Source of the DNA: Sediminitomix flava
GTDB lineage: Bacteria; Bacteroidota; Bacteroidia; Cytophagales; Flammeovirgaceae
DNA length: 64,000 nucleotides
Assembly: GCF_003149185.1 (NCBI RefSeq)
Contig: NZ_QGDO01000005.1
Location: 1-64,000 of the forward strand
Direction of reading: 5' to 3'
The notes beneath the pieces are model-generated. The model ran no database searches. It was not told the origin of the DNA and worked only from the letters and a program-made list of their open reading frames with translations. The position numbers and the translations under genes are program-made. Shown one piece after another: positions 1 to 64,000 of this stretch (positions are counted from its first letter, which is position 1; every line of letters starts with the position of its first letter).

Positions 1-88
1 CACCTCTTCCCATTCCGCACAGAGCAGTTAAGCCCTACCGCGCCGATGGTACTGCCGTAACAGGTGGGAGAGTAGGTCATTGCCAACC
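1..88 (+). rRNA. rrf: 5S ribosomal RNA, 3' part (gene cut by window start)
   Basis: The first ~88 bases read as the 3' three quarters of a bacterial 5S rRNA. The conserved stretch around CCGCACAGAGCAGTTAAGCC, the GCGCCGATGGTACTGC segment and the GTGGGAGAGTAGGTCA arm near the 3' end are all present. The 5' end, and presumably the 16S and 23S genes, lie before the window. The exact 3' end is an estimate. Confidence 0.93.
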
Positions 89-124
89 TTATTAATGTAG
101 CAAATGCTTTAGCAGAAGCTACAA

Positions 125-168
125 ACAAAAGCTCAGTTAACACAGGATGTTAGCTGAGCTTTTTTGTT
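125..168 (+). terminator. Terminator of the rRNA operon
   Basis: A 15-bp stem pairs 127-141 with 149-163 (one G-T wobble) around a 7-base loop. The right arm ends in a run of T. It lies about 40 bases after the 5S end and reads correctly for the rRNA operon. Confidence 0.85.
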
Positions 169-170
169 TT

Positions 171-514
171 AAAACAAGGTATAACAAAGCTGACTGCAGT
201 ATATACTAGAGCAATAGGGATTAGGTATTGTAATCTATGGATAAAGTTTATAGGTGTAATGAATAGTAATTTCTTAGAATATCTAGCTTGAAAATAAGTC
301 CCCTTTCAAATTTACTGATTGACTAATATAGCAATACTTTATCTAGGTAAAGTATTTCTATCTATTAGAAATTATACTAGAATGTGTGGATTCTAGGGGT
401 TATCAGAGTAAGTATTTATGAAAATAGCTGTATATAAAAAAGAGACTATCTCAATTTGAAATAATCTCTATTACTGAAAATGAAACGATAAGTAGTCTTA
501 TCAAAAACGCTTGT
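171..514. other. Gene-free spacer after the rRNA operon
   Basis: I see no ORF or RNA gene in this AT-rich stretch. Its only clear structure is the terminator of the following minus-strand gene at 432-470. Confidence 0.6.
432..470 (-). terminator. Terminator of the GH127-like gene
   Basis: Arms 441-449 and 461-469 form a hairpin with one mismatch. On the minus strand it is followed by TTTTTTATATA. It sits 45 bases past the stop codon of the GH127-like gene. Confidence 0.65.
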
Positions 515-2503
515 CTACTTTTCTTCTTGAAAGCTTACAATACGGAGTACAGTACCTCCCATTGGTTGCAGCTTAATCTCTTGAAGAGTATTATTTTTAG
601 GATTAACTAATTTGGTATGAAGAAATAGAGCGTCAGTCCATAGTCTTTCATCATTTACTTTGTTATTCTTTAGTGTGAAGGTTGATTGTTTAGGTAAGAC
701 ATAATTTACATGTTTGTCTGAAGTAACATTATAATGTAAATCTCTAAATCCTTCTTCTTCAAAATCCTTAATTTCTTTTGCAACTCCCTCTAAAGATAAC
801 GAGTATACGAGAGGACCATAGCTAACATATTTTTTACCCTTATGATCAGTATTTACCTTTGCAGAAGATTCAAATTCCACCTCAAAATGATCACCTTTTG
901 TCCATTTCTTCGATAGTGTGATATAATCACCATGATCTACGATTTGAGCATCAGTGTTTACCTTTACATCATTTGCCCAACTTGGCTTACGTAATGAAAT
1001 CGCAAATTCATTTTCCACATCGGAATTGATATCAAATTGAATTTTATGCTCAAACGGATAAATAGTATTCTGTTTTATACTTATCGGATTTCCATTAATT
1101 GCGGTTTCCATTTCAGAAGGCCCATAAAGATTAATAGTTATTCCATCGTATGATTTCATCATCATTGACTTAACAAAATACGGATAGATTCTACCTGCAT
1201 TTGGCACACAACAGACAGCCACATCTTGATGAGCTGGTGAGTATTTATAGCGATTGTGGTGTTTTAAATCTGCATTTTTCAAGTCAATAGCACCGAGCAT
1301 ATGTCTTGAATTATCAGTTTTACAATATGCGATAGAATGCTCATGTGGGTGTCTTGCGCCTTGTCCCGCATTGTAAAGCAACCACTCAATTTTATCAGCC
1401 CATTTTGATTCTCCAGTTTTCTGAAGCAGAACCGTGTAGGAGTCTAGTAGCTCATGTATGGAACAGTATTCATAGCCAGTTGTATCTGAATCAGAAGTTC
1501 TTCCAAAAATCCATTCGTCTCCAATAGGACCTCCACTAGGAGTAAGGGTATATTCCAGCTTTTCCAAATATGAAGTGAGTGCTTTTTTGTATTTCGGATC
1601 ATTTGAGTGTTGGGCTGCAACAGTCAATGACCTGAGATGTTCGTAGGTATGAACACCATGTCCTTTAAATCGGAAGTCTTTGTCATTCAAGTTTGCGATT
1701 TGAATATCGACTTCTGACATTTTGTGTTTATTGTAATCATCATAAAGGAAAATGGCATAATCTAAATATTCTTTTTTCCCTGTAAGTTGATATAGTCGAT
1801 CTAGCACATCAGTAAATGTCAGTCCATGACCGACGCCAGCATATGGTTTGTCGACTTTAAAGGGTGTTGAGTTGTTTATTGGATAAGATTTCATAGTGAG
1901 GGCTACTGCTTTCTCAATAGCGTCAAGAATTTTTTCATCTCCATAAGCTTCATAATAAGCTAGTAATCCTCTGAATAAAGAAGATTGAGCCCAAAGTTCA
2001 CCATTTTCAGTAGTATGTCCATACCTCAAGTCATCAGCATAAACACCGATATAACCATCAGGATCTTGAGTAGCTAATTTATTTTCTACATACTTTCTGA
2101 CTTTTTCGAGTGCTTCTTTATCTTCGGTAAGAATGGCATGTCTGATAAGTCCATCCCACCAATTTGATTGTGTTTCAGAGTTCCACCATAAAAATTGTAC
2201 TTCCCATTCACCGTTATCATCAGTAACTGCACCTACATCTTTAGCTTTTACTTTTTTAGTGAGTCGGTCTTTTCCATAAATGTCATCTTCAACGATAAGA
2301 TCAGGAACTAGTTTGTCTAAATGTCCAACATATCCTTCTTTTAAGTCATCAGACATTTGTTCGAGAATCCATCCTTTGGGTTTGATTTCTCCGAAATGTA
2401 GCTGTTCCATAGATTGAGTTTTATGTTTTTCCTTATTCTTTTGTGGACTGCAAGCAAAAAGTGATGCAAGCAATAATGATGGTATGAAATATCTCTTTCT
2501 CAT
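515..2503 (-). CDS. GH127-like (DUF1680) glycoside hydrolase lipoprotein, putative beta-L-arabinofuranosidase
   Basis: This is probably an exported glycosidase that releases terminal beta-L-arabinofuranosyl or related sugars from plant or algal glycans. The N-terminus is a lipoprotein signal with lipobox LFAC (Cys18). The central region fits the alpha/alpha-barrel of the family. In characterised GH127 enzymes a Zn-bound Cys nucleophile is held by an E-x-C pair and a Cys-Cys pair. Here these appear as E345-Y-C347 and C431-C432 (motif AVCCVPNAGRIYPYF). The 662-residue length is typical. An AraC-family regulator is divergently transcribed 144 bases upstream, so substrate-dependent control is likely. 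A CAAAAGTA box at 2540-2547 is a candidate -7 element. Substrate is inferred from family only; GH146 and other DUF1680 relatives share the motif. Confidence 0.85.
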   Translation of the reverse strand: MRKRYFIPSLLLASLFACSPQKNKEKHKTQSMEQLHFGEIKPKGWILEQMSDDLKEGYVGHLDKLVPDLIVEDDIYGKDRLTKKVKAKDVGAVTDDNGEWEVQFLWWNSETQSNWWDGLIRHAILTEDKEALEKVRKYVENKLATQDPDGYIGVYADDLRYGHTTENGELWAQSSLFRGLLAYYEAYGDEKILDAIEKAVALTMKSYPINNSTPFKVDKPYAGVGHGLTFTDVLDRLYQLTGKKEYLDYAIFLYDDYNKHKMSEVDIQIANLNDKDFRFKGHGVHTYEHLRSLTVAAQHSNDPKYKKALTSYLEKLEYTLTPSGGPIGDEWIFGRTSDSDTTGYEYCSIHELLDSYTVLLQKTGESKWADKIEWLLYNAGQGARHPHEHSIAYCKTDNSRHMLGAIDLKNADLKHHNRYKYSPAHQDVAVCCVPNAGRIYPYFVKSMMMKSYDGITINLYGPSEMETAINGNPISIKQNTIYPFEHKIQFDINSDVENEFAISLRKPSWANDVKVNTDAQIVDHGDYITLSKKWTKGDHFEVEFESSAKVNTDHKGKKYVSYGPLVYSLSLEGVAKEIKDFEEEGFRDLHYNVTSDKHVNYVLPKQSTFTLKNNKVNDERLWTDALFLHTKLVNPKNNTLQEIKLQPMGGTVLRIVSFQEEK

Positions 2504-2539
2504 GTGAAGTAGTTGTTCGTTTAGTTTATCAGATGTAAC

Positions 2540-2547
2540 AAAAGTAG
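2540..2547 (-). promoter_or_regulatory. Candidate -7 box of the GH127-like gene
   Basis: Read on the minus strand this is TACTTTTG, matching the Bacteroidetes TAnnTTTG box, 37 bases before the start codon. I see no matching -33 TTTG at the expected spacing. Confidence 0.4.
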
Positions 2548-2647
2548 AGGATAGAAATTGAGTATTCTCATTGGATTTTGATTGATACTGTGCAAATTTT
2601 GATATTTATATTTCACTTTAGAGTTTAATGGGTTAAAAAATGATGTT

Positions 2648-3487
2648 TTGGAATTAGAAAGAGAACATATAACAACTGATAAAAATGAAAAGACAATCCT
2701 TTTTTCAAAATTAAAATTACCTGCTTTTACACCATATTGGCATTTTCATCCAGAGTTGGAACTGACGTATATTGTAAAGGGGAAAGGACTTCGGTTTGTA
2801 GGTGATCATATAGCTCCTTTTCAAGAAGGAGACTTAGTTTTATTAGGTGAGAATTTGCCTCATCAATGGGTAAGTGATGGTGAAGATGATGAAGTTGAGA
2901 CATATATTTTCCAATTTTCAAAAGTTGTATTTTCACAAATTCCAGAGTTTAAAAAGCTTTATCAATTTCTGAACTCAAGTGAAAGGGGAATTCATTTTAC
3001 AAATCCTTCGATTGAATTGATCGGGAAAATCATACAGTATGAGTCTCAAAATGAATTTCAGCAACTGCTCTTATTTTTTGATATTTTGAATTTATCAATG
3101 AATGAAAACTATGAAATTCTTTCGAGTGAAAATGGAAAAGGAAATCAGCAGATTGCGAAACACTCTGAGCGGATTACGAAAGTACTAGATTTTGTTCTAG
3201 AACATATGAATAGAGAAATCACGTTAACAGAGATTTCAGATTTTACAGGAATGACAAGCCCTGCTTTTTGTAGATGGTTTAAAAAATCGATTGGTAAAAG
3301 TTTTGTTACATACCTTAATCAATTGAGAGTGGAAAAAGCGAGTACATTATTGTGGGAAAAAGATTTGCCAATCTCTCAGATTGCTTTTGAAACTGGTTTT
3401 GAGAGTTTGAGCAATTTTAATAGATCCTTTCTAAAGTACAAAGGTTGTTCACCAAGAGAGTACAGAAAGCAGTTTAGCCTTAGTTAG
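2648..3487 (+). CDS. AraC-family transcriptional regulator with N-terminal cupin
   Basis: This 279-residue protein has an N-terminal cupin sensor (HFHPELELTYIVKGKG, then GDLVLLGENLPHQW) and a C-terminal AraC double helix-turn-helix at about residues 175-275. The second HTH ends in the signature IAFETGFESLSNFNRSFLKY. The cupin probably binds a sugar or other small ligand. The gene is divergent from the GH127-like lipoprotein, its likely target. The reading frame is open from a TGA at 2600 and holds no ATG before the cupin domain; the first usable start is TTG at 2648. The nearby ATG at 2643 is out of frame and stops after four codons, so a TTG start is the best choice. Confidence 0.85.
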   Translation: MELEREHITTDKNEKTILFSKLKLPAFTPYWHFHPELELTYIVKGKGLRFVGDHIAPFQEGDLVLLGENLPHQWVSDGEDDEVETYIFQFSKVVFSQIPEFKKLYQFLNSSERGIHFTNPSIELIGKIIQYESQNEFQQLLLFFDILNLSMNENYEILSSENGKGNQQIAKHSERITKVLDFVLEHMNREITLTEISDFTGMTSPAFCRWFKKSIGKSFVTYLNQLRVEKASTLLWEKDLPISQIAFETGFESLSNFNRSFLKYKGCSPREYRKQFSLS

Positions 3488-3496
3488 GAGTTTGTT

Positions 3497-3532
3497 TCAA
3501 TCTTGCATGTATTTCATGTAAGATTGAATGAT
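3497..3532 (+). terminator. Probable terminator after the AraC gene
   Basis: A 13-bp stem (3497-3509 with 3515-3527, one wobble, TATTT loop) lies 10 bases after the stop codon. The tail is only weakly T-rich. Confidence 0.5.
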
Positions 3533-3592
3533 TTATCTTATGAATGCTAGGCTCATAGTAAATAACAGATAATATTTTCCCAATATCTTTAT

Positions 3593-3623
3593 TTTAATCT
3601 GATTGGGTATCTATTTATATTTG
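3593..3623 (+). promoter_or_regulatory. Candidate promoter of yjjX-Nudix pair
   Basis: TATATTTG at 3616-3623 is a full TAnnTTTG box. A TTTA at 3593-3596, 19 bases upstream, could serve as a degenerate -33 element. The ATG follows at 3656. Confidence 0.4.
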
Positions 3624-3655
3624 AAAAAAATAATAAGATAGAATTACACTAGCAT

Positions 3656-4195
3656 ATGCAAAAACTTCATATTGTAGTTGCTTCATTGAATCCTGTGAAG
3701 ATTGAAGCAAGCAGATTAGCCTTTTCTCAAATGTTCCCTAATTGTGAGATAGAAATGGAAGGAATTTCTGTTCCTTCAGAGGTAAGTGACCAACCGATGA
3801 CAGAGAAAGAAACTTTAGAGGGTGCTAAAAACAGGTGTTTGAATGCCCAAAAAGTGAAGTTGAAAGCAGATTTTTGGATAGGTCTTGAAGGTGGAATAGA
3901 AAAAGAAGCTGGTGAAATGTCGGCATTTGCTTGGATGTACGTCAAAAGTAAAGATGGAAAAGAAAGTAAATCTAGAACAAGCTCTTTTTATCTTCCTCCT
4001 AAGATCACTGAACTTATAGATCAAGGAATAGAACTTGGTGTAGCCGATGATATGGTTTTTAAGAAGACGAATTCAAAACAAAAAGGTGGTTCGGTAGGTA
4101 TTCTTACAAATGGAGTGGTAGATAGAACATCATATTATACACAAGCCGTAATCTTAGCATTAATTCCTTATGTTCACGCTGAGTTATATGTCTAA
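3656..4195 (+). CDS. yjjX: Inosine/xanthosine triphosphatase (YjjX/DUF84 family)
   Basis: This is a housecleaning NTPase that hydrolyses ITP and XTP (non-canonical purine nucleotides) to limit their incorporation into nucleic acids. At 179 residues it is close to E. coli YjjX. The family signatures are visible: N-terminal VVASLNPVKIEA, the central FWIGLEGGIE, and the C-terminal KQKGGSVGILTNG followed by RTSYYTQAV. It sits 11 bases before the Nudix hydrolase gene, so the two probably form a nucleotide-sanitising operon. Family assignment is firm; physiological substrate preference is inferred from homologues. Confidence 0.9.
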   Translation: MQKLHIVVASLNPVKIEASRLAFSQMFPNCEIEMEGISVPSEVSDQPMTEKETLEGAKNRCLNAQKVKLKADFWIGLEGGIEKEAGEMSAFAWMYVKSKDGKESKSRTSSFYLPPKITELIDQGIELGVADDMVFKKTNSKQKGGSVGILTNGVVDRTSYYTQAVILALIPYVHAELYV

Positions 4196-4206
4196 TTAAA
4201 AAAAAT

Positions 4207-4818
4207 ATGTCGAATCCGTTTATAGAAGAACTAGCGAAAAAATTAAAAGAAGATTTACCAGGAGCAGATGCTCATTTGAAAATGGCATCTCCAAAGAGAA
4301 TAGAAGAAAGTTTAGATATACCTGATAATGCCCGAAAAGCAGCAGTACTTATTTTACTTTTTCCTAAGGGAGACTCTTTTGCTTTTCCGTTGATAAGAAG
4401 ACCTCAGTACAATGGTGTTCATAGTGGGCAAATGGCATTCCCTGGAGGGAAACATGATTTGGAAGATACTGATTTAGTAGAAACTGCATTAAGAGAATGT
4501 AAAGAAGAAGTTGGTGTAGAGGTGAGCCGTTCTCAAGTTATTGGAACTCTTAGTAATTTGTATATTCCTCCGAGTAATATGTTAGTGACTCCAGTTGTTG
4601 CTTTTGCTAAGTCAAAGCCTGAATATACAGCCGATCCGATAGAAGTGGTTGAGATCATAGAAACTGATATTCAGACTTTAAAACACCCCAATACCAAAAG
4701 TATGCAAAGCATCGATTTAGGTCTGATGAAAATAAAAGCACCAGCATTCATGGTAGATGAAAATGTTGTTTGGGGTGCTACAGCAATGATGCTGAGTGAA
4801 TTGTTGGAAATAATCTGA
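4207..4818 (+). CDS. Nudix hydrolase, CoA-pyrophosphatase type (NudL-like)
   Basis: The 203-residue protein carries the CoA-pyrophosphatase arrangement. HSGQMAFPGGK precedes an expanded Nudix box with TALRECKEEVGVE; in this subfamily the box is two residues longer than the classical consensus. Members hydrolyse CoA and its derivatives to 3',5'-ADP and phosphopantetheine. The following segment LYIPPSNMLVTPVVAF also fits NudL relatives. It is co-transcribed with yjjX. It ends one base before the stop codon of the convergent beta-helix gene, leaving no room for a terminator between them. Confidence 0.87.
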   Translation: MSNPFIEELAKKLKEDLPGADAHLKMASPKRIEESLDIPDNARKAAVLILLFPKGDSFAFPLIRRPQYNGVHSGQMAFPGGKHDLEDTDLVETALRECKEEVGVEVSRSQVIGTLSNLYIPPSNMLVTPVVAFAKSKPEYTADPIEVVEIIETDIQTLKHPNTKSMQSIDLGLMKIKAPAFMVDENVVWGATAMMLSELLEII

Positions 4819-4819
4819 T

Positions 4820-6253
4820 TTATTTTTGATAAGCACCTAAGTCGTATAGTCCCCCTTTTGGACGTTCTTTTCCTTCAATATCTGTCTTCACGCCAAAGTC
4901 ATATAGATTTTTACCCTTATCTCTTAAAGGAGAAGTGGCTTGAAGACGGAAATTCATATTTTCAACATCAGTAAAACCTGCCTCTTTTAAGTCTTCTGCA
5001 TAGTAATTATTGGATACATCAAGGATTTTCTTATCAGACTCATGTGCGAAATAAAGGAAATCTCTTTTGTTGTTGAAACGTTTTGATTTTACGTTAATAA
5101 GAATGTTGTTATAAACACGGTCTACGGAATTCTTTTCTGAAGAAAGGCTTTTGTTGTTTTCTAATCGGATGCCATGTCTTCCAGTATTGACGATTGTATT
5201 ATTCATGAAACAATATCCGCTACGTCCCACTTCTGCATCTAGATCATTGCAGTAGATTCCATCAAAACCAACATCACAGATTAGGTTATTATAAACCCAT
5301 ACATCTCCAATACCTTTGATTTCAACACCCATTCCTGCGCCTTTTCTGATGATATTATTGTAAAGTTTAGCTGAAGTTTGCCATCCTAAATAAATACCAG
5401 TGTTTTGGTAAAGTTCATCTTTTGTTCCATAGTTATATACTCGATTGTTATAAATGCTACCCCCTTTAACCACTCTATTTACTTGAATACCATCCCAACC
5501 AGAGTTTTCTACATGGTTATTATAGATTTCAAGGTCTTCAATATTGTGAGGAAAGACTTTTTCTTCACCGCATTTTAGTTCTCCCCCTGTATATCCAATA
5601 TACATTCCTTCACCACCAGTATTTCTGATAAAACAGTCATGGATTTTGATGTTTTTTGCCACAAAGTTTCTCTGCCAGTAGTCTGGCAAATGACATTTGG
5701 GATCAGCTTTGGCAACAATTCCAGCAAATGGAATATCTGCAATTTCGATATGATCAATTTCATAATCTGTAGATATGCCTTCTACAACCACTCCACTTGA
5801 AGCAATGCCTTCTCTAGTCTCAATTGCAGTGACAAAAATACCTCTTTCAATATTCTGATCACCCGTTCCACTTAATCTGAAGTAACGAGAATCTTTAATG
5901 TATAAACTATGATTCCAAGGTTTTTCGCCAATGGTTACTTTTCCTCCACAGTTGATAATTGAAATTGGTTTTTCAGTAGTCCCTACTATATTTTTCAGAT
6001 TTAAGTCAGGGTAGCTACCAGATTGAAGACAAATAATATCTCCTGGTTTTAAGATGAGTATTACATCATTTTTATCTTTACTTTCTCCTGCACCATTTAC
6101 AGAAGTAGTGCCAACGGGAATAACGTGATCACAATTACAGTCTGCTGTTTGAGCATTGGCAGTACCTATTACCAAAAAAAACATAAATAGCATGCAGACA
6201 AATGTGGCAAACAAGAAGTCACCAATCATTTTCCTCGGTTCTTGGTAGTTCAT
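4820..6253 (-). CDS. Secreted right-handed parallel beta-helix protein
   Basis: The protein has a hydrophobic export signal ending near TANAQ, then about 440 residues of short Asn-rich coils of the type IYNNHVENSGWDGIQV and LYNNIIRKGAGMGVEI. This pattern is characteristic of pectate-lyase-like right-handed beta-helices. The last ~25 residues (GKERPKGGLYDLGAYQ) match the choice-of-anchor-like tail often ending such Bacteroidetes proteins. Function is likely polysaccharide binding or cleavage (lyase or C5-epimerase type), but no catalytic residues can be named with confidence. An internal Met9 could also be the start, giving a shorter signal peptide. The GH127-like gene nearby is consistent with glycan use. 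Confidence 0.75.
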   Translation of the reverse strand: MNYQEPRKMIGDFLFATFVCMLFMFFLVIGTANAQTADCNCDHVIPVGTTSVNGAGESKDKNDVILILKPGDIICLQSGSYPDLNLKNIVGTTEKPISIINCGGKVTIGEKPWNHSLYIKDSRYFRLSGTGDQNIERGIFVTAIETREGIASSGVVVEGISTDYEIDHIEIADIPFAGIVAKADPKCHLPDYWQRNFVAKNIKIHDCFIRNTGGEGMYIGYTGGELKCGEEKVFPHNIEDLEIYNNHVENSGWDGIQVNRVVKGGSIYNNRVYNYGTKDELYQNTGIYLGWQTSAKLYNNIIRKGAGMGVEIKGIGDVWVYNNLICDVGFDGIYCNDLDAEVGRSGYCFMNNTIVNTGRHGIRLENNKSLSSEKNSVDRVYNNILINVKSKRFNNKRDFLYFAHESDKKILDVSNNYYAEDLKEAGFTDVENMNFRLQATSPLRDKGKNLYDFGVKTDIEGKERPKGGLYDLGAYQK

Positions 6254-6387
6254 AGCGTAATAAAGTTGGGTTCTCTAAAAATAGTCTGTTGAGTAATTAG
6301 CTTTTGTGTTTAAACAGTACTTAGGTGAGTTTGGTGGCAGAAAAGAAAGAATTGAGTCAAATCAGACAACAGATTCATGAATGATGA

Positions 6388-7704
6388 CTATTGTTTTTGA
6401 ATGGAAAGCTGAAACCAATCGGATGTGAGTTGGACTATCTCAGAGACTTGTAGTTCGTTTTCAAAGAATTTTTTATAACTACCTCGTGCCCAGATAAACT
6501 GTTTTTCTCCTTTTAATAGTTCAAAGAATTGCTGTGTTCCTTCATTTGATTGAATTTGTTTACTGTGTATGATTTGAATAGGAGTATTTACTTTTTCTAC
6601 ATCTTTCATTGAATCAAACTCAAGTAATTCTGTCGCTCCCATTAATACCATTTTATTTTCCCAGTTTGGAACATGAGCATCACGTAGAACCTCAAAGTAT
6701 TGTTGATTGAAAGAGATATTATTAATATCGGAGCTGTCATCAGGTAGGCAAGAAATGTAAATGACTGTTCCATTCTCATCAAATACTTGTTTTGCCTTTA
6801 ATGAAGCTTCTTTGAACTCATTCAGATGACTTTCCCCTCCAAAAATCTTTATTCTATCATTTTCAGAGTAGAAGGATGGAATAACCATAGTCGCAGATTT
6901 TACAAGGGTTTCTTCCTTCAGAGCTTCAATCAAATAGTTACAGCCTTGTGTGAAAGAGAGTGCATAGATATTCTTCGAGTCTACTTCTGAAAGTCTGTTT
7001 AAATACTGAATAGCCTCCTTTATATCAGTAGCCCGAATAGACATACTTCCAAAATTTCTAGGATTTCCATCACTTTCACCAATATTTCTGGGGTCATAGC
7101 AAAAGCATACAAAACCCAATTCTGCTAATCTTTTAGCAAAAGAAGCAGGGTAGTGTTCTTTATGAGTATTCCACCCTCCGACAATTACGATAGCAGGTAA
7201 TGGATCAGAATAGTTAAAGTTGCTAGGGAGGTAAAGGTTTCCAGAAACTCTAATTCCTTCTACTAAAAAACGAACTTCTTTAACAGTAGGTGGTTCTGGA
7301 TAATCGAGATCGTAACCATGAATAAGAGTAATTGGGTTGAAGTATTCTATATAGTCGGTAATGAGATTTTCTTCATCAAAAGTAAAAAAACAAACATATT
7401 CATTATCATATTTTTTACCCTCTTTAAGCCGCATTCTACCGCTAGAGATAGCAACATATTCATTCTCATTTATACTGCTAACTTGGATATGCTGATAATC
7501 CAATCGTTCAAAAACATCAGGAAGTGAACTCCACTTAGCGTAAATTTTATCTCTGCCAAGAAGAATTTTAGGATAAACGTTAGAGGCATATGGGTTACAT
7601 ACTCGAGCATCTTTGGAAAACAGCTTGATCCATTCATCAATATTTTTCTCTTCCAAGAATTGATAAAAACGATGAACGAGAGAAATTCTATCCGACACAG
7701 TCAT
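6388..7704 (-). CDS. SnoaL-like domain fused to an alpha/beta hydrolase with atypical active site
   Basis: Residues 1-130 look like a SnoaL/NTF2-like cone fold (LVHRFYQFLEEKNIDEWIKL, then GRDKIYAKW). Residues 145-435 are an alpha/beta hydrolase (AIVIVGGWNTHKEHY, CYDPRNIGESDG). The nucleophile elbow, normally G-x-S-x-G, reads S250-F-T252-Q-G254, so Thr replaces Ser. The segment where the catalytic His is expected reads WARGSYKKFF and has no His. There is no signal peptide, so the protein is cytoplasmic. It may be a non-hydrolytic binding protein or use another chemistry. Fold assignment is good; function is unknown. Confidence 0.7.
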   Translation of the reverse strand: MTVSDRISLVHRFYQFLEEKNIDEWIKLFSKDARVCNPYASNVYPKILLGRDKIYAKWSSLPDVFERLDYQHIQVSSINENEYVAISSGRMRLKEGKKYDNEYVCFFTFDEENLITDYIEYFNPITLIHGYDLDYPEPPTVKEVRFLVEGIRVSGNLYLPSNFNYSDPLPAIVIVGGWNTHKEHYPASFAKRLAELGFVCFCYDPRNIGESDGNPRNFGSMSIRATDIKEAIQYLNRLSEVDSKNIYALSFTQGCNYLIEALKEETLVKSATMVIPSFYSENDRIKIFGGESHLNEFKEASLKAKQVFDENGTVIYISCLPDDSSDINNISFNQQYFEVLRDAHVPNWENKMVLMGATELLEFDSMKDVEKVNTPIQIIHSKQIQSNEGTQQFFELLKGEKQFIWARGSYKKFFENELQVSEIVQLTSDWFQLSIQKQ

Positions 7705-8220
7705 ATAGCTAAGATCAGAATTAGTCTAGGTTTTATTTATGGGTTCAGATAAGAAGTTAGGGATTTGGAAGGCAAAAAAAAAGGGCGTTCAAAAAGTAAA
7801 TTCCTCCCCAATTGAGAATACAATTTGAACAACCCTTAATGATAGGTCAATAAGATCGGTTATAGACTTTCATTTACAGTATACATCACTGATTCAAAGG
7901 TGCACATTCTTATCGTAAAAGTCTATCCCCCTTTCTAGGTATATTTAAATAAAATCGGAGATATTTTAGCTAAAAAAACTTAAAAATGAATGTTAACAGT
8001 GCGGGATGGTAATATTTGGTTGATGAATCAACTGATAAAAGTATTTTCTAATAGTATTAATATTTTTAGAAGAACATTTTAGGATGATGTAAAATACAGG
8101 TTATATATAACTTGAATTTTTTATTCATCCCATATTCAAAATTTTCACCCCAAACTGCTTTTTCTAGTTATTTAGACACATTTTTTTCTTCAACTTTGAA
8201 TAAAACCAATCAAAGAAAAT
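7705..8220. other. 516-base non-coding region
   Basis: No convincing ORF lies here. It contains a strong minus-strand terminator-like hairpin (7772-7840) and a separate 9-bp inverted repeat (7862-7870 with 7918-7926). Neither is explained by the flanking genes, which both start here and point away from each other. Confidence 0.6.
7772..7840 (-). terminator. Orphan minus-strand terminator-like hairpin
   Basis: AAGGG and GTTCAAA at 7781-7793 pair with TTTGAAC and CCCTT at 7824-7836 across a small internal loop. On the minus strand the stem runs straight into nine or ten T (7774-7782). No minus-strand gene ends here. It lies upstream of the SnoaL/hydrolase gene, so it would end a small RNA or act as an attenuator. 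Confidence 0.5.
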
Positions 8221-9384
8221 ATGAAACAACTTTTTAGTATTTACCTTTTTCTAATGTCAATAATCTTAGTGTCTTGCCAAGTACACAGTCAAGAAGTTAA
8301 AAATGAGAGTTTAGAGTTTGAATTAAATCAGCTTATTCAACAAGAGTTTGAGGAAGGTAAGTTTGAAGGAACTATTACTATTGGTAATTATGACGAAATT
8401 ATTTTTCAAAGAGCAATTGGGGTAGCTGATAGATCTTGGGAAATTCCAATGTCGATGAATGTCAGATTTGATATCGCCTCTGTGAATAAATCATTCATTG
8501 CTGGTTTAACCCTTAAAGCTGTCGAAGAAGGTTTACTGAGTTTAGGTGATAAACTTGTCAATATTCTCAAGGAATTAGAAATCGTATATACTGGGAGTTT
8601 TAGTGATTCTATTACCATTCATCAGATGCTTTCACATACTTCTGGTTTACCCGATTATAATGCGGTACCCGAAGAGCTATCAGAAAATTTCTTCATAAAT
8701 TTTAAGAGGAAACGATTTAGTAATACTGAATATGTGGACTTCATTAGTAAACTACCTGTGGTAGGAAAACCCAAAGAAAAATTTTATTACAGTAATTTTG
8801 CCTATCATTTGCTCCCTATTTTATTAGAAGAACTCTACAATAAGAGTTTTTCAGAATTATTAATTGAGAAAATCACAGAGCCACTACAATTAGCCTCAAC
8901 TCGGGCTTATACCCAAAATGAAGAAATCCAAGACAGCTTAGCCACGGCTTATAATTATCAAGAAAAATCGGGTAGATGGTATGAAAACGATTTTATTGAT
9001 TTGAGTTTAGGACGTCGTATTTTTTCAACTTCAACAGACTTATATAAATGGGGTTTAGCAATGGATGATACTACATTTCTTTCACACTCTTCACTAAAAT
9101 TGATGAAAACGAATCATTTGAAAGAAGTCTCAAATAGCTTGTCTTATGGATATGGTTGGGTTGTTTTTGATGGAAAAGGGAATTATGAGATGGGAAAACT
9201 TCCAATAGCTAAAAAGTATATTATTCACGGAGGAAACACAGGTGGTTACAAAGCTATGCTTGTTAATATCAACTCTGGGGAGTGGGTGATTTCTTTCTTA
9301 TCAAATATTGGCTCACGTACAAATGAGCTTCAGCTTGCCGAAAAAATTGTTCAACTTTTAAATAAACAATCAGATGAAAGCTAA
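8221..9384 (+). CDS. Serine beta-lactamase-like (class C fold) lipoprotein
   Basis: A lipoprotein signal with VSC (Cys19) is followed by a beta-lactamase/esterase-C domain. The three active-site elements are all present: S87-V-N-K90 (SxxK), Y190-S-N192 (YxN) and H336-G-G338 (the KTG equivalent). Bacteroidetes carry many such periplasmic serine hydrolases acting as peptidases or esterases; beta-lactam resistance should not be assumed. The downstream gene overlaps by 11 bases, suggesting translational coupling and a shared role. A CAACTTTG at 8191-8198 is a one-mismatch -7 box. Confidence 0.87.
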   Translation: MKQLFSIYLFLMSIILVSCQVHSQEVKNESLEFELNQLIQQEFEEGKFEGTITIGNYDEIIFQRAIGVADRSWEIPMSMNVRFDIASVNKSFIAGLTLKAVEEGLLSLGDKLVNILKELEIVYTGSFSDSITIHQMLSHTSGLPDYNAVPEELSENFFINFKRKRFSNTEYVDFISKLPVVGKPKEKFYYSNFAYHLLPILLEELYNKSFSELLIEKITEPLQLASTRAYTQNEEIQDSLATAYNYQEKSGRWYENDFIDLSLGRRIFSTSTDLYKWGLAMDDTTFLSHSSLKLMKTNHLKEVSNSLSYGYGWVVFDGKGNYEMGKLPIAKKYIIHGGNTGGYKAMLVNINSGEWVISFLSNIGSRTNELQLAEKIVQLLNKQSDES

Positions 9385-10081
9385 TTTTTTAATACTCTTC
9401 ATTTTAAGTTTTTACTCAGTTGGTCATGCTCAAGATGTTGTAGGTTTTTGGGAATTCCAAAAAGTAACAGTAGGAGAAGAAGTGATGACTCCTGTTGCCA
9501 AATGGACTAAAATTAATGCGGATCAGAGTTTTGAATCGGGAAATGGTTGGTTGCAAAATGGTAAAGGAACTTGGACTTTCGATAAATCGACTAATAAGTT
9601 TACGCCTACACAGTCTTTGGGGTTATTGGATGAGTTTGGGGGATTTACGGTTTCTTTCAATAAAAATAAAATGATATGGACCAGGGAGGAAGAAGGAATG
9701 GCTGTAGTCGTGACATTAGTCAGAATTATTGAAAAGCCTAAATCTACGGCTGATAAAGTAGTTGGACTATGGGATTTGGTAGAAGCACGCCAATCTGATG
9801 CAGATATTTTGTCCAGTTTTGATGGAGAAGATAAGCGTTACCTTTTTATAAGATGGGATAGAATAGTACTTGAAAGAAATGAGAAAGGGGAGAAGTCTAC
9901 AGGGTATTGGCATATGCATGGGCATAAACCACTTTTGACTATTATGCCACATTCTGAAGGTAAAGATGCAGAATCATGGAAAGTTGAAGTAAGTGATTCT
10001 ACTTTGAAATTAGTCGGAAAGTCTGCAAGTAATAAAGAAATGGTATTTACTTATCACCGATTACAGCACTTTCCGAACTAA
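9374..10081 (+). CDS. Secreted protein with two lipocalin-like repeats, function unknown
   Basis: A signal peptide ends near VGHAQ. The mature protein shows two related ~100-residue units, starting DVVGFWEFQKV and KVVGLWDLVEA. Each has a G-x-W start and beta-rich texture like Bacteroidetes lipocalin-like domains. The ATG lies inside the last codons of the beta-lactamase-like gene (11-base overlap), so the two are almost certainly one operon. No catalytic motif is visible. It may bind a small hydrophobic ligand or the partner hydrolase. Confidence 0.65.
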   Translation: MKANFLILFILSFYSVGHAQDVVGFWEFQKVTVGEEVMTPVAKWTKINADQSFESGNGWLQNGKGTWTFDKSTNKFTPTQSLGLLDEFGGFTVSFNKNKMIWTREEEGMAVVVTLVRIIEKPKSTADKVVGLWDLVEARQSDADILSSFDGEDKRYLFIRWDRIVLERNEKGEKSTGYWHMHGHKPLLTIMPHSEGKDAESWKVEVSDSTLKLVGKSASNKEMVFTYHRLQHFPN

Positions 10082-10102
10082 CTAATTTTTCATTTTCATA
10101 TT

Positions 10103-10134
10103 AAAGGGGTTGAACTTTTTAAGGCAACTCCTTT
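10103..10134. terminator. Weak hairpin between convergent genes
   Basis: A 10-bp stem (10103-10112 with 10125-10134, one G-T wobble) lies between the ends of the lipocalin-like and YeeE/YedE genes. Neither strand has a good T run after it. Confidence 0.35.
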
Positions 10135-10161
10135 CGTTGTTGAGACTAAATGTATTGTATT

Positions 10162-10575
10162 TTAATGAGGTAATTTATCTCTAAATACTCCGTAAAGAAA
10201 TGTACCTAAAACAGATCCGAAAATTACGATCAGAATAGACCAAATTCCTTTACCAACTAAGATAAACATAGGGCCAGGACATGCTCCTGTAAGTGCCCAA
10301 CCTAATCCGAATATTGTACCTCCAATCAAATACCTAGCTATAGACATCTGTTTAGGTACGAAAGTGATATTTTCACCTTCAATAGATTTGAATTTATATT
10401 TTTTAATGAGGTAAACGATCCCGATGCCGAGTAGGACAGCACTACCGATCACTCCATACATATGGAAAGATTGGAAATGGAACATCTCATAGATTCTGTA
10501 CCAAGAAATTACTTCTGCTTTACTTAGTACAATACCGAAGAGTGTACCAGCCAATATAAATTTTAGATATTTCAT
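10162..10575 (-). CDS. YeeE/YedE-type sulfur transporter, second half (DUF6691-like)
   Basis: This 137-residue membrane protein has about four hydrophobic helices. It carries the conserved Cys motif GWALTGACPGPMF (Cys99) of the YeeE/YedE (Sulf_transp) family, whose structurally known members pass thiosulfate by successive Cys contacts. It is a half-length unit. Together with the gene 18 bases upstream, which supplies the other half, it probably forms one transporter. The CstB-like and SulP genes beside it suggest import or export of a reduced sulfur compound during sulfide or persulfide handling. The exact substrate is not known. Confidence 0.82.
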   Translation of the reverse strand: MKYLKFILAGTLFGIVLSKAEVISWYRIYEMFHFQSFHMYGVIGSAVLLGIGIVYLIKKYKFKSIEGENITFVPKQMSIARYLIGGTIFGLGWALTGACPGPMFILVGKGIWSILIVIFGSVLGTFLYGVFRDKLPH

Positions 10576-10593
10576 TTGTTGTTAGATTAGGGC

Positions 10594-11151
10594 TTAGAAT
10601 AAAATAGGTAATATAAAATGGGTCATGATGAGTCCTCCGATAAAGAAGCCTATAACAGCAATTAAAGAAGGTAATTGAAGGTTGCTCAAACCAGAAATAG
10701 CATGACCTGAAGTACATCCGCCCGCATAACGTGTGCCGAAACCAACTAGAATACCACCGATAAGAAGAATTAGAAATCCTTTAATGCTAAATGCATTTGA
10801 GAGACTGAAAATTTCTTCGGGTAAATAAGAAGCACCTATGTTTTCAAAGCCAAGTTCTTGTAGACTGCTTATCGTTTTTTCGGATAAAGAAATAGTTTGA
10901 TCTGGTGTGAGAAATTGGTTGGCAAGGAAACCACCTAATACATTACCTAAAAGAAACATTAAATTCCATTTCTGACTTTTCCAGTCAAATCTGAAGAATT
11001 CTGCATATTTACCTCCTCCTGCTATTGTACAGATTGTTCTAAGGTTTCCAGAGATTCCAAACTCTTTACCAAAAAACAACATCAAGAACAATGTAAGAGC
11101 TATCATAGGGCCTGCTACATACCAAGGCCATGGTTGTGTAATCCAATCCAT
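10594..11151 (-). CDS. YeeE/YedE-type sulfur transporter, first half
   Basis: This 185-residue membrane protein has the family hallmark GTRYAGGCTSGHAISG (Cys146) near the C-terminus and a second Cys in RTICTIAGGG (Cys41). The first helix region starts after WPWYVAGPM. It corresponds to the first half of full-length YeeE, the second half being the next gene 18 bases downstream. Split YeeE/YedE pairs (also called PmpA/PmpB) are often found beside persulfide dioxygenases and rhodaneses, as here. Its leader contains a nested inverted repeat at 11182-11227. Confidence 0.85.
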   Translation of the reverse strand: MDWITQPWPWYVAGPMIALTLFLMLFFGKEFGISGNLRTICTIAGGGKYAEFFRFDWKSQKWNLMFLLGNVLGGFLANQFLTPDQTISLSEKTISSLQELGFENIGASYLPEEIFSLSNAFSIKGFLILLIGGILVGFGTRYAGGCTSGHAISGLSNLQLPSLIAVIGFFIGGLIMTHFILPILF

Positions 11152-11181
11152 TTTAGAAATTATTATTTGTCAGTTTATTAA

Positions 11182-11227
11182 TTCAGACTTTAGAGTATTC
11201 TACTTCTGTAGAACAATGAAGTCTGAA
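11182..11227. repeat. Nested inverted repeat upstream of the YeeE/YedE pair
   Basis: An outer perfect 9-bp repeat (TTCAGACTT at 11182-11190, AAGTCTGAA at 11219-11227) encloses an inner perfect 6-bp repeat with a 4-base loop (11198-11213). It lies 31 bases before the YeeE start codon. It could be an operator for the cluster's Crp/Fnr regulator or an RNA hairpin controlling expression. Confidence 0.45.
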
Positions 11228-11275
11228 AGAGTATTTTATTTGTTAGTAGCTATTAAGTAGTAAGTTGGATTGGGG

Positions 11276-11313
11276 AATACCATAGAACGTATTTATCAAC
11301 GTCCTATGGTATT
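11276..11313. repeat. Hairpin between the CstB-like gene and YeeE/YedE
   Basis: A perfect 10-bp stem (11276-11285 with 11304-11313) lies 17 bases past the CstB-like stop. On the minus strand no T run follows (CCCC instead). It may be an mRNA-stabilising or partial termination hairpin rather than a full terminator. Confidence 0.45.
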
Positions 11314-11329
11314 TATTAAGCTTTTAATT

Positions 11330-12733
11330 CTATGCAAGAGTCGAAGGGCAAACAAAATCCGTTTTTGGAAGATTTGTGTTTTTCAAAGCATTGTAACCTC
11401 CAAGTATATTAACCATGTCATGAATATTATTTCTTTTCAGAATTGAAATAAAAATCATTGAACGGTATCCTCCTGCACAGTGCACGTAGTATTTTTTATC
11501 AGAATTGACTTTATCTAAATTTTCATTGATGTAATCTAGTGCTAGGTGCTCAGCTCTTTCAAGATGTTCAGCTTGGAACTCTCCTGGCTTACGAACATCA
11601 AGAATATTGATATTTTCTTGTTCTAAGTTTGCTAGTCCTTCAGCAGAAATTTCATCAACAGTAGCAACTTCTTTGCCTTCTGCTACCCAATTTTCAACTC
11701 CACCTTTTACAAATCCAATCGTATTGTCATAGCCAACTCTTGAAAGTCTTGTTACAGCTTCTTCTTCTCTTCCACTTTCTACGACCAAAATGATAGGAGA
11801 TTTGATGTCTGTAATGACTGCTCCAACCCAAGGCGCAAATTGACCGTCAAGACCAATGAAAATAGAATTTGGAATATGTGATTTTGCAAATGCTCCAGCC
11901 TTTCGAACATCAAGGACAATAGCTCCTTCGGCTTGTTTTTTTTCTACTTCCTCAACGGTTAAAGCTTGAATTCCTTGTTGAAGAACATCTTCAAAGCTAT
12001 CATAACCGTCTTTATTGATCTTGGCATTTTTAGCAAAGTATTGAGGAGGAGGTAAAATTCCGTCAGTAACTTCTTTTACGAACTCTTCCTTGCTCATATC
12101 TTCGCGAAGTGCATAATTCACTTTTTTCTGATTGCCTAAAGTGTCTTGAGTCTCTTTACTCATGTTTTTACCACATGCTGAACCTGCTCCATGACCTGGG
12201 TAAATAATGATGTCATCTGGCAAAGTCATAACTTTTGCTCTCAATGAATCATAAAGTAAACCTGCTAAATCTTCTCTTGAAAGGTCAGATTTAATTGCCA
12301 AGTCAGGTCGCCCTACATCGCCGATGAATAAGGTATCTCCAGTAAACAGACAGTGTTCTTTTCCATTTTCATCAAATAATAAAAAGGAAGAAGATTCCAT
12401 CGTATGACCAGGAGTATGCAGAACTTTGATTTTTATTTTACCAAGTTCCAGTATTTCTCCATCTGTAGAAGAGTAAATATCATATTGAGGAGCTGCTTTA
12501 GGGCCAAAAATGATTTTAGCACCTGTTTTCTTTGCTAGATCAATATGCCCAGAAACGAAATCTGCATGAAAATGAGTTTCAAATATATATTTGATTTTAG
12601 CTCCATTTTTTTCTGCTTTATCCAAATATGGAGCCGTTTCTCTTAAAGGATCGATGATGGCAACTTCTCCCTCAGATTCGATATAATACGCTGCTTCTGC
12701 AAGACAATTTGTGTAAAGTTGTTCAATTTTCAT
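11330..12733 (-). CDS. CstB-like persulfide dioxygenase with two rhodanese domains
   Basis: A metallo-beta-lactamase domain of the ETHE1 type (residues 1-235) is followed by two rhodanese domains. The mononuclear iron ligands fit H54 (THFHADF), H110 (HTPGHT) and D133 (TGDTLF). The middle rhodanese (about 265-350) has lost its Cys (loop VESGREEEA). The last one has an intact loop with Cys419 (VHCAGGYRS). This is the architecture of staphylococcal CstB, which turns persulfides into thiosulfate via sulfite. The ORF extends 16 codons upstream, but ATG at 12733 begins the conserved MKIEQLYTN and is the likely start. Neighbouring sulfur transporters support the role. Confidence 0.87.
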   Translation of the reverse strand: MKIEQLYTNCLAEAAYYIESEGEVAIIDPLRETAPYLDKAEKNGAKIKYIFETHFHADFVSGHIDLAKKTGAKIIFGPKAAPQYDIYSSTDGEILELGKIKIKVLHTPGHTMESSSFLLFDENGKEHCLFTGDTLFIGDVGRPDLAIKSDLSREDLAGLLYDSLRAKVMTLPDDIIIYPGHGAGSACGKNMSKETQDTLGNQKKVNYALREDMSKEEFVKEVTDGILPPPQYFAKNAKINKDGYDSFEDVLQQGIQALTVEEVEKKQAEGAIVLDVRKAGAFAKSHIPNSIFIGLDGQFAPWVGAVITDIKSPIILVVESGREEEAVTRLSRVGYDNTIGFVKGGVENWVAEGKEVATVDEISAEGLANLEQENINILDVRKPGEFQAEHLERAEHLALDYINENLDKVNSDKKYYVHCAGGYRSMIFISILKRNNIHDMVNILGGYNALKNTNLPKTDFVCPSTLA

Positions 12734-12829
12734 GACTGGTAGTTTCTTGTGTTTGTTCAAGATTCCGATCCTATCACGCAAAGTTGACTATTTTAATCGT
12801 CAGTTTGCGTAACAAAAGTTACATCGGAA

Positions 12830-14536
12830 TTATTTTTTTCTATTGTTAGATTGAAGGACAATGTCCTTGACAGTGGTTCCTTTGTGTTTTTCGTAATAAA
12901 GTACGGCTTCATCTACATTCATGAAGAAATGAGAGTCACCTACTTTAGAAACATAATTTGTTCGAATAAGTACATCTCTGACGGGGCCATTCAGATTTGA
13001 AAAACTTAATTGAATACCTCTTTTTTGGAGTACTTCAAATAGCTCATCAATCATTTCTAGAGCCGTGTAATCAATTGTACTTATTGCTTTGGCATTTATA
13101 ATTAATGTTTTAGCTTTTTCTTTTTTCTGTAAGCATTGTAGAATCTGTTTTTGAATACGATCTGCATTTGCAAAGAATAATTGACCATCAATTCTAATGA
13201 TCAAAATCTCATCATTCTGAACCGTATCATATCTTTCTACATTCATGTAAAAAGTGGTGTCTGGTATGCGTCCAAGTACAGCAAGATGTGGTTGAGATGC
13301 TTTATAAATCACAGAAAGTAATGAAGCGAGAATTCCAATAGCTATACCTTCTTGGATGCCAATAAATAGCGTTCCTAAAAATGTAATTAGCATCATTCCA
13401 AAATCTTTAGGATCAGCAATCCATAGTCTTTTGATGGTATTGAGGTCAATTAAGCTGATTACACTTACTAAGATAATTGCTGCAAGAATGGTATTGGGCA
13501 GATAGAAAAATGGCTTCGTTAAGAATAGTAGAGTTAATCCAACAATGAAAGAACTTATAATAGATGCCAATCCTGTTTTGGCTCCTGCTTGATCATTAAC
13601 GGCCGATCTCGAAAATCCACCAGTTGTAGGAAAGGCTTGAAAAAATGAGCCAACAATATTAGACAAACCTAAAGCAATTAATTCTTGATTTGGAATTACT
13701 TTATAGGATTTGTGTTTGTTTTGGAGACTCTTAGAAACTGAAGTAGCTTCAATAAATCCAATCAGAGCAATGATAAAAGCATAAGGAAATACTGCCTTCA
13801 TTATTTCAATAGAGATGTTCGGGAATTGAAATGTAGGTAGTCCACTAGGAATTTTTCCTAGAATAGTAACTCCATATTCTTCAATGTGGAACAAATAACT
13901 ACCAAAGATGGCAAATATTAGAATGATAAGAGCTGCGGGAAGTTTTGAGTTAATTCGTTTAATGAATTTAATCCCAAATATCCCAATTAAACCAATTCCT
14001 AAAGTCGTTGCATTTATATAGGAAGTTTTAGCGATTATTTCAGTAATAATCTGATCTATTCTTCCACCTTCCAGATTAATCCCAAATAGATGTTTGAGTT
14101 GACTTGTTGCAATTATAATTGCTGCACCTGTGGTAAAGCCTGAGATTACAGCATTGGACATGAAGTTAGATAAAAATCCTAGTCTAACTATGCCCATCAA
14201 TAGTCTGATGAGTCCAACTGATAAAGTTAGAATAATACTTAAGCTAAAAAGATCGTAGCTCGAAGTTGATAACGCTCCTAAAGCAGAGGCCGTAAGTATT
14301 GAACTTAGTGCTGTAGGAGCAACAGACAATTGTCTAGATGACCCAAATATTCCATAAATTAATAAAGGGAATAGAGATGAGTAGAGTCCGTAAATTGGTG
14401 GTAGTTCAGCGAGCATTGCATAGGCCATCCCTTGTGGAATTAGAAGAATTCCTACGGTAAGCCCTGCAGATAGATCACCTTTAAATTTAGAGGAAGAGTA
14501 TTCCTTTAAATCTAAAAAAAGAGGTGAGATAGTCAT
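12830..14536 (-). CDS. SulP-family anion transporter with STAS domain
   Basis: This membrane transporter carries the SulP signature GLTVGILLIPQGMAYAMLA in its first helices and about 10-12 hydrophobic segments in total. A cytoplasmic STAS domain occupies the last ~125 residues (GQLFFANADRIQ, then INAKAISTIDYTALEM). Typical substrates are sulfate, bicarbonate or other anions; within this cluster, sulfate or sulfite movement is the natural guess. The ORF runs back to 14587, overlapping the Crp gene by 17 bases. ATG at 14536 gives a conventional SulP N-terminus and a 34-base gap, so I prefer it. Confidence 0.88.
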   Translation of the reverse strand: MTISPLFLDLKEYSSSKFKGDLSAGLTVGILLIPQGMAYAMLAELPPIYGLYSSLFPLLIYGIFGSSRQLSVAPTALSSILTASALGALSTSSYDLFSLSIILTLSVGLIRLLMGIVRLGFLSNFMSNAVISGFTTGAAIIIATSQLKHLFGINLEGGRIDQIITEIIAKTSYINATTLGIGLIGIFGIKFIKRINSKLPAALIILIFAIFGSYLFHIEEYGVTILGKIPSGLPTFQFPNISIEIMKAVFPYAFIIALIGFIEATSVSKSLQNKHKSYKVIPNQELIALGLSNIVGSFFQAFPTTGGFSRSAVNDQAGAKTGLASIISSFIVGLTLLFLTKPFFYLPNTILAAIILVSVISLIDLNTIKRLWIADPKDFGMMLITFLGTLFIGIQEGIAIGILASLLSVIYKASQPHLAVLGRIPDTTFYMNVERYDTVQNDEILIIRIDGQLFFANADRIQKQILQCLQKKEKAKTLIINAKAISTIDYTALEMIDELFEVLQKRGIQLSFSNLNGPVRDVLIRTNYVSKVGDSHFFMNVDEAVLYYEKHKGTTVKDIVLQSNNRKK

Positions 14537-14570
14537 TTGTGTAAAATAATAAAGTTGCTTTAGATTAAGC

Positions 14571-15218
14571 TTAGAGAATGATTTCAATCTGATTTCTGCC
14601 CAGATTGATTTTATTTTCTTTTTCTAACTTCTTCAAAATTCGAGATACTACAACTCTTGAAGTATGTAGATCATAAGCAATTTCTTGATGTGTAGCTTGA
14701 ATTTTAGTGGAACCGTTTACATAGGCTTTATCCTTGAGATACTTCAAGATACGTTCATCCATATTCATGAATGAAAGACTGTCTATGGTCTGAAGCATTT
14801 CTCGCATTCTGAAATCAAAACTACTCAAGACAAATCTTCTCCAAGAACTATAGCTTACCATCCAATGGTCCATTAGGCTACTAGGGATAAGAACTAAGGC
14901 TGTTTCTCCTTCAGCAATTGCACTGATTTCACTAACAGAACCACTTAAGTAACTATTTAATGAAAGCGCACAAGTATCTCCTTTTTCTAAATAATAGAGT
15001 AGAAGTTCATCACCTTCTTTATCCATACGAAGGATTTTGATCGCTCCTTTAAGAAGAAGTGGGATACTATTCATATGCATTCCTACATCAAAGAGTTTTT
15101 CTCCGTTTTCAACACTTCGAAAAATCCCTTCTTTCTTGATGTCTTCCATGAGTTCTTTTTCAAAGATGAACCCATATTGTTCTTGTAATTCTTTTTTTAG
15201 ATCGATGTTAGTAGACAT
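14571..15218 (-). CDS. Crp/Fnr-family transcriptional regulator of the sulfur cluster
   Basis: An N-terminal cyclic-nucleotide-binding-like beta-barrel (IFRSVENGEKLFDVG, LLYYLEKGDTCALSL) is followed by a long helix and a winged HTH_Crp (ATHQEIAYDLHTSRVVVSRI). There is no Fnr Cys cluster; the only Cys lies in the effector-barrel segment GDTCALSL, a position that could sense sulfide or persulfide (inference). It is first in the minus-strand run ahead of SulP and the CstB-like gene and is the obvious candidate regulator. A CAAATATA at 15302-15309 reads as a TAnnTTTG -7 box on its strand. Confidence 0.85.
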   Translation of the reverse strand: MSTNIDLKKELQEQYGFIFEKELMEDIKKEGIFRSVENGEKLFDVGMHMNSIPLLLKGAIKILRMDKEGDELLLYYLEKGDTCALSLNSYLSGSVSEISAIAEGETALVLIPSSLMDHWMVSYSSWRRFVLSSFDFRMREMLQTIDSLSFMNMDERILKYLKDKAYVNGSTKIQATHQEIAYDLHTSRVVVSRILKKLEKENKINLGRNQIEIIL

Positions 15219-15357
15219 TGTGTAGTGTAATTGTGGATAATTGTTTTTTGAATAAACAAGTATTAGGTATTCTTTCCTCTCATCAGGTGTTGAGATTATT
15301 ACAAATATACAAATGATGATATGTTTATATAATGATTTGAATAAAATTGTTCATTAA

Positions 15358-15390
15358 ACAAAAAAGGACTTGCGTAGTGCAAGTCCTTCT
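15358..15390 (-). terminator. Terminator of the CheY-like gene
   Basis: A perfect 10-bp stem (15364-15373 with 15379-15388, loop GTAGT) is followed on the minus strand by a T run. It lies 28 bases past the CheY-like stop codon. Confidence 0.8.
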
Positions 15391-15416
15391 TCAATTTGTT
15401 GACGGAGTAGTAATGG

Positions 15417-15800
15417 TTAGTTTGATCTTGATGTCAATTTGTTAACTGTATCCACCAAGTTGTCAAAATTAAGAGGTTTTGGAAGGTATTCATCAATACC
15501 TACAGCTTTAAAATCGTCTTCAGAATAGTTTTTAGCATTACCAGTGATCGCTACAATAGGAATATTAGCTTTGTCTGGATCACCCAATGAACGAACTCTT
15601 TTAGCACACTCCATACCATCCATGATAGGCATGTTGATGTCCAAAAGGATTGCATCAAAAGGTTCTTTATTTAACTTATCTAAAACTTGTTTACCGTTTT
15701 TTACTGATACAATTTTGTAGTTCTGGAACTGCAAAACTTTTTTTGTGATATTTTGGATTACAGAACTATCTTCAGCAATTAGGATCTTTTTGTCACTCAT
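15417..15800 (-). CDS. Single-domain CheY-like response regulator
   Basis: This 127-residue protein is a receiver domain only. It has the acidic pair ED at 10-11, phospho-acceptor Asp54 (ILLDINMPIMDG), the Thr of AITGNA and the Lys of LPKPLN. It lacks an output domain, so it would act by protein contact or as a phosphorelay shuttle. It lies 169 bases downstream of the large hybrid kinase on the same strand, a natural phosphodonor through that kinase's HPt domain (inference). Confidence 0.88.
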   Translation of the reverse strand: MSDKKILIAEDSSVIQNITKKVLQFQNYKIVSVKNGKQVLDKLNKEPFDAILLDINMPIMDGMECAKRVRSLGDPDKANIPIVAITGNAKNYSEDDFKAVGIDEYLPKPLNFDNLVDTVNKLTSRSN

Positions 15801-15969
15801 TGATTACCGCTTTATGATGTGATAAATTATTTTTATTCCGTGAATTTAATTTAAAAATAAATTTTAAGGAATTCTCTTACATCAGAAAAATGTCGATTGA
15901 ATCTTAAAATAATTTAAGTATTAGGTAGAAAAATCTATTATTTAAAGGATTTTGATACTTTTAATCCTA

Positions 15970-18900
15970 TTAAAGTCCTAAAATTCTAATGTAATTTTTT
16001 TTGTATTCTTCAAAGGCATAAACAGCTTCTTGAAACTGACTTTCTAGATCAGAAATGTCGTCATTTTTAAGCTTTTCCTCTGCTAAACGAGCTTGATTGG
16101 CTAATCTGGCAACCCCTAGTGTACCTGCAGTACCTTTGATAGTGTGTAGAACAGATTTGGCTTCAGTAATATTTTTATTTCTTACAGCGTCTTTGTATTC
16201 CTCGATTAATCCACTTGTCTCTTCCTCAAATTCTTCATAAGACATCTTGATAATTTCGTTACCTCCATATTTTTTAAGTTCATTAGCCACTTCTACTTGA
16301 ATAATAGGAAGTGCTGATGATTCATCATTAGATGTCTCATTTTCAGTTTCTATCATTGTTACCTCTTCCTCACCATCTTCTGGTTTTTGAAGTATCCATA
16401 AAACCTTGTCGATAAGTTGTTGAGGACGAATAGGTTTTGCCAAGAAATCATCCATTCCTGCTGCAAGAAATTCTTCTTTTTCTTCACTCAAAGTGAAAGC
16501 GGTCATAGCAACTATAGGAGTCTTGAAGTGTGGGAATTTCTCATGAATCGTTTTTGTAACCTCAATACCATTCATTTCAGGCATTTGAATATCCATAAAA
16601 ATGACATCGAAAGTTTTTACCTCTAAAACTCTGATTGCATCTTTTCCTCTTTGGAAGGTCTGAACAGAACAACCCGCTTTATCAAGAATTGTCTTAGCTA
16701 CCTTTAGATTGGTCTCGTTATCATCAACCACCATGATTCTAGGTGATCTTAAGAATGATTTTAAGAGTGTATTAGAGTCAACGTCTTCTACATTTTGAGG
16801 GATTTTTCCTTCGGTAGCTTCAACTTCCATCGTAAATGTGAAAGTACTTCCTTTTGCAAAAGTAGACTCTACCCAAATATCACCACCCATAAGCTTACTC
16901 AGTTCTAATGAAATAGCAAGCCCTAGGCCAGTACCTTGATTTTGTTTTGTATAAGATTCTTCAACTTGACTAAATTCTTTGAAGAGCTTTTCAATATCCT
17001 TTTGCTGAATTCCGATACCCGTATCTTTTACTTCAACAATTATGATGAATCTCTTGTGGAATTTTTTCTTAGCCTTAATATTAATCGAAACGCCTCCTTC
17101 ATCGGTAAACTTTATGGCATTAGTAGTCAAGTTATTGATGATTTGGAAGATTCTTGTGTCATCCCCAATGAATACTTCAGGTACTTCATTAGACATTGTA
17201 TATGAGAAATCAATGCCTTTGTTTTGAGCATTGCCAAGGTTCATGGCATGGATGTTATCTAAAATAATTTTTAGAGAAATAGGCTTTTCAGAAAGCTCCA
17301 TTCTACCTGCTTCAATTTTAGATAAATCGAGAATATCATTTAGAATCGTAAGAAGCGTGGTTGAAGACTTTTTGATCGTACTGATATAGTCTCTTTGTTC
17401 TGGGTTTAGAGATGTATATCCCAAAATATCTACCATACCAATAATTCCATTCATAGGAGTACGAATTTCGTGGCTCATATTTGAAAGGAATTGTTTCTTA
17501 ACTTCAAGTGCTCGAAGTGCCTTTTCTTTTTCTTTTTCAGCCTCCTTGTGAGCTTTTGTGAGTTCAGTAACATCTCTGGCTAAACCATCAACCCCTGTAG
17601 GCCTACCTTTATCGTCTTTGATTAGTCTGAAATCAATGGCAATTTCTTTTAACTCAGAGCGAACAGGCAGAGAAATATGATAGTTTTTTACAGTTTGGTC
17701 ACTGAGAAGCAACTTCCAAATTCGTTTTTTCTCAGTTTTACCGAAGTAATAGTCTGATATAGATTTATGAATGACTTTATGATGACTTTCACCAATCAAT
17801 TCTTTAATTGAAGGGCTAATAATCATGAATTTACCATTCATATCAGTCTGGAAATATACATCTTGAAGGGATTCAAAAATACCTCTAAACTTCTCTTCAC
17901 TTTCTTTTAAGAGTAGTTCAGATTGTTTTTTATAAGTAATGTCCTGCCCGAGACCTGCAACTTCTACTATTTTATTTTGAACAATAACAGGACTCAAGTT
18001 GATTTCCCACCACTTATGTATCCCATTTTTATTCGGTATTTTTAGTTCAAAAGTAGTTGATTCACCTTTGAAAGCCCTTTGGTATTTATCGATGAAATCA
18101 AACAGTTGATTTCCAACATTGAATTCCTTGAATACAGGAATCATTTTCATTGAGTTTTGCACTTTGGTATTGAAATTCTCAAATAGTTTCTGTGCAAAAT
18201 TTTGGTTATGTCTTATGAGCGTATATTCTCTATCGATAGACCACATCAAGAATGAACCACTTTCAAAAAATGCTCTTAATCTTGCTGCGTGGCTAGATAG
18301 TTTTTGACGATTCTGATTCCTTACAATAAAACTTGTAAGCTGTCCGCTCACGTATTGTAAAAGCTCTAGGTTTTTTTTCGAGTATTTTGCAGATGATTCA
18401 AAAGATTGCAAAACCATCATACCGATCAACTTGGTTTCAAGTTTTAATGGTATTCCAATCCATACTTTGGGTGTGTTCTCAGTTTCAATACCCAAAGGTT
18501 TAGCGACCTTCTTAATGATATCGTCCAACATAATCATCGGACGCTGTTGCTTTATGCATTTTTCATTAAAAGGCAGAAGATGAGTGCTTTTTTCCCTTAG
18601 ACTTTCCTCACCAAAATAAAAGCCTTGTTTCAGTTTGTAATATTCTTTTGAATTGTTTTCATCCAACAAAAGAATCTCAAAACTTTCTAAGTCCATTACA
18701 TCGCCAACAAACAAAGAAAACTTATGGAAGAAATCTCTCATTGAAATTTGACCTTCCTGAATTTTGGCAATGTTGGTATAAATTGTTTGAGACTTTTCTA
18801 TTCTGACTTGGCTAGTTACATTTTTGAGGATTGCTCTATAAATATATCTATCGATGTCAGTTTTGAATTGACAACTAATACTTCCTTCTAGTAAAACTTT

Positions 18901-19299
18901 GTAACCATCTTTACTAATTAGATCAAACCTGAAATTGGTGAAACTTCCTTTCAGCTTTAGAAGAGAAAGAATTTCTCTTACCGCAGAAACTAGAGCCGTA
19001 TCTACAATATCAAATAAGTTTATATCAGACCAATCAGGGTAGTTGAGGGTAGTGACCCAAGCGGTATTGGCAAAAAGAATTTCTCCTGCTTCATCAAAGC
19101 TTAGAATGAGGTCATTGGACATATCAAAAAACTCCATGTACTCTTCCAAGTCTGAGTTGTTTTTGATAATACTTGTGACATTTTTAAGCTGATGCTTGAG
19201 CTCGTTATTTTCTTCTTTTAGGAATTCTAGCTGAGATTTTAAATTAGCAATTTCTTCGGCAGAGGTTAATTCCTGATTGAAAGAGTCCGTTGTCTGCAA
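15970..19299 (-). CDS. Hybrid sensor histidine kinase (PAS-GAF-PAS-PAS-HisKA-HATPase-REC-HPt)
   Basis: This soluble 1109-residue kinase has no membrane segment. The order is: coiled coil (about 12-48), PAS (55-165), GAF (170-325), two PAS domains (335-460 and 465-580), then HisKA with His610 (NMSHEIRTPMNGI). HATPase_c follows, with N-box NNLTTNAIKF, G1 DTGIGI and G2 GTGLGLAI. A receiver comes next with Asp903 (FMDIQMPEMNG), and then an HPt with His1052 (LHTIKGTAGTLG). It therefore holds a full phosphorelay in one chain. Probable partners are the downstream CheY-like protein or other receivers. The input signal is cytoplasmic and unknown. Confidence 0.92.
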   Translation of the reverse strand: MQTTDSFNQELTSAEEIANLKSQLEFLKEENNELKHQLKNVTSIIKNNSDLEEYMEFFDMSNDLILSFDEAGEILFANTAWVTTLNYPDWSDINLFDIVDTALVSAVREILSLLKLKGSFTNFRFDLISKDGYKVLLEGSISCQFKTDIDRYIYRAILKNVTSQVRIEKSQTIYTNIAKIQEGQISMRDFFHKFSLFVGDVMDLESFEILLLDENNSKEYYKLKQGFYFGEESLREKSTHLLPFNEKCIKQQRPMIMLDDIIKKVAKPLGIETENTPKVWIGIPLKLETKLIGMMVLQSFESSAKYSKKNLELLQYVSGQLTSFIVRNQNRQKLSSHAARLRAFFESGSFLMWSIDREYTLIRHNQNFAQKLFENFNTKVQNSMKMIPVFKEFNVGNQLFDFIDKYQRAFKGESTTFELKIPNKNGIHKWWEINLSPVIVQNKIVEVAGLGQDITYKKQSELLLKESEEKFRGIFESLQDVYFQTDMNGKFMIISPSIKELIGESHHKVIHKSISDYYFGKTEKKRIWKLLLSDQTVKNYHISLPVRSELKEIAIDFRLIKDDKGRPTGVDGLARDVTELTKAHKEAEKEKEKALRALEVKKQFLSNMSHEIRTPMNGIIGMVDILGYTSLNPEQRDYISTIKKSSTTLLTILNDILDLSKIEAGRMELSEKPISLKIILDNIHAMNLGNAQNKGIDFSYTMSNEVPEVFIGDDTRIFQIINNLTTNAIKFTDEGGVSINIKAKKKFHKRFIIIVEVKDTGIGIQQKDIEKLFKEFSQVEESYTKQNQGTGLGLAISLELSKLMGGDIWVESTFAKGSTFTFTMEVEATEGKIPQNVEDVDSNTLLKSFLRSPRIMVVDDNETNLKVAKTILDKAGCSVQTFQRGKDAIRVLEVKTFDVIFMDIQMPEMNGIEVTKTIHEKFPHFKTPIVAMTAFTLSEEKEEFLAAGMDDFLAKPIRPQQLIDKVLWILQKPEDGEEEVTMIETENETSNDESSALPIIQVEVANELKKYGGNEIIKMSYEEFEEETSGLIEEYKDAVRNKNITEAKSVLHTIKGTAGTLGVARLANQARLAEEKLKNDDISDLESQFQEAVYAFEEYKKNYIRILGL

Positions 19300-19565
19300 A
19301 ATATTGGTCTTTATGTCCGAAACTTGATCAATTCTAACTAGCTAATAGTTAGGTGAGTTATTAAGTAAGTAGAAAAAGGGAATGTTCTTCTCTTTGTATA
19401 AGATAAGCATTTAATCAATACTATCTCGAATAAATGTACATAACTAAGTTGTTATATCCATATTTAAATTATCTCAATCCTTAATTCATTTTTGATCTAA
19501 AAAATAATTGCAACTATCGTACGAGATAGTGGTTAAACAATAAATAATAAACAAGAGAACAAGAC

Positions 19566-20204
19566 ATGCAATTAAGACTGAGAATTATTATTACAATTTT
19601 CCTTTCGATAGGATTCGTGAATTTTTCTTTTTCTCAAAAAAATAAGAAAATGGATATGGAAGAAAATTTAGAAATGATCACACTTGGCGCAGGCTGTTTT
19701 TGGTGTGTAGAAGCTGTTTTTCAAGATTTGATTGGCGTAGAAAAAGTAGAGTCAGGCTATTCTAATGGACAAGGAAAAAATCCTACTTACAAAGAAGTTT
19801 GTTCGGGTACGACAGGTTATGCTGAGGTTGCCCAAATTACTTTTGACCCTACAGTCATTTCACTTGAACAATTGTTAGAAGTTTTTTGGTATACACATAA
19901 CCCGACGACTCTGAATCAACAGGGAGCGGATAAGGGTACGCAATACAGGTCTGGAATTTTTTATGCCAACGAAGAACAAAAAAATATTGCCGAGCAATCT
20001 AAAGCAAAGGTTGAAAAAAGTGGTTTGTGGTCAGATCCTATTGTCACTGAAATTACTCCACTGAAAGATTACTACCCTGCTGAAAATTACCACCAAAACT
20101 ACTATAATAACAATTCTCAGCAGCCTTATTGTCAGATCGTGATAGCCCCAAAGTTGAAAAAATTATACTCAGAATATAAGCACTTACTGAAGAGTCAGAA
20201 CTAA
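19566..20204 (+). CDS. msrA: Peptide-methionine (S)-S-oxide reductase, exported
   Basis: MsrA reduces methionine-S-sulfoxide in proteins. The catalytic motif GAGCFWCVEAVF (Cys44 nucleophile) is present, as are GYSNG, TGYAEVAQ and the Tyr/Glu-rich segment typical of the fold. The N-terminal ~23 residues form a signal peptide (IIITIFLSIGFVNFSFS), so this copy repairs periplasmic or surface proteins. No MsrB domain is fused. A short palindromic CTATCGTACGAGATAG-like site lies about 40 bases upstream and could be an operator. Confidence 0.93.
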   Translation: MQLRLRIIITIFLSIGFVNFSFSQKNKKMDMEENLEMITLGAGCFWCVEAVFQDLIGVEKVESGYSNGQGKNPTYKEVCSGTTGYAEVAQITFDPTVISLEQLLEVFWYTHNPTTLNQQGADKGTQYRSGIFYANEEQKNIAEQSKAKVEKSGLWSDPIVTEITPLKDYYPAENYHQNYYNNNSQQPYCQIVIAPKLKKLYSEYKHLLKSQN

Positions 20205-20217
20205 GTTTTTATGGATT

Positions 20218-20268
20218 AATTATTCAATGTAGTTTGTAATTATTCACATTGAATAATTAATTCTTTTT
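20218..20268 (+). terminator. Terminator of msrA
   Basis: A perfect 13-bp stem (20218-20230 with 20246-20258) is followed by AATTCTTTTTTT, directly after the msrA stop codon. Confidence 0.8.
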
Positions 20269-20524
20269 TTACACTTAAAATTTTTCCACTTATTTTGGCA
20301 CTCACAATTGACAGACTTAGGATAATTGAGAGAACCAATTAGAACTAAATCACATCTGTATTTCATTTTAAATTTGAATACATGAGTGATAACTACCATC
20401 AACTAAAAGATTGTTAGGTTTTTAGAGACTTTGAATTTCACCATCATAACTGAAATTAGAAGATTCTGATTGACGAATCAATAATTTAAGGTCTTTGTCA
20501 GACTTAACTACTATTAAAGTAAAT

Positions 20525-22393
20525 ATGAATATGAAGAACAGCTTAATTTTACTACTGTCCTTTTTCTTTATGGGACACATGGCTTCTGCAGCCAAGTATC
20601 AAATTGATCATTTAGAGCCAAGTACATGGTGGGTAGGAATGAAAAATCCTAAACTACAATTATTGGTTCATGGAGAAAATATCTCAGAACTCCGTCCTGA
20701 AATCAAATATGATGGAGTGACTTTAGACCAAGTTTCTTTGGTTGAAAATCCGAACTATATGTTTATTGACCTGACAATTGCAGAAAGTGCAAAAGCAGGT
20801 AAGTTTGAAATCGTTTTTACAAAGAGCGGTAAAAAAGCCTTGTCTTATACTTACGAGTTGTTAGATAGAGCTAAAGATTCAGCAGACAGAATTGGTTTTA
20901 ATAATACTGATGTGATGTATTTGATTACGCCAGACCGTTTTGCAAATGGTGATCCATCTAACGACTCTGTAGATGGAATGGCAGACAAATACAATCGTGA
21001 AGATGATTACGGAAGACATGGTGGAGATATCCAAGGTATGATTGATCATTTAGACTATATTGAAGACATGGGGTATACAGCCCTTTGGGTGAATCCTATG
21101 ATCGAAAATGACATGCCTAGCTCTTCTTATCATGGTTATGCAATCACTGATTTTTACCAAGTAGATGCTCGTTTTGGTTCTAATGAAGACTATAAAAAAT
21201 TAGCTGATGCCTGTGATGAAAGAGGTATTAAGTTGATTATGGATATGATTATGAACCACTGTGGTTCAGAGCACTGGTGGATGAAAGACCTTCCAACTTC
21301 AGATTGGTTGAACTTCCAAGATGGATTTAAACCTACAAACCACAAGCGTTCTGTAACTCAAGATCCATACGCTTCTAAAGCAGATACAAAACTTCACTTT
21401 GATGGATGGTTTGTTGAAACAATGCCTGATATGAACCAAAGAAATCCATTCATGGCTACTTACCTTATTCAAAATACAATTTGGTGGGTTGAATATGCAG
21501 GTCTAGAAGGTATCAGAATGGATACTTACCCTTACCCAGATCAACACTTTATGGCAGACTGGACTGAGGCTGTAATGACTGAATACCCTGAATTTAATAT
21601 TGTAGGAGAGGAGTGGACGACTAATCCAGCACTTGTTGCATACTGGCAAAGAGATAAGAAGAATGCTAATGGCTACACTTCTGAGCTTCCGAGCTTGATG
21701 GATTTCCCAATTCAAGATGCACTAGCAAAATCATTGAATAGTGATCATACACAATGGGGGCAAGGTTTTAACTTGCTTTACGAAATGCAAGCAAATGACT
21801 TCTTGTATGCAGATCCTTACAATTTGGTAGTATTCCCCGATAACCATGATATGGATCGTATCTATACGCAATTGGAAGAAGACTACACTAAATACAAATT
21901 GGCAATTGCCTACATGCTTACTACAAGAGGTATTCCTCAAATTTATTACGGTACAGAAATCTTGATGAGCCACATGGGAACTAGTTCTCATGGTGCATTA
22001 AGAGCTGATTTCCCTGGTGGATGGGAAGGAGATAAAGTAAATGCATTTACAGGTGAAGGTCTTGATGCTAAAGCTAAGGAAGCACAAGACTTCAATAAAA
22101 AGCTTACAAACTGGAGAAAGACAGCTACAGCTATTCATGACGGTAAATTGACTCACTTTGCTCCAGCTGGAATGGACGGAGGATCATACGTTTATTTCAG
22201 ATATGACGACAATCAAAAAGTAATGGTTGTATTGAATATGGGAGAAGATAAAGAATTGTATTTGGCAGATTATGCAGAAGTACTTGATGGAGAAACTAAA
22301 GGTACGGATGTGATTTCTGGTAAAGAATTCGACTTAACAGCAGGTACATTTACAGCTCCAGCAGGAGAAGCTTTAGTACTAGAGTTGAAATAA
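20525..22393 (+). CDS. Secreted GH13 alpha-amylase family enzyme (SusA/neopullulanase-like)
   Basis: The enzyme hydrolyses alpha-1,4 (and possibly alpha-1,6) glucans, most likely malto-oligosaccharides, outside the cytoplasm. After a signal peptide (LILLLSFFFMGHMASAA) comes an N-terminal Ig-like cyclomaltodextrinase domain, then the TIM barrel. The four GH13 regions are visible: MDMIMNHCG; EGIRMDTYPYP (nucleophile D333); NIVGEEWT (acid/base E362); VVFPDNHDMDR (D442). A beta-sandwich ends the chain. The open frame extends to a TTG at 20495, but ATG at 20525 or 20531 gives a proper signal peptide. No susC/susD pair is nearby. Confidence 0.9.
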   Translation: MNMKNSLILLLSFFFMGHMASAAKYQIDHLEPSTWWVGMKNPKLQLLVHGENISELRPEIKYDGVTLDQVSLVENPNYMFIDLTIAESAKAGKFEIVFTKSGKKALSYTYELLDRAKDSADRIGFNNTDVMYLITPDRFANGDPSNDSVDGMADKYNREDDYGRHGGDIQGMIDHLDYIEDMGYTALWVNPMIENDMPSSSYHGYAITDFYQVDARFGSNEDYKKLADACDERGIKLIMDMIMNHCGSEHWWMKDLPTSDWLNFQDGFKPTNHKRSVTQDPYASKADTKLHFDGWFVETMPDMNQRNPFMATYLIQNTIWWVEYAGLEGIRMDTYPYPDQHFMADWTEAVMTEYPEFNIVGEEWTTNPALVAYWQRDKKNANGYTSELPSLMDFPIQDALAKSLNSDHTQWGQGFNLLYEMQANDFLYADPYNLVVFPDNHDMDRIYTQLEEDYTKYKLAIAYMLTTRGIPQIYYGTEILMSHMGTSSHGALRADFPGGWEGDKVNAFTGEGLDAKAKEAQDFNKKLTNWRKTATAIHDGKLTHFAPAGMDGGSYVYFRYDDNQKVMVVLNMGEDKELYLADYAEVLDGETKGTDVISGKEFDLTAGTFTAPAGEALVLELK

Positions 22394-22724
22394 TCTTCCT
22401 ATATTTTATAAAAAAGATCTTCGTTTTCTGAGAGCGAAGATCTTTTTTTTATCCCTTAGAATTGTCTTCCCTTTCCAATTGTTGAATGAGAAAGAGTTCG
22501 AATGATTTACAATTAGTTGTAGATGAAGGGAATAGAATAAAGGACTTTTTTACACTAAAAATCAATATTTTAGCCTTTGCTCATAATCACTAAAAATAGG
22601 AGTGCTAGTCTTGTGTAAGAGGCGATAAAAGTCATTTTTTTTATATCCGTTGACCTTCTAATTTTACAGCGTTTTAGATTTAGAACTTCATTATTGCTGT
22701 ATTAGCATCAAAATATAATAACTA
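22394..22724 (+). other. 331-base spacer before pgk
   Basis: It holds the amylase terminator (22411-22450) and, after it, AT-rich sequence that presumably contains the pgk promoter. I could not identify a clear -33/-7 pair. Confidence 0.5.
22411..22450 (+). terminator. Terminator of the GH13 gene
   Basis: A 13-bp stem (22411-22423 with 22435-22447) runs into eight T, 17 bases after the stop codon. Confidence 0.9.
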
Positions 22725-23915
22725 ATGAAAAACGTAGACAATTACAATTTCGAAGGCAAGAAAGCCGTAGTAAGAGTAGACCTTAATGTACCTCTTAATG
22801 ATGATTTTTCAGTAAGAGACTTCACGCGTATCAATGCGGTAATTCCTACTGTACAAAAAATCTTGAAAGATGGTGGTTCTGCAATCTTGATGTCTCATAT
22901 GGGACGTCCGAAAGATGGACCAGAAGACAAATTCTCTCTTAAGCATATCGTTGCTCCTTTGTCTGAGAAATTAGGTGTTGAAGTAAAATTTGGTGGTGAC
23001 TGTATCGGTGCTGATGCAGACGCGATGGCAGCTGATTTGAAAGCTGGTGAAGTAATGCTACTTGACAACCTTCGTTTCTACAAAGAAGAAAAAGCTGGTG
23101 ATGAAGAGTTCGCTAAGAAATTGGCCTCTCGTGGTGATGTTTGGGTAATGGACGCATTTGGTACTGCGCACAGAGCTCACGCTTCTACTGCTGTAATTGC
23201 TAAGTTTGTTACTGACAAAGTAGCAGGTTACACAATGGGTCGTGAAGTTGAAGCTTCTAAGAAAATCTTGGAAGAAGGTGAAAAGCCTGTAACTGCGATC
23301 ATGGGTGGAGCAAAAGTATCTGACAAAATTTTGATCATTGAGAAAATGATGTCAGTAGCTAACAACATCATTATTGGTGGTGGTATGGCATATACTTTCT
23401 TTAAAGCACAAGGTGGTAAGATCGGTATCTCTCTTTGTGAAGAAGATAAATTAGACCTAGCGAAAGAATTGCTAGTGAAAGCTAAAGAACTAGGTGTAAA
23501 TATCTATTTACCAGTTGACTCTCGTGCAAATACTGGTTACTCTAACGACGGTGAGTGCAAAATAGTTGACAACATGGATATCCCTGAAGGTTACATGGGA
23601 TTGGATATCGGACCAAAAGCTGAAGCTGAGTTTGTAGAAGTAGTGAAAAACTCTAAGACTATCCTTTGGAACGGTCCTATGGGAGTTTCTGAATTCTCTA
23701 ACTTCGCTAACGGTACTATCGAGGTAGCTAAAGCAGTAGCTGAAGCAACTCAATCTAACGGAGCTTTCTCATTGATCGGTGGTGGTGACTCTGCTGCTGC
23801 AATCAATACTTTAGGTTTCGGTGACAAAGTATCTTACATCTCTACAGGTGGTGGTGCTATGTTGGAGCTTATGGAAGGTAAAAAACTTCCTGGTATCGCA
23901 GCTTTGGAGGACTAA
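22725..23915 (+). CDS. pgk: Phosphoglycerate kinase
   Basis: Pgk transfers the acyl phosphate of 1,3-bisphosphoglycerate to ADP in glycolysis (cytoplasmic). The 396-residue length is standard. Signatures seen are [13 protein letters not shown] (N-terminal), [21 protein letters not shown], the hinge [11 protein letters not shown], and the nucleotide loop [10 protein letters not shown] followed by [18 protein letters not shown]. It is a monocistronic unit with its own terminator. Confidence 0.97.
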
Positions 23916-23942
23916 TTTGAATCAATAATAGTTTTCTAAAAT

Positions 23943-23980
23943 ATATCCCCTAAGTACTCCGGTATTTAGGGGATTTTTTA
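23943..23980 (+). terminator. Terminator of pgk
   Basis: Stem 23945-23953 with 23966-23974 is followed by six T, about 30 bases after the pgk stop. Confidence 0.85.
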
Positions 23981-24167
23981 TGTTTTCATACTTCTGAAAT
24001 CAATTCATCAATTTACACTCTTGAACCCTGAGTAGCCTAAGTGTTGTTCTAGTTGAGTATGACTAAAGAGTGATAATAGTGGAATCTTAAATTTTTACTT
24101 AACTTTGAGGCTACGGTAATATTTATTATTTCACCAAGACTTATTTGTAGAAGTAAAACCTTTTTGG

Positions 24168-24878
24168 ATGCCTGTATTTGAATTAGAGCAAGATAGATTG
24201 ATGTTTCCTCCTGCTTATTTAGCAGATGAATCGGGTTTACTAGCTGTAGGAGGAGATTTATCTCCTGACCGATTAATAGAAGCATATGCAGAAGGCGTTT
24301 TCCCGTGGTTTAATCCTGGCGAAGAACCATTGTGGTGGTCACCAAATCCTAGATTTGTATTGTACCCCTCTAAGATCAAGGTTTCTAAAAGTATGCGTCA
24401 AGTTTTACGAAAGAAGAAGTTTCGAGTAACATTTGATCAGGATTTTGAAGGAGTAATTTCTGGTTGTGAAGAAGTCTATAGACCGGGCCAACAGGGCATG
24501 ACTTGGATTTCCGATGAGTTGAAAGCTTCATATACAGAACTTTTTAATAAAGGCTTTATTCATTCCGTAGAAGTTTGGGAAGGAGATGAGTTAGTTGGTG
24601 GATTGTATGGAGGAGTAATGGGGAAATGTTTCTTTGGAGAATCTATGTTTGCCAAAACAAGTAATGCTTCCAAAGTTGGATTTATAATATTAAGTAAGAA
24701 CTTAGAAGAGCATAATTTTGAATTAATTGATTGCCAAGTACACTCTAATCATTTGGAAAGCTTAGGTGCTGAAATGGTAAATCGAGCTCAGTTCTTAAAG
24801 GTTTTAGAGCGAAATCGTCAAAAGAAGTTTGAGAAGAATTCTTGGGATAAACACTTCAGAACAGATTTTGACTTTTAA
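24168..24878 (+). CDS. aat: Leucyl/phenylalanyl-tRNA--protein transferase
   Basis: Aat attaches Leu or Phe to N-terminal Arg/Lys of proteins, marking them for ClpS/ClpAP degradation (N-end rule). The 236-residue protein shows the family core: FPPAYLADESGLLAVGGDL, GVFPWFNPGE, WWSPNPRFVL, then GLYGGVMGKCFFGESMFA and DCQVHSNHLESLGAE. A full TAACTTTG -7 box lies at 24100-24107. A terminator follows directly after the gene. Confidence 0.96.
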   Translation: MPVFELEQDRLMFPPAYLADESGLLAVGGDLSPDRLIEAYAEGVFPWFNPGEEPLWWSPNPRFVLYPSKIKVSKSMRQVLRKKKFRVTFDQDFEGVISGCEEVYRPGQQGMTWISDELKASYTELFNKGFIHSVEVWEGDELVGGLYGGVMGKCFFGESMFAKTSNASKVGFIILSKNLEEHNFELIDCQVHSNHLESLGAEMVNRAQFLKVLERNRQKKFEKNSWDKHFRTDFDF

Positions 24879-24888
24879 TGTTTCATAG

Positions 24889-24934
24889 AAAATCCCTTTC
24901 AGTTATGATTCAAAATACTGAAAGGGATTTTATT
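24889..24934 (+). terminator. Terminator of aat (possibly shared with the YciI-like gene)
   Basis: A 12-bp stem (24891-24902 with 24918-24929) is followed by TTTTATTTAT. It sits between the convergent aat and YciI-like genes. Confidence 0.82.
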
Positions 24935-24960
24935 TATACCAAAGTTTAGATTTCTATTTT

Positions 24961-25254
24961 CTACTTCGATTCAATTAGAAATTTAAAATCTTCACTTGTT
25001 CTACTCGGAATGAATTTCGTGAATTTGAATTCGGTAATATCATGTATTTTGAATGGGTCTTCATCCATAATTTTTTCTAAATCGGATTGACTTTCCATAT
25101 TCGATAAAATGATTCCCCCTGTTCGTGGTTCTTTCTTTCCAGAGGCAATAAAGTTTCCTAGTTCATATTGCTTATTGATAAATTCTAGATGTTCACTCAT
25201 GTATTTATCAGCCATTTCCACGGCAACCTTGTAAGTCAATTCAATGATAATCAT
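24961..25254 (-). CDS. YciI-like (YCII-related) small protein
   Basis: This 97-residue protein is a dimeric alpha/beta-barrel-type YCII domain. The conserved His is in MSEHLEFINKQYELGNF and the family motif in GKKEPRTGGIIL. The last ~15 residues extend beyond the usual ~90. YciI-like proteins are small cytoplasmic proteins of unclear biochemistry. It lies downstream of the deo operon on the same strand, but the deo terminator intervenes, so it is probably a separate unit. Confidence 0.78.
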   Translation of the reverse strand: MIIIELTYKVAVEMADKYMSEHLEFINKQYELGNFIASGKKEPRTGGIILSNMESQSDLEKIMDEDPFKIHDITEFKFTKFIPSRTSEDFKFLIESK

Positions 25255-25369
25255 TCTCTCTTTTTTTAGTTTTCCAAATCTTTAAATAAGATCTGAGGAT
25301 ATCTTTAATTTCTCAATTTAGTATTTAAATCAGTGCTTTTTGATTTTAGCTGAGAAGAATGTTTTTCAA

Positions 25370-25410
25370 TAAAAAAATCCCTTTCATTCCATAAAGAATA
25401 AAAGGGATTC
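25370..25410 (-). terminator. Terminator of the deo operon
   Basis: Stem 25377-25391 with 25396-25409 (one bulge) is followed by a run of seven T on the minus strand (25371-25377). It lies just past the deoD stop codon. Confidence 0.85.
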
Positions 25411-25431
25411 TTGGCATTTAACTCAGATAGT

Positions 25432-26136
25432 TTAGAATTGGATTGCTGTATTCAATGCAACTTCCATCATTTGAGTGAAGCTTGTTTGGCGATCTTCAGA
25501 AGACAATGCTTCATGAGTAACCAAACTATCGCTTACAGTAAGAATCGCTAAGGCTCTCACGCCAAACTTAGCTGCGTAAGTATAAAGAGCAGTAGCTTCC
25601 ATTTCAACAGCTAATACATTATGGTCTTGCCATTTTTTCATAGCACCTTCATCTTCGTAGAAAATATCAGATGTAAATACATTTCCTACGTGAGGTTTTA
25701 ATCCAATTTTTTGAGCTTCATCATAGGCTGTTTTAAGGAGGTCAAAGTCAGCTACAGGAGCAAATGTATGACCTTCAAAAGTTCTATGATTGAAGTTACT
25801 ATTTGTAGAAACTGCTTGTGCCAATACCAAATCTTTTACATTAACTGCTTTTTGGTAAGAACCACAGCTACCTACACGAATAAGGTTTTTTACACCATAT
25901 TCATTAATAAGTTCGTGAGAATAAATCCCGATAGAAGGAACACCCATTCCTGTACCTTGAACTGAAATTCTTTTCCCTTTGTATGTTCCTGTGAAGCCAA
26001 GCATGCCTCTTACTTCATTGTAACACACAGGGTTTTCGAGATAGTTTTCAGCAATAAATTTTGCTCTTAGCGGGTCTCCAGGAAGAAGAATTGATTCTGC
26101 AATATCTCCTTTCTTTGCTGCTATATGTACACTCAT
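25432..26136 (-). CDS. deoD: Purine-nucleoside phosphorylase (DeoD type)
   Basis: This enzyme splits purine (deoxy)nucleosides with phosphate to base and (deoxy)ribose-1-phosphate. The 234-residue length and motifs of hexameric bacterial DeoD are present: N-terminal [20 protein letters not shown], then [48 protein letters not shown] and the active-site Asp in [11 protein letters not shown]. It is the last gene of the deo operon, 34 bases after deoB. Confidence 0.96.
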
Positions 26137-26170
26137 CGATATTTTCTTTTTCTTAAGTCAGTTTATTAAT

Positions 26171-27322
26171 CTAGATAATAGCTTTTGTGAAGCTATTCTC
26201 AGCACTTTTATTTAAAAGTACATCTTCAATTGTGGCTGCGATATCAGTAAATGAGTTTCTGAAACCAATATCTTCAGCTTTTATATTTTTACCATATACC
26301 AAAATAGGAATATGCTCTCGTGTATGGTCTGTACCTTTGAAAATCGGGTCATTTCCATGATCAGCTGTAATGATAAGCATATCATTTTCTTTCATTGCTG
26401 AAGTGATCTCTGGAAGACGTTGATCAAACTCTTCTAAACATTGTCTGTAACCTTTTACATCTCTACGATGACCAAAGTGCATATCAAAGTCTACAAGGTT
26501 AGTGAAAATGAGTCCTTTTTTATCAGTATTGATATATTCAATCGTGCGATCAATACCTTCTTGATTATCTTTTGTACGTACTGAGTCTGTAAAGCCTCTT
26601 CCACCAAAAATGTCAGAAATTTTACCTACAGCCATGACGCTCTGATTTGCAGATTTTATTCTGTCCATCATCGTTTCACCGATTGGCTCTAAAGAGTAAT
26701 CATGTCTATTAGGTGTACGAGTATAATTACCAGACTCTCCGATAAACGGTCGAGCAATTACACGTCCGACATTTAGCATTTCACGAGCAATTTCACAATA
26801 GCGATAAAGTTCATCGATTGGTACAATCTCTTCGTGTGCTGCAATTTGGAAAACAGAATCTGCAGATGTATAAATGATTAGTTTACCAGTCTCAACATGT
26901 GCGTCTCCTAATTCGTCGATGATAGCCGTACCAGATGCTACCTTATTCCCGATTGTTCCCCTTCCGGTTTTTTGCTCAAATTCATCCATGATCTCTTTAG
27001 GGAAACCATTGGGATAGGTTGGGAACGGTTCTGTCAATGTTAAACCTGCAATTTCCCAGTGACCTGTGGTAGTGTCTTTACCTTTGGAAACTTCTTTTGC
27101 CATACCGTAGGCAGCTGTAGTTTGCTTCAAAGGGTTTAAGCCTTTAATTGGAGCAATGTTTCCAAGCCCCATTTTGTGCATATTTGGAACATCTAAACCA
27201 ACTGCATCAGCAATGTGACCAAGTGTATTTGCTCCTAAATCCCCGTATTCATCAGCGTCGGCAGAGAAACCTATCCCAACACTGTCTAAGACTACGAGAA
27301 TGACACGATCTATATTTTTCAT
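26171..27322 (-). CDS. deoB: Phosphopentomutase
   Basis: DeoB interconverts (deoxy)ribose-1-phosphate and -5-phosphate, linking the phosphorylases to DeoC. It belongs to the alkaline-phosphatase-like metalloenzymes. The N-terminal metal Asp is in VILVVLDSVGIG, and the phospho-acceptor Thr lies in the GKDTTTGHWEI segment. The C-terminal metal site is IITADHGNDP followed by GTDHTREHIP. Length (383) is normal. It is packed 6 bases after deoC. Confidence 0.96.
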   Translation of the reverse strand: MKNIDRVILVVLDSVGIGFSADADEYGDLGANTLGHIADAVGLDVPNMHKMGLGNIAPIKGLNPLKQTTAAYGMAKEVSKGKDTTTGHWEIAGLTLTEPFPTYPNGFPKEIMDEFEQKTGRGTIGNKVASGTAIIDELGDAHVETGKLIIYTSADSVFQIAAHEEIVPIDELYRYCEIAREMLNVGRVIARPFIGESGNYTRTPNRHDYSLEPIGETMMDRIKSANQSVMAVGKISDIFGGRGFTDSVRTKDNQEGIDRTIEYINTDKKGLIFTNLVDFDMHFGHRRDVKGYRQCLEEFDQRLPEITSAMKENDMLIITADHGNDPIFKGTDHTREHIPILVYGKNIKAEDIGFRNSFTDIAATIEDVLLNKSAENSFTKAII

Positions 27323-27328
27323 TATTTC

Positions 27329-27994
27329 TTAGTAACTATCTCCAGAAACTTCTTTTCCTTCCATAATGGCAATACCATTACTCGTTCCTAATCTGCTTAC
27401 ACCCATGTCGATGTATTTTTTCGCAGTTTCGAAATCTCTTACTCCTCCAGAAGCCTTTAGTTTAGCTTTACCAGCTACAGCATCTTTCATGATTTGGATA
27501 TCTTCAAAAGTAGCACCGCCTGTACCAAAGCCTGTCGATGTTTTTACAAAATCAGCATTTGCTTTTACAGAAAGCTCAGACGCCAATTTCTTTTCATCAT
27601 CGCTCAAATAGCAAGTCTCAATGATAACCTTCAAGAGATTAGAACCAATAGCTTCTTTAATCGCCTTGATTTCTTCATAAACAGCTTCAGATTTTCCTGA
27701 TTGTAACCAACCTACATTGATCACCATATCAATTTCAGTCGCGCCGTTTTCAATGGCATTTTTAGCTTCAAAAACTTTACTTTCAGTGCTCATTGCACCA
27801 AGAGGGAATCCGATTACTGAACAAACAGCAACTTCACTTCCTTTAGTATGCTCTGCAGCCAAAGGAACGTATGAAGAATTTACACATACTGAAAAGAAAT
27901 TGTACTTTACTGCTTCTTCGCAAAGCTTAATAATATCAGCTTCAGTAGTAGTCGCTTTCAGTACGGTATGATCTATATATTTATTGATTTCCAT
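27329..27994 (-). CDS. deoC: Deoxyribose-phosphate aldolase
   Basis: DeoC cleaves 2-deoxyribose-5-phosphate to acetaldehyde and glyceraldehyde-3-phosphate. This is the short (~220-residue) form. Start IDHTVLKATTTEADI, VCSVIGFPLGAMSTESKVFE, the catalytic Lys region FVKTSTGFGTGGAT and KASGGVRDFETAKKYI are all as expected. It lies 8 bases after the HAD gene and 6 before deoB, the centre of the deo operon. Confidence 0.96.
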   Translation of the reverse strand: MEINKYIDHTVLKATTTEADIIKLCEEAVKYNFFSVCVNSSYVPLAAEHTKGSEVAVCSVIGFPLGAMSTESKVFEAKNAIENGATEIDMVINVGWLQSGKSEAVYEEIKAIKEAIGSNLLKVIIETCYLSDDEKKLASELSVKANADFVKTSTGFGTGGATFEDIQIMKDAVAGKAKLKASGGVRDFETAKKYIDMGVSRLGTSNGIAIMEGKEVSGDSY

Positions 27995-28002
27995 TGTATT
28001 CG

Positions 28003-28698
28003 TTATTTGTTCAAGTAATTGAAAATTTGTTTGATCTCAGAAATTTCGATGTAAGGAAGCTTAGCTTTTTGAGCCTCATCTACTTTTTCATGTTCCCAAG
28101 TTGTGTGATAGGGAATATGTATGGCTTGACTACCAATATTTATGAGTGGAAGAACATCTGATTTTGCAGAGTTTCCAATCATTAAAAATTCTTCTTTAGC
28201 GATATTATACTTATCAAGAATTTGTTGGTAGGTCTTTTCATCTTTTTCACTTACAATCTCAATATGATCGAAATAGTCTGCTAGCCCCGAACGAGCAATT
28301 TTTGATTCTTGATCGAATAAATCTCCTTTTGTAATGATCATGAGTTTATAATCCCCATGTAATTCTTTAAGAGTTTCTTCGATTCCATCTAATAAATGAA
28401 CAGGATGTTGGAGCATATCTTTCCCCCATGAAATTATTTTATGAATTTCATCACCTGTAATTTGACCATTTGTAAGTTCAATTGCAGTTTCAATCATGGA
28501 AAGCATAAAGCCTTTTACGCCATAACCGAAAATGTGCAAGTTTTTGATTTCTGTGTCAAAAAGCTTCTTTTTTAGCGTTTCCTCAGAGGTGTAGTGCAAC
28601 AAAAGTTTTGCGAACTTATCTTCCACTTCGTTAAAGATTGGTTCGTTCACCCACAAGGTGTCGTCAGCATCAAAAGCAATTACAGAAGGTTTTGTCAT
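28003..28698 (-). CDS. HAD-family hydrolase inside the deo operon
   Basis: A soluble HAD phosphatase of 231 residues with helical C1 cap. Motif I is AFDADDTLW, motif II LMIITKGD, the motif III Lys lies in SEKDEKTYQQIL, and motif IV is FLMIGNSAKSD. It sits between deoA and deoC, 8 bases before deoC, so a role in nucleotide or sugar-phosphate catabolism (for instance a nucleotidase feeding the phosphorylases) is plausible but unproven. A CAAATCTA box (28744-28751) near the end of deoA may be an internal promoter. Confidence 0.82.
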   Translation of the reverse strand: MTKPSVIAFDADDTLWVNEPIFNEVEDKFAKLLLHYTSEETLKKKLFDTEIKNLHIFGYGVKGFMLSMIETAIELTNGQITGDEIHKIISWGKDMLQHPVHLLDGIEETLKELHGDYKLMIITKGDLFDQESKIARSGLADYFDHIEIVSEKDEKTYQQILDKYNIAKEEFLMIGNSAKSDVLPLINIGSQAIHIPYHTTWEHEKVDEAQKAKLPYIEISEIKQIFNYLNK

Positions 28699-28748
28699 TA
28701 ACTCGATTGATTAGAATTTCAAAAGTTAAAATTAAATTCGGCGCAAAT

Positions 28749-30056
28749 CTATGAAATGATTGTTTCCAAAATGACTTTAGGAGCAGAAATCTCTTCTTCT
28801 AGGATTGTATAGGCATCTTTTACCATATCCATGACATCTTCTAATTGATGATCTGAATTGAAATAAAGTGTCGCTAGTCCGTCACCTTTTTCTATTTTAT
28901 CACCTACTTTTTTATGAAGAATGATTCCAACGCTATGGTCAACTTGGTCAGTTTTTGTTTTTCTACCTGCACCTAGTTCCATGGCTGCATTTCCGATTTG
29001 GTCAGCTACAATTTTGTGCACGTAACCATCCACCGTACTTACAACTTCAATTGTCTTTTCAGCAACAGGAAGGAGAGTGTAGTCATCGACAAGTTTTTCA
29101 TTTCCGCCACTTTCCTTAATGAATTTACGAAGGTGTTCTAAGGGTTCTTCTGTGCCGATAAGTGCTTTTACTTTATCTGTTGCTTCTTCTATACTATTTG
29201 TATCTCCTTTGATAAATAGTGCCGTTGCAACCAAATGAATTACTAATTCAGTGAAGTCTTTAGGGCCATTTCCTTTTAGTGTTTCTATCGCTTCAATAAG
29301 TTCAAGACTATTCCCGACACTGAAGCCTAAAGGTTGATCCATATTTGAAAGTACCACAATCATTTTTCTTTCGAAGTCTTTTGCGAGTTGAAGCATCGTT
29401 TTCGAAAGCTCTTTGGCTGTTTCGGTATCTTTCATGAATGCACCACTACCTACTTTAACATCGAGAATGATCCCATCCGCATGAATTGCAAGTTTTTTAC
29501 TCATAATGCTACTTGCAATCAATGGAATACTCTGTACGGTTGCAGTTACATCCCTTAGTGCATATAATTTTTTATCAAGTGGAACAATGTTCTTTGCTGC
29601 ACCTGCAATCCCGATTCCTGTTTGATTGATTAAAGCGTTTAAATCAGTTTCATTTTTAGCAAATTGAAAACCTTCTATCGCTTCAAACTTATCAATTGTT
29701 CCACCTGTATGTCCTAAGCCTCTACCACTTAGTTTGGCTGTAGCCATTCCTAAGCAAGCAATAAGAGGGGCTATTGCAATACTTGTTTTATCACCAACAC
29801 CACCTGTAGAGTGTTTGTCAATCAGAAAAGCTTCAACATCATCAAACTTTATGGTTTCTCCAGAGGCAATCATTTCGCTTGTAAGCGCAAAAATTTCTTC
29901 GTTGCTCATTCCATTAAAGCAGATAGCCATAAGAAATGCTGCCACTTGGTAGTCTGTGACTCCTCCATGTAAATACTCTTGGAAAAAACGACTAATTTCT
30001 TCTTTGCTAAGAGCTTTATTATTTCTCTTTTTATCTATTATGTCTACAGGTCTCAT
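28749..30056 (-). CDS. deoA: Thymidine/pyrimidine-nucleoside phosphorylase
   Basis: DeoA phosphorolyses thymidine and deoxyuridine to base and 2-deoxyribose-1-phosphate. The 435-residue protein has the family segments IDIIDKKRNNKALS, DKHSTGGVGDKTSI (phosphate site), SGRGLGHTGGTIDK (pyrimidine nucleoside phosphorylase signature), LYALRDVTATV and the C-terminal AGRKTKTDQVDHSVGI domain. It is first in the deo operon, with a candidate promoter at 30163-30192. Some homologues accept uridine as well. Confidence 0.95.
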   Translation of the reverse strand: MRPVDIIDKKRNNKALSKEEISRFFQEYLHGGVTDYQVAAFLMAICFNGMSNEEIFALTSEMIASGETIKFDDVEAFLIDKHSTGGVGDKTSIAIAPLIACLGMATAKLSGRGLGHTGGTIDKFEAIEGFQFAKNETDLNALINQTGIGIAGAAKNIVPLDKKLYALRDVTATVQSIPLIASSIMSKKLAIHADGIILDVKVGSGAFMKDTETAKELSKTMLQLAKDFERKMIVVLSNMDQPLGFSVGNSLELIEAIETLKGNGPKDFTELVIHLVATALFIKGDTNSIEEATDKVKALIGTEEPLEHLRKFIKESGGNEKLVDDYTLLPVAEKTIEVVSTVDGYVHKIVADQIGNAAMELGAGRKTKTDQVDHSVGIILHKKVGDKIEKGDGLATLYFNSDHQLEDVMDMVKDAYTILEEEISAPKVILETIIS

Positions 30057-30162
30057 TGTGAAGTGCGGTTTCTATAAATAGGAATGCTTACTCAATAAGG
30101 TAAATATTGAATTTGATGAAGAAGTTTCTATGTCAGTATTTAGAGTAAGACTTTTAATAGTA

Positions 30163-30192
30163 CAAATATCGTATTTTAAGAAAAGGGTTCAA
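30163..30192 (-). promoter_or_regulatory. Candidate promoter of the deo operon
   Basis: On the minus strand: TTG (30192-30190), 19 bases, then GATATTTG (30170-30163), a one-mismatch match to TAnnTTTG. This would give a leader of roughly 100 bases before deoA. Confidence 0.45.
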
Positions 30193-30352
30193 CCAATTCT
30201 GAAAAATGTTAATTCCGAATAAAGAATATGTTAGACTATCTTAAAGAAATACAGTAGGTTGTATTTTTTAAGACTTAAGTTAAAAATTATATATTAAATT
30301 ACATTAACGTTTGAAATAGAAACCACAAGGCTTTTTTGTATCCATTTGCCAT

Positions 30353-32353
30353 ATGAAAAGAAATAATAAAATCTTTGTTTTTACAGTGTTTGCACTTGCT
30401 TTAGGTGCTTTCTTATTTTTTAATAACTTCTTCTCCACACAAAGTATTTTCCTCAATAAATATGAAAATAAAAAGCTACAAAATGTTCTGAAGTTACAAT
30501 TAGCCAGAGATACAGAAGCTTTGGAGAAGTTGTACCAAAAAAGTAAAAGTGCAGAGATTAAAGCTTCAATTATTTCTGCCTTAGGAAAAATTCAAGACCC
30601 AAAATCGGAGTTTTTTTTAATGGAGGTGTTGAAAGATACTTTAAGTGATCTGGAGAGTAGAAAAGAAGCTGCATTTGCTATTGGTCAATTTAGAAACAAT
30701 AAAAATGCTGCAGATCTAACAAATCTGATTACTTCTGAGTCAGAGAAGTCTTTTGTTGATGAGATGATTGTTGCTCTCGGGAAAGTGGGAGGAGAAGCTC
30801 AGCTTGATTTTTTGGTTCACTTAAAAGAAAGCAATCATCAATATGCTTTTTCATGTTTACAAGGCTTATCTGAATTGTTAGCTAAAGGCATTTATAATGA
30901 GCAAGCTGTATTTAACATATTAGAAAAATTTCTTTCAGAAGATGAAATGTACAGAACTTTGGGGGCTCAATATTTCAGTAGAGTACCAAATCTTGATGCA
31001 GTCATTCCATACGCCTCAATTACAGGCTTAATAAATAATGAAACAGACACCGATAGCAGAAGTAAACTAATTCTTTCTTTGCGTCATTATCCGAAAAATG
31101 GGGATGTAAAGAAGTTTTTATTGAATCATTTAGAAACGGAAAAATCACCTTTAGTATTGATGGAAGCATTACAAGCTTTAAATTCATTTTCTTTGACTTA
31201 TAGAGAAAAGAAAAAGGTGATACCTAGTCTTTCAAGTGAGAATAAAGGTGTCTCATATTACGCCTCAAAGTTGATAGCTGATAAAATGATAGCTTGGGAA
31301 GTGGAGTACTGGGAAAAGGTGATTGATAGGATTTCTTATTCAAAAGCTAAGTCTATTTTATTGGCTTCAATGGTTAAAAATAGTAATAAGAAAAGTGTTT
31401 TGGCTAAAGTGAAATCACTTTACTCTTCTTCCTCAAAAACACACGAAAGAGCATGGTATTTGGATGCGTTATGTAAGGATACGACACAATGGGAGTTGGC
31501 TACAAAAGTGATTATGCAGGATACTTCACAGCAATTGAAAACTTCTGCGTTACAGTCTTTAATTAATGCCTATAAGCAAAGTGATGAACAGGTTGTAAAG
31601 GCTGTATACCCTAAAATTGAAGAAGAATTTTTAGCCATGTTGAAAGTTATGCTAGAATCTAATGATGAAGGGCTGATTTCGATAGCGGCTTCTTCACTAA
31701 GAGACCCTGTTTTGGGCTATAAAAGACTGATAGAAGATTATGAATTTTTGTATACCACTAAAGATAAGTTAAGATTACCTCTTCAATACGAAGCACTATA
31801 TGAGTTGAATAAAACGATAGCTTATTATGAAGGTAAAGACGAAGAAAATTTAGATCCTTCGGTATTTCTGAAGAAAGAGCTTAACACCAAAACATTAGCA
31901 ACTATCCCTTCAGATGGGATTGTGAAGGTAGAAACATCAGAAGGAAATATCTTTCTAAGATTGAACCTAGAAAAGTCACCTATTGGTGTTCAGCATTTTG
32001 TGGAGAACTTACATAAAGGATACTACAACCATAAGCGTTTTCATAGAGTAGTTCATGATTTTGTTGTGCAAACAGGCTGCCACAGAGGCGATGGATTTGG
32101 TACTGATGCTGAAGAATTGATTCCTTCGGAATTTACTTCAGATTATTATGAAAAAGGAACTGTAGGAGTAGCTTCATTAGGAAAGGATACAGAGTCTAGT
32201 CAGTGGTTTATTACTTTGACCGATACTCCAAGATTGAATGGGAGATATACAGTGATTGGGAAAGTTATTCAAGGAATGGATGTTGTTGAACGACTTTCTG
32301 AGGAGGATTATGTTCTAAATGTGAGTTGGGAAAATAATCATCTTCTGATCTAA
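30353..32353 (+). CDS. HEAT-repeat protein fused to a C-terminal cyclophilin peptidyl-prolyl isomerase
   Basis: One N-terminal membrane or signal segment (IFVFTVFALALGAFLFF) precedes about 450 residues of HEAT-like alpha repeats (KASIISALGKI, RKEAAFAIGQF, TSALQSLINAY). Residues ~520-665 are a cyclophilin domain. It keeps the core active-site residues Arg, Phe and Gln in FHRVVHDFVVQTG and the SQWFITLTD strand. The Trp and His of CypA are replaced (TPRLNGRYTVIG). It probably assists folding in the periplasm, with HEAT repeats as a client-binding scaffold (inference). It has its own terminator. Confidence 0.85.
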   Translation: MKRNNKIFVFTVFALALGAFLFFNNFFSTQSIFLNKYENKKLQNVLKLQLARDTEALEKLYQKSKSAEIKASIISALGKIQDPKSEFFLMEVLKDTLSDLESRKEAAFAIGQFRNNKNAADLTNLITSESEKSFVDEMIVALGKVGGEAQLDFLVHLKESNHQYAFSCLQGLSELLAKGIYNEQAVFNILEKFLSEDEMYRTLGAQYFSRVPNLDAVIPYASITGLINNETDTDSRSKLILSLRHYPKNGDVKKFLLNHLETEKSPLVLMEALQALNSFSLTYREKKKVIPSLSSENKGVSYYASKLIADKMIAWEVEYWEKVIDRISYSKAKSILLASMVKNSNKKSVLAKVKSLYSSSSKTHERAWYLDALCKDTTQWELATKVIMQDTSQQLKTSALQSLINAYKQSDEQVVKAVYPKIEEEFLAMLKVMLESNDEGLISIAASSLRDPVLGYKRLIEDYEFLYTTKDKLRLPLQYEALYELNKTIAYYEGKDEENLDPSVFLKKELNTKTLATIPSDGIVKVETSEGNIFLRLNLEKSPIGVQHFVENLHKGYYNHKRFHRVVHDFVVQTGCHRGDGFGTDAEELIPSEFTSDYYEKGTVGVASLGKDTESSQWFITLTDTPRLNGRYTVIGKVIQGMDVVERLSEEDYVLNVSWENNHLLI

Positions 32354-32377
32354 TATTTGAAATGACATTATGTAAAC

Positions 32378-32415
32378 AATGGCGTATCAATAATGAATTG
32401 ATACGCCATTTTTGT
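32378..32415 (+). terminator. Bidirectional terminator between the HEAT-cyclophilin and YwqK/MORN genes
   Basis: A perfect 13-bp stem (32378-32390 with 32398-32410) is followed by TTTTGTATTATT. Confidence 0.85.
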
Positions 32416-32420
32416 ATTAT

Positions 32421-34010
32421 TTATTCTTCAATAGGAGGCATGTCTTTGGATTCGATTAGCTCACCTTTGTTGTATTTTTCAACTTTGGTCAAATTGCCTT
32501 CCTCATCATAGTACTTCCATTCTCCTAACTTCTTCAAAAGGTAAAGTCTTCCTTCTTTTCGTATTTGTTGATTAGGATAATAATATTTGGCTGCGCCGTA
32601 AATTTTACCCTTGTCGTAAGTTATTGTCGACTTGATCTGTCCACCTTTTTCATCAAAATAATTAACGACAAGTCCATGAATCCTTTTTCTCAGATAAGGC
32701 TCTAGAGTTTTAAGATTACCACTTTCATAATAATATTTCTTAGGTTCTACGATCTGTCCTTTCGTAAATTTGGTTTCTTCTTTGATTGCGCCAGTTGGGT
32801 GATAGCTTTTCCAAATGCCTTCTTCTCTTTTATATTTTATGAATGACTCACTTTTCAGTTTTTCATTTTCATAAAACTCTTTAATCTGTTGATCGCGTTC
32901 TTTATTGCTGTAAACAATTACAGATTTTAAAATTCCAGAAGGATAGAAGGTTTCTGATTTTCCTTCTTTTAGATTGTTGGAATATCTGAAAATGTATTCT
33001 TTGTTTCCATTGGTGAAATAACCTTTTGAAATGCCATGAAGTTGACCATTTAATGTCTCTGCTTCACGAATGAGGGTACCATCTTCGGTGTATTCTTTAA
33101 AGTATCCTTTCCCAGATGGGATTGTTACAACCTCCTGTTTAATTTGCTTATTCTGATAATAGATTTTGTAATTATTGGTGTTTTTTCCCGCTTCAAAATT
33201 TGTTTCAGATTGAAGCGTTCCATCAGAATAGTACGTCTTTCTAACTCCTTCCTCTTTTCCGTTTTGATAAGGAGTTTCTTCTTTTAAAGCGCCATTTTCA
33301 TAAAAAGACTGAGTAATCCCTTCTAGTTGACCTGCTTTAAATTGACTTTTGGTTTTAATGGTGTCACTGAGGTAAAAAGTAATGAACTCACCATCCATTA
33401 AGTCATGGTGATAGTGACCTTGCTGTATAATTTTACCATCTCGATCAAAAGCTTCAACAGGTCCTTCTCTTAGGTCGTTTTCCATTTGGTAAACACTCAT
33501 GATATTTCCATTCGGGTAATATTCCTTGAAACTACCATGTCGTTTTCCATTTTTCATGCTCACTTCAGCATTAACACTGCCGTCAGGGTAATACCTTTTA
33601 AGCTCACCTTCTAATTGACCTTTGATATAAAAACCTTTTGCTTTTACTCTTCCGTCAAAGAAATAGCTTGCGAATTCTCCCTCTTCAAGTCCGTCTTTAT
33701 AAAATTTAGAAATACGTGCTTGTCCATTTTCGTAATATTCAATGTATTCCTTTTCTAATTTTCCGTTCTGAAAAAAGGCTTTTACTTCAACGTTATTGAA
33801 GTTTGAATCTGGGTAAAACCTAAGATATGCTCCATGTTTTATAGAATCGGGAGAATCTATTATGATATATTTTTCTTTTAAGATTGCTTGGTTAAGATCA
33901 GAATAGGTCTTGATTTCTTTGGTTTTAATTGGATTATCTTGAAGCCCTTTGGCATAAGTGTTTGATATTGTGAGTAGAAAAAAAAGTGTGGTCGTAATTA
34001 TAAATCTCAT
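32421..34010 (-). CDS. Exported YwqK/MORN-like repeat protein
   Basis: After a signal peptide (MRFIITTTLFFLLTISNTYA) the whole chain is built of about twenty ~23-residue beta-hairpin units. Examples are YYENGQARISKFYKDGLEEG, YYPDGSVNAEVSMKNGKRHG and YYSDGTLQSETNFEAGK. Such units are usually labelled YwqK antitoxin or MORN variants. In Bacteroidetes these are surface or periplasmic proteins of unknown role, and no toxin gene is adjacent. The ORF runs up to 34073. ATG at 34010 starts a clean signal peptide, and a CAAAGATA -7 box at 34031-34038 lies inside the longer version, which argues for the shorter start. Confidence 0.8.
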   Translation of the reverse strand: MRFIITTTLFFLLTISNTYAKGLQDNPIKTKEIKTYSDLNQAILKEKYIIIDSPDSIKHGAYLRFYPDSNFNNVEVKAFFQNGKLEKEYIEYYENGQARISKFYKDGLEEGEFASYFFDGRVKAKGFYIKGQLEGELKRYYPDGSVNAEVSMKNGKRHGSFKEYYPNGNIMSVYQMENDLREGPVEAFDRDGKIIQQGHYHHDLMDGEFITFYLSDTIKTKSQFKAGQLEGITQSFYENGALKEETPYQNGKEEGVRKTYYSDGTLQSETNFEAGKNTNNYKIYYQNKQIKQEVVTIPSGKGYFKEYTEDGTLIREAETLNGQLHGISKGYFTNGNKEYIFRYSNNLKEGKSETFYPSGILKSVIVYSNKERDQQIKEFYENEKLKSESFIKYKREEGIWKSYHPTGAIKEETKFTKGQIVEPKKYYYESGNLKTLEPYLRKRIHGLVVNYFDEKGGQIKSTITYDKGKIYGAAKYYYPNQQIRKEGRLYLLKKLGEWKYYDEEGNLTKVEKYNKGELIESKDMPPIEE

Positions 34011-34030
34011 GGCTTGGAAATGATTTTTCG

Positions 34031-34038
34031 CAAAGATA
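34031..34038 (-). promoter_or_regulatory. Candidate -7 box of the YwqK/MORN gene
   Basis: Reads TATCTTTG on the minus strand, a full TAnnTTTG match, 21 bases before the ATG at 34010. No clear -33 element is visible. Confidence 0.4.
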
Positions 34039-34093
34039 ATGAAAACGATATATTGGTTTATTCTAAACCCCATTTTACGAATATTATGCCATG

Positions 34094-34127
34094 AAAAAAG
34101 CCTGTCTTAAATGAAGACAGGCTTTTG
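34094..34127 (-). terminator. Terminator of the OmpR-type regulator gene
   Basis: A perfect 13-bp stem (34096-34108 with 34114-34126) is flanked by A and T runs, 8 bases past the regulator's stop codon. Confidence 0.85.
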
Positions 34128-34134
34128 TGATATT

Positions 34135-34878
34135 TTATGATGCTTGTTGATTTCCAGTATGAGCATCAGATACTAAGAATTTGAATCCGATACCGTGAAC
34201 ATTCAAGATTTCAATGCTTGGATCATCTTTAAGATATTTTCTTAAACGAGACATAAACACATCTAAACTTCTACCTTTATAGTAGTCGTCATCACCCCAA
34301 ACTTCTTGGAGAATGTATTCACGTTTTATCAAACTGTTTTTATGAAGGTACAAGAAGCGTAATAGTTCTGCCTCTCTCGTTGTTAATCTTCTAGTTTCTT
34401 CTCCATGACTCAACTTTTGGTAAGGGAAGTCAAGGATGTAGCTACCAATATTAATTTCAGATTGGTTTTCTACTTTCGTTTGGTCAACTTTAGGCTCTTG
34501 CTTCTGACGTTTTAAGATCACTTCAATACGAAGTAATAACTCTTCCACGTTTACAGGTTTCGTGATATAATCATCGGCACCAATATGGAAAGCTTTGATC
34601 TTATCTTTAGGCAAGTTGTTTGAAGACATGAACAAGATAGGAATGTACTGGTCAACAGCTCTGATTTCCTCAGCTAAAGCATAACCGTCTTTATGAGGCA
34701 TCATTACGTCAAGAATACAAAGATCGAATTTGAATTTTTGGAATTCTTTTAGACCACTTACACCATCTTCGCAGTGGTGTACGACATAACCTCTAACGTC
34801 TAAATATTTTTTTACTAGGGAAGCGATAATTCTATCATCTTCTACTAACAATATTTTTGTATTTGCATTCATGTTCAA
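34135..34878 (-). CDS. OmpR/PhoB-family response regulator
   Basis: Residues 1-125 form a receiver with Asp57 (LCILDVMMPHKDG), the Ser of LFMSSNN and the Lys of YITKPVN. Residues 150-240 form a winged helix (RLTTREAELLRFLYLHKNSL, then LDVFMSRLRKYL). It is similar to the RprY/PhoP-type regulators common in Bacteroidetes. No histidine kinase gene is adjacent, so it is an orphan regulator whose partner lies elsewhere. Start could be Met1 or Met3. Confidence 0.9.
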   Translation of the reverse strand: MNMNANTKILLVEDDRIIASLVKKYLDVRGYVVHHCEDGVSGLKEFQKFKFDLCILDVMMPHKDGYALAEEIRAVDQYIPILFMSSNNLPKDKIKAFHIGADDYITKPVNVEELLLRIEVILKRQKQEPKVDQTKVENQSEINIGSYILDFPYQKLSHGEETRRLTTREAELLRFLYLHKNSLIKREYILQEVWGDDDYYKGRSLDVFMSRLRKYLKDDPSIEILNVHGIGFKFLVSDAHTGNQQAS

Positions 34879-35233
34879 AAGGTTATTTGGATATTAATAA
34901 ATTTTATTGTGAATGATTATGGGATATTAAGCCATTAACACATATCAAGTGCGTTTTCTTTTTACAAAAGACACGTTTTTTTCCGTTATAGTTTACATTC
35001 ATTCACTACTATTAACATTAAAAGTTGATAGATAGTCTCATTTTAGTAAACTTTTTTCGCCTGTATATTCCAATAAAATTCTCATTTTTAGAATTCTATT
35101 ACGGTTGTAACTCCTTCAAAAATTTTCTTACAGAACAATAAATTTCATCTAACCGAAACAATTTTAGCTAGAAATAATTTTTGCTTACGTAATAAATAAT
35201 GGATTTTTAAACTTTACTGAAACAACTCTAGCG
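34879..35233. other. 355-base divergent intergenic region
   Basis: It separates the OmpR-type regulator from the queuosine-precursor transporter. I see no ORF, no preQ1 riboswitch and no confident promoter pair in it. Confidence 0.5.
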
Positions 35234-36022
35234 ATGACTCAAATAACTTTCAAAGAAAAAAATAAGCGGAAAACACTTTTGTACATCATCTTGTCATCCA
35301 TTTTCCTAACGAATGCGTTGGTAGCAGAAATGGTAGGAGGTAAGATTTTTTCACTTGAATCACTTTTAGGTTTTGCACCAGCTCAAATTCCACTTCTAGA
35401 AGGCGTAAAGCTCGATTTTAACCTGACAGCAGGGGTGGTTTTATGGCCAATTGTATTTGTGACAACAGATATAATCAATGAATATTTTGGGGTAAAAGGA
35501 GTAAGGCGAATTACATTTATTACTGCAGGACTAATAGCCTATGTATTTGTAGTGATTTGGATAGCAACAGAATTACCTCCAGCTCAATTTTGGTTAGATG
35601 TCAATGCGACTGATTCGGCGGGGAATAGTTTCGATATAAATGAAGCTTACTCTAAAGTTTTTTTACAAGGAATGGGAATCATTGTAGGCTCATTGGTTGC
35701 ATTTTTAATTGGGCAATTACTTGATGCTTGGACTTTCCAATGGCTAAAAAACATTACTAACTCAAAGAAAGTATGGCTAAGAGCAACTGGTTCTACGCTG
35801 ATTTCTCAGTTCATTGATAGCTTTGTGGTACTTTGGGTTGCCTTTTACGTTTGGGGAAATTGGGAATTAGAAATGGTAATTTCGGTGGGTATAATCAACT
35901 ACATTTACAAGTTCTTAATTGCAGTTTTCTTGACGCCATTAATTTACTTGGGACATTATCTGATCGATCGATATTTGGGAGAGGAGCTAAAGGAAGTAAA
36001 TGAACCCTTAAGTGTTGAATAA
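35234..36022 (+). CDS. Queuosine precursor transporter (YhhQ/QPTR, DUF165 family)
   Basis: An inner-membrane protein with about six helices. Members import preQ0/preQ1, the 7-deazaguanine precursors for tRNA queuosine. Family marks include NALVAEMVGGKIF in helix 1, VVLWPIVFVTTDIINEYFG and the helix VSQ-like segment STLISQFIDSFVVLW. At 262 residues it is slightly long because of an insertion after helix 1 and another near residue 115. It stands alone with its own leader. Confidence 0.9.
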   Translation: MTQITFKEKNKRKTLLYIILSSIFLTNALVAEMVGGKIFSLESLLGFAPAQIPLLEGVKLDFNLTAGVVLWPIVFVTTDIINEYFGVKGVRRITFITAGLIAYVFVVIWIATELPPAQFWLDVNATDSAGNSFDINEAYSKVFLQGMGIIVGSLVAFLIGQLLDAWTFQWLKNITNSKKVWLRATGSTLISQFIDSFVVLWVAFYVWGNWELEMVISVGIINYIYKFLIAVFLTPLIYLGHYLIDRYLGEELKEVNEPLSVE

Positions 36023-36044
36023 TTTAAGGGTTCATTAAGGTCTT

Positions 36045-36923
36045 TTACACAAAATAGATACCTAAAATACCTGCAAGCATGATTGCTTTACAGTAGCTAC
36101 TTAACCAAGCAAACTCTTTTACAGTATCTGCATTATAGAGTCTGTAAGCTAGGTAAAGTACAGGTACTAACAGAAATATTAAAAATATATTGAGAGCACT
36201 GAATTCATAAAGATGAATCAGTGCTCCTGTGCTTATAATCAATGTGGAAATAAGAAAATAGATCAAGTATTTTGTTTTTCTAATCCCCCAAACAATTGGA
36301 AGCGTCTTACAACCAAAAGCTTTATCTCCTTTCAAGTCCTGAATGTCTTTGATTATTTCCCTTATCACTGTAGTTCCAAAAGCAAATAATGAATAGATGT
36401 AGATTAAGGCATAGTGATCGTCTACATAAATTCCGATGATAAGAATACAAAGTGAAGTAAGTGCCGCTACACATAAATTACCAATGAAAAGCATCCGTTT
36501 TAGCTGATTGGAGTAAAGCCAAAGAAGAAAGGCACAGATAAAGCATATTACCCCAATTTTTATAGAGACGCTAGTACCAAGGGCTATTCCAATAAAATTG
36601 AGGAAAGTATGTAAAAACATGGCTTTCCGTCTTGTGAGTATTCTTCCGATAAAGACTCGGGAAGGTTTATTTATGGTATCAATTTTTATATCGTAATAAT
36701 CATTAATCACATATCCTGCAGCCGCAATTAAAGTGGTAGCTAATACCACTCTTGCAAATAAAGGATCGGTAAGAGATTGCAACCAATCAGCTCTAGAACC
36801 GATCACAAAAATTCTTAGAAAATACTGGGTTAGTATCATCATGATCAAATTATTGATTCTGATGAGCCTTAGAAAATAGGTTGTTTTTATTCCCAGATAA
36901 TAAATTTTTCTCCTGACGTTCAT
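36045..36923 (-). CDS. UbiA-family prenyltransferase, putative geranylgeranylglycerol-phosphate geranylgeranyltransferase
   Basis: An integral membrane enzyme with about eight helices. The two Asp-rich Mg/pyrophosphate motifs are NDYYDIKIDTINKP (helices 2-3 loop) and KDIQDLKGD (helices 6-7 loop). Bacteroidetes proteins of this type are annotated as geranylgeranylglycerol-phosphate transferases, but UbiA relatives making menaquinone, heme O or chlorophyll side chains share the motifs, so the acceptor is uncertain. It is transcribed toward the transporter gene and is not in an operon with it. Confidence 0.83.
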   Translation of the reverse strand: MNVRRKIYYLGIKTTYFLRLIRINNLIMMILTQYFLRIFVIGSRADWLQSLTDPLFARVVLATTLIAAAGYVINDYYDIKIDTINKPSRVFIGRILTRRKAMFLHTFLNFIGIALGTSVSIKIGVICFICAFLLWLYSNQLKRMLFIGNLCVAALTSLCILIIGIYVDDHYALIYIYSLFAFGTTVIREIIKDIQDLKGDKAFGCKTLPIVWGIRKTKYLIYFLISTLIISTGALIHLYEFSALNIFLIFLLVPVLYLAYRLYNADTVKEFAWLSSYCKAIMLAGILGIYFV

Positions 36924-37015
36924 TGATTTAGTATGATCAAATGTTTGAAGTTTTAAACATCTAAACTTTATTTTAGTTAGTGTTTAGTATTAAAATATGG
37001 AAAACTTTTTAGGTT

Positions 37016-37050
37016 TTTGACCAATTTTATAAAAGTGATTAGTAACTTTC
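37016..37050 (+). promoter_or_regulatory. Candidate promoter of hisG-hisD
   Basis: TTTG at 37016-37019, 23 bases, then TAACTTTC at 37043-37050 (one mismatch to TAnnTTTG). The hisG ATG is at 37099. I saw no His-rich leader peptide. Confidence 0.4.
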
Positions 37051-37098
37051 ACTGACTATTAATACAAATAACTAATTGCAATTTACAATTCTAAATTA

Positions 37099-37956
37099 AT
37101 GGAAAAACTTAGATTAGCCATCCAAAAGTCGGGTAGGTTGAGCGAAGGCTCTATGGACTTGATTAAAAAATGTGGAATCAAGGTAAGTAACGGAAAAGGA
37201 AAACTTAAGGCAGAAGCTTCAAACTTCCCAATCGAATTCCTTTTCTTAAGAGATGATGATATTCCTGGTTACGTGGCAGATGGTGTCGCTGATATCGGAA
37301 TTGTTGGAGAGAACGTTCTTGTTGAAAAGGCTAAAGAAGTTAAGCTTATACATCGTTTAGGATTCTCTAAATGCAGATTGTCTTTGGCTATTCCGAAGTC
37401 TGAAGAATATTCAGGGATCAGCTATTTTGAAGGTAAAGACATTGCCACTTCATACCCTAAAATTCTTTCTGATTATTTAAAAGAGCAAGGCGTAAATGCT
37501 CAAATTCACGAAATCAGTGGGTCTGTTGAGATTGCTCCAAGTATTGGACTAGCTCAAGGGGTTTGTGATATCGTAAGTTCGGGTAGTACTCTTTTCCAAA
37601 ACGGATTGAAAGAGGTTGAAGAGATTTTCTTCTCAGAAGCTGTAGCAGTGGCTAGCCCAGGTTTATCTGCAGAGAAACAAGAAATCTTAGACAAATTATT
37701 ATTCAGAATTAATGCACTTCAAAATGCAGATAGTAACAAGTATATCTTGTTAAATGCACCTGAAGAAGCAGTTGATAAAATTATTTCTGTTTTACCTGGA
37801 ATGAAAAGTCCTTCAATTTTACCATTAGCGCAAAAAGGCTGGGTTTCTATGCATTCTGTGATTAATGAGAATGATTTCTGGGATAAAATTGAAGAGCTAA
37901 AAGAAGCTGGAGCCCAAGGTATTTTGGTTGTCCCAATCGAAAAAATGGTACTATAA
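37099..37956 (+). CDS. hisG: ATP phosphoribosyltransferase (long form)
   Basis: HisG condenses ATP and PRPP in the first step of histidine synthesis. At 285 residues this is the long, HisZ-independent form. The catalytic part carries RLAIQKSGRLSEGS, ADGVADIGIVGEN and the PRPP loop ICDIV-S-like segment GVCDIVSSGSTLFQNGL. The last ~75 residues (ILNAPEEAVDKII onward) are the ACT-like histidine-binding regulatory domain. It overlaps hisD by one base (TAATG), indicating translational coupling. Confidence 0.95.
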   Translation: MEKLRLAIQKSGRLSEGSMDLIKKCGIKVSNGKGKLKAEASNFPIEFLFLRDDDIPGYVADGVADIGIVGENVLVEKAKEVKLIHRLGFSKCRLSLAIPKSEEYSGISYFEGKDIATSYPKILSDYLKEQGVNAQIHEISGSVEIAPSIGLAQGVCDIVSSGSTLFQNGLKEVEEIFFSEAVAVASPGLSAEKQEILDKLLFRINALQNADSNKYILLNAPEEAVDKIISVLPGMKSPSILPLAQKGWVSMHSVINENDFWDKIEELKEAGAQGILVVPIEKMVL

Positions 37957-39242
37957 TGAAGGTATTCAAATACCCTGAAAGAACAGCTTGGTCAGAAATT
38001 CTCAAACGTCCTGTCATGGACTTTGATGAAATTGTTGATCGAGTTGTTCCGATCATGGAATCTGTTCGTACGAGAGGTGATGAAGCTGTAAAAGAATTTG
38101 CTCAAAAGTTTGATCAAGTAGTCTTAGATGAATTCTTAGTTTCTGAAAGTGAAATCGAGGACGCTATTGCTAACACTGATGAGGAGCTTAAAAAAGCAAT
38201 TCAAGTTGCCCATCAGAACATTAAGACTTTCCACGAAGCTCAGTTCGAACCTGTGAAGTTGGTAGAGACTATGGCAGGGGTAGAGTGCTGGAGAAAAAGC
38301 GTGGGAATTGAGAAAGTAGGTTTGTATATCCCTGGAGGGACTGCTCCACTTTTCTCAACAGTTTTAATGCTGGGTGTACCTGCTATTTTGGCTGATTGTA
38401 AAGAAGTGATTCTTTGTACTCCTTCCAACAAAGAAGGAAAGATCAATCCAGCTATACTTTATACGGCAAATCTTATTGGGTTAAAGAAAATCTATAAGGT
38501 AGGTGGTGCTCAAGCTGTAGCTGCTATGACTTACGGTACTTCATCAATTACAAAAGTTGATAAGATTTTTGGTCCAGGAAATCAGTATGTTACTGCTGCA
38601 AAGCAATTGGCTATGAAAGCTGGAGTTGCGATAGATATGCCTGCAGGACCATCTGAGGTTGCTGTTTGGGCTGACGAAACTGCTCATCCTTCATTTATAG
38701 CTGCTGATTTACTTTCTCAAGCTGAGCATGGTGTCGATAGCCAAGTGATTTTGGTAACTACTTCTGAGGAGTTAATTGCTAAAGTCTCTGATGAAGTAAC
38801 TTCTCAATTGGAGCAATTACCTAGAAAAGAAATTGCGGCAAAAGCATTAGAGAATAGCCATATAATCCTTTTGAAGGATGAAAAAGAAGCGCTTGACTTG
38901 ATCAATGAGTATGCAGCTGAACACTTAATTTTATCTTTGGATAATGCTGAGGATGTAGCTGAGCAAATCATTAATGCTGGTTCTGTATTTATTGGTCACT
39001 ACACTCCAGAATCGGCTGGAGACTATGCTTCTGGGACCAATCATACTTTGCCAACATATGGTTATGCAAAAAGTTATAGTGGGGTATCACTTGATAGTTT
39101 TGTAAGGAAGATAACTTTCCAAAAGATTTCAAAAGAAGGGCTAAAAGTTTTAGGCCCTAATGTTGAAATTATGGCAAAACATGAAGAATTAGATGCTCAC
39201 AAAAATGCTGTGACAGTCAGACTTCAGACCTTGAAAGATTAA
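37956..39242 (+). CDS. hisD: Histidinol dehydrogenase
   Basis: HisD oxidises L-histidinol to histidine in two NAD-dependent steps, using Zn. The 428-residue protein has KSVGIEKVGLYIPGGTAPL, the signature DMPAGPSEVAVWADE, HPSFIAADLLSQAEHGVDSQ (Gln/His metal ligands), the catalytic EHL segment YAAEHLILSL, and the C-terminal SYSGVSLDSFVRKITFQ. It follows hisG with a one-base overlap and is then closed by a strong terminator, so the remaining his genes are elsewhere or not in this transcript. Confidence 0.96.
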   Translation: MKVFKYPERTAWSEILKRPVMDFDEIVDRVVPIMESVRTRGDEAVKEFAQKFDQVVLDEFLVSESEIEDAIANTDEELKKAIQVAHQNIKTFHEAQFEPVKLVETMAGVECWRKSVGIEKVGLYIPGGTAPLFSTVLMLGVPAILADCKEVILCTPSNKEGKINPAILYTANLIGLKKIYKVGGAQAVAAMTYGTSSITKVDKIFGPGNQYVTAAKQLAMKAGVAIDMPAGPSEVAVWADETAHPSFIAADLLSQAEHGVDSQVILVTTSEELIAKVSDEVTSQLEQLPRKEIAAKALENSHIILLKDEKEALDLINEYAAEHLILSLDNAEDVAEQIINAGSVFIGHYTPESAGDYASGTNHTLPTYGYAKSYSGVSLDSFVRKITFQKISKEGLKVLGPNVEIMAKHEELDAHKNAVTVRLQTLKD

Positions 39243-39262
39243 TTCAAGAAAGAAGAAGGTAT

Positions 39263-39306
39263 AAAAAAGACCCCTTTCTCAAAATTTTGAGAAAGGGGTC
39301 TTTTTT
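39263..39306. terminator. Perfect bidirectional terminator between hisD and aspA
   Basis: A 22-bp perfect palindrome (39263-39284 with 39285-39306), with A and T runs at its ends, serves both convergent genes. Confidence 0.92.
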
Positions 39307-39321
39307 ATCTCCAAATGAAAA

Positions 39322-40752
39322 CTACTTCTTATTGTTTTGTTTGAAGCGTCTTGGTTGTACCATATTCTCAGGGCTAAGAATATCATCCAAATCTTCTTTT
39401 TCTAAGAGTTTTTTCTCTAATACTAAATCGTAGACTGATCTATTTTCTCTTAGAGCCTCTTTTGCCAAAGCTGAACAAACTTTGTAACCCAATACAGGGT
39501 TAAGTGCTGTTACAATTCCAATAGAGTTTAGAACCATAGCTTTACAATGTTCTTCATTGACTGTAATGCCATCAATACATAGTTCGCGAAGTGTGTCCAT
39601 CGCTTTTTGAAGCATATCCATTGACTCGAATAAACTTCTCACTAAAACAGGCTCCATTACATTTAGTTGTAATTGACCAGCTTCAGCTGCAAATGTAATT
39701 GTTGTATCGTTTCCAAAGACAACAAAACATACTTGGTTTACTACCTCTGGAATAACTGGGTTTACCTTACCAGGCATAATTGAAGAACCTGGCTGCATAG
39801 GAGGTAGGTTGATCTCATTTAACCCTGTACGAGGGCCAGAAGAAAGTAATCGAAGATCATTACAGATTTTAGACAACTTAACAGCAAGTCTTTTCAACAC
39901 AGAAGAGTACATTACAAATGCACCTGTGTCAGGAGTCGCCTCAATGAAATTCTTTGCTCTTTTTAGTTTTATTCCAGTTAAGTCTGATAAATGCTTTACT
40001 ACTTTATCTGTATAATTTGGGTCAGTATTGATACCTGTACCAATAGCTGTTGCTCCCATATTTATTTCTTCAAAAAGAGCTGCATTTTGTTCTAGTCTTG
40101 CTGTCTCCTCACTTAAAGTTGCAGCAAAGGCTTCAAACTCTTGACCGACAGTCATCGGTACAGCATCTTGAAGTTGAGTACGTCCCATCTTGATGACATG
40201 AGAAAACTCTTCTCCTTTTTTTCTGAAGGCTTCAACAAGTTGGGCAAGAGCTTCTTCTAGATCAACATTCATTTTGATCAGAGCAATCTTTATAGCTGTA
40301 GGGAACACATCGTTTGTCGATTGTGACATATTGATGTGATCGTTTGGATGACAGAATTCGTATTCCCCTTTCTTTTTGCCTAATATTTCTAGTGTGCGGT
40401 TCGCTATAACTTCATTTATATTCATATTGGTTGAAGTTCCAGCTCCACCTTGGATTAGGTCAATCGGGAATTGATCATTGAACAAACCTGCAGACACATC
40501 TTCAGCAGCTCGTTCAATGGCTTTTATCATTTCGTCAGAGATATCACCTAATTCGTGGTTGGCTTTAGCCGCGGCTAATTTAACCAATGCGAGTGATTCA
40601 ATATATTTTGGGAAAGCACTTACTTTGACTCCAGAGATGTCAAAGTTTTCCATCGCTCTCAGTGTTTGAATACCGTAATAAGCATTTCCGGGTACCTGTT
40701 TTTCACCAATTAGGTCAGATTCTGTTCTAAAGCGTTCCATTCTATGTGGCAT
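39322..40752 (-). CDS. aspA: Aspartate ammonia-lyase
   Basis: AspA reversibly deaminates L-aspartate to fumarate and ammonia. It belongs to the fumarase/aspartase superfamily, signature GSSIMPGKVNP here. Aspartase rather than FumC is indicated by VIPEVVNQVCFVVFGND, the N-terminal RTESDLIGEKQVPGNAYYG and QGGAGTSTNMNINEVIANR. Length (476) is typical. It is monocistronic and convergent with hisD. Confidence 0.93.
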   Translation of the reverse strand: MPHRMERFRTESDLIGEKQVPGNAYYGIQTLRAMENFDISGVKVSAFPKYIESLALVKLAAAKANHELGDISDEMIKAIERAAEDVSAGLFNDQFPIDLIQGGAGTSTNMNINEVIANRTLEILGKKKGEYEFCHPNDHINMSQSTNDVFPTAIKIALIKMNVDLEEALAQLVEAFRKKGEEFSHVIKMGRTQLQDAVPMTVGQEFEAFAATLSEETARLEQNAALFEEINMGATAIGTGINTDPNYTDKVVKHLSDLTGIKLKRAKNFIEATPDTGAFVMYSSVLKRLAVKLSKICNDLRLLSSGPRTGLNEINLPPMQPGSSIMPGKVNPVIPEVVNQVCFVVFGNDTTITFAAEAGQLQLNVMEPVLVRSLFESMDMLQKAMDTLRELCIDGITVNEEHCKAMVLNSIGIVTALNPVLGYKVCSALAKEALRENRSVYDLVLEKKLLEKEDLDDILSPENMVQPRRFKQNNKK

Positions 40753-41070
40753 TGCGTATTACTTTACATTAGTTAAATAATAAAGGAATTTTGATAATAG
40801 TTCCTTTCAAATCTTTGATGATTTTAGTCGTATATCAATAATTCTAAATATAGGTTGATTGTTATATTTAAAACCGACTTTGAGGTTAATGAGTGTTAAG
40901 TCTGAAATTACCAATCTTCTATTAATACTATTTTATCTTTTTGTCTCATTTAGTGGATAGAAAATTAATCAAGGAATAAAAAAACATTAAAAAATATTGA
41001 CCTTAGATTCTGTGCATGTATTTTCGTGCATTGGAATTAGAAAACGATTTGTATAAACACACATTTTTTG
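40753..41070. other. 318-base divergent spacer between aspA and gcvT
   Basis: It holds the candidate gcvT promoter at 40997-41026. I find no glycine riboswitch and no ORF. Confidence 0.5.
40997..41026 (+). promoter_or_regulatory. Candidate promoter of gcvT
   Basis: TTG at 40997-40999, 19 bases, then TATTTTCG at 41019-41026 (one mismatch to TAnnTTTG). It lies 45 bases before the ATG at 41071. Confidence 0.45.
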
Positions 41071-42165
41071 ATGGAATTGGAAACTGTAAAAAAAATCGCT
41101 CTTAATGATGTTCATGAACAACTAGGAGCTAAAATGACTCCATTTGCAGGTTATAATATGCCTGTGAGATATACATCTGACATTGAAGAGCACAAATGTG
41201 TTCGTGAAGGAGTAGGTGTTTTTGATGTGTCTCATATGGGAGAATTCATGTTGAGAGGTCCAAAAGCATTAGACCTTATCCAAAGAGTAACATCAAATGA
41301 TGCATCTAAGTTATTTGATGGTAAAGCTCAGTATTCTTGTTTGCCAAATGAAGATGGTGGAGTTGTAGATGATTTGATCGTTTACAAAATCAAGGATGAA
41401 GAGTATCTTTTGGTAGTTAATGCTTCTAACATCGAAAAAGATTGGAATTGGATTAGTGAGAGAAATACAGAAGGTGTAGAGATGGAAAATATCTCAGACC
41501 AAATGTCTCTTTTCGCAGTTCAAGGTCCGAAGGCAGTTGAGGCAATGCAAAGCCTGACTGAAGTGAATTTAGGCGAAATGGGCTTCTATACTTTCACTAT
41601 TGATACGTTTGCAGGTGTTTCTGATGTGATCATTTCAGCAACAGGATATACAGGTTCTGGAGGTTTTGAAATTTATGTGAAAAATGAGGATGCAGCGGCT
41701 GTTTGGGAAGCAATTTTTGCCGCAGGTAAAGATTACGGTATTCAACCAATTGGTTTAGGTGCTAGAGATACTTTAAGGCTTGAAATGGGGTATTGTCTGT
41801 ATGGAAATGATATTGACGATACGACATCACCGCTAGAAGCTGGTTTAGGTTGGATTACAAAATTCACCAAAGATTTTACTAACTCTGAAAATTTGAAAGC
41901 TCAAAAGGAGGCTGGAGTAACTAGACGATTAGTAGGTCTTAAAATGATTGATAAAGGTATTCCTCGTCAAGGTTATGAGGTTGAGGATAACGAAGGAAAT
42001 GTAATCGGAAAAATTACTTCAGGTACAATGTCTCCAAGTTTGGGATACGGTATTGCTATGGCTTATATCAATAAACCATTTGATAAAGCAGAAACAGAAG
42101 TAGTTGTTGCAGTAAGAAAAAGAAAACTGAAAGCAGTAGTTACTAAAGCTCCATTCTTGAAGTAA
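41071..42165 (+). CDS. gcvT: Glycine cleavage system aminomethyltransferase (T protein)
   Basis: GcvT moves the methylene group from aminomethyl-H-protein to tetrahydrofolate and releases ammonia. Marks seen are [31 protein letters not shown], the folate-site region [33 protein letters not shown] and C-terminal [18 protein letters not shown]. The first ATG is at 41071; a TTG one codon earlier is not needed. gcvP and gcvH are not in the window. Confidence 0.96.
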
Positions 42166-42184
42166 TTGATCGATAAAGAGATAA

Positions 42185-42220
42185 ATAAAAAAGGCAATCT
42201 GTTCGGATTGCCTTTTTTTG
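42185..42220. terminator. Bidirectional terminator between gcvT and the AP2 gene
   Basis: Stem 42187-42199 with 42206-42219, with A and T runs, between two convergent stop codons. Confidence 0.88.
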
Positions 42221-42835
42221 TTATTGTAAACTCTGAAGTTTTTCTTTTTTCACAGATACCAATCCTAATTCTTCAGGAGTAGCAGTTAAACCATCAGGTA
42301 GTTCCTTAATCTTGTTCAAGCTTTTGGTGTAGCCAAATAGTTTTAATGATTTTTTGTTGTAGGCTAAGGCAGCTTCTTCAGGGGTTTTAAATGTTCCTAA
42401 AGGAATAGGTTTACGGTTTTGGTAGATTACGGCTCTATAGTTGTATCTGTCTTTAAATACACCAATAAAACCAGTCTTATTACGAGTAGAACCGATATTC
42501 CTTTTGATATCAGATCGGTTACTCCATTCCAAATTCTTTAATCTACAATCTAATCGGTCTCCGTTTATGATCTTTATCAGATCTCCTTTACGGTCTTCTG
42601 ATTTCTCAAGAAATTTCTCGGCTACCATCTTATGTAGATAAATGGTTTCAGTTTTGTAAGAACCATCAGTTTGTCTCCACGACTTTTGGAAAACAGCACG
42701 TCCAGAAGAGTGTTCCCTTAAGTTGTGTATAAAGTCGATGCTTTGGAGATAAGGATTGGTTCTCAGGTAATCGTAAACATGGTCATCAATAATGACTTTT
42801 TTAGGAGAATTCTTGAGTAGCAACTTTACTAGCAT
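42221..42835 (-). CDS. AP2-domain protein with degenerate HNH-like N-terminal region
   Basis: Residues ~115-170 form an AP2/ERF-type DNA-binding fold (NKTGFIGVFKDRYNYRAVIY, then GTFKTPEEAALAYNKKSLKL). In bacteria this is normally found next to HNH homing endonuclease domains. Residues ~50-110 resemble the HNH_3 layout (LHKMVAEKF, INGDRLDCRLKNLEWSN). The usual His before D-G-N is missing (IKIINGDRLD), so nuclease activity is doubtful. It lies 48 bases after a small basic protein gene on the same strand. Together they look like a small inserted or mobile-derived unit between gcvT and thiL (inference). Confidence 0.72.
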   Translation of the reverse strand: MLVKLLLKNSPKKVIIDDHVYDYLRTNPYLQSIDFIHNLREHSSGRAVFQKSWRQTDGSYKTETIYLHKMVAEKFLEKSEDRKGDLIKIINGDRLDCRLKNLEWSNRSDIKRNIGSTRNKTGFIGVFKDRYNYRAVIYQNRKPIPLGTFKTPEEAALAYNKKSLKLFGYTKSLNKIKELPDGLTATPEELGLVSVKKEKLQSLQ

Positions 42836-42883
42836 AAAAAATATAATTTAGAAATAGGTTAAAATGATAATATTAACAATTGG

Positions 42884-43237
42884 TTATTTACTTACTGCTT
42901 CTTTAAGTGACTTCTTTGCTAACTCATGTTTCTCTTTGCCTTGATGCCAATATTTAGCAGCAGAGTCAATGACTTCTTCTTTCTTCTTCAATGTTATGTC
43001 TTGGAATTTACCGAGCTTTCTTCTACCAGCTTTTCTTTTTGTGGCATCACTGGCTCTTTGAAAACCTAGTTCTTTAAGTTTCTCAGACACTTTTAAAAAC
43101 AAATCACCTACCTTTTGCTCATCCGTTTCGCGGATTAACTGATTTCTATAATTCATTAAATTACCCAAGATCAGCCCATAGTCTTTAGTACCAGCAATTC
43201 GTAGGTCCCCTGGATAATTTTTCCTCTGCCTATTCAT
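42884..43237 (-). CDS. Small basic protein of unknown function, partner of the AP2 gene
   Basis: This 117-residue, Lys/Arg-rich, mostly helical protein has no family I recognise. Middle segment RASDATKRKAGRRKLGKF is strongly basic and could bind nucleic acid. It precedes the AP2 gene by 48 bases and is probably co-transcribed with it. No signal peptide or membrane segment is present. Confidence 0.6.
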   Translation of the reverse strand: MNRQRKNYPGDLRIAGTKDYGLILGNLMNYRNQLIRETDEQKVGDLFLKVSEKLKELGFQRASDATKRKAGRRKLGKFQDITLKKKEEVIDSAAKYWHQGKEKHELAKKSLKEAVSK

Positions 43238-43560
43238 AAAAAATGACTTTTTTCAATAGTTAGCTGTAAGTAAAAAAATAACAGAATTAAACTTCCGTTA
43301 AAAAATATACAAATATTAAATCATATATACTACTAATTATATAATAAATGCAAATATATTGAATTATTTTAAAAATAGTAAGAGGTTTTAGGGTAAACAG
43401 TGTTTAATCTTGCTTTAATTTTTAAAATTTTGTGAATATATATAGAATGGATACCTTTATGGGCATAAAATGTAAACTTTAGCTTTGCATTAGCTTACTT
43501 TCTTTTAAATTATATAGAATAAACTTCTTTCAACTAGTTTATAGACTTTTACTCGCAATT
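43238..43560. other. 323-base divergent spacer, very AT-rich
   Basis: No ORF or RNA gene is evident. It holds a candidate promoter for the TerB-like gene at 43456-43487. Confidence 0.5.
43456..43487 (+). promoter_or_regulatory. Candidate promoter of the TerB-like gene
   Basis: TAGCTTTG at 43480-43487 fully matches TAnnTTTG. TTTA at 43456-43459, 20 bases upstream, could be a degenerate -33 element. Confidence 0.4.
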
Positions 43561-44022
43561 ATGCAAAACCTTAACAACGAAACCATTATTATAGGTCTAT
43601 ATGAGAGTTATAAAAAGGAAAGTTCTAGTAAGATAGAACTCGATAATTTTTATACTCTTTTTACGTATTTTCCATGTCTGCTTATTGTCGCCTGTGATGG
43701 CGTTATTGACGATGAAGAATGGGTATATGTTAAATATTTAGCTCGTTTCATGGCTGATACGCACAGAGATGAAGTATCTGAAGATCGATATGCTGAGCTA
43801 ATCGACGATTTTTACAATGAATTAGTATTCTTGAGTGACAACCTCGATGAATGGGAGGGGAAATTAATTGAAGGCTTGAGGTCATACCTTGAAGCGCATG
43901 AATATGAGAAAGATGATATTTTAGATATCCTTACTCTTTTTGCCGAAGCTTCAGACGGTGTTTCAGATATTGAAGAGGTAACCATAGAAAATCTGAAAAC
44001 AAGATTAGAATTAGAATCTTAA
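43561..44022 (+). CDS. Small acidic TerB-like helical protein
   Basis: This 153-residue, strongly acidic, all-helical protein has two Asp-rich helix-capping motifs, CDGVIDDEEWVYVKYLA and SDGVSDIEEVTIENL. Their pseudo-two-fold layout resembles the TerB (tellurite resistance) fold. No tellurite genes are near, and TerB-like domains occur in many contexts. It lies 84 bases before thiL. Function unknown. Confidence 0.62.
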   Translation: MQNLNNETIIIGLYESYKKESSSKIELDNFYTLFTYFPCLLIVACDGVIDDEEWVYVKYLARFMADTHRDEVSEDRYAELIDDFYNELVFLSDNLDEWEGKLIEGLRSYLEAHEYEKDDILDILTLFAEASDGVSDIEEVTIENLKTRLELES

Positions 44023-44106
44023 ATGATGCTATGATGCATCTATGATGTTTCGAATTCTTATCTTTGTGAAGTAAAGCATTTCAATTTTAGAAACCGCAAA
44101 TACTTA

Positions 44107-45150
44107 ATGGCAAATCAATCAGAGTCAAAACGTACAGAAATAGCTGAGTTGGGTGAATTCGGCTTGATTGACAGAATTAAAAAAGATGCAAAAATTCATC
44201 ATGCTTCTACCCTTAAAGGAATAGGAGATGATGCAGCTGTAATAAAAGGAGAGAAAGAACTTACAGTGATTTCTACAGATATGCTAGTTGAAGGTGTTCA
44301 CTTCGACCTACGCTATGCTCCTCTAAAACATTTAGGATTCAAAGCTATTGCAGTAAATGTTTCAGACATTGCAGCTATGAATGCAATTCCTAAACAAGTA
44401 ACCGTAAGTATTGCTTTTAGTAATCGTTTTTCAGTTGAAGCAATTGATGAACTTTATAGAGGTATAAATCTGGCTTGTGAAGAATATAATGTTGACCTAG
44501 TTGGTGGTGATACAACTTCATCAAATGTAGGTTTGATTATCTCTATCACAGCAGTAGGAACTGTAGAAGAAGATAAAATCACTTATAGAAATACGGCTCA
44601 GAAAGGAGATGTAATTTGTGTTTCTGGTGATTTAGGAGCTGCATATTTAGGTTTAAATATTCTTGAACGTGAAAAGCAAGAGTTTTTAGCAAACCCTAAT
44701 ATGGAGCCTCAACTAGATGGAAAGAATTATTTGATTGAACGTCAATTGAAACCTTCTGCTAGAATGGATGTGGTCTATGAACTGAGAGAAAAAGGTGTAG
44801 TACCTACTGCAATGATGGATATTTCTGATGGTTTAGCATCAGAATTACTTCATATTTGTTCTCAAAGTGATTTAGGCGTTGTGATTTATGAAGACAGGTT
44901 GCCAATTGATCGTATGACAGTTGATGTAGCTACAACAGATTTTAATATCACGCCGTCTGTATGTGCGCTAAATGGTGGTGAAGATTATGAACTACTATTT
45001 ACGGTTAAACAAGAAGATTTTGCTAAAATTGAGAATCTTCCAGATATCACACCTATTGGTTATACAACTGAGGCTTCAAAGGGGCGTAAGTTTGTAACCA
45101 GAGGTCAGCAAGTAGTAGATATCACTGCTCAAGGTTGGAAACATTTCTAA
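44107..45150 (+). CDS. thiL: Thiamine-monophosphate kinase
   Basis: ThiL phosphorylates thiamine monophosphate to thiamine pyrophosphate. The 347-residue PurM/ThiL-type protein shows N-terminal GEFGLIDRI, the Mg/ATP region GIGDDAAVIKG, TDMLVEGVHFD, VNVSDIAAMNA, LVGGDTT, then MMDISDGLASEL and ALNGGEDYELLFT. A full TATCTTTG -7 box lies at 44059-44066. No TPP riboswitch is visible upstream, and other thi genes are absent. Confidence 0.95.
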   Translation: MANQSESKRTEIAELGEFGLIDRIKKDAKIHHASTLKGIGDDAAVIKGEKELTVISTDMLVEGVHFDLRYAPLKHLGFKAIAVNVSDIAAMNAIPKQVTVSIAFSNRFSVEAIDELYRGINLACEEYNVDLVGGDTTSSNVGLIISITAVGTVEEDKITYRNTAQKGDVICVSGDLGAAYLGLNILEREKQEFLANPNMEPQLDGKNYLIERQLKPSARMDVVYELREKGVVPTAMMDISDGLASELLHICSQSDLGVVIYEDRLPIDRMTVDVATTDFNITPSVCALNGGEDYELLFTVKQEDFAKIENLPDITPIGYTTEASKGRKFVTRGQQVVDITAQGWKHF

Positions 45151-45172
45151 GCCCTCTCTCTTAGATAGCAAT

Positions 45173-45215
45173 AAAAAAAGAGTCACTTTCTTAGTAGAGA
45201 AAGTGACTCTTTTGC
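45173..45215. terminator. Bidirectional terminator between thiL and the aminotransferase gene
   Basis: A strong stem (45179-45190 with 45199-45210) flanked by A and T runs, between convergent genes. Confidence 0.88.
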
Positions 45216-45229
45216 TTTTATGAAAGTAA

Positions 45230-46537
45230 TTATGCAGAAGTACAATACTCTATAATTGCTTCTCGGATTTTCCCAAATGTATCTCTTAAAGTGTCCTCAT
45301 TTTCTTCTAAAAGTGTCACTCTGAACCCTTGTAGATCAGAACAGAAAGATGAAATAGGGACGACACAAATGCCTTTAGACGCTAAAAGATTATACACAAA
45401 GCGCTTATCATTTTTAATCTCTTCTGTATTTAACCACTCATCTAAAAGACCTTTAGCTTGAGGATTTTCAATCTTTAGAGATTGCTTTTGGTTTAAAACA
45501 TCGTCTTTAAAGATGATTGTGTTGTAGAAAGCACCAAAAGTTTCATTGAAATATATATATGGAAGATCGCCCAAAAGTTCAGCAATTATTTTACTTCTTT
45601 TTCCAATCTTTTCATTTTCAGCCTTTCGATATGGTAAATATCTAGGATCTGACATCACTTTTGGAATTGCAAGCTGAGGAAGCTTTGTTGAGCACACCTC
45701 AATCATTTTTGCATTATCTAAGGTCTGACATAATTTGTCAAACTGTTCATCATTGTCTCTGTTGTAATATTCTATCCAACCACATCTAGAGCCTGGCCAA
45801 GGGAATTCTTTAGAAATCCCTTTCAAAGCAAGTCCCGGAACATCCTCAATATATTCAGCTAACTGATGAGCTATTGCTCCATTATAGGTGACATTATGGT
45901 AGATTTCATCACAAATCAAGAATAAATCAAATTCTTTAGCGATTTCTACAAACCTCTTCAAAATCTCTTGAGGGTAAACCATTCCTGTAGGGTTGTCAGG
46001 ATTTATGATCAGAATACCGACAATATTTGGATTGTATTTTACCTTCAAATAAAGGTCTTCCATGTCGGGATACCAATTATTCTGAGGGTCTAACTTATAT
46101 GTCAATGGGTGAGCATTGGCATGAGCAGCCTCTGCAGAAGAGTGCGTAGAATATGCTGGAGAAGGACCAATAATTCTTGATGTTGGTAAAATATATTGGT
46201 AGACTTTAGAAATAGCATCTCCTAGTCCGTTAAAAAATAATATATCGTCTTGAGAAATTTGAACTCCTCCAAGAGCATTTGTTTTTTCAGCCAAAAATTC
46301 TCTTGTGGCAGGGACTCCTTTTGAGTGGCAATACCCAAAAGTTTTACTGTCTTGTACTAGCTCAGAAATGATGTTTCTCATCCATTCTGGCATTCGGTTA
46401 TCTTTCTCAATAGGGTCTCCAATGTTTTCCCATTGAATGTCATAGCCAATTTTTTGAAGCTGTTCTGCTTTTTTGACAATACCTCTAATTTCGTAGCTTA
46501 ATTCATTAGCTCCTGTTCTGAGTAGTTGTTGTCTCAT
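45230..46537 (-). CDS. PLP-dependent class I/II aminotransferase
   Basis: A 435-residue fold-type I aminotransferase. The cofactor-binding elements are NPDNPTGMVYPQEIL, CDEIYHNVTYNG and the Schiff-base Lys in LKGISKEFPWPGSRCGW. The N-terminus NELSYEIRGIVKKAEQL and Asn/Asp-rich GLGDAIS helix resemble alanine or aspartate-type aminotransferases. The substrate cannot be fixed from sequence alone. It has an independent promoter region and shares the thiL terminator. Confidence 0.88.
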   Translation of the reverse strand: MRQQLLRTGANELSYEIRGIVKKAEQLQKIGYDIQWENIGDPIEKDNRMPEWMRNIISELVQDSKTFGYCHSKGVPATREFLAEKTNALGGVQISQDDILFFNGLGDAISKVYQYILPTSRIIGPSPAYSTHSSAEAAHANAHPLTYKLDPQNNWYPDMEDLYLKVKYNPNIVGILIINPDNPTGMVYPQEILKRFVEIAKEFDLFLICDEIYHNVTYNGAIAHQLAEYIEDVPGLALKGISKEFPWPGSRCGWIEYYNRDNDEQFDKLCQTLDNAKMIEVCSTKLPQLAIPKVMSDPRYLPYRKAENEKIGKRSKIIAELLGDLPYIYFNETFGAFYNTIIFKDDVLNQKQSLKIENPQAKGLLDEWLNTEEIKNDKRFVYNLLASKGICVVPISSFCSDLQGFRVTLLEENEDTLRDTFGKIREAIIEYCTSA

Positions 46538-46682
46538 AATACATTATTTTGTTTTTCGGAAACGGACTGCAAATTTGTACTTTATTATTAGAGAATACAA
46601 TAAATTCAATATACTTTTCTGTGTTAAGGACTAATAATTTTATTGAACATCTTTAAAAGCATCCTCTTTAGGTATTTAGAAT

Positions 46683-46723
46683 AAAAAAAGGCATTGAAAA
46701 TGTGGAACTTTCAATGCCTTTGA
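46683..46723 (-). terminator. Terminator of nupC
   Basis: Stem 46687-46699 with 46709-46721; on the minus strand it runs into seven T. It is 20 bases past the nupC stop. Confidence 0.85.
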
Positions 46724-46741
46724 TTTATGAATATTTTTAGA

Positions 46742-48031
46742 TCAATTCATCAGAGTTCCTGCAACTGTGGCTGTCATCAGACAGGCGACACTGGCGGCCA
46801 AAAGAGATTTTGTACCTAGTGTTGCAATTTCTCCTTTACGGCTTGGTGCCAAAGAACCAATACCTCCAATCTGGATAGCAATAGAACTAAAGTTAGAAAA
46901 CCCACAAAGAGCATAAGTAGCAATTCTTACAGCTTGATCACTTAACATCGAAGCCTCTTTCATTTTTGAGAGAGCATCGTAAGCTACAAATTCATTGATT
47001 ACAGTTTTCTGACCTAATAAGCTACCAATGAGAAGAGTCTCATCCCAATCTACACCGATTATAAATGCAATTGGTCTAAAGATTAAACCGAATAAATATT
47101 GAAGAGATAATTCTCCAAATTGTCCTTCTGTAGTTTCAGCAATGGTATGGTTGATATTAACTAAATCACCAATCCATCCCAGTAGTCCGTTCAAGGCTGC
47201 AATGATTGCAATAAAAGAAAGAAGCATTGCACCTACGTTTAATGCAAGATTTAGACCTTCAGAAGTACCATTTGAAACCGCATCTAGGAAGTTTGATCCG
47301 ATTTTATCTTTATTCAATCGTAATTTTGTATCAATTAATTCAGGCTTTGTCTCAGGTACTAACATTTTTGCCATTACGATAGCCGCAGGTGCGTTCATAA
47401 TAGAAGCCGTTAGAAGGTAGTTAGCAAACTTTGCTTGTTCTACTGGGTCTTCACCACCCAAAAACTTTACATATCCAGCAAGTACACCACCCGCAAGTGT
47501 TGCCATACCTCCAGTCATCAAACACATAAGCTCAGATCGAGTCATCTTTTCGATGAATGGTTTAACCAAAAGAGGAGACTCAGTCTGTCCTAAGAAAATA
47601 TTTCCAGCAGCAGAAAGGCTTTCTGCTCCAGACAAACGCATTGATTTGGACATTACCCAAGCAATAACGTAGACAAATTTCTGAAGTACACCTAAGTAAT
47701 AGAGTCCAGAAGTAACTGCGGCAAAGAAAATGATAGTTGGTAATACTTGAAAGGCAAAGATGAATCCGTATTGATTCATATCTGTTACAAACCCCCCGAA
47801 AAGGAATGCAGCTCCATCAGCCGAATAGTTTAGAAAAGTAACGAAAGCTTGTCCGATGGTTTCAAATGCTCCTGCAACCATTTCAGATTGAGAAATCGCA
47901 ATACCAAAAATAACTTGGAGAAATAAACCTGCACCAACCAGTTTCCAGTCGATAGCTTTGCGATTTTCAGAGAAAAGAAACCCTATACTAATAAGGAGTA
48001 ATAACCCTACAATTCCTCTTACAATAATCAT
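46742..48031 (-). CDS. nupC: Concentrative nucleoside transporter (NupC/CNT family)
   Basis: A cation-coupled inner-membrane nucleoside importer of 429 residues with about ten helices. CNT signatures are GQTESPLLVKPFI (helical hairpin HP1 with the binding-site QTE), ASIMNAPAAIVMAKM, and the HP2 region GQKTVINEFVAYDAL followed by YALCGFSNFSSIAIQIGGIG. It supplies nucleosides that the deo operon in the same window can degrade. The gene is monocistronic. Confidence 0.93.
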   Translation of the reverse strand: MIIVRGIVGLLLLISIGFLFSENRKAIDWKLVGAGLFLQVIFGIAISQSEMVAGAFETIGQAFVTFLNYSADGAAFLFGGFVTDMNQYGFIFAFQVLPTIIFFAAVTSGLYYLGVLQKFVYVIAWVMSKSMRLSGAESLSAAGNIFLGQTESPLLVKPFIEKMTRSELMCLMTGGMATLAGGVLAGYVKFLGGEDPVEQAKFANYLLTASIMNAPAAIVMAKMLVPETKPELIDTKLRLNKDKIGSNFLDAVSNGTSEGLNLALNVGAMLLSFIAIIAALNGLLGWIGDLVNINHTIAETTEGQFGELSLQYLFGLIFRPIAFIIGVDWDETLLIGSLLGQKTVINEFVAYDALSKMKEASMLSDQAVRIATYALCGFSNFSSIAIQIGGIGSLAPSRKGEIATLGTKSLLAASVACLMTATVAGTLMN

Positions 48032-48232
48032 GTAACCTTTATTAATTATAATTTAAATCATGTAAATTTAACAATAACTACCGATATAAAAGAATATTCA
48101 ATGTGAACAGCTCCTATTTTTTATTCTATTCAATAAATACGTTAGTGGGAAACGAGGGTAGTCTAAATTAATTTATTGTGAAATTTAACCGTTAGCTGCT
48201 CCTAAAATGAATGTGATGACATTTTTGTTGTT

Positions 48233-48240
48233 TAGTTTTG
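48233..48240 (+). promoter_or_regulatory. Candidate -7 box of ppk1
   Basis: TAGTTTTG matches TAnnTTTG in full, 39 bases before the ppk1 ATG. No good -33 element at the expected spacing. Confidence 0.35.
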
Positions 48241-48278
48241 CCCCTCTAACGAATAAGCTTTATAAACCATAACATAAT

Positions 48279-50399
48279 ATGCCAGCTACAAACCATTTGA
48301 AACGTTTCGAATCTTTAATACAAAATAGTCCATACATCAGTAGGGATCTGAGTTGGATGCAATTCAACTATCGTGTATTAGATCAGGCATATAAAGATAG
48401 TAGGACTGTCTTTGAGAAAATGAAATTCTTGGCGATCACAGCATCTAACCTAGATGAATTTTTTATGGTCAGAGTCGGGAGTTTATATAATTATATAGAT
48501 TTTAATAAAAGTCGTACAGATTATTCAGGTCTGAGAGAAGATCAGTTTAGAGATACGTTATATGCTGAAATCCATGACTTTTATGATAAACAAAAAGAAC
48601 TTTACAATACAAAGTTAGCTCCGTATTTTGAGGAGAATGGGTTCAAAATAGCGAAAGGCTCGGACCTGAATGCTGCTGAATTAGATGCCGTATCAGCATA
48701 TTTCAAAAAGGCTATTTTCCCAATGCTAACACCAATGGTTTATGATTCATATCATGCCTTTCCATTGCTGCAGAATAAATTAAATATTTTTGCAATTGTA
48801 ACTAGAGAGGAGGAAGATAAAACGAATCGTAAGAAGTTGTCTTTCGTACAAATACCAAAAAATATCCCTCGTTTTTATACGATTGAGAGAGAAGATCACT
48901 TGGTTTTTGTTCCTATTGAGGAGATTATCCGTGAGAATATGAGTCAGCTATTCAGAAATGTAACGATTGACTCTGTTGATTTATTCCGTATTACAAGAAA
49001 TGGAGACTTTACCTTAGAGGAAAGTGAGGATATGGAAACTGATTTCATTGAAGAAATCAAGTTGAAATTGAAAACACGTAGAACAGGTCGAGTAGTCAGG
49101 GTAGAAGTTGAGGAAGGGGCAACTGAAATGGTCATGAATCTTCTTGCTGAAAAGTGGGATATTGACGAAACTAACTTTTTCCACATTGGTACTCTGATTG
49201 ATTACACTGCTCTTTGGCAAATCATAAAACATAGAAACTTCAAGTATTTAAGTCCTAAGTTTCCAAATCCAGTTCAGCCTCTTACACTTAAAGACAGAAA
49301 CGAAGAAGATAGTGTATTTGATGTACTAAAAAAGAGAGATGTCTTTTTGCATTATCCATATAATAGCCCAGAGTTTTTGATGGATTTGGTTGAAAAGGCT
49401 GCCGACGATCCAAAAGTTTTGGCTATCAAAATGACGATTTATCGTCTAGCTGATGATTCTCGATTTATCCAAGCTTTACATAAGGCTTTGGAAAATGGTA
49501 AACATGTTTCAGCTCTTTTTGAATTGAAAGCACGATTTGATGAAGAAAACAACATTCGTCAAGCTCAAAAACTTCAGAAAGCAGGTGGTTTTGTTATTCA
49601 TGGGATCAGTTCTTTGAAAACCCATACAAAGCTAATGCTGATTGTCAGAAAGGAAGGTAATAAAGTGACAAGATACGTGCACATGGCTAGTGGTAACTAC
49701 AATGAAGATACTTCTAGACTTTATACTGACATTGGCTTGATTACTACGAATAGTAAATACGGAGAAGATGTCTCTGAATTCTTTAATGCAATTACAGGAC
49801 ATTCGAAACCAAAAGGCTATAATGTACTTCTTACTGCTCCCGAAAATATGCGTAAGAAGCTCATTGATTTGATCAATCAAGAAGCTAAAAATGCAAAAGC
49901 GGGACAAGCTTCTGGAATTGTGGTGAAGGTGAATTCACTTCAAGATGATAAATTTATTGATGCATTGTATAGAGCTTCACAAGCTGGCGTTAAGATAAAT
50001 TTGATTGTAAGAGGTATCTGTTGTATCAGACCTGGTAGAGAAGGATTGAGTGAAAATATCACTGTTAGATCTTTAGTAGGCGATTATCTAGAGCACTCTA
50101 GAGTTTTCTATTTCCATAATAATGGAAATCCGGTTGTTTATGGTGGTAGTGCAGATGCAATGGTCAGAAGTTTTGAAAGAAGAATTGAATCAATGTTCTC
50201 TATTCAAGATGAAGCTTGTAAGCTGGAGACGATTAACCTTCTTCATTATAATTTGAAAGACAATGTAAATGCTTATCAGATGAATGAAGATGGGTCTTAC
50301 GATAAGGTGAAAAGAGTAGAAGGCGAACCTCGATTTAACTCGATGGAAGAGTTCTTTAAATTGACAAAGAAAAACTTGAAGAAAGCTCAACTTTTTTAA
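48279..50399 (+). CDS. ppk1: Polyphosphate kinase 1
   Basis: Ppk1 polymerises the gamma-phosphate of ATP into inorganic polyphosphate and runs in reverse. The 706-residue protein has the N-terminal ISRDLSWMQFNYRVL, FLAITASNLDEFFMVRVG, the phosphate-acceptor His region ISSLKTHTKLMLIVRKEG, HMASGNYNEDTSRLYTD, and the second PLD-like motif YGGSADAMVRSFERRIE. No exopolyphosphatase gene is adjacent. It is monocistronic with its own terminator. Confidence 0.96.
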   Translation: MPATNHLKRFESLIQNSPYISRDLSWMQFNYRVLDQAYKDSRTVFEKMKFLAITASNLDEFFMVRVGSLYNYIDFNKSRTDYSGLREDQFRDTLYAEIHDFYDKQKELYNTKLAPYFEENGFKIAKGSDLNAAELDAVSAYFKKAIFPMLTPMVYDSYHAFPLLQNKLNIFAIVTREEEDKTNRKKLSFVQIPKNIPRFYTIEREDHLVFVPIEEIIRENMSQLFRNVTIDSVDLFRITRNGDFTLEESEDMETDFIEEIKLKLKTRRTGRVVRVEVEEGATEMVMNLLAEKWDIDETNFFHIGTLIDYTALWQIIKHRNFKYLSPKFPNPVQPLTLKDRNEEDSVFDVLKKRDVFLHYPYNSPEFLMDLVEKAADDPKVLAIKMTIYRLADDSRFIQALHKALENGKHVSALFELKARFDEENNIRQAQKLQKAGGFVIHGISSLKTHTKLMLIVRKEGNKVTRYVHMASGNYNEDTSRLYTDIGLITTNSKYGEDVSEFFNAITGHSKPKGYNVLLTAPENMRKKLIDLINQEAKNAKAGQASGIVVKVNSLQDDKFIDALYRASQAGVKINLIVRGICCIRPGREGLSENITVRSLVGDYLEHSRVFYFHNNGNPVVYGGSADAMVRSFERRIESMFSIQDEACKLETINLLHYNLKDNVNAYQMNEDGSYDKVKRVEGEPRFNSMEEFFKLTKKNLKKAQLF

Positions 50400-50404
50400 T
50401 AAAT

Positions 50405-50447
50405 AAAACTCCCACAACTTTCCTAAAATTGTGGGAGTTCCTTTTTA
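50405..50447 (+). terminator. Terminator of ppk1 (shared with the convergent gene)
   Basis: A perfect 11-bp stem (50407-50417 with 50429-50439) is followed by CCTTTTTATG. Confidence 0.85.
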
Positions 50448-50449
50448 TG

Positions 50450-50935
50450 CTAAACAGCTCCTGCCATCATAGCCAAATATAGATTAGCCGCATATCCGCA
50501 ATAGCTGATCAATTCGTTTATGTCATAATCATCAGTAATTGTATTCACTTCAACTTCATAGTTGTAATTGAATTTTTTCCAATTCATATTCGAGTGTAAA
50601 ATGATTATGATATTTCCTTTATCATCATGTAATTCAAACCTTGTTTTAGCAAATCCTTTACACTTTAGTGTATAATTGAGGCTTTTCTCAGAGGTATTGA
50701 ATTCTAGTAGAAAATCACTTTTCCAATTCATCGTGATCTTACCGACATTCTGCTCGTCCTTTTCAATTTTATATTTAGTCCCCCAAAATCCATCTTGCAT
50801 TATCTTGATGGTAGAATCCAAGTATTTTATTTCGGCCTCTTTTGAATACCATTTTATAAACTGAAGAGAACTTATTGAAACGCCATTATTGTAAAATGTG
50901 AAACTCCCATTTGATGATGTACTTTCGATATTCAT
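50450..50935 (-). CDS. Uncharacterised 161-residue protein, possibly LURP/tubby-like
   Basis: A mostly beta-strand protein with no signal peptide, ending in a hydrophobic helix YCGYAANLYLAMMAG. Repeated beta-hairpins such as IKIMQDGFWGTKYKIEKD and YTLKCKGFAKTRFELHD, plus the C-terminal hydrophobic helix, recall the LURP-one/tubby fold (a beta barrel around one helix), but I cannot confirm it. No operon partner. Confidence 0.55.
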   Translation of the reverse strand: MNIESTSSNGSFTFYNNGVSISSLQFIKWYSKEAEIKYLDSTIKIMQDGFWGTKYKIEKDEQNVGKITMNWKSDFLLEFNTSEKSLNYTLKCKGFAKTRFELHDDKGNIIIILHSNMNWKKFNYNYEVEVNTITDDYDINELISYCGYAANLYLAMMAGAV

Positions 50936-51000
50936 GGTTTATTCTTATAGTAGTTTTTTGGTTTTAATTATGTACGAATAGACCTTTAAAAAGTTTAGAT

Positions 51001-51702
51001 TTATGCTTTTGTAGGTGCTTCTCCTTTAGCTACTTTTAATAGAAATAAACCTTCTGCAATTGCCCAACAAGGTGTAAAAATAAATGCTCCTAAAGCTACT
51101 AAATAGATAAGCGGTAGGATGACCAAAACATGAGCAAAGACTGTTGTGATATTACCTAAACCAAATAAAAAGCCAAAGAACACAACATACTTTGGTACAA
51201 CTGGATTAGAATATGCAAGGCAAGCAATCCCTATAGCCCAAATTCCAGGAAATCCCATCGATAAAATAAATAAGTGGAGATTGGTGATTCCAAAAGTCTT
51301 GATGCTATGTCTTATATTTTCATTTCCCAAATTATATTGTTCTACCAAATATGGAATTCTACTCATGTCTTCCACTGATTGAAAAAAGCTAATTCCATAT
51401 CCGATAATTGCAATTAAACTCAACCAAGTGACGGTACTTTTATTTTCGGGCCTTGTCACTCTGTAAATGGCTAAAATGACTCCAAGCATTGCCAAATTAC
51501 CTAGAATCATTAAGTATTTGAGAGTGATGAACAGGTATTTGTAATCAGGGAATTCTTGAAAATAAGCATCAGTTGGAAGGTAAGTGGCAATAGAGCTAGG
51601 CAAGATAAATGCACAAATTGTCATGGCTAGGTAGCAGAAGCCTGCAACGAAATTGAAATAAGCTCCTTGTTTACAACTTTTTCTTAGATATTCATCTTTC
51701 AT
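51001..51702 (-). CDS. DUF4386-like membrane protein
   Basis: A 233-residue integral membrane protein with six probable helices, beginning CKQGAYFNFVAGFCYLAM. The layout and the GFPGIWAIGIACLAY segment resemble the DUF4386 family, whose function is unknown. No catalytic motif. It is separated from its neighbours by individual spacers. Confidence 0.6.
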   Translation of the reverse strand: MKDEYLRKSCKQGAYFNFVAGFCYLAMTICAFILPSSIATYLPTDAYFQEFPDYKYLFITLKYLMILGNLAMLGVILAIYRVTRPENKSTVTWLSLIAIIGYGISFFQSVEDMSRIPYLVEQYNLGNENIRHSIKTFGITNLHLFILSMGFPGIWAIGIACLAYSNPVVPKYVVFFGFLFGLGNITTVFAHVLVILPLIYLVALGAFIFTPCWAIAEGLFLLKVAKGEAPTKA

Positions 51703-51832
51703 ATTTCTTTCTGATGATTCTTATCTAATTAGCTTTAATCAAGCTTTAAAGGTTCAGTTTTGTATCAGTTGCTCTGATATATCTTGTGTTTATTTTCAAC
51801 TTCTTTGTCATTATTTTATTTTCGTCCAAATA

Positions 51833-52615
51833 ATGAAAAGTATGAACTGGATAAACAACATAAAAGGCATTCTTTGTGATTTAGATGGAGTAGTTTACAC
51901 CTCTAAAACTCCAATTGAAGGCTCAATAGAAGCTCTAAGAATTATAAATGATAAAGGCATACAAATTCGATTTGTTACAAATACTTCGGGTGCAACTCCT
52001 GAGATGATTCAACAGCATATGCAGAATATGGGTATTACAGTAGAGGCTTCTCAAATATTTAATCCTCCTTTTGCTGCTGCTGATTATCTAAAGGCTCAGA
52101 ACTATAAGACTTACTTGCCTATAATTAGAGATTCAATAAAATCCTGTTTTGACTTTTTAGAAGAGGACGACCAAAATACAGATGCAATAGTTGTGGGGGA
52201 TATTGGGAGTAAATGGGATCATAAACTAATGACAACTCTTTTTGAACACATTTTGAATGGAGCTGATTTTGTGGCTTTACACAAGGGACGATTTTGGAAG
52301 AAGAAAGACCATTTACAGTTAGATATAGGGGCTTTTGTTCATGGTTTGGAGTATGCGACAAATTCTGAAGCCAAAGTTATGGGAAAGCCTTCTGCAACAT
52401 TTTTTGAGCTAGCTCAAAAAAGTATGGGATTGTCAAAAGATGAGGTATTAATGGTAGGGGATGATGTGTTGAGTGATGTTGGAGGAGCTATGAATGCAAA
52501 AATCAGAGGTGTTTTAGTGAAAACAGGAAAGTATAATGCCTCATTTACTGCGAAGTCGGGAGTGACGCCAGATTTAATTGTCGAAAATTTACTGGATTTA
52601 GCATCTAAGCTATAA
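51833..52615 (+). CDS. HAD-IIA family phosphatase (NagD/LHPP-like)
   Basis: A 260-residue HAD hydrolase. Motif I is LCDLDGVVYTS, motif II RFVTNTSGA, the Lys of motif III in VMGKPSATFFELA, and motif IV LMVGDDVLSDVGGAM. The alpha/beta C2 cap between motifs II and III is the HAD-IIA type. Sequence is nearer to LHPP-type enzymes (TIGR01458-like) than to E. coli NagD, but the substrate is not determinable. It is convergent with dnaG and shares its terminator. Confidence 0.88.
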   Translation: MKSMNWINNIKGILCDLDGVVYTSKTPIEGSIEALRIINDKGIQIRFVTNTSGATPEMIQQHMQNMGITVEASQIFNPPFAAADYLKAQNYKTYLPIIRDSIKSCFDFLEEDDQNTDAIVVGDIGSKWDHKLMTTLFEHILNGADFVALHKGRFWKKKDHLQLDIGAFVHGLEYATNSEAKVMGKPSATFFELAQKSMGLSKDEVLMVGDDVLSDVGGAMNAKIRGVLVKTGKYNASFTAKSGVTPDLIVENLLDLASKL

Positions 52616-52650
52616 AAAATAGGGCAAGTGAAAACTTGCCCTATTTTTAT
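52614..52650. terminator. Bidirectional terminator between the HAD-IIA gene and dnaG
   Basis: A perfect 15-bp palindromic stem with GAAA loop (52615-52629, 52634-52648) between two convergent stop codons. Confidence 0.9.
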
Positions 52651-52651
52651 C

Positions 52652-54772
52652 TTAATTGATATCATTATAGCCTAAATCATTGGCAAGAACAGTCATTTGA
52701 TTTTTTAGCTCAGCTAGCTCTTTCAAAATCTGATCTTGCTCTTCAAAATCTGTTGAAGTCATCAAATCTTTTTGTCTTTGTTCAAAAAGATATTTTTGTC
52801 TGACATATTTCCAGTGAGCAATGGTTTTAAAAACAATTTGTTCAAGATCCTCGTCTTTTTCAGGGACAAAAATCTTAAATTTTTCAAGCCAATTCCTACT
52901 CGCTTTAGGACTAATCTTTAAAATATCTTTACATGCATTTCTGATTAGTGGATCAGAGTGATTTTTAAAGAAGTCTATATCAATATTTTTTGAGATAATG
53001 ATTTCATTCTTGTAAGTATTAAAGATGTCTCTCAAGGTCGGTGAAATAAAGTATGCATCACCAATATCTTCAATAATATGACTTAAAACAGAGATGTTTT
53101 GAGAATCTACCTCAGTACCTTTCTCCAAGATCACTCTTATCATTTCAAGTTCTGCAATAAATAATCTTTCGTTATTTGCTTTTTGAACTTCTAAGGGAAC
53201 ATTAATAGATTCTCCTGAAACAAATGAAGGAAACTCAGGCTCTTTGTATTCCTGTTTACCGATTGGAGGTAAGGGCGATACACTTGGGGCTTCATCTGTA
53301 GGAATATCCATATATTCTGGAGGAGGCATAAAGGCTTCCTGAGGAGGATAGTCCATTGGAGGTGGAGGAGGAACCGAAGAAGGGTCTTGTGTAGGAATTG
53401 GGGCATCATAAATTGGAGGCTCCCAAGATCTACGTCCTTGTGTTCTACGTTTTTCCTCTTTCCAAATCTTCTGTTCTGCAATCTTACGTCCTTCTTCTTT
53501 TAGAATGTCTTCGTCAATCTGTAGAAGTGAACTACATTCTTTATAGAAGAATGATTGCTTGATTGGGTCTGGTATTTTAGAAATACTCTCTACGATCTCT
53601 CTAGTGACAGCGGCTTTTTTGATCGGGTCATTTAAAGCCTCGTCGAGTTGGAGATTTGTTTTAAAGAGAATAAAATCTTGATGATTCTGCTCTAAGTATT
53701 CTTGGAACTTTTCACCACCTAAACCTCTACAATAACTGTCGGGGTCTTCTCCATCAGGGAATCGGACAGCACGAACATTTAACCCTTGCTCGAGTAAAAG
53801 GTCAGTACCTCGCAATGAAGCTTTGATACCCGCATCATCACCATCATAAAGTACAGTTACATTTTCAGTAAACCTTTTGATTAGCTTGATCTGACCTTCT
53901 GTAAGAGCTGTACCCGATGTTGCTACAACGTTGTGAATTCCTGCTTGATAAAGGGTAATTACATCAGTATATCCTTCTACCAGATAGCAATTGTCTTTCT
54001 GTCTGATCTCATTCTTCGCTTGAAATAATCCATACAGAACTTGCCCCTTGTGATAAACAGGTGTTTCAGGTGAGTTGAGATACTTCGGCTTTTCGTCTTT
54101 CTTAAGTGTACGAGCACCAAAGGCGATAGGCCTTCCCGAAAGATCATGAATAGGGAAAATTACACGTCCTCTGAATCGGTCGTATTGTTTTCCTCCTTCT
54201 TTCTGAATAATCAGACCAGCTTCTTTCAGCAATTCTGCTTGATAGCCCTTTTCCAAGGCAGCTTTTTCGAAGGCATGCCAATCGTTGATCGTATATCCAA
54301 GTCCGAATTCTTCTATTGTACCTTCTCTGAAACCTCTTTCCTTGAAATAACTCAGACCGATGGATTTCCCTTCCTCGGAGTTCATCAGATTGTCATAGAA
54401 AAACTCTTGAGCGAATTTTAAGACAATGTGAAGACTTTCTTTGTGTTTCTGAGCTTTTTCTTCTTCGGGTGTGACTTGTGTCTCTTGAATTTGTACACCA
54501 AATTTCTGAGCAAGTTTTCGGATAGATTCTATATAAGAAATCCCCTCAATCTCTTGCACGAATTTGATGGAATCACCACTGGCTTTACATACAAAACAGT
54601 GATAGAAATTCTTATTGGGTGCAACCGAAAAAGAAGGCGTATTATCTTGGTGAAAAGGACATAATCCCCACCAGTTGTTCCCATTTTTTTTGAGATCAAC
54701 ATAATCGGAAACTACATCGACAATATCTAAGGCATCTTTTACCTCTTGTATGCTTTTTTCGCTAATCGGCAT
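52652..54772 (-). CDS. dnaG: DNA primase
   Basis: DnaG makes RNA primers at the replication fork. The CHC2 zinc finger (C38, H41, C59, C62: LCPFHQ and YHCFVCKASGD) is followed by the catalytic core with FPIHDLSGRPIAFGAR, the Toprim EGYTDVITLYQ and LYDGDDAGIKAS. A Pro-rich, low-complexity linker (about 455-520) then leads to the C-terminal helicase-binding region. At 706 residues it is longer than E. coli DnaG (581), the excess being mostly the linker, common in Bacteroidetes. It is not in the usual rpsU-dnaG-rpoD arrangement. Confidence 0.95.
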   Translation of the reverse strand: MPISEKSIQEVKDALDIVDVVSDYVDLKKNGNNWWGLCPFHQDNTPSFSVAPNKNFYHCFVCKASGDSIKFVQEIEGISYIESIRKLAQKFGVQIQETQVTPEEEKAQKHKESLHIVLKFAQEFFYDNLMNSEEGKSIGLSYFKERGFREGTIEEFGLGYTINDWHAFEKAALEKGYQAELLKEAGLIIQKEGGKQYDRFRGRVIFPIHDLSGRPIAFGARTLKKDEKPKYLNSPETPVYHKGQVLYGLFQAKNEIRQKDNCYLVEGYTDVITLYQAGIHNVVATSGTALTEGQIKLIKRFTENVTVLYDGDDAGIKASLRGTDLLLEQGLNVRAVRFPDGEDPDSYCRGLGGEKFQEYLEQNHQDFILFKTNLQLDEALNDPIKKAAVTREIVESISKIPDPIKQSFFYKECSSLLQIDEDILKEEGRKIAEQKIWKEEKRRTQGRRSWEPPIYDAPIPTQDPSSVPPPPPMDYPPQEAFMPPPEYMDIPTDEAPSVSPLPPIGKQEYKEPEFPSFVSGESINVPLEVQKANNERLFIAELEMIRVILEKGTEVDSQNISVLSHIIEDIGDAYFISPTLRDIFNTYKNEIIISKNIDIDFFKNHSDPLIRNACKDILKISPKASRNWLEKFKIFVPEKDEDLEQIVFKTIAHWKYVRQKYLFEQRQKDLMTSTDFEEQDQILKELAELKNQMTVLANDLGYNDIN

Positions 54773-54962
54773 AGAACAATTACAAGATGAAACTTGGTGA
54801 AGGGCTATTCCGTTGGAAAGTAGATTCGCCGTTTTTCCAAGCTGACTAAAACATGGTATTTGGTGTTAAGAAAACGCAATTTACACAATCTTTGATCGAA
54901 AGTTTTCACTTTTTGATGAAGGAAGTTTAATTTTCCATTCTTAGCAATTAGACTAAAGTCAT

Positions 54963-56591
54963 ATGAAACTGAAATTGAACTTATATATATCATTCATTTT
55001 CTTCTCATTTTTTTATTCAAATACTGTTTTTGCACAAAAAGTAGACACAGGTAATTTACAAGGAGAATGGATCGGGCAAGTAAGTACAGAGCCTTACCCA
55101 GATCTCTTGAGTCTTCGAGTGATGGATAGTACAGTCTTGGCAAAAATGTTCTACAATAATGTGGACTTGATTCCACTTATTGATTTCAAAACACAAAATG
55201 ATTCGCTTTCTTTTTCGATCAATTCGTTGGATTGGCAAGGGGAGTTCTCTGGTTACAGAGAAAATGAAAATACTATCAGAGGAAAAGTTAGAGCAGGAGG
55301 GGAAGATTTTCCCTTTCATCTCAGAAAAATGGCTGCAGTAGGCTTAGAAGATATGGCCGATATGGTCGGTTATTTTTCTTTTGATGCCAATCATGTAGTA
55401 GAATTGAATCCTTTAATGATGGGAACTCTTGCTGCTCCTATCGAGATACTAGACTATAAAACAGGAAAGCGTAGAATGGCAATTCCTGTTGAAGAAAATG
55501 TGTTTGAGGCAGGGCCTTCTATGTATAATTACTATCCTTCATCTCTCCAAATTGTGAGTCATAGAGACTCGGCAGGAGCTTTGATGAGCATCGATTTGAT
55601 CGATTTAGAAAGTAAGAAAACTTATACAGGAGGTAAACGATTACAGGGATTAGAAAGAGTAGAAGAAATACAAGTTGAGAGTGAAGGAAGCCCACTTTAT
55701 GGCACAATTACTTATCCTAATATCAAAGAAAAAGCCCCTTTAGTCATTTTTGTGCCAGGTGCAGGTGTGCAAGCTAGAGGTAATACGTTTGATGAATTTG
55801 TGCGAATTTTGCCTTATTATGGCTATGCAACTTTAGTTTATGATAAAAGAGGTTGTGGAATGTCTGAAGGAGATCGAAACAGTAGTTTTGATACTTTAGC
55901 ATCAGATATTTTAAGCTTTGTAGATCAGTTGGTACAGAATGATTCAATTGATGCAGAACGTATTGGTCTGGTCGGTTTTGATCAAGCAGGTTATGTGATG
56001 CCTATTGCATTGAATAAATCAGATAAATTAAAGTTTGCAGTGAGTGTTTCTTCTCCTACAGTTGGGATGAAAGCCCATGAGAAATTTGCATTAAAGCATC
56101 GTATGGAAGGTGATGGTTTTGATGAAGAACAAGTGAATGCTGCTATTTCTTATCTTGATCAATTTTTCAATTATTGGGAGGGGACAGTTTCAATGGATGA
56201 ATTAGAAAAGGATGCTAAAAAAATTGAGGATAGAGCTTTTGCCTCATACCTTACCATGCCAAGCAATAAAGCATATATGGCTTGGTGGGAGAAATTCTAT
56301 AATTTTGACCCTGCTGAAGAATTGAAAAAAGTCAAGCAACCTTATTTAGCACTTTACGGAGCAGATGATGTATTGCTATCTGCAAAAGAAAATGCACATT
56401 TAGCAAAGAAATATTTGAAGAAAAACTCTGATAAAGTAAAAGTTGAAGTTTATCCAAAAACGAATCATATGATGTTCTTGGAGGCAAATAGAGGTGATGT
56501 TCAGCTTTCAGAAGTCACTGGATATACTCCTGAAGTCTTTTATCAAATTATAGATTGGGTAGATTTTTATTTAGGGAAAGATAAGCCTTAA
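54963..56591 (+). CDS. Exported alpha/beta hydrolase with Asp at the nucleophile position
   Basis: After a signal peptide (FIFFSFFYSNTVFA) comes a ~110-residue beta-rich domain, then a linker, then an alpha/beta hydrolase (about 240-540) of the serine-aminopeptidase/BAAT-like kind: VIFVPGAGVQARGN (oxyanion loop), YDKRGCGMSEGD. The elbow reads G338-F-D340-Q-A-G instead of G-x-S-x-G, so Asp replaces Ser. The acid (YGADDVLL, D468/D469) and His502 (NHMMFLE) are kept. Asp nucleophiles exist in dehalogenase and epoxide-hydrolase relatives, but this subfamily normally uses Ser. Function unknown. Confidence 0.75.
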   Translation: MKLKLNLYISFIFFSFFYSNTVFAQKVDTGNLQGEWIGQVSTEPYPDLLSLRVMDSTVLAKMFYNNVDLIPLIDFKTQNDSLSFSINSLDWQGEFSGYRENENTIRGKVRAGGEDFPFHLRKMAAVGLEDMADMVGYFSFDANHVVELNPLMMGTLAAPIEILDYKTGKRRMAIPVEENVFEAGPSMYNYYPSSLQIVSHRDSAGALMSIDLIDLESKKTYTGGKRLQGLERVEEIQVESEGSPLYGTITYPNIKEKAPLVIFVPGAGVQARGNTFDEFVRILPYYGYATLVYDKRGCGMSEGDRNSSFDTLASDILSFVDQLVQNDSIDAERIGLVGFDQAGYVMPIALNKSDKLKFAVSVSSPTVGMKAHEKFALKHRMEGDGFDEEQVNAAISYLDQFFNYWEGTVSMDELEKDAKKIEDRAFASYLTMPSNKAYMAWWEKFYNFDPAEELKKVKQPYLALYGADDVLLSAKENAHLAKKYLKKNSDKVKVEVYPKTNHMMFLEANRGDVQLSEVTGYTPEVFYQIIDWVDFYLGKDKP

Positions 56592-56608
56592 GTAAATTTT
56601 GAATAGAC

Positions 56609-56648
56609 AAAAATGGGATCTCAATTGCTATTGAGATCCCATTTTTTA
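56609..56648. terminator. Bidirectional terminator after the alpha/beta hydrolase gene
   Basis: A 16-bp near-perfect stem (56609-56625 with 56630-56646), flanked by A and T runs, between convergent genes. Confidence 0.88.
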
Positions 56649-56665
56649 TAACCTTTAAGAAATTA

Positions 56666-57175
56666 TTATTCAGCTGATTCTGCTTGATCAAATGGAATAT
56701 CTTTCTTGAGTTGGTGTACTTGATCTTTTGGAAGTTTTAAGTCACCAATAATGCTATAAATAGTAGGATTACTCATAGCAAACAGGATAATGGCGATAAT
56801 GTATACCCCTGCGGCAGCCTCCGTTCCATTTAAAAGATAAACAACTGCAGCCATTACTGTAGTGATTTCCATTTGGATAAACTTTTTGATATTTGATTTC
56901 AACAGAATATGAAGTTTATCAGAGAGTGTAGGCAGTTTACGATGCTCCGTAATATTCTTTTGATAAATAATGTAAGCAATTACAGCATTTATAACACAGA
57001 TTGCTGCCAAGACCCATAAGAATGTATCAGACAAATCCTCAAATGGAGGATGGTAGTTTCCTTGTTTACTCTGCGAGTATGTGTATAAGAATAATGGTAA
57101 TGTAAGTGCAGTCATTGCATAGAAAATAACTCTGATGCGATCGACTATTGGGTATGGAGATTGAAATTTGCTCAT
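56666..57175 (-). CDS. Uncharacterised four-helix membrane protein
   Basis: A 169-residue membrane protein with about four hydrophobic segments (VIFYAMTALTLPLFLYTY, FLWVLAAICVINAVIAYI, TTVMAAVVYLLNG, VYIIAIILFAMS) and a charged C-terminal tail. I do not recognise a family. It has the best promoter match in the window (57201-57231) and stands alone. Confidence 0.6.
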   Translation of the reverse strand: MSKFQSPYPIVDRIRVIFYAMTALTLPLFLYTYSQSKQGNYHPPFEDLSDTFLWVLAAICVINAVIAYIIYQKNITEHRKLPTLSDKLHILLKSNIKKFIQMEITTVMAAVVYLLNGTEAAAGVYIIAIILFAMSNPTIYSIIGDLKLPKDQVHQLKKDIPFDQAESAE

Positions 57176-57200
57176 TTTAAATATCTAATTTTTTGGAATG

Positions 57201-57231
57201 CAAAAGTAAAGAAAGTGAATGATGCTTCAAA
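57201..57231 (-). promoter_or_regulatory. Consensus Bacteroidetes promoter of the four-helix membrane protein gene
   Basis: On the minus strand: TTTG (57231-57228), 19 bases, TACTTTTG (57208-57201). Both elements match the TTTG/TAnnTTTG consensus exactly. The start codon follows 26 bases after the -7 box. Confidence 0.65.
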
Positions 57232-57258
57232 ATCAATTCACTTTTGCTTGATCTTTGA

Positions 57259-57831
57259 TTAGATAGCTAAAGAGTCTCTCAATTGATAAAGTTCTTTCCA
57301 AATAGGGTGGGAGTGTGACTGAGGACTGGCAATAGCCATTATTACTAACGCATTTTTAGCCCTTGCTCTGAAAGTATTCACTTCCATTTTTATGTTAATT
57401 GCTTGACCATTGGTAAAGGTATCAATAAAAGACACATTTGCCTCAAAGCTACTTTTGCTTAATTTCTTTACTTCTACAGCAATAAGTTCGGGTTGAAGTT
57501 GCATTTCTTTACTTGTAGCAACTGCACAATGCAGTCCTTTATAATACTTTTCTAGGATGTCTTTCAGTTCTTTTTCCTCAATTTTTTTAATGTCATCCAA
57601 TTCGAATGCAAAAGCGTAAGAAAAATAGCCTTCAGCATTTGTATCGAACATACCTGGTGCAAAACGTAATTCTTCGAAGCCTTGATATTTAATTTCTGGA
57701 GCAAAATCTAAAGGGAAATCAATCTTTTCATATTTCCAATCGGAAGGCCCTTTAAGGTATGTTGCTGTTTCTTGTGCAAAAAGTGATTGAGCTAATAATA
57801 AAGCAAAAATGGATAAAATGTACTTTTTCAT
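57259..57831 (-). CDS. Exported protein of unknown function
   Basis: A signal peptide MKKYILSIFALLLAQSLFAQ precedes ~170 residues of mixed alpha/beta with no motif I recognise. The segment SFIDTFTNGQAINIKMEVNT resembles a beta-meander. The ORF extends to 57876, but ATG at 57831 begins the signal peptide, and a TACTTTTG -7 box (minus strand, 57881-57874) overlaps the longer start, making the shorter one more likely. Confidence 0.65.
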   Translation of the reverse strand: MKKYILSIFALLLAQSLFAQETATYLKGPSDWKYEKIDFPLDFAPEIKYQGFEELRFAPGMFDTNAEGYFSYAFAFELDDIKKIEEKELKDILEKYYKGLHCAVATSKEMQLQPELIAVEVKKLSKSSFEANVSFIDTFTNGQAINIKMEVNTFRARAKNALVIMAIASPQSHSHPIWKELYQLRDSLAI

Positions 57832-57873
57832 GTGGAAATGTGTATCTGTGTTAGTTTTTTCTATTTGTAGATA

Positions 57874-57881
57874 CAAAAGTA
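57874..57881 (-). promoter_or_regulatory. Candidate -7 box of the exported protein gene
   Basis: Reads TACTTTTG on the minus strand, 42 bases before the ATG at 57831. No clear -33 TTTG. Confidence 0.4.
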
Positions 57882-57955
57882 CAATTTTTTAGAAAAGAAA
57901 TTGATTTGAGTTCCTAAGAGCTTTTAATATGTAAGTTTTAGATAATAAATTCACT

Positions 57956-57992
57956 AAAAAAGCCTCTATTCGGTGTGGAATAGAGGCTTTTA
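57956..57992 (-). terminator. Terminator of the small lipoprotein gene
   Basis: A perfect 15-bp stem (57956-57970 with 57978-57992, the ends formed by A and T runs), 5 bases past the stop codon. Confidence 0.85.
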
Positions 57993-57996
57993 AATT

Positions 57997-58377
57997 TTAT
58001 GGCTGTAAAATATGATTAATCTCTTTTACTTGATTTAGAGGGTTAAATCGTACTTCAAAGGCTTTTCCTTTAGTTGTGAAAACAGTGCTTTCACATTGTG
58101 AACCTTGTTCGTAGTAGTAGAGATAATATTTTTCATGTCTTTTAGACAAACTCACAAGATCAGGTTTTCCAAGAACTCCTCTAATTTGTGACTCTGATAA
58201 ACCAATCAATTTCTGTTTTATATTGATCAGGTTATCTTTCAAGGCTTTTCTTTGATCTTTACAAGCTAACCGATCATTCTTCCAAACTTCACTATCAAAT
58301 TCCTCTTTCGAGATGTTACTACTACAAGCAAACCCGAAAAGGCAACTGACTCCAAGTATTAAAATCCAATTTCTCAT
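57997..58377 (-). CDS. Small lipoprotein with a BamE/SmpA-like segment
   Basis: A lipoprotein signal with lipobox FAC (Cys18) leads into ~105 residues. The segment LSESQIRGVLGKPDLVSL resembles the start of SmpA/BamE-like domains (Q-v-r-x-l-L-G-x-P), followed by YYLYYYEQGSQC and VRFNPLNQVKEINHI. It may be a small outer-membrane-associated lipoprotein, but true BamE function is not claimed. It is 66 bases downstream of the large signalling gene's stop codon's opposite side and reads on the same strand. Confidence 0.6.
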   Translation of the reverse strand: MRNWILILGVSCLFGFACSSNISKEEFDSEVWKNDRLACKDQRKALKDNLINIKQKLIGLSESQIRGVLGKPDLVSLSKRHEKYYLYYYEQGSQCESTVFTTKGKAFEVRFNPLNQVKEINHILQP

Positions 58378-58443
58378 TACAAAAAATATGCAGTTGACAA
58401 TCTACTCTACAACTTGAATGGTTAGAAAAAGTTTGAATCTATT

Positions 58444-60873
58444 TTATAATCTGACACCAAGTAGCATGATATCATCAATTTGCATTTCATCACCTTTCCA
58501 ATCTGTAAATATTTTTTCCATTACTTCTTTCTGCTGATGCATAGGGAGTTTATGGATTTTGTATAAATCTTCTCGCAATCTTCTAGCCATGTACTTTCTG
58601 TCTTGTGGTCCTCCAAATTGATCTTGGAAACCATCTGAGAAAAGGTAGATTACAGTAGACTCACTGATGTCAATAAAATGACTATCATAATTGACCGTAC
58701 TACCCATCAGTTCACCACCAACTGAGCGTCTGTTTCCTTTAACCATCTTTAATTCATTGTTTTGGACATAAATTAAAGGTGTTTTGGCTCCAGCATATTC
58801 CAATTCCTCTCTTTCATCATCAATAATACAAACGGCAAGGTCCATACCGTCATTCATCCCAGTAGTTTCCTGATTCAGGGTAGTGTAAAGACTTTGATGG
58901 AGGTCTTCAATGATTCTGTTTGCTGAGCAAGTATTACTTAAACACAGTTTGTCTACTACAGAGTCAAGAAGGTGAATACAAACACTACTCATTAATGCTC
59001 CAGGAACACCATGTCCCGTACAGTCAGCAGCTACTAAAAGTGTACGACCATCATTCAGTTTTCTGACTAAGTAGAAATCGCCGCTTACGATATCTCTAGG
59101 CTGATAGAAAATAAAAGAATAAGGGAAGTGACTAGTGAATTCTTCTTTAGTAGGAAGTATGCTTCTTTGAATCCTTTTTGCATAGTTGATACTTGCCGAG
59201 ATTTGCTCATTATTTGAAGAAATCAGCAGCTTTTGTTTATTCAACTGATTAAATGAAAAACTAAGCATATCTGTACTTGCGTTAAGTTCTTCAAGTGTAT
59301 CTTCAAGAATCTGCTGTGATTCTTTTCGGATTGTAATGTCTTGTACGATTCCTTTTACTGCATATACTTTAGAGTAACGATCTAAAACAGGAACGATAGT
59401 ACATTCAAATGTGAGATAATGACCTTTAAGATGCTTTAGTCGTACTTCTGTTTTTTCAGATGTATCTCCATTAAATACTTTTTCTAAGAGCGAATCTATA
59501 GGTTCTGAAGTTTGAACACTGTGGGTTACTTCTACAAAATTCTTATTATGAATATCAGAAATTTGATAGCCTAATAAATCCGTAAATGATGGGCTTATGT
59601 ATGTGACTTTATAAGACTGATCTAAAGAGAAAAATATAAATTGGTGTCTAAAATTATGAACTAGGTCTTTGTAAAATTCTTTCTCGGCTACGTCTTTAGG
59701 CGCTGTTGCTATTTCACTCTTTTCTTTGTCGAATTCGGCTCTTCTACCTATTCTAAAGCTTGAAACAGTAATTGGTAGAAGTAATGTGTTAAGGCCTAAG
59801 GCAAATTCAGAGATTCTGAATAAGACACCATGGTAAAGACTGCTTTCGAAAGTTGATATTAGAATAGCTGCTTTAACCAAAAATAGAAGCCCAAAACACA
59901 TCAGTAAGAACCCGCTTTTGGGAACTTTTCGGATAATACAAGCAAGAATAACAATAAGGTTGAAGAAAAGACCAAATACTAAAGTATAAAGAGCATTTTG
60001 GGAGTTATTGCCAATACCCAATACCATCATTGGAATAGCAGTAACTGCGAAAAGCATCATTACCCAACTGATCTTATTCAACCAAGGGAAATGCAATCCA
60101 GTTTGTAAAAAGCTATTGGTGTAGAACAGTCCGAAGATGATAAATAGAGAACTGCCAATAACCTGTGAATGTGGAATATATTGTAGAGGAACAAAAGCAA
60201 TTTTATGAAGAAGAAATCCGCTATCTAAATAAAACAAAGCAACACTTCCTAATAAGAAGGTAAAAAGTGAAATAATACTCTGTTTCGGTAAGAAGAAAAC
60301 AAGACCAAAACTAGCGCAGAAAATAATTGATATAAGAATGAAAATAACTGATGAATAAGTATTCTTTATATCAATAGTGTTTTTAGAGGCTTCTGAGCTT
60401 TTAATTATCAATGTTTGATTACTGCGATCTTCATCATCATAGATTGAGATATAAACTTTAGCAATTGATTTAGCTTCGATACTTTGTTTAGAAAGTAAAT
60501 GAAATGAAGAGCTTGTAATTGTAAGAGATTCACTCAAGTTTACACGTTGCCAAACTTGATTTTCATCTTGAATATAGATGAACGCAGAATCAATTAAAAC
60601 ATCAGAAAGCTCGATAGTCCAAGCAGTTTTTTCTGTCTGATTGTCTAGGTTTAATACAGCCCAAAATGCCTTGTCATCTTTTGGCAATTCTAAATTATCC
60701 CACTCTTTATTTTCAAAGTGATTTTGAATAAGGTCAAATGATAGGTCTCTAGGAGTAGAATGCCAAGTTGGATGTGTGTGATATATTTCTTTCTGCTCAT
60801 TGAGATGAACAATCTGATCAGCAAAAGCAGAATTTGTAATCCACAGTCCAATAATAAAAAGTAAGTATCTCAT
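58444..60873 (-). CDS. 7TM-DISM sensor with PAS and SpoIIE-type PP2C phosphatase domains
   Basis: A signal peptide (LLFIIGLWITNSAFA) precedes an exported 7TMR-DISM extracellular domain (~25-165) and seven membrane helices (~180-375). A PAS domain (~400-525) and a short coiled coil follow. The last ~250 residues are a SpoIIE phosphatase (FYQPRDIVSGDFYLV, VAADCTGHGVPGALMS, YLFSDGFQDQFGG, with metal Asp residues). It probably converts a ligand signal into dephosphorylation of an anti-sigma-factor antagonist or other Ser/Thr target; no such partner is adjacent. The ORF starts at 60936; ATG at 60873 begins the signal peptide and is preferred. Confidence 0.88.
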   Translation of the reverse strand: MRYLLFIIGLWITNSAFADQIVHLNEQKEIYHTHPTWHSTPRDLSFDLIQNHFENKEWDNLELPKDDKAFWAVLNLDNQTEKTAWTIELSDVLIDSAFIYIQDENQVWQRVNLSESLTITSSSFHLLSKQSIEAKSIAKVYISIYDDEDRSNQTLIIKSSEASKNTIDIKNTYSSVIFILISIIFCASFGLVFFLPKQSIISLFTFLLGSVALFYLDSGFLLHKIAFVPLQYIPHSQVIGSSLFIIFGLFYTNSFLQTGLHFPWLNKISWVMMLFAVTAIPMMVLGIGNNSQNALYTLVFGLFFNLIVILACIIRKVPKSGFLLMCFGLLFLVKAAILISTFESSLYHGVLFRISEFALGLNTLLLPITVSSFRIGRRAEFDKEKSEIATAPKDVAEKEFYKDLVHNFRHQFIFFSLDQSYKVTYISPSFTDLLGYQISDIHNKNFVEVTHSVQTSEPIDSLLEKVFNGDTSEKTEVRLKHLKGHYLTFECTIVPVLDRYSKVYAVKGIVQDITIRKESQQILEDTLEELNASTDMLSFSFNQLNKQKLLISSNNEQISASINYAKRIQRSILPTKEEFTSHFPYSFIFYQPRDIVSGDFYLVRKLNDGRTLLVAADCTGHGVPGALMSSVCIHLLDSVVDKLCLSNTCSANRIIEDLHQSLYTTLNQETTGMNDGMDLAVCIIDDEREELEYAGAKTPLIYVQNNELKMVKGNRRSVGGELMGSTVNYDSHFIDISESTVIYLFSDGFQDQFGGPQDRKYMARRLREDLYKIHKLPMHQQKEVMEKIFTDWKGDEMQIDDIMLLGVRL

Positions 60874-61234
60874 CAGTAGTAAGTCATTTGGTGTATCCTT
60901 AGCCTTCTTTTTTAGTTTTCGGATCAGAAGATTCAAAAAGATATGGTAAAAGATAAATCTAACCTTAGAAAAAGAACTATTCCCTTATGAATTAAGGCAA
61001 ATAATTATCAAAAAATATCAATTAAGAATGTTTAGAGACAAAGCTAAAATGAATTTTGGCTTTATTTCATCTTAAAAAGACAGATAAAAGTATAATACCG
61101 AAATAACATTTCAAAAAATATCAATTGATTTTTAAGAATACAGCTGATTTAAATACCAGTAAAAAGATATAAGTAAAATGGATACCTTAATTAAAGCATC
61201 CATCTTATTCTAAAATCTCTATTAATTGTATACT

Positions 61235-62488
61235 TTAGTTCGTTTCTAGCTGTTTTTTCGATTGTATAGAAAGCTGGACTTTTTCGAAAATCCAATAAGA
61301 TACAATTGCTGAAATTACGCCATTTAGCGGTGGAATACCTGGCAAATACTGAGCGGCTAAAACTCCCATTACCCAAGCGACAATTGCCGTCCATCTAATT
61401 TTTTGAAAAGTATTGGATGTATAGTCACAGTAAACGCCTTTTTTTACTAAGAAATAGTCTGCAATAATTACTCCTCCAATAGAAGGAAGCATAGTGTTAA
61501 GGAAACTCAACCAGCCTACAAAGTTATTGTATAACCAGAGAGCAAGTAATGTTCCTAGCACACCATTGATGAGTACAACTATTTTTTTAGGAAGTTGAGT
61601 GATATTAGAAATACCAAGTCCAGAGGCATAAAGAGCATTATCATTCGTAGTCCAGATGTTAAGACCAAGCACAATCATTGCAATTACAATCATACCTTGC
61701 TGCATCAATACATTTGAAATATCAGACTCTTTGTAAAATGCAGCTCCGACTGCTCCAAAAATAAACATCAACGAATTCCCTAAGAAAAAGGCTATCAGAG
61801 TTGTTGATACGGCTGTTTTCTTATTTTTTGAAAATCTTGTGAAATCGGGTGTCAATGTACCTCCACTGATAAATGTAGCAACACACATACTAATGGCTGT
61901 GTACATCGGAATTGTTTCTGTTGGTTGAATATTGAAGAGTGCGTCTGTGCCTCCAAAATCAAATAAAGATTTTCCTACAGAATAACATCCTAAAACAGCA
62001 ATTGAAGGAACAGCAATGAAACTTAGGATTGTCAATGATTTAATTCCGAAAAGTGCTGTAAGTGTCATGACTAAACCCGACACAATAATGATGGTTTGTA
62101 AATCCCAGCCTGTCACTTTTTGAAGAGGTAATGCGAACATCGCAACACCTACACCAAACCAGCCTACTTGAGTCACACTCAATAAAATTGATGGAAGGTG
62201 CGCTCCAACTTTTCCGAATGAATATTTTGCTAAAAGGTGTGTAGATAATCCTGTATCTGCTGAGATATATGCGAGCGATGCTGTGTAAATACCCAGAATT
62301 AAATTCCCGAAAAGTACCGCAATAATAAATTCAGAGGCAGTTACCTTTGTGCCCAATTCTCCTCCTGTCCACATACTAGCAGAAAAGAAAGTGAATCCAA
62401 GCATTAGAACTAGCATTGGAAGGAACCCTTTCTTGTGTGATTCTTTTACTTTGCCTAATGCAAAATCTCGGTCTTCAGTTTGTGACAT
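61235..62488 (-). CDS. codB: Cytosine permease (NCS1 family, CodB-like)
   Basis: A 12-helix NCS1 nucleobase transporter of 417 residues. Family features include FTFFSASMWTGGELGTKV in helix 1, VGWFGVGVAMFALPL in helix 3 and FISGGTLTPDFTRFSKNKK in the helix 6-loop region. The closest known function is cytosine uptake (CodB); other pyrimidines are possible. It is 56 bases after the PRTase gene on the same strand, forming an uptake-plus-salvage unit probably controlled by the structured leader at 63560-63656. No cytosine deaminase gene is in the window. Confidence 0.88.
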   Translation of the reverse strand: MSQTEDRDFALGKVKESHKKGFLPMLVLMLGFTFFSASMWTGGELGTKVTASEFIIAVLFGNLILGIYTASLAYISADTGLSTHLLAKYSFGKVGAHLPSILLSVTQVGWFGVGVAMFALPLQKVTGWDLQTIIIVSGLVMTLTALFGIKSLTILSFIAVPSIAVLGCYSVGKSLFDFGGTDALFNIQPTETIPMYTAISMCVATFISGGTLTPDFTRFSKNKKTAVSTTLIAFFLGNSLMFIFGAVGAAFYKESDISNVLMQQGMIVIAMIVLGLNIWTTNDNALYASGLGISNITQLPKKIVVLINGVLGTLLALWLYNNFVGWLSFLNTMLPSIGGVIIADYFLVKKGVYCDYTSNTFQKIRWTAIVAWVMGVLAAQYLPGIPPLNGVISAIVSYWIFEKVQLSIQSKKQLETN

Positions 62489-62544
62489 ATTAAGTGTTTT
62501 GTTTGTAGTTCAGTTTTAAAATAATTGGAAGTTAGTGATAGTTC

Positions 62545-63531
62545 TTATAGTAGTTTCTGAAGTTTTTTGATTTGTTCTTCGCAGATACTTTTGAGGTTTT
62601 GGTTACCAAATCGTGTTTGGTCAAGTTCTGGAAAACGCTCTTCTAGATATGTCTCAAATGTATCCTTATCACTTAATTTTAATACCTCACTCCAATATTC
62701 TAAAACATCCTCTAGGTATTCTTGAACATGAAATGCCCTTGAACCAGCATCATAAATTGTACACCTTTCAAGGGGGAAACTAGGAGCTTCATATTGTGAT
62801 TCTATAAACTCAGGAGCCATTAAAGAATCTTTTCGAACAAGGTCGGTTCCCGTTATTTTTATTTGGAAAACACTTTCTGGAGTTGGGATTTCAAATCGAC
62901 CTTCCAAGTAACAAAGCATTGTTTTTTGATAGTTTGGAAACGCTTTTCTGAGTTTTTGATCCGTTTCTTCAAGTACATCGTCGGTAATTGGGCCACCATA
63001 GGTGAAAAATGTTAATGATCTTAGCGTTTTGTTTTGCTTTTGTGCTTCTTTAATCATGATTTCCATCCCATGTTTGAGACTAGTTCCTGTCGCGACTACA
63101 TCTCCAATCACAATGTCAGCATCATTTGGGAAATATACTTTTTTGTAATCAGATTCTAGAATATGCCATTCTTCAGAATCTTCTGACACTCGACTTCTTT
63201 GGGCTGAAATAAATGCAGAGTTATGTAGGTTCCATGAGTAAGCATCAGCTAAAGCTTCTCTGAGGTCAAAATTAAGCCCTCCTCTAAGAATATTGTAAAC
63301 TACTGTTTGCTTTTCTTCAAGCTCAAAAACGTGTTCTTCTTTAATTATTTTAAAGAATTTAGAACAGGATTTTCTTAAATTGCGAGTATATTCTATTCCT
63401 AGTACTAATGGATCATTACAAATGGCTCTTGATTCTGGGGTAGACAAGATGAAACGTTCAACATTTGTAGACTTTTCATCTGCAATTTTGTAGAGGGAAT
63501 TTTCTTTCTGATTTCGGATCTCCTGAAGCAT
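62545..63531 (-). CDS. Phosphoribosyltransferase-like protein (UPRT-like core, extended)
   Basis: The central region has a type I PRTase core: a UPRT-like NILRGGLNFDLREALADAY and the PRPP loop DIVIGDVVATGTSLKHG (about residues 165-180). At 328 residues it is over 100 longer than typical uracil PRTase (~210). The extra C-terminal part (from about 235) is helical and of unknown role. Its pairing with CodB suggests conversion of an imported base to its nucleotide, though a regulatory role is possible. Catalytic competence is likely but the base specificity is unknown. Confidence 0.78.
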   Translation of the reverse strand: MLQEIRNQKENSLYKIADEKSTNVERFILSTPESRAICNDPLVLGIEYTRNLRKSCSKFFKIIKEEHVFELEEKQTVVYNILRGGLNFDLREALADAYSWNLHNSAFISAQRSRVSEDSEEWHILESDYKKVYFPNDADIVIGDVVATGTSLKHGMEIMIKEAQKQNKTLRSLTFFTYGGPITDDVLEETDQKLRKAFPNYQKTMLCYLEGRFEIPTPESVFQIKITGTDLVRKDSLMAPEFIESQYEAPSFPLERCTIYDAGSRAFHVQEYLEDVLEYWSEVLKLSDKDTFETYLEERFPELDQTRFGNQNLKSICEEQIKKLQKLL

Positions 63532-63559
63532 GATAAAACATTATTTGTTTTCATAAAGA

Positions 63560-63656
63560 AGCCCTCAAAAACTAAATAAGTTTAGCTTTTGAGGGCTCGG
63601 GCGGAGAAAATAATCTGTTGTTCAGACTATGATCTTTTCACGACCGCTTGCCTGAG
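63560..63656 (-). ncRNA. Structured leader RNA (candidate riboswitch/attenuator) of the PRTase-codB operon
   Basis: On the minus strand, hairpin A (63656-63596) has outer strand CTCAGGC/GCCCGAG, an inner GCGG/CCGC, then GAAAA/TTTTC, and a tip TAGTCTG-AACAA-CAGATTA. Hairpin B (63597-63560) abuts it: 17 bp including one G-U, with a 4-base loop, ending 29 bases before the start codon. Hairpin B has only a weak T tract. On the plus strand hairpin B and the tip acquire A-C mismatches, favouring a minus-strand RNA; the outer stem of A shows the opposite bias. Confidence 0.5.
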
Positions 63657-63706
63657 GGTGCAATTTAGAGAATCTTTACTCGACCTTAAAAAGTCTTAAA
63701 ATTCAT

Positions 63707-64000
63707 TTGGAAAATATAAAGGACGATATAGAACCAATCCGTAAGATTATCCATGTAGATATGGATGCTTTTTATGCATCTGTTGAACAAAGGGATAATC
63801 CAGATTTACGAGGTAAACCAATAGCTGTAGGTGGCGATTCTAAAAGGGGAGTTGTAGCTGCCGCAAGTTATGAGGCACGTAAATTTGGAGTTAGGTCAGC
63901 AATGTCTTCTGTTGTAGCCAAAAGGAAGTGTAAGGATTTGATTTTTGTGAGAGCAAGGTTTGAGGTGTATAAGGAAGTTTCGGGGCAGATTCGGAGTGTT
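63707..64000 (+). CDS. dinB: DNA polymerase IV, 5' part (gene cut by window end)
   Basis: The reading frame gives [18 protein letters not shown], then [29 protein letters not shown] and [14 protein letters not shown], the N-terminal palm/fingers of Y-family translesion polymerase DinB. The catalytic Asp of the HVDMD motif is present. The frame has no ATG before this motif; a TTG at 63707 (then Glu-Asn-Ile) is the nearest plausible start. It is divergent from the PRTase gene and lies beside its structured leader. The rest of the gene is beyond the window. Confidence 0.88.

Follow-up and report, generated by a model that had tools for sequence, protein, structure and literature searches.

A strong, possibly attenuator-like hairpin ahead of a PRTase-codB operon of Sediminitomix flava, and leaders of different design in its relatives

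Introduction

In Sediminitomix flava, the minus strand from 63706 to 63532 spans the gap between a divergent dinB gene and a gene for a PRTase-like protein that is followed by codB, and this short region raises the question of how the expression of the two genes behind it might be controlled. A sequence-only reading had proposed that two abutting hairpins in this gap form the aptamer and the expression platform of an undescribed riboswitch. We evaluated this proposal in the window (the whole stretch of 64,000 nucleotides that was analysed, positions 1 to 64,000 of contig NZ_QGDO01000005.1) and in the leaders of homologous genes. The window itself is probably the more ordinary case, with an attenuator-like hairpin and not a new riboswitch.

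Results and Discussion

The operon and its products

The genes in and around this locus, with coordinates of the window, are as follows:

62545..63531, minus strand: PRTase-like protein of 328 aa, with no Pfam or NCBIfam match at E 0.001 and a predicted model closest to uracil PRTases by VIA Z
61235..62488, minus strand: codB, cytosine permease (NCBIfam NF008241, 577.7 bits)
63707..64000, plus strand: dinB (DNA polymerase IV), divergent, with an uncertain start, running past the window edge
1-88, plus strand: 5S rRNA (Rfam), cut by the window edge

The Pfam and NCBIfam profile searches returned no UPRTase profile for the PRTase, and a search of PDB sequences gave no credible relative, its only matches being two GTPase chains at E 0.4. 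In VIA-align, the model predicted for the protein (pLDDT 94.5) was closest to uracil PRTases (Z 15.8 to 5e38_D, 189 aligned residues, rmsd 2.6), followed by PyrR chains at a Z of about 9 (9.4), whereas Foldseek, ordered by E-value, placed an HPRT-like chain and PyrR chains on top at a TM of about 0.3, with three PyrR chains in the top ten. The modelled fold is thus that of a uracil PRTase (UPRTase), and the protein contains the sequence IGDVVATG, which we take to be a PRPP loop with glycine replacing the usual first acidic residue. Together with the cytosine permease, this model agrees with the pyrimidine connection that had been suggested before, and the operon probably serves to take up a pyrimidine base and phosphoribosylate it. 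The PRTase lacks a Pfam or NCBIfam model, yet has relatives in many phyla.

Two hairpins of unequal strength in the leader

The features of the leader are:

63596..63656, minus strand: hairpin 1, of marginal stability, with no conservation seen
63560..63597, minus strand: hairpin 2, terminator-like, 17 pairs, loop UUAU, ending 28 nt ahead of the PRTase start codon
63552..63559, minus strand: mediocre U-tract UCUUUAUG after hairpin 2, absent from a simple terminator scan
63661..63667, minus strand: weak, hypothetical candidate promoter box TAAATTG, then CACCCTC
63711..63718, minus strand: second hypothetical candidate promoter box TATATTTT

Both hairpins of the sequence-only reading lie on the minus strand where it had placed them, as do the two bases that they share (63597-63596) and the two copies of CCCTCA (63658-63653 and 63595-63590); with the gene calls, they confirm a structured leader ahead of the PRTase-codB operon. 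The two hairpins differ greatly in strength, however. Hairpin 2 was exceptional as minus-strand RNA (-23.7 kcal/mol, z -7.95, none of 200 shuffles as good) and weaker on the plus strand (-19.4 kcal/mol), because a minus-strand G-U wobble turns into a mismatch there, and the claimed preference for minus-strand RNA therefore holds for this hairpin. In a survey of the 387-kb contig, which covered 206 genes with free upstream DNA, it was the strongest of 24 terminator-like hairpins (itself counted) located 6-60 nt ahead of start codons. Considered as a terminator, it passed the caller that was applied to all loci, but was not listed by the simple scan, and its U-tract is modest. Hairpin 1, at the boundaries given earlier, was marginal (-16.3 kcal/mol, z -2.78, 2 of 200 shuffles as good) and folded equally well on the plus strand (-17.1 kcal/mol, z -1.92, 8 of 200 shuffles), and the whole stretch 63706-63590 was unremarkable (z -1.44, 20 of 200 shuffles as good).

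No antiterminator appeared in the predicted leader folds, including the fold with the terminator pairs forbidden. In truncated transcripts, the 5' arm of hairpin 2 paired upstream little beyond three bases (GCC), and forbidding the terminator pairs raised the leader fold from -51.2 to -25.8 kcal/mol (a cost of 25) and left this arm unpaired. Since no rival fold arises under this constraint, the two-base overlap of the hairpins does not make a switch. A leader ORF at hairpin 2 was likewise not found in the window, where four ORFs of 4-13 codons were seen, three of them starting upstream, of which none ends nearer than 24 nt to the hairpin.

Bacteroidota have their own promoter type, and the strict box TAnnTTTG is enriched upstream of genes here (84 forward, against 45 for the reverse complement and 32 for the reversed box); the candidate TAAATTG differs from it. 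A promoter scan also gave a weak -35/-10-like sigma-70 pair at 63568-63540, and the promoter-like sites in 1.6 kb numbered four, against a shuffle mean of 4.2. With dinB divergent, no upstream minus-strand gene ends here, and the 28 nt between hairpin 2 and the start codon would leave little room for a separate promoter.

An Rfam scan of the whole window at the gathering score found only the 5S rRNA, and at 63450-63800 the seven matches up to E 10 were all to microRNA or snoRNA models far under their cut-offs, in agreement with the earlier reading, which had matched the leader to none of the purine, preQ1, TPP or SAM classes. The nearest relative found, L006 of an uncultured Persicobacter (Cytophagales), has a PRTase 57% identical to that of the window, but local alignment of the two leaders gave no significant similarity (194 of 500 shuffles scored as high). 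The L006 leader has a terminator-like hairpin that ends at -75 and is followed by seven T. The sequence TTGCACYCYC, common to both leaders, is notable by eye and was rejected on the result of this alignment and of a 40-nt ungapped comparison in which 48 of 60 shuffles were as good. For the window leader, covariation could draw on a gene that occurs in its own genome only, among 390 of the order, and on this one dissimilar nearest leader.

Distribution of the PRTase-codB pair

A scan of one genome per species yielded 76 PRTase relatives, filed under Bacteroidota, Firmicutes, Spirochaetales, Lentisphaeria, Deltaproteobacteria, Patescibacteria, Woesearchaeota and others. codB follows the PRTase in 49 of the 75 loci with a placeable gene start, the window and L005 included, a count in which some non-linked loci end shortly after the PRTase gene. 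Relatives without codB in the examined flanks occur in Desulfopila, Bdellovibrionales, Patescibacteria and Woesearchaeota.

Close to the window the gene is rare: among sets of 58, 395, 18 and 390 genomes around it, the last drawn from its order, only its own genome carries the gene, besides weak partial matches in G328 and G011. The 59 genomes around Persicobacter have it only in that genome, and in the order of L011 it was found in 4 of 393 genomes at E 1e-20. The gene looks horizontally moved. Plasmids yielded no PRTase relative, and viral contigs neither a relative nor the leader pattern. Phage records contained one relative, L005 (MT837820.1). This scaffold, whose record describes a phage of a human fecal sample, looks like bacterial DNA and carries PRTase-codB with nearly the leader of Oscillibacter (L067).

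Terminator-like hairpins and leader ORFs in relatives

With one caller for terminator-like hairpins used for all loci, a hairpin ending 6-60 nt ahead of the PRTase start was found in 22 of 49 codB-linked and 3 of 26 unlinked loci (Fisher p 0.004, with relatedness ignored); L038, L078 and L079, in which the start is not covered, were left out of these counts. Flanking control genes with free upstream DNA had such a hairpin in 14 of 129 cases, against 12 of 45 PRTase loci under the same filter and 25 of 75 unfiltered; the filter is noisy, as called upstream ORFs, some of them probably spurious, remove 30 of the 75 loci.

Among the Firmicute leaders with a terminator, 11 of 16 had a leader ORF whose stop codon ends at most 10 nt from the base that opens the hairpin, where shuffled leaders gave an expectation of 0.23. 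The 16 include close relatives (L005/L067, L060/L080, L066/L077 and L053/L074), and a seventeenth Firmicute locus with a hairpin near the start, L061, lies outside the 16 and lacks such an ORF, which makes the count 11 of 17. The loci in which a leader ORF stops at a strong terminator upstream of the PRTase are:

L005, L058, L060, L062, L063, L067, L070, L073, L076, L077, L080

These ORFs have 18-26 codons and a purine-rich, Shine-Dalgarno-like stretch, as judged by a loose pattern. L005 and L067 are sister leaders whose ORFs differ at two amino acids and keep a pyrimidine-rich tract.

RNA polymerase pausing in the attenuation of E. coli pyrBI is UTP-sensitive. The Firmicute leaders share with pyrBI the leader ORF that stops close to the terminator, and this closeness makes them resemble pyrBI rather than trp by the spacing rules in part of PMC4824070. 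According to that part, ribosomes repress almost completely a terminator that lies a few bases past the stop codon, and some 10-15 nt of free mRNA allow a hairpin to fold; pyrBI attenuation is described with a leader peptide, pausing and an intrinsic terminator that lies inside the leader gene, and in amino-acid attenuators the terminator lies >20 bp from the leader gene. The signal for the Firmicute leaders might then be UTP or CTP. A more distant relative, L089, has a different leader (1435-1494), in which the inverted repeat AAAGCTTGT/ACAAGCTTT extends as far as the ATG.

A conserved ultrashort leader in Bacteroidales

The PRTase occurred in 54 of the 299 genomes around L064 (filed as Bacteroidales) and in 70 of the 288 around L020 (filed as Bacteroidia), two sets that overlap. 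The Bacteroidales set comprises 109 loci (L011, L015, L020, L054, L064, L068, L075 and L136-L237). From six matching genomes (G1386, G1450, G1638, G1660, G909 and G1013) no leader was taken; the leader of G909 has no C-start, and the stretch inspected in G1013 is not its leader. L130-L135 duplicate named loci, and A6 uses 71 of the 72 distinct leaders, with L140 left out.

A box TAnnTTTG or TAnnTTTA, then three bases and YCCG, was present in 101 of the 109 leaders, with the strict TTTG form of the box in 94; the eight leaders without box and YCCG are L015, L145, L148, L152, L187, L212, L214 and L220. Three others (L011, L146 and L163) have the start but no ATG at a short distance, and 98 leaders were analysed, in which the AUG was assigned by distance and open frame and is therefore a predicted one. 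Folded from the first C, the RNA formed a 5' hairpin of 6-9 pairs in 94 of these 98 leaders, with the very first base paired in 75 and at least one of the first two in 96, at a median of -9.4 kcal/mol (-5 or below in 90). Folded from the G three bases later, the median was -1.9 kcal/mol, and one leader of the 98 reached -5 or below. The last paired base lies 5-8 nt ahead of the AUG in 84 of 98 leaders and is adjacent to it or 1 nt off in 9. Five consecutive T were found in the tails of only 36 of 98, and the common feature is therefore the 5' hairpin beside the AUG, not a terminator.

Inner stems that differ in sequence still pair (CCCGAUAA/UUAUCGGG, CCCGUUA/UAACGGG and CCCGGGU/ACUCGGG), and 88.3% of the cells of the hairpin were paired, against 19-51% for slid partners. 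Covariation in the Bacteroidales hairpin was nonetheless not significant, because its sequence is nearly fixed: of 500 shuffles, 180 reached the observed pairing, 58 the both-side changes and 450 the covariation score. Outside the 98 leaders, L011 (PRTase 52% identical to that of the window) and L163 (48%) have the same start and a longer loop, and their folds collapse from -9.3 to -2.8 and from -9.7 to -3.2 kcal/mol, respectively. L020 has the start and hardly any stem, and L015 has neither.

The specificity of this arrangement was evaluated in 400 kb from each of two genomes, where the box lies upstream of 159 genes and CCC stands at the predicted start in two of them. In one genome this is the PRTase operon. 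In the other it is a gene that looks rpsA-like by eye, and the PRTase of this second genome escaped the count because there are additional upstream ATGs in its frame. On the sense strand of these 800 kb, the covariance model R1 found only the two PRTase leaders (46.0 and 44.6 bits), matches expected by construction as the model includes identical leaders; weak antisense echoes stood at E 1.1 and 1.5.

In pyrC and pyrD, high CTP leads to a start at C, a hairpin and little translation, and low CTP to a start at G with an open AUG. Wilson 1992 and Sorensen 1993 (PMC5730371 references) name nucleotide-sensitive start selection at these genes of E. coli and Salmonella in their titles. The Bacteroidales leaders are similar in the C-run at the predicted start, in the 5' hairpin next to the AUG and in its loss on a start three bases later, but differ in the gene and in the promoter type, and their start is a predicted one. 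Their design would fit such start selection: at high CTP, RNA started at the C would form the 5' hairpin and be translated little, and at low CTP, RNA started at the G would keep the AUG open. A site bound by a protein, either as an operator or in the RNA, is a fair rival for this element, since the conservation of the hairpin sequence exceeds what a switch would require.

How the window leader might act

In the window, neither a leader ORF at the hairpin nor a C-start collapse was found, and what therefore remains is just a strong hairpin ahead of the gene. We suggest, with a probability of roughly 0.45, that the window leader is the attenuator-like region of a pyrimidine-base salvage operon that encodes a UPRTase-like PRTase and a cytosine permease. 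A promoter upstream of hairpin 1 would feed transcription into the leader, where RNA polymerase would meet the very stable hairpin 2 and its modest U-tract just ahead of the PRTase gene. Hairpin 2 would act as a terminator, so that part of the transcripts would stop, or be poorly translated, and the remainder would read through. Read-through may be set by the supply of pyrimidine nucleotides, acting on RNA polymerase or the ribosome, and not by an aptamer ligand; this idea comes from the relatives of the operon, which carry leader devices seemingly of that kind. In favour of an attenuator are the strength of hairpin 2 and its closeness to the start codon, the divergent dinB upstream, the excess of such hairpins ahead of codB-linked PRTase genes, the hairpin of the L006 leader, the leader ORFs at Firmicute terminators and the lack of a rival fold. 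Against it stand the missing covariation, the dissimilar L006 leader, the 27 of 49 codB-linked loci without such a hairpin, the mediocre U-tract, the absence of a terminator from the simple scan, the lack of a leader ORF that reaches hairpin 2, and the -35/-10-like pair at 63568-63540, which could place a promoter within or after the hairpin.

This pair speaks for a different explanation, in which the PRTase promoter lies inside or after hairpin 2 and the hairpin either forms the 3' terminus of a separate small RNA or affects stability or blocks translation; a near-leaderless mRNA would then be possible. Such a promoter would sit partly within hairpin 2, however, and promoter-like sites are at shuffle level here, and we regard this explanation as unlikely. 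Autoregulation of the PyrR kind, in which the PRTase or another protein of PRTase fold would bind the leader RNA and decide termination, appears rather improbable. In Bacillus, PyrR acts on leader termination ahead of pyrR-pyrP, and the window operon resembles that arrangement in its PRTase fold followed by a pyrimidine permease, in a terminator-like leader hairpin, and in having PyrR among the structural neighbours of its protein; but the model is nearer to uracil PRTases by VIA Z, the protein also occurs without codB in examined flanks (e.g., in Desulfopila and a Patescibacterium), and no common RNA motif was seen across the leaders by eye.

Start switching of the pyrC kind would have transcripts begin in the C-run 63658-63656 at high CTP and form hairpin 1, and begin at a downstream purine without hairpin 1 at low CTP. 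The sequence TTG-CAC-CCTC, where hairpin 1 begins, does resemble the Bacteroidales TTTG-TAT-CCCG, but moving the start from 63657 to 63652 shifted hairpin 1 just from -16.6 to -14.9 kcal/mol, where the Bacteroidales leaders collapse, the window has no strict promoter box, and R1 did not hit the window at any E up to 5 (its best on this contig, at E 0.084, lies elsewhere). The start-shift fold and the R1 search led us to reject a C-start hairpin in the window, and start switching there is about as improbable as PyrR-like control. A riboswitch with hairpin 1 as aptamer, hairpin 2 as platform and a pyrimidine, PRPP or a nucleotide as ligand is very unlikely. The abutting hairpins with their two common bases, the salvage genes downstream and the lack of an Rfam match speak for it, whereas the dissimilar leader of the nearest relative, the marginal hairpin 1 with its equally stable opposite strand, the lack of an antiterminator and the different build of homologous leaders in other lineages speak against it. 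Conservation in homologous leaders, by which the sequence-only reading had itself proposed to judge the aptamer, is lacking as far as one close leader pair tells, and the riboswitch class was rejected for want of conservation, an antiterminator and an Rfam match, with that one pair a thin basis.

The preferred reading, an attenuator-like leader, places the window beside pyrBI, with which it shares a stable terminator-like hairpin in a pyrimidine-operon leader, but from which it differs in lacking a leader ORF at the hairpin, in phylum and in promoter. The pyrC/pyrD switch was not found in the window. In E. coli, the operon partner of codB is a deaminase, and in the window operon it is a PRTase. 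The transporter family is the same in both, and nucleotide-pool control at initiation would be a further likeness; the titles on E. coli codBA give UTP-dependent reiterative transcription and start-site switching (PMC6245113, PMC5730371) and name no hairpin or terminator. Reiterative starts are described as frequent in nucleotide-metabolism genes of S. agalactiae in part of PMC4448216.

Taking all lineages together, we propose tentatively that the PRTase-codB pair could be run by several unrelated aptamer-free leaders: a CTP gauge of ~30 nt in Bacteroidales, a leader peptide whose translating ribosome keeps a terminator from acting in Firmicutes, and a bare strong hairpin in the lineage of the window. 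If this is true, a gene pair scattered over several phyla would have a different nucleotide-sensing leader in each for the same job. Through the Bacteroidales element, start-site switching would extend to scores of species in a phylum that has a promoter type of its own, and nucleotide-pool control at initiation in Bacteroidota would have a form that is short and testable. Within open-access PMC (subscription papers and preprints lay outside the scope), no paper was recognised as describing a PRTase-codB leader or operon. The one link between riboswitches and a cytosine permease found there is a putative C. difficile cytosine permease that stands among amino-acid genes in a table where T-boxes are mentioned, as far as that part of PMC11477304 goes.

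Similar starts at other genes

The extended motif TAnnTTTGTATYCCGRW was considered as a general sign of pyrimidine genes and rejected. It has 18 places in 14 of 80 genomes, against 5 for a reversed control. By eye, most of these places lie within coding sequence; the promoter-like ones, too few for a conclusion, precede the PRTase operon (2) and carA-like, pyrophosphatase-like and ATP-grasp-like genes. The rpsA-like gene mentioned above (L243, at about 8743 and upstream; minus strand, 106868-108743 of the joined G1259 contig) has a predicted C-rich 5' hairpin, CCCGUUG/CGACGGG. At the carA-like gene of L106 (by eye; promoter at about 1500), the same TTTGTATCCCG start is present, and the early part of the coding sequence contains UUUUCGGG, which is complementary to the 5' CCCGAAA.
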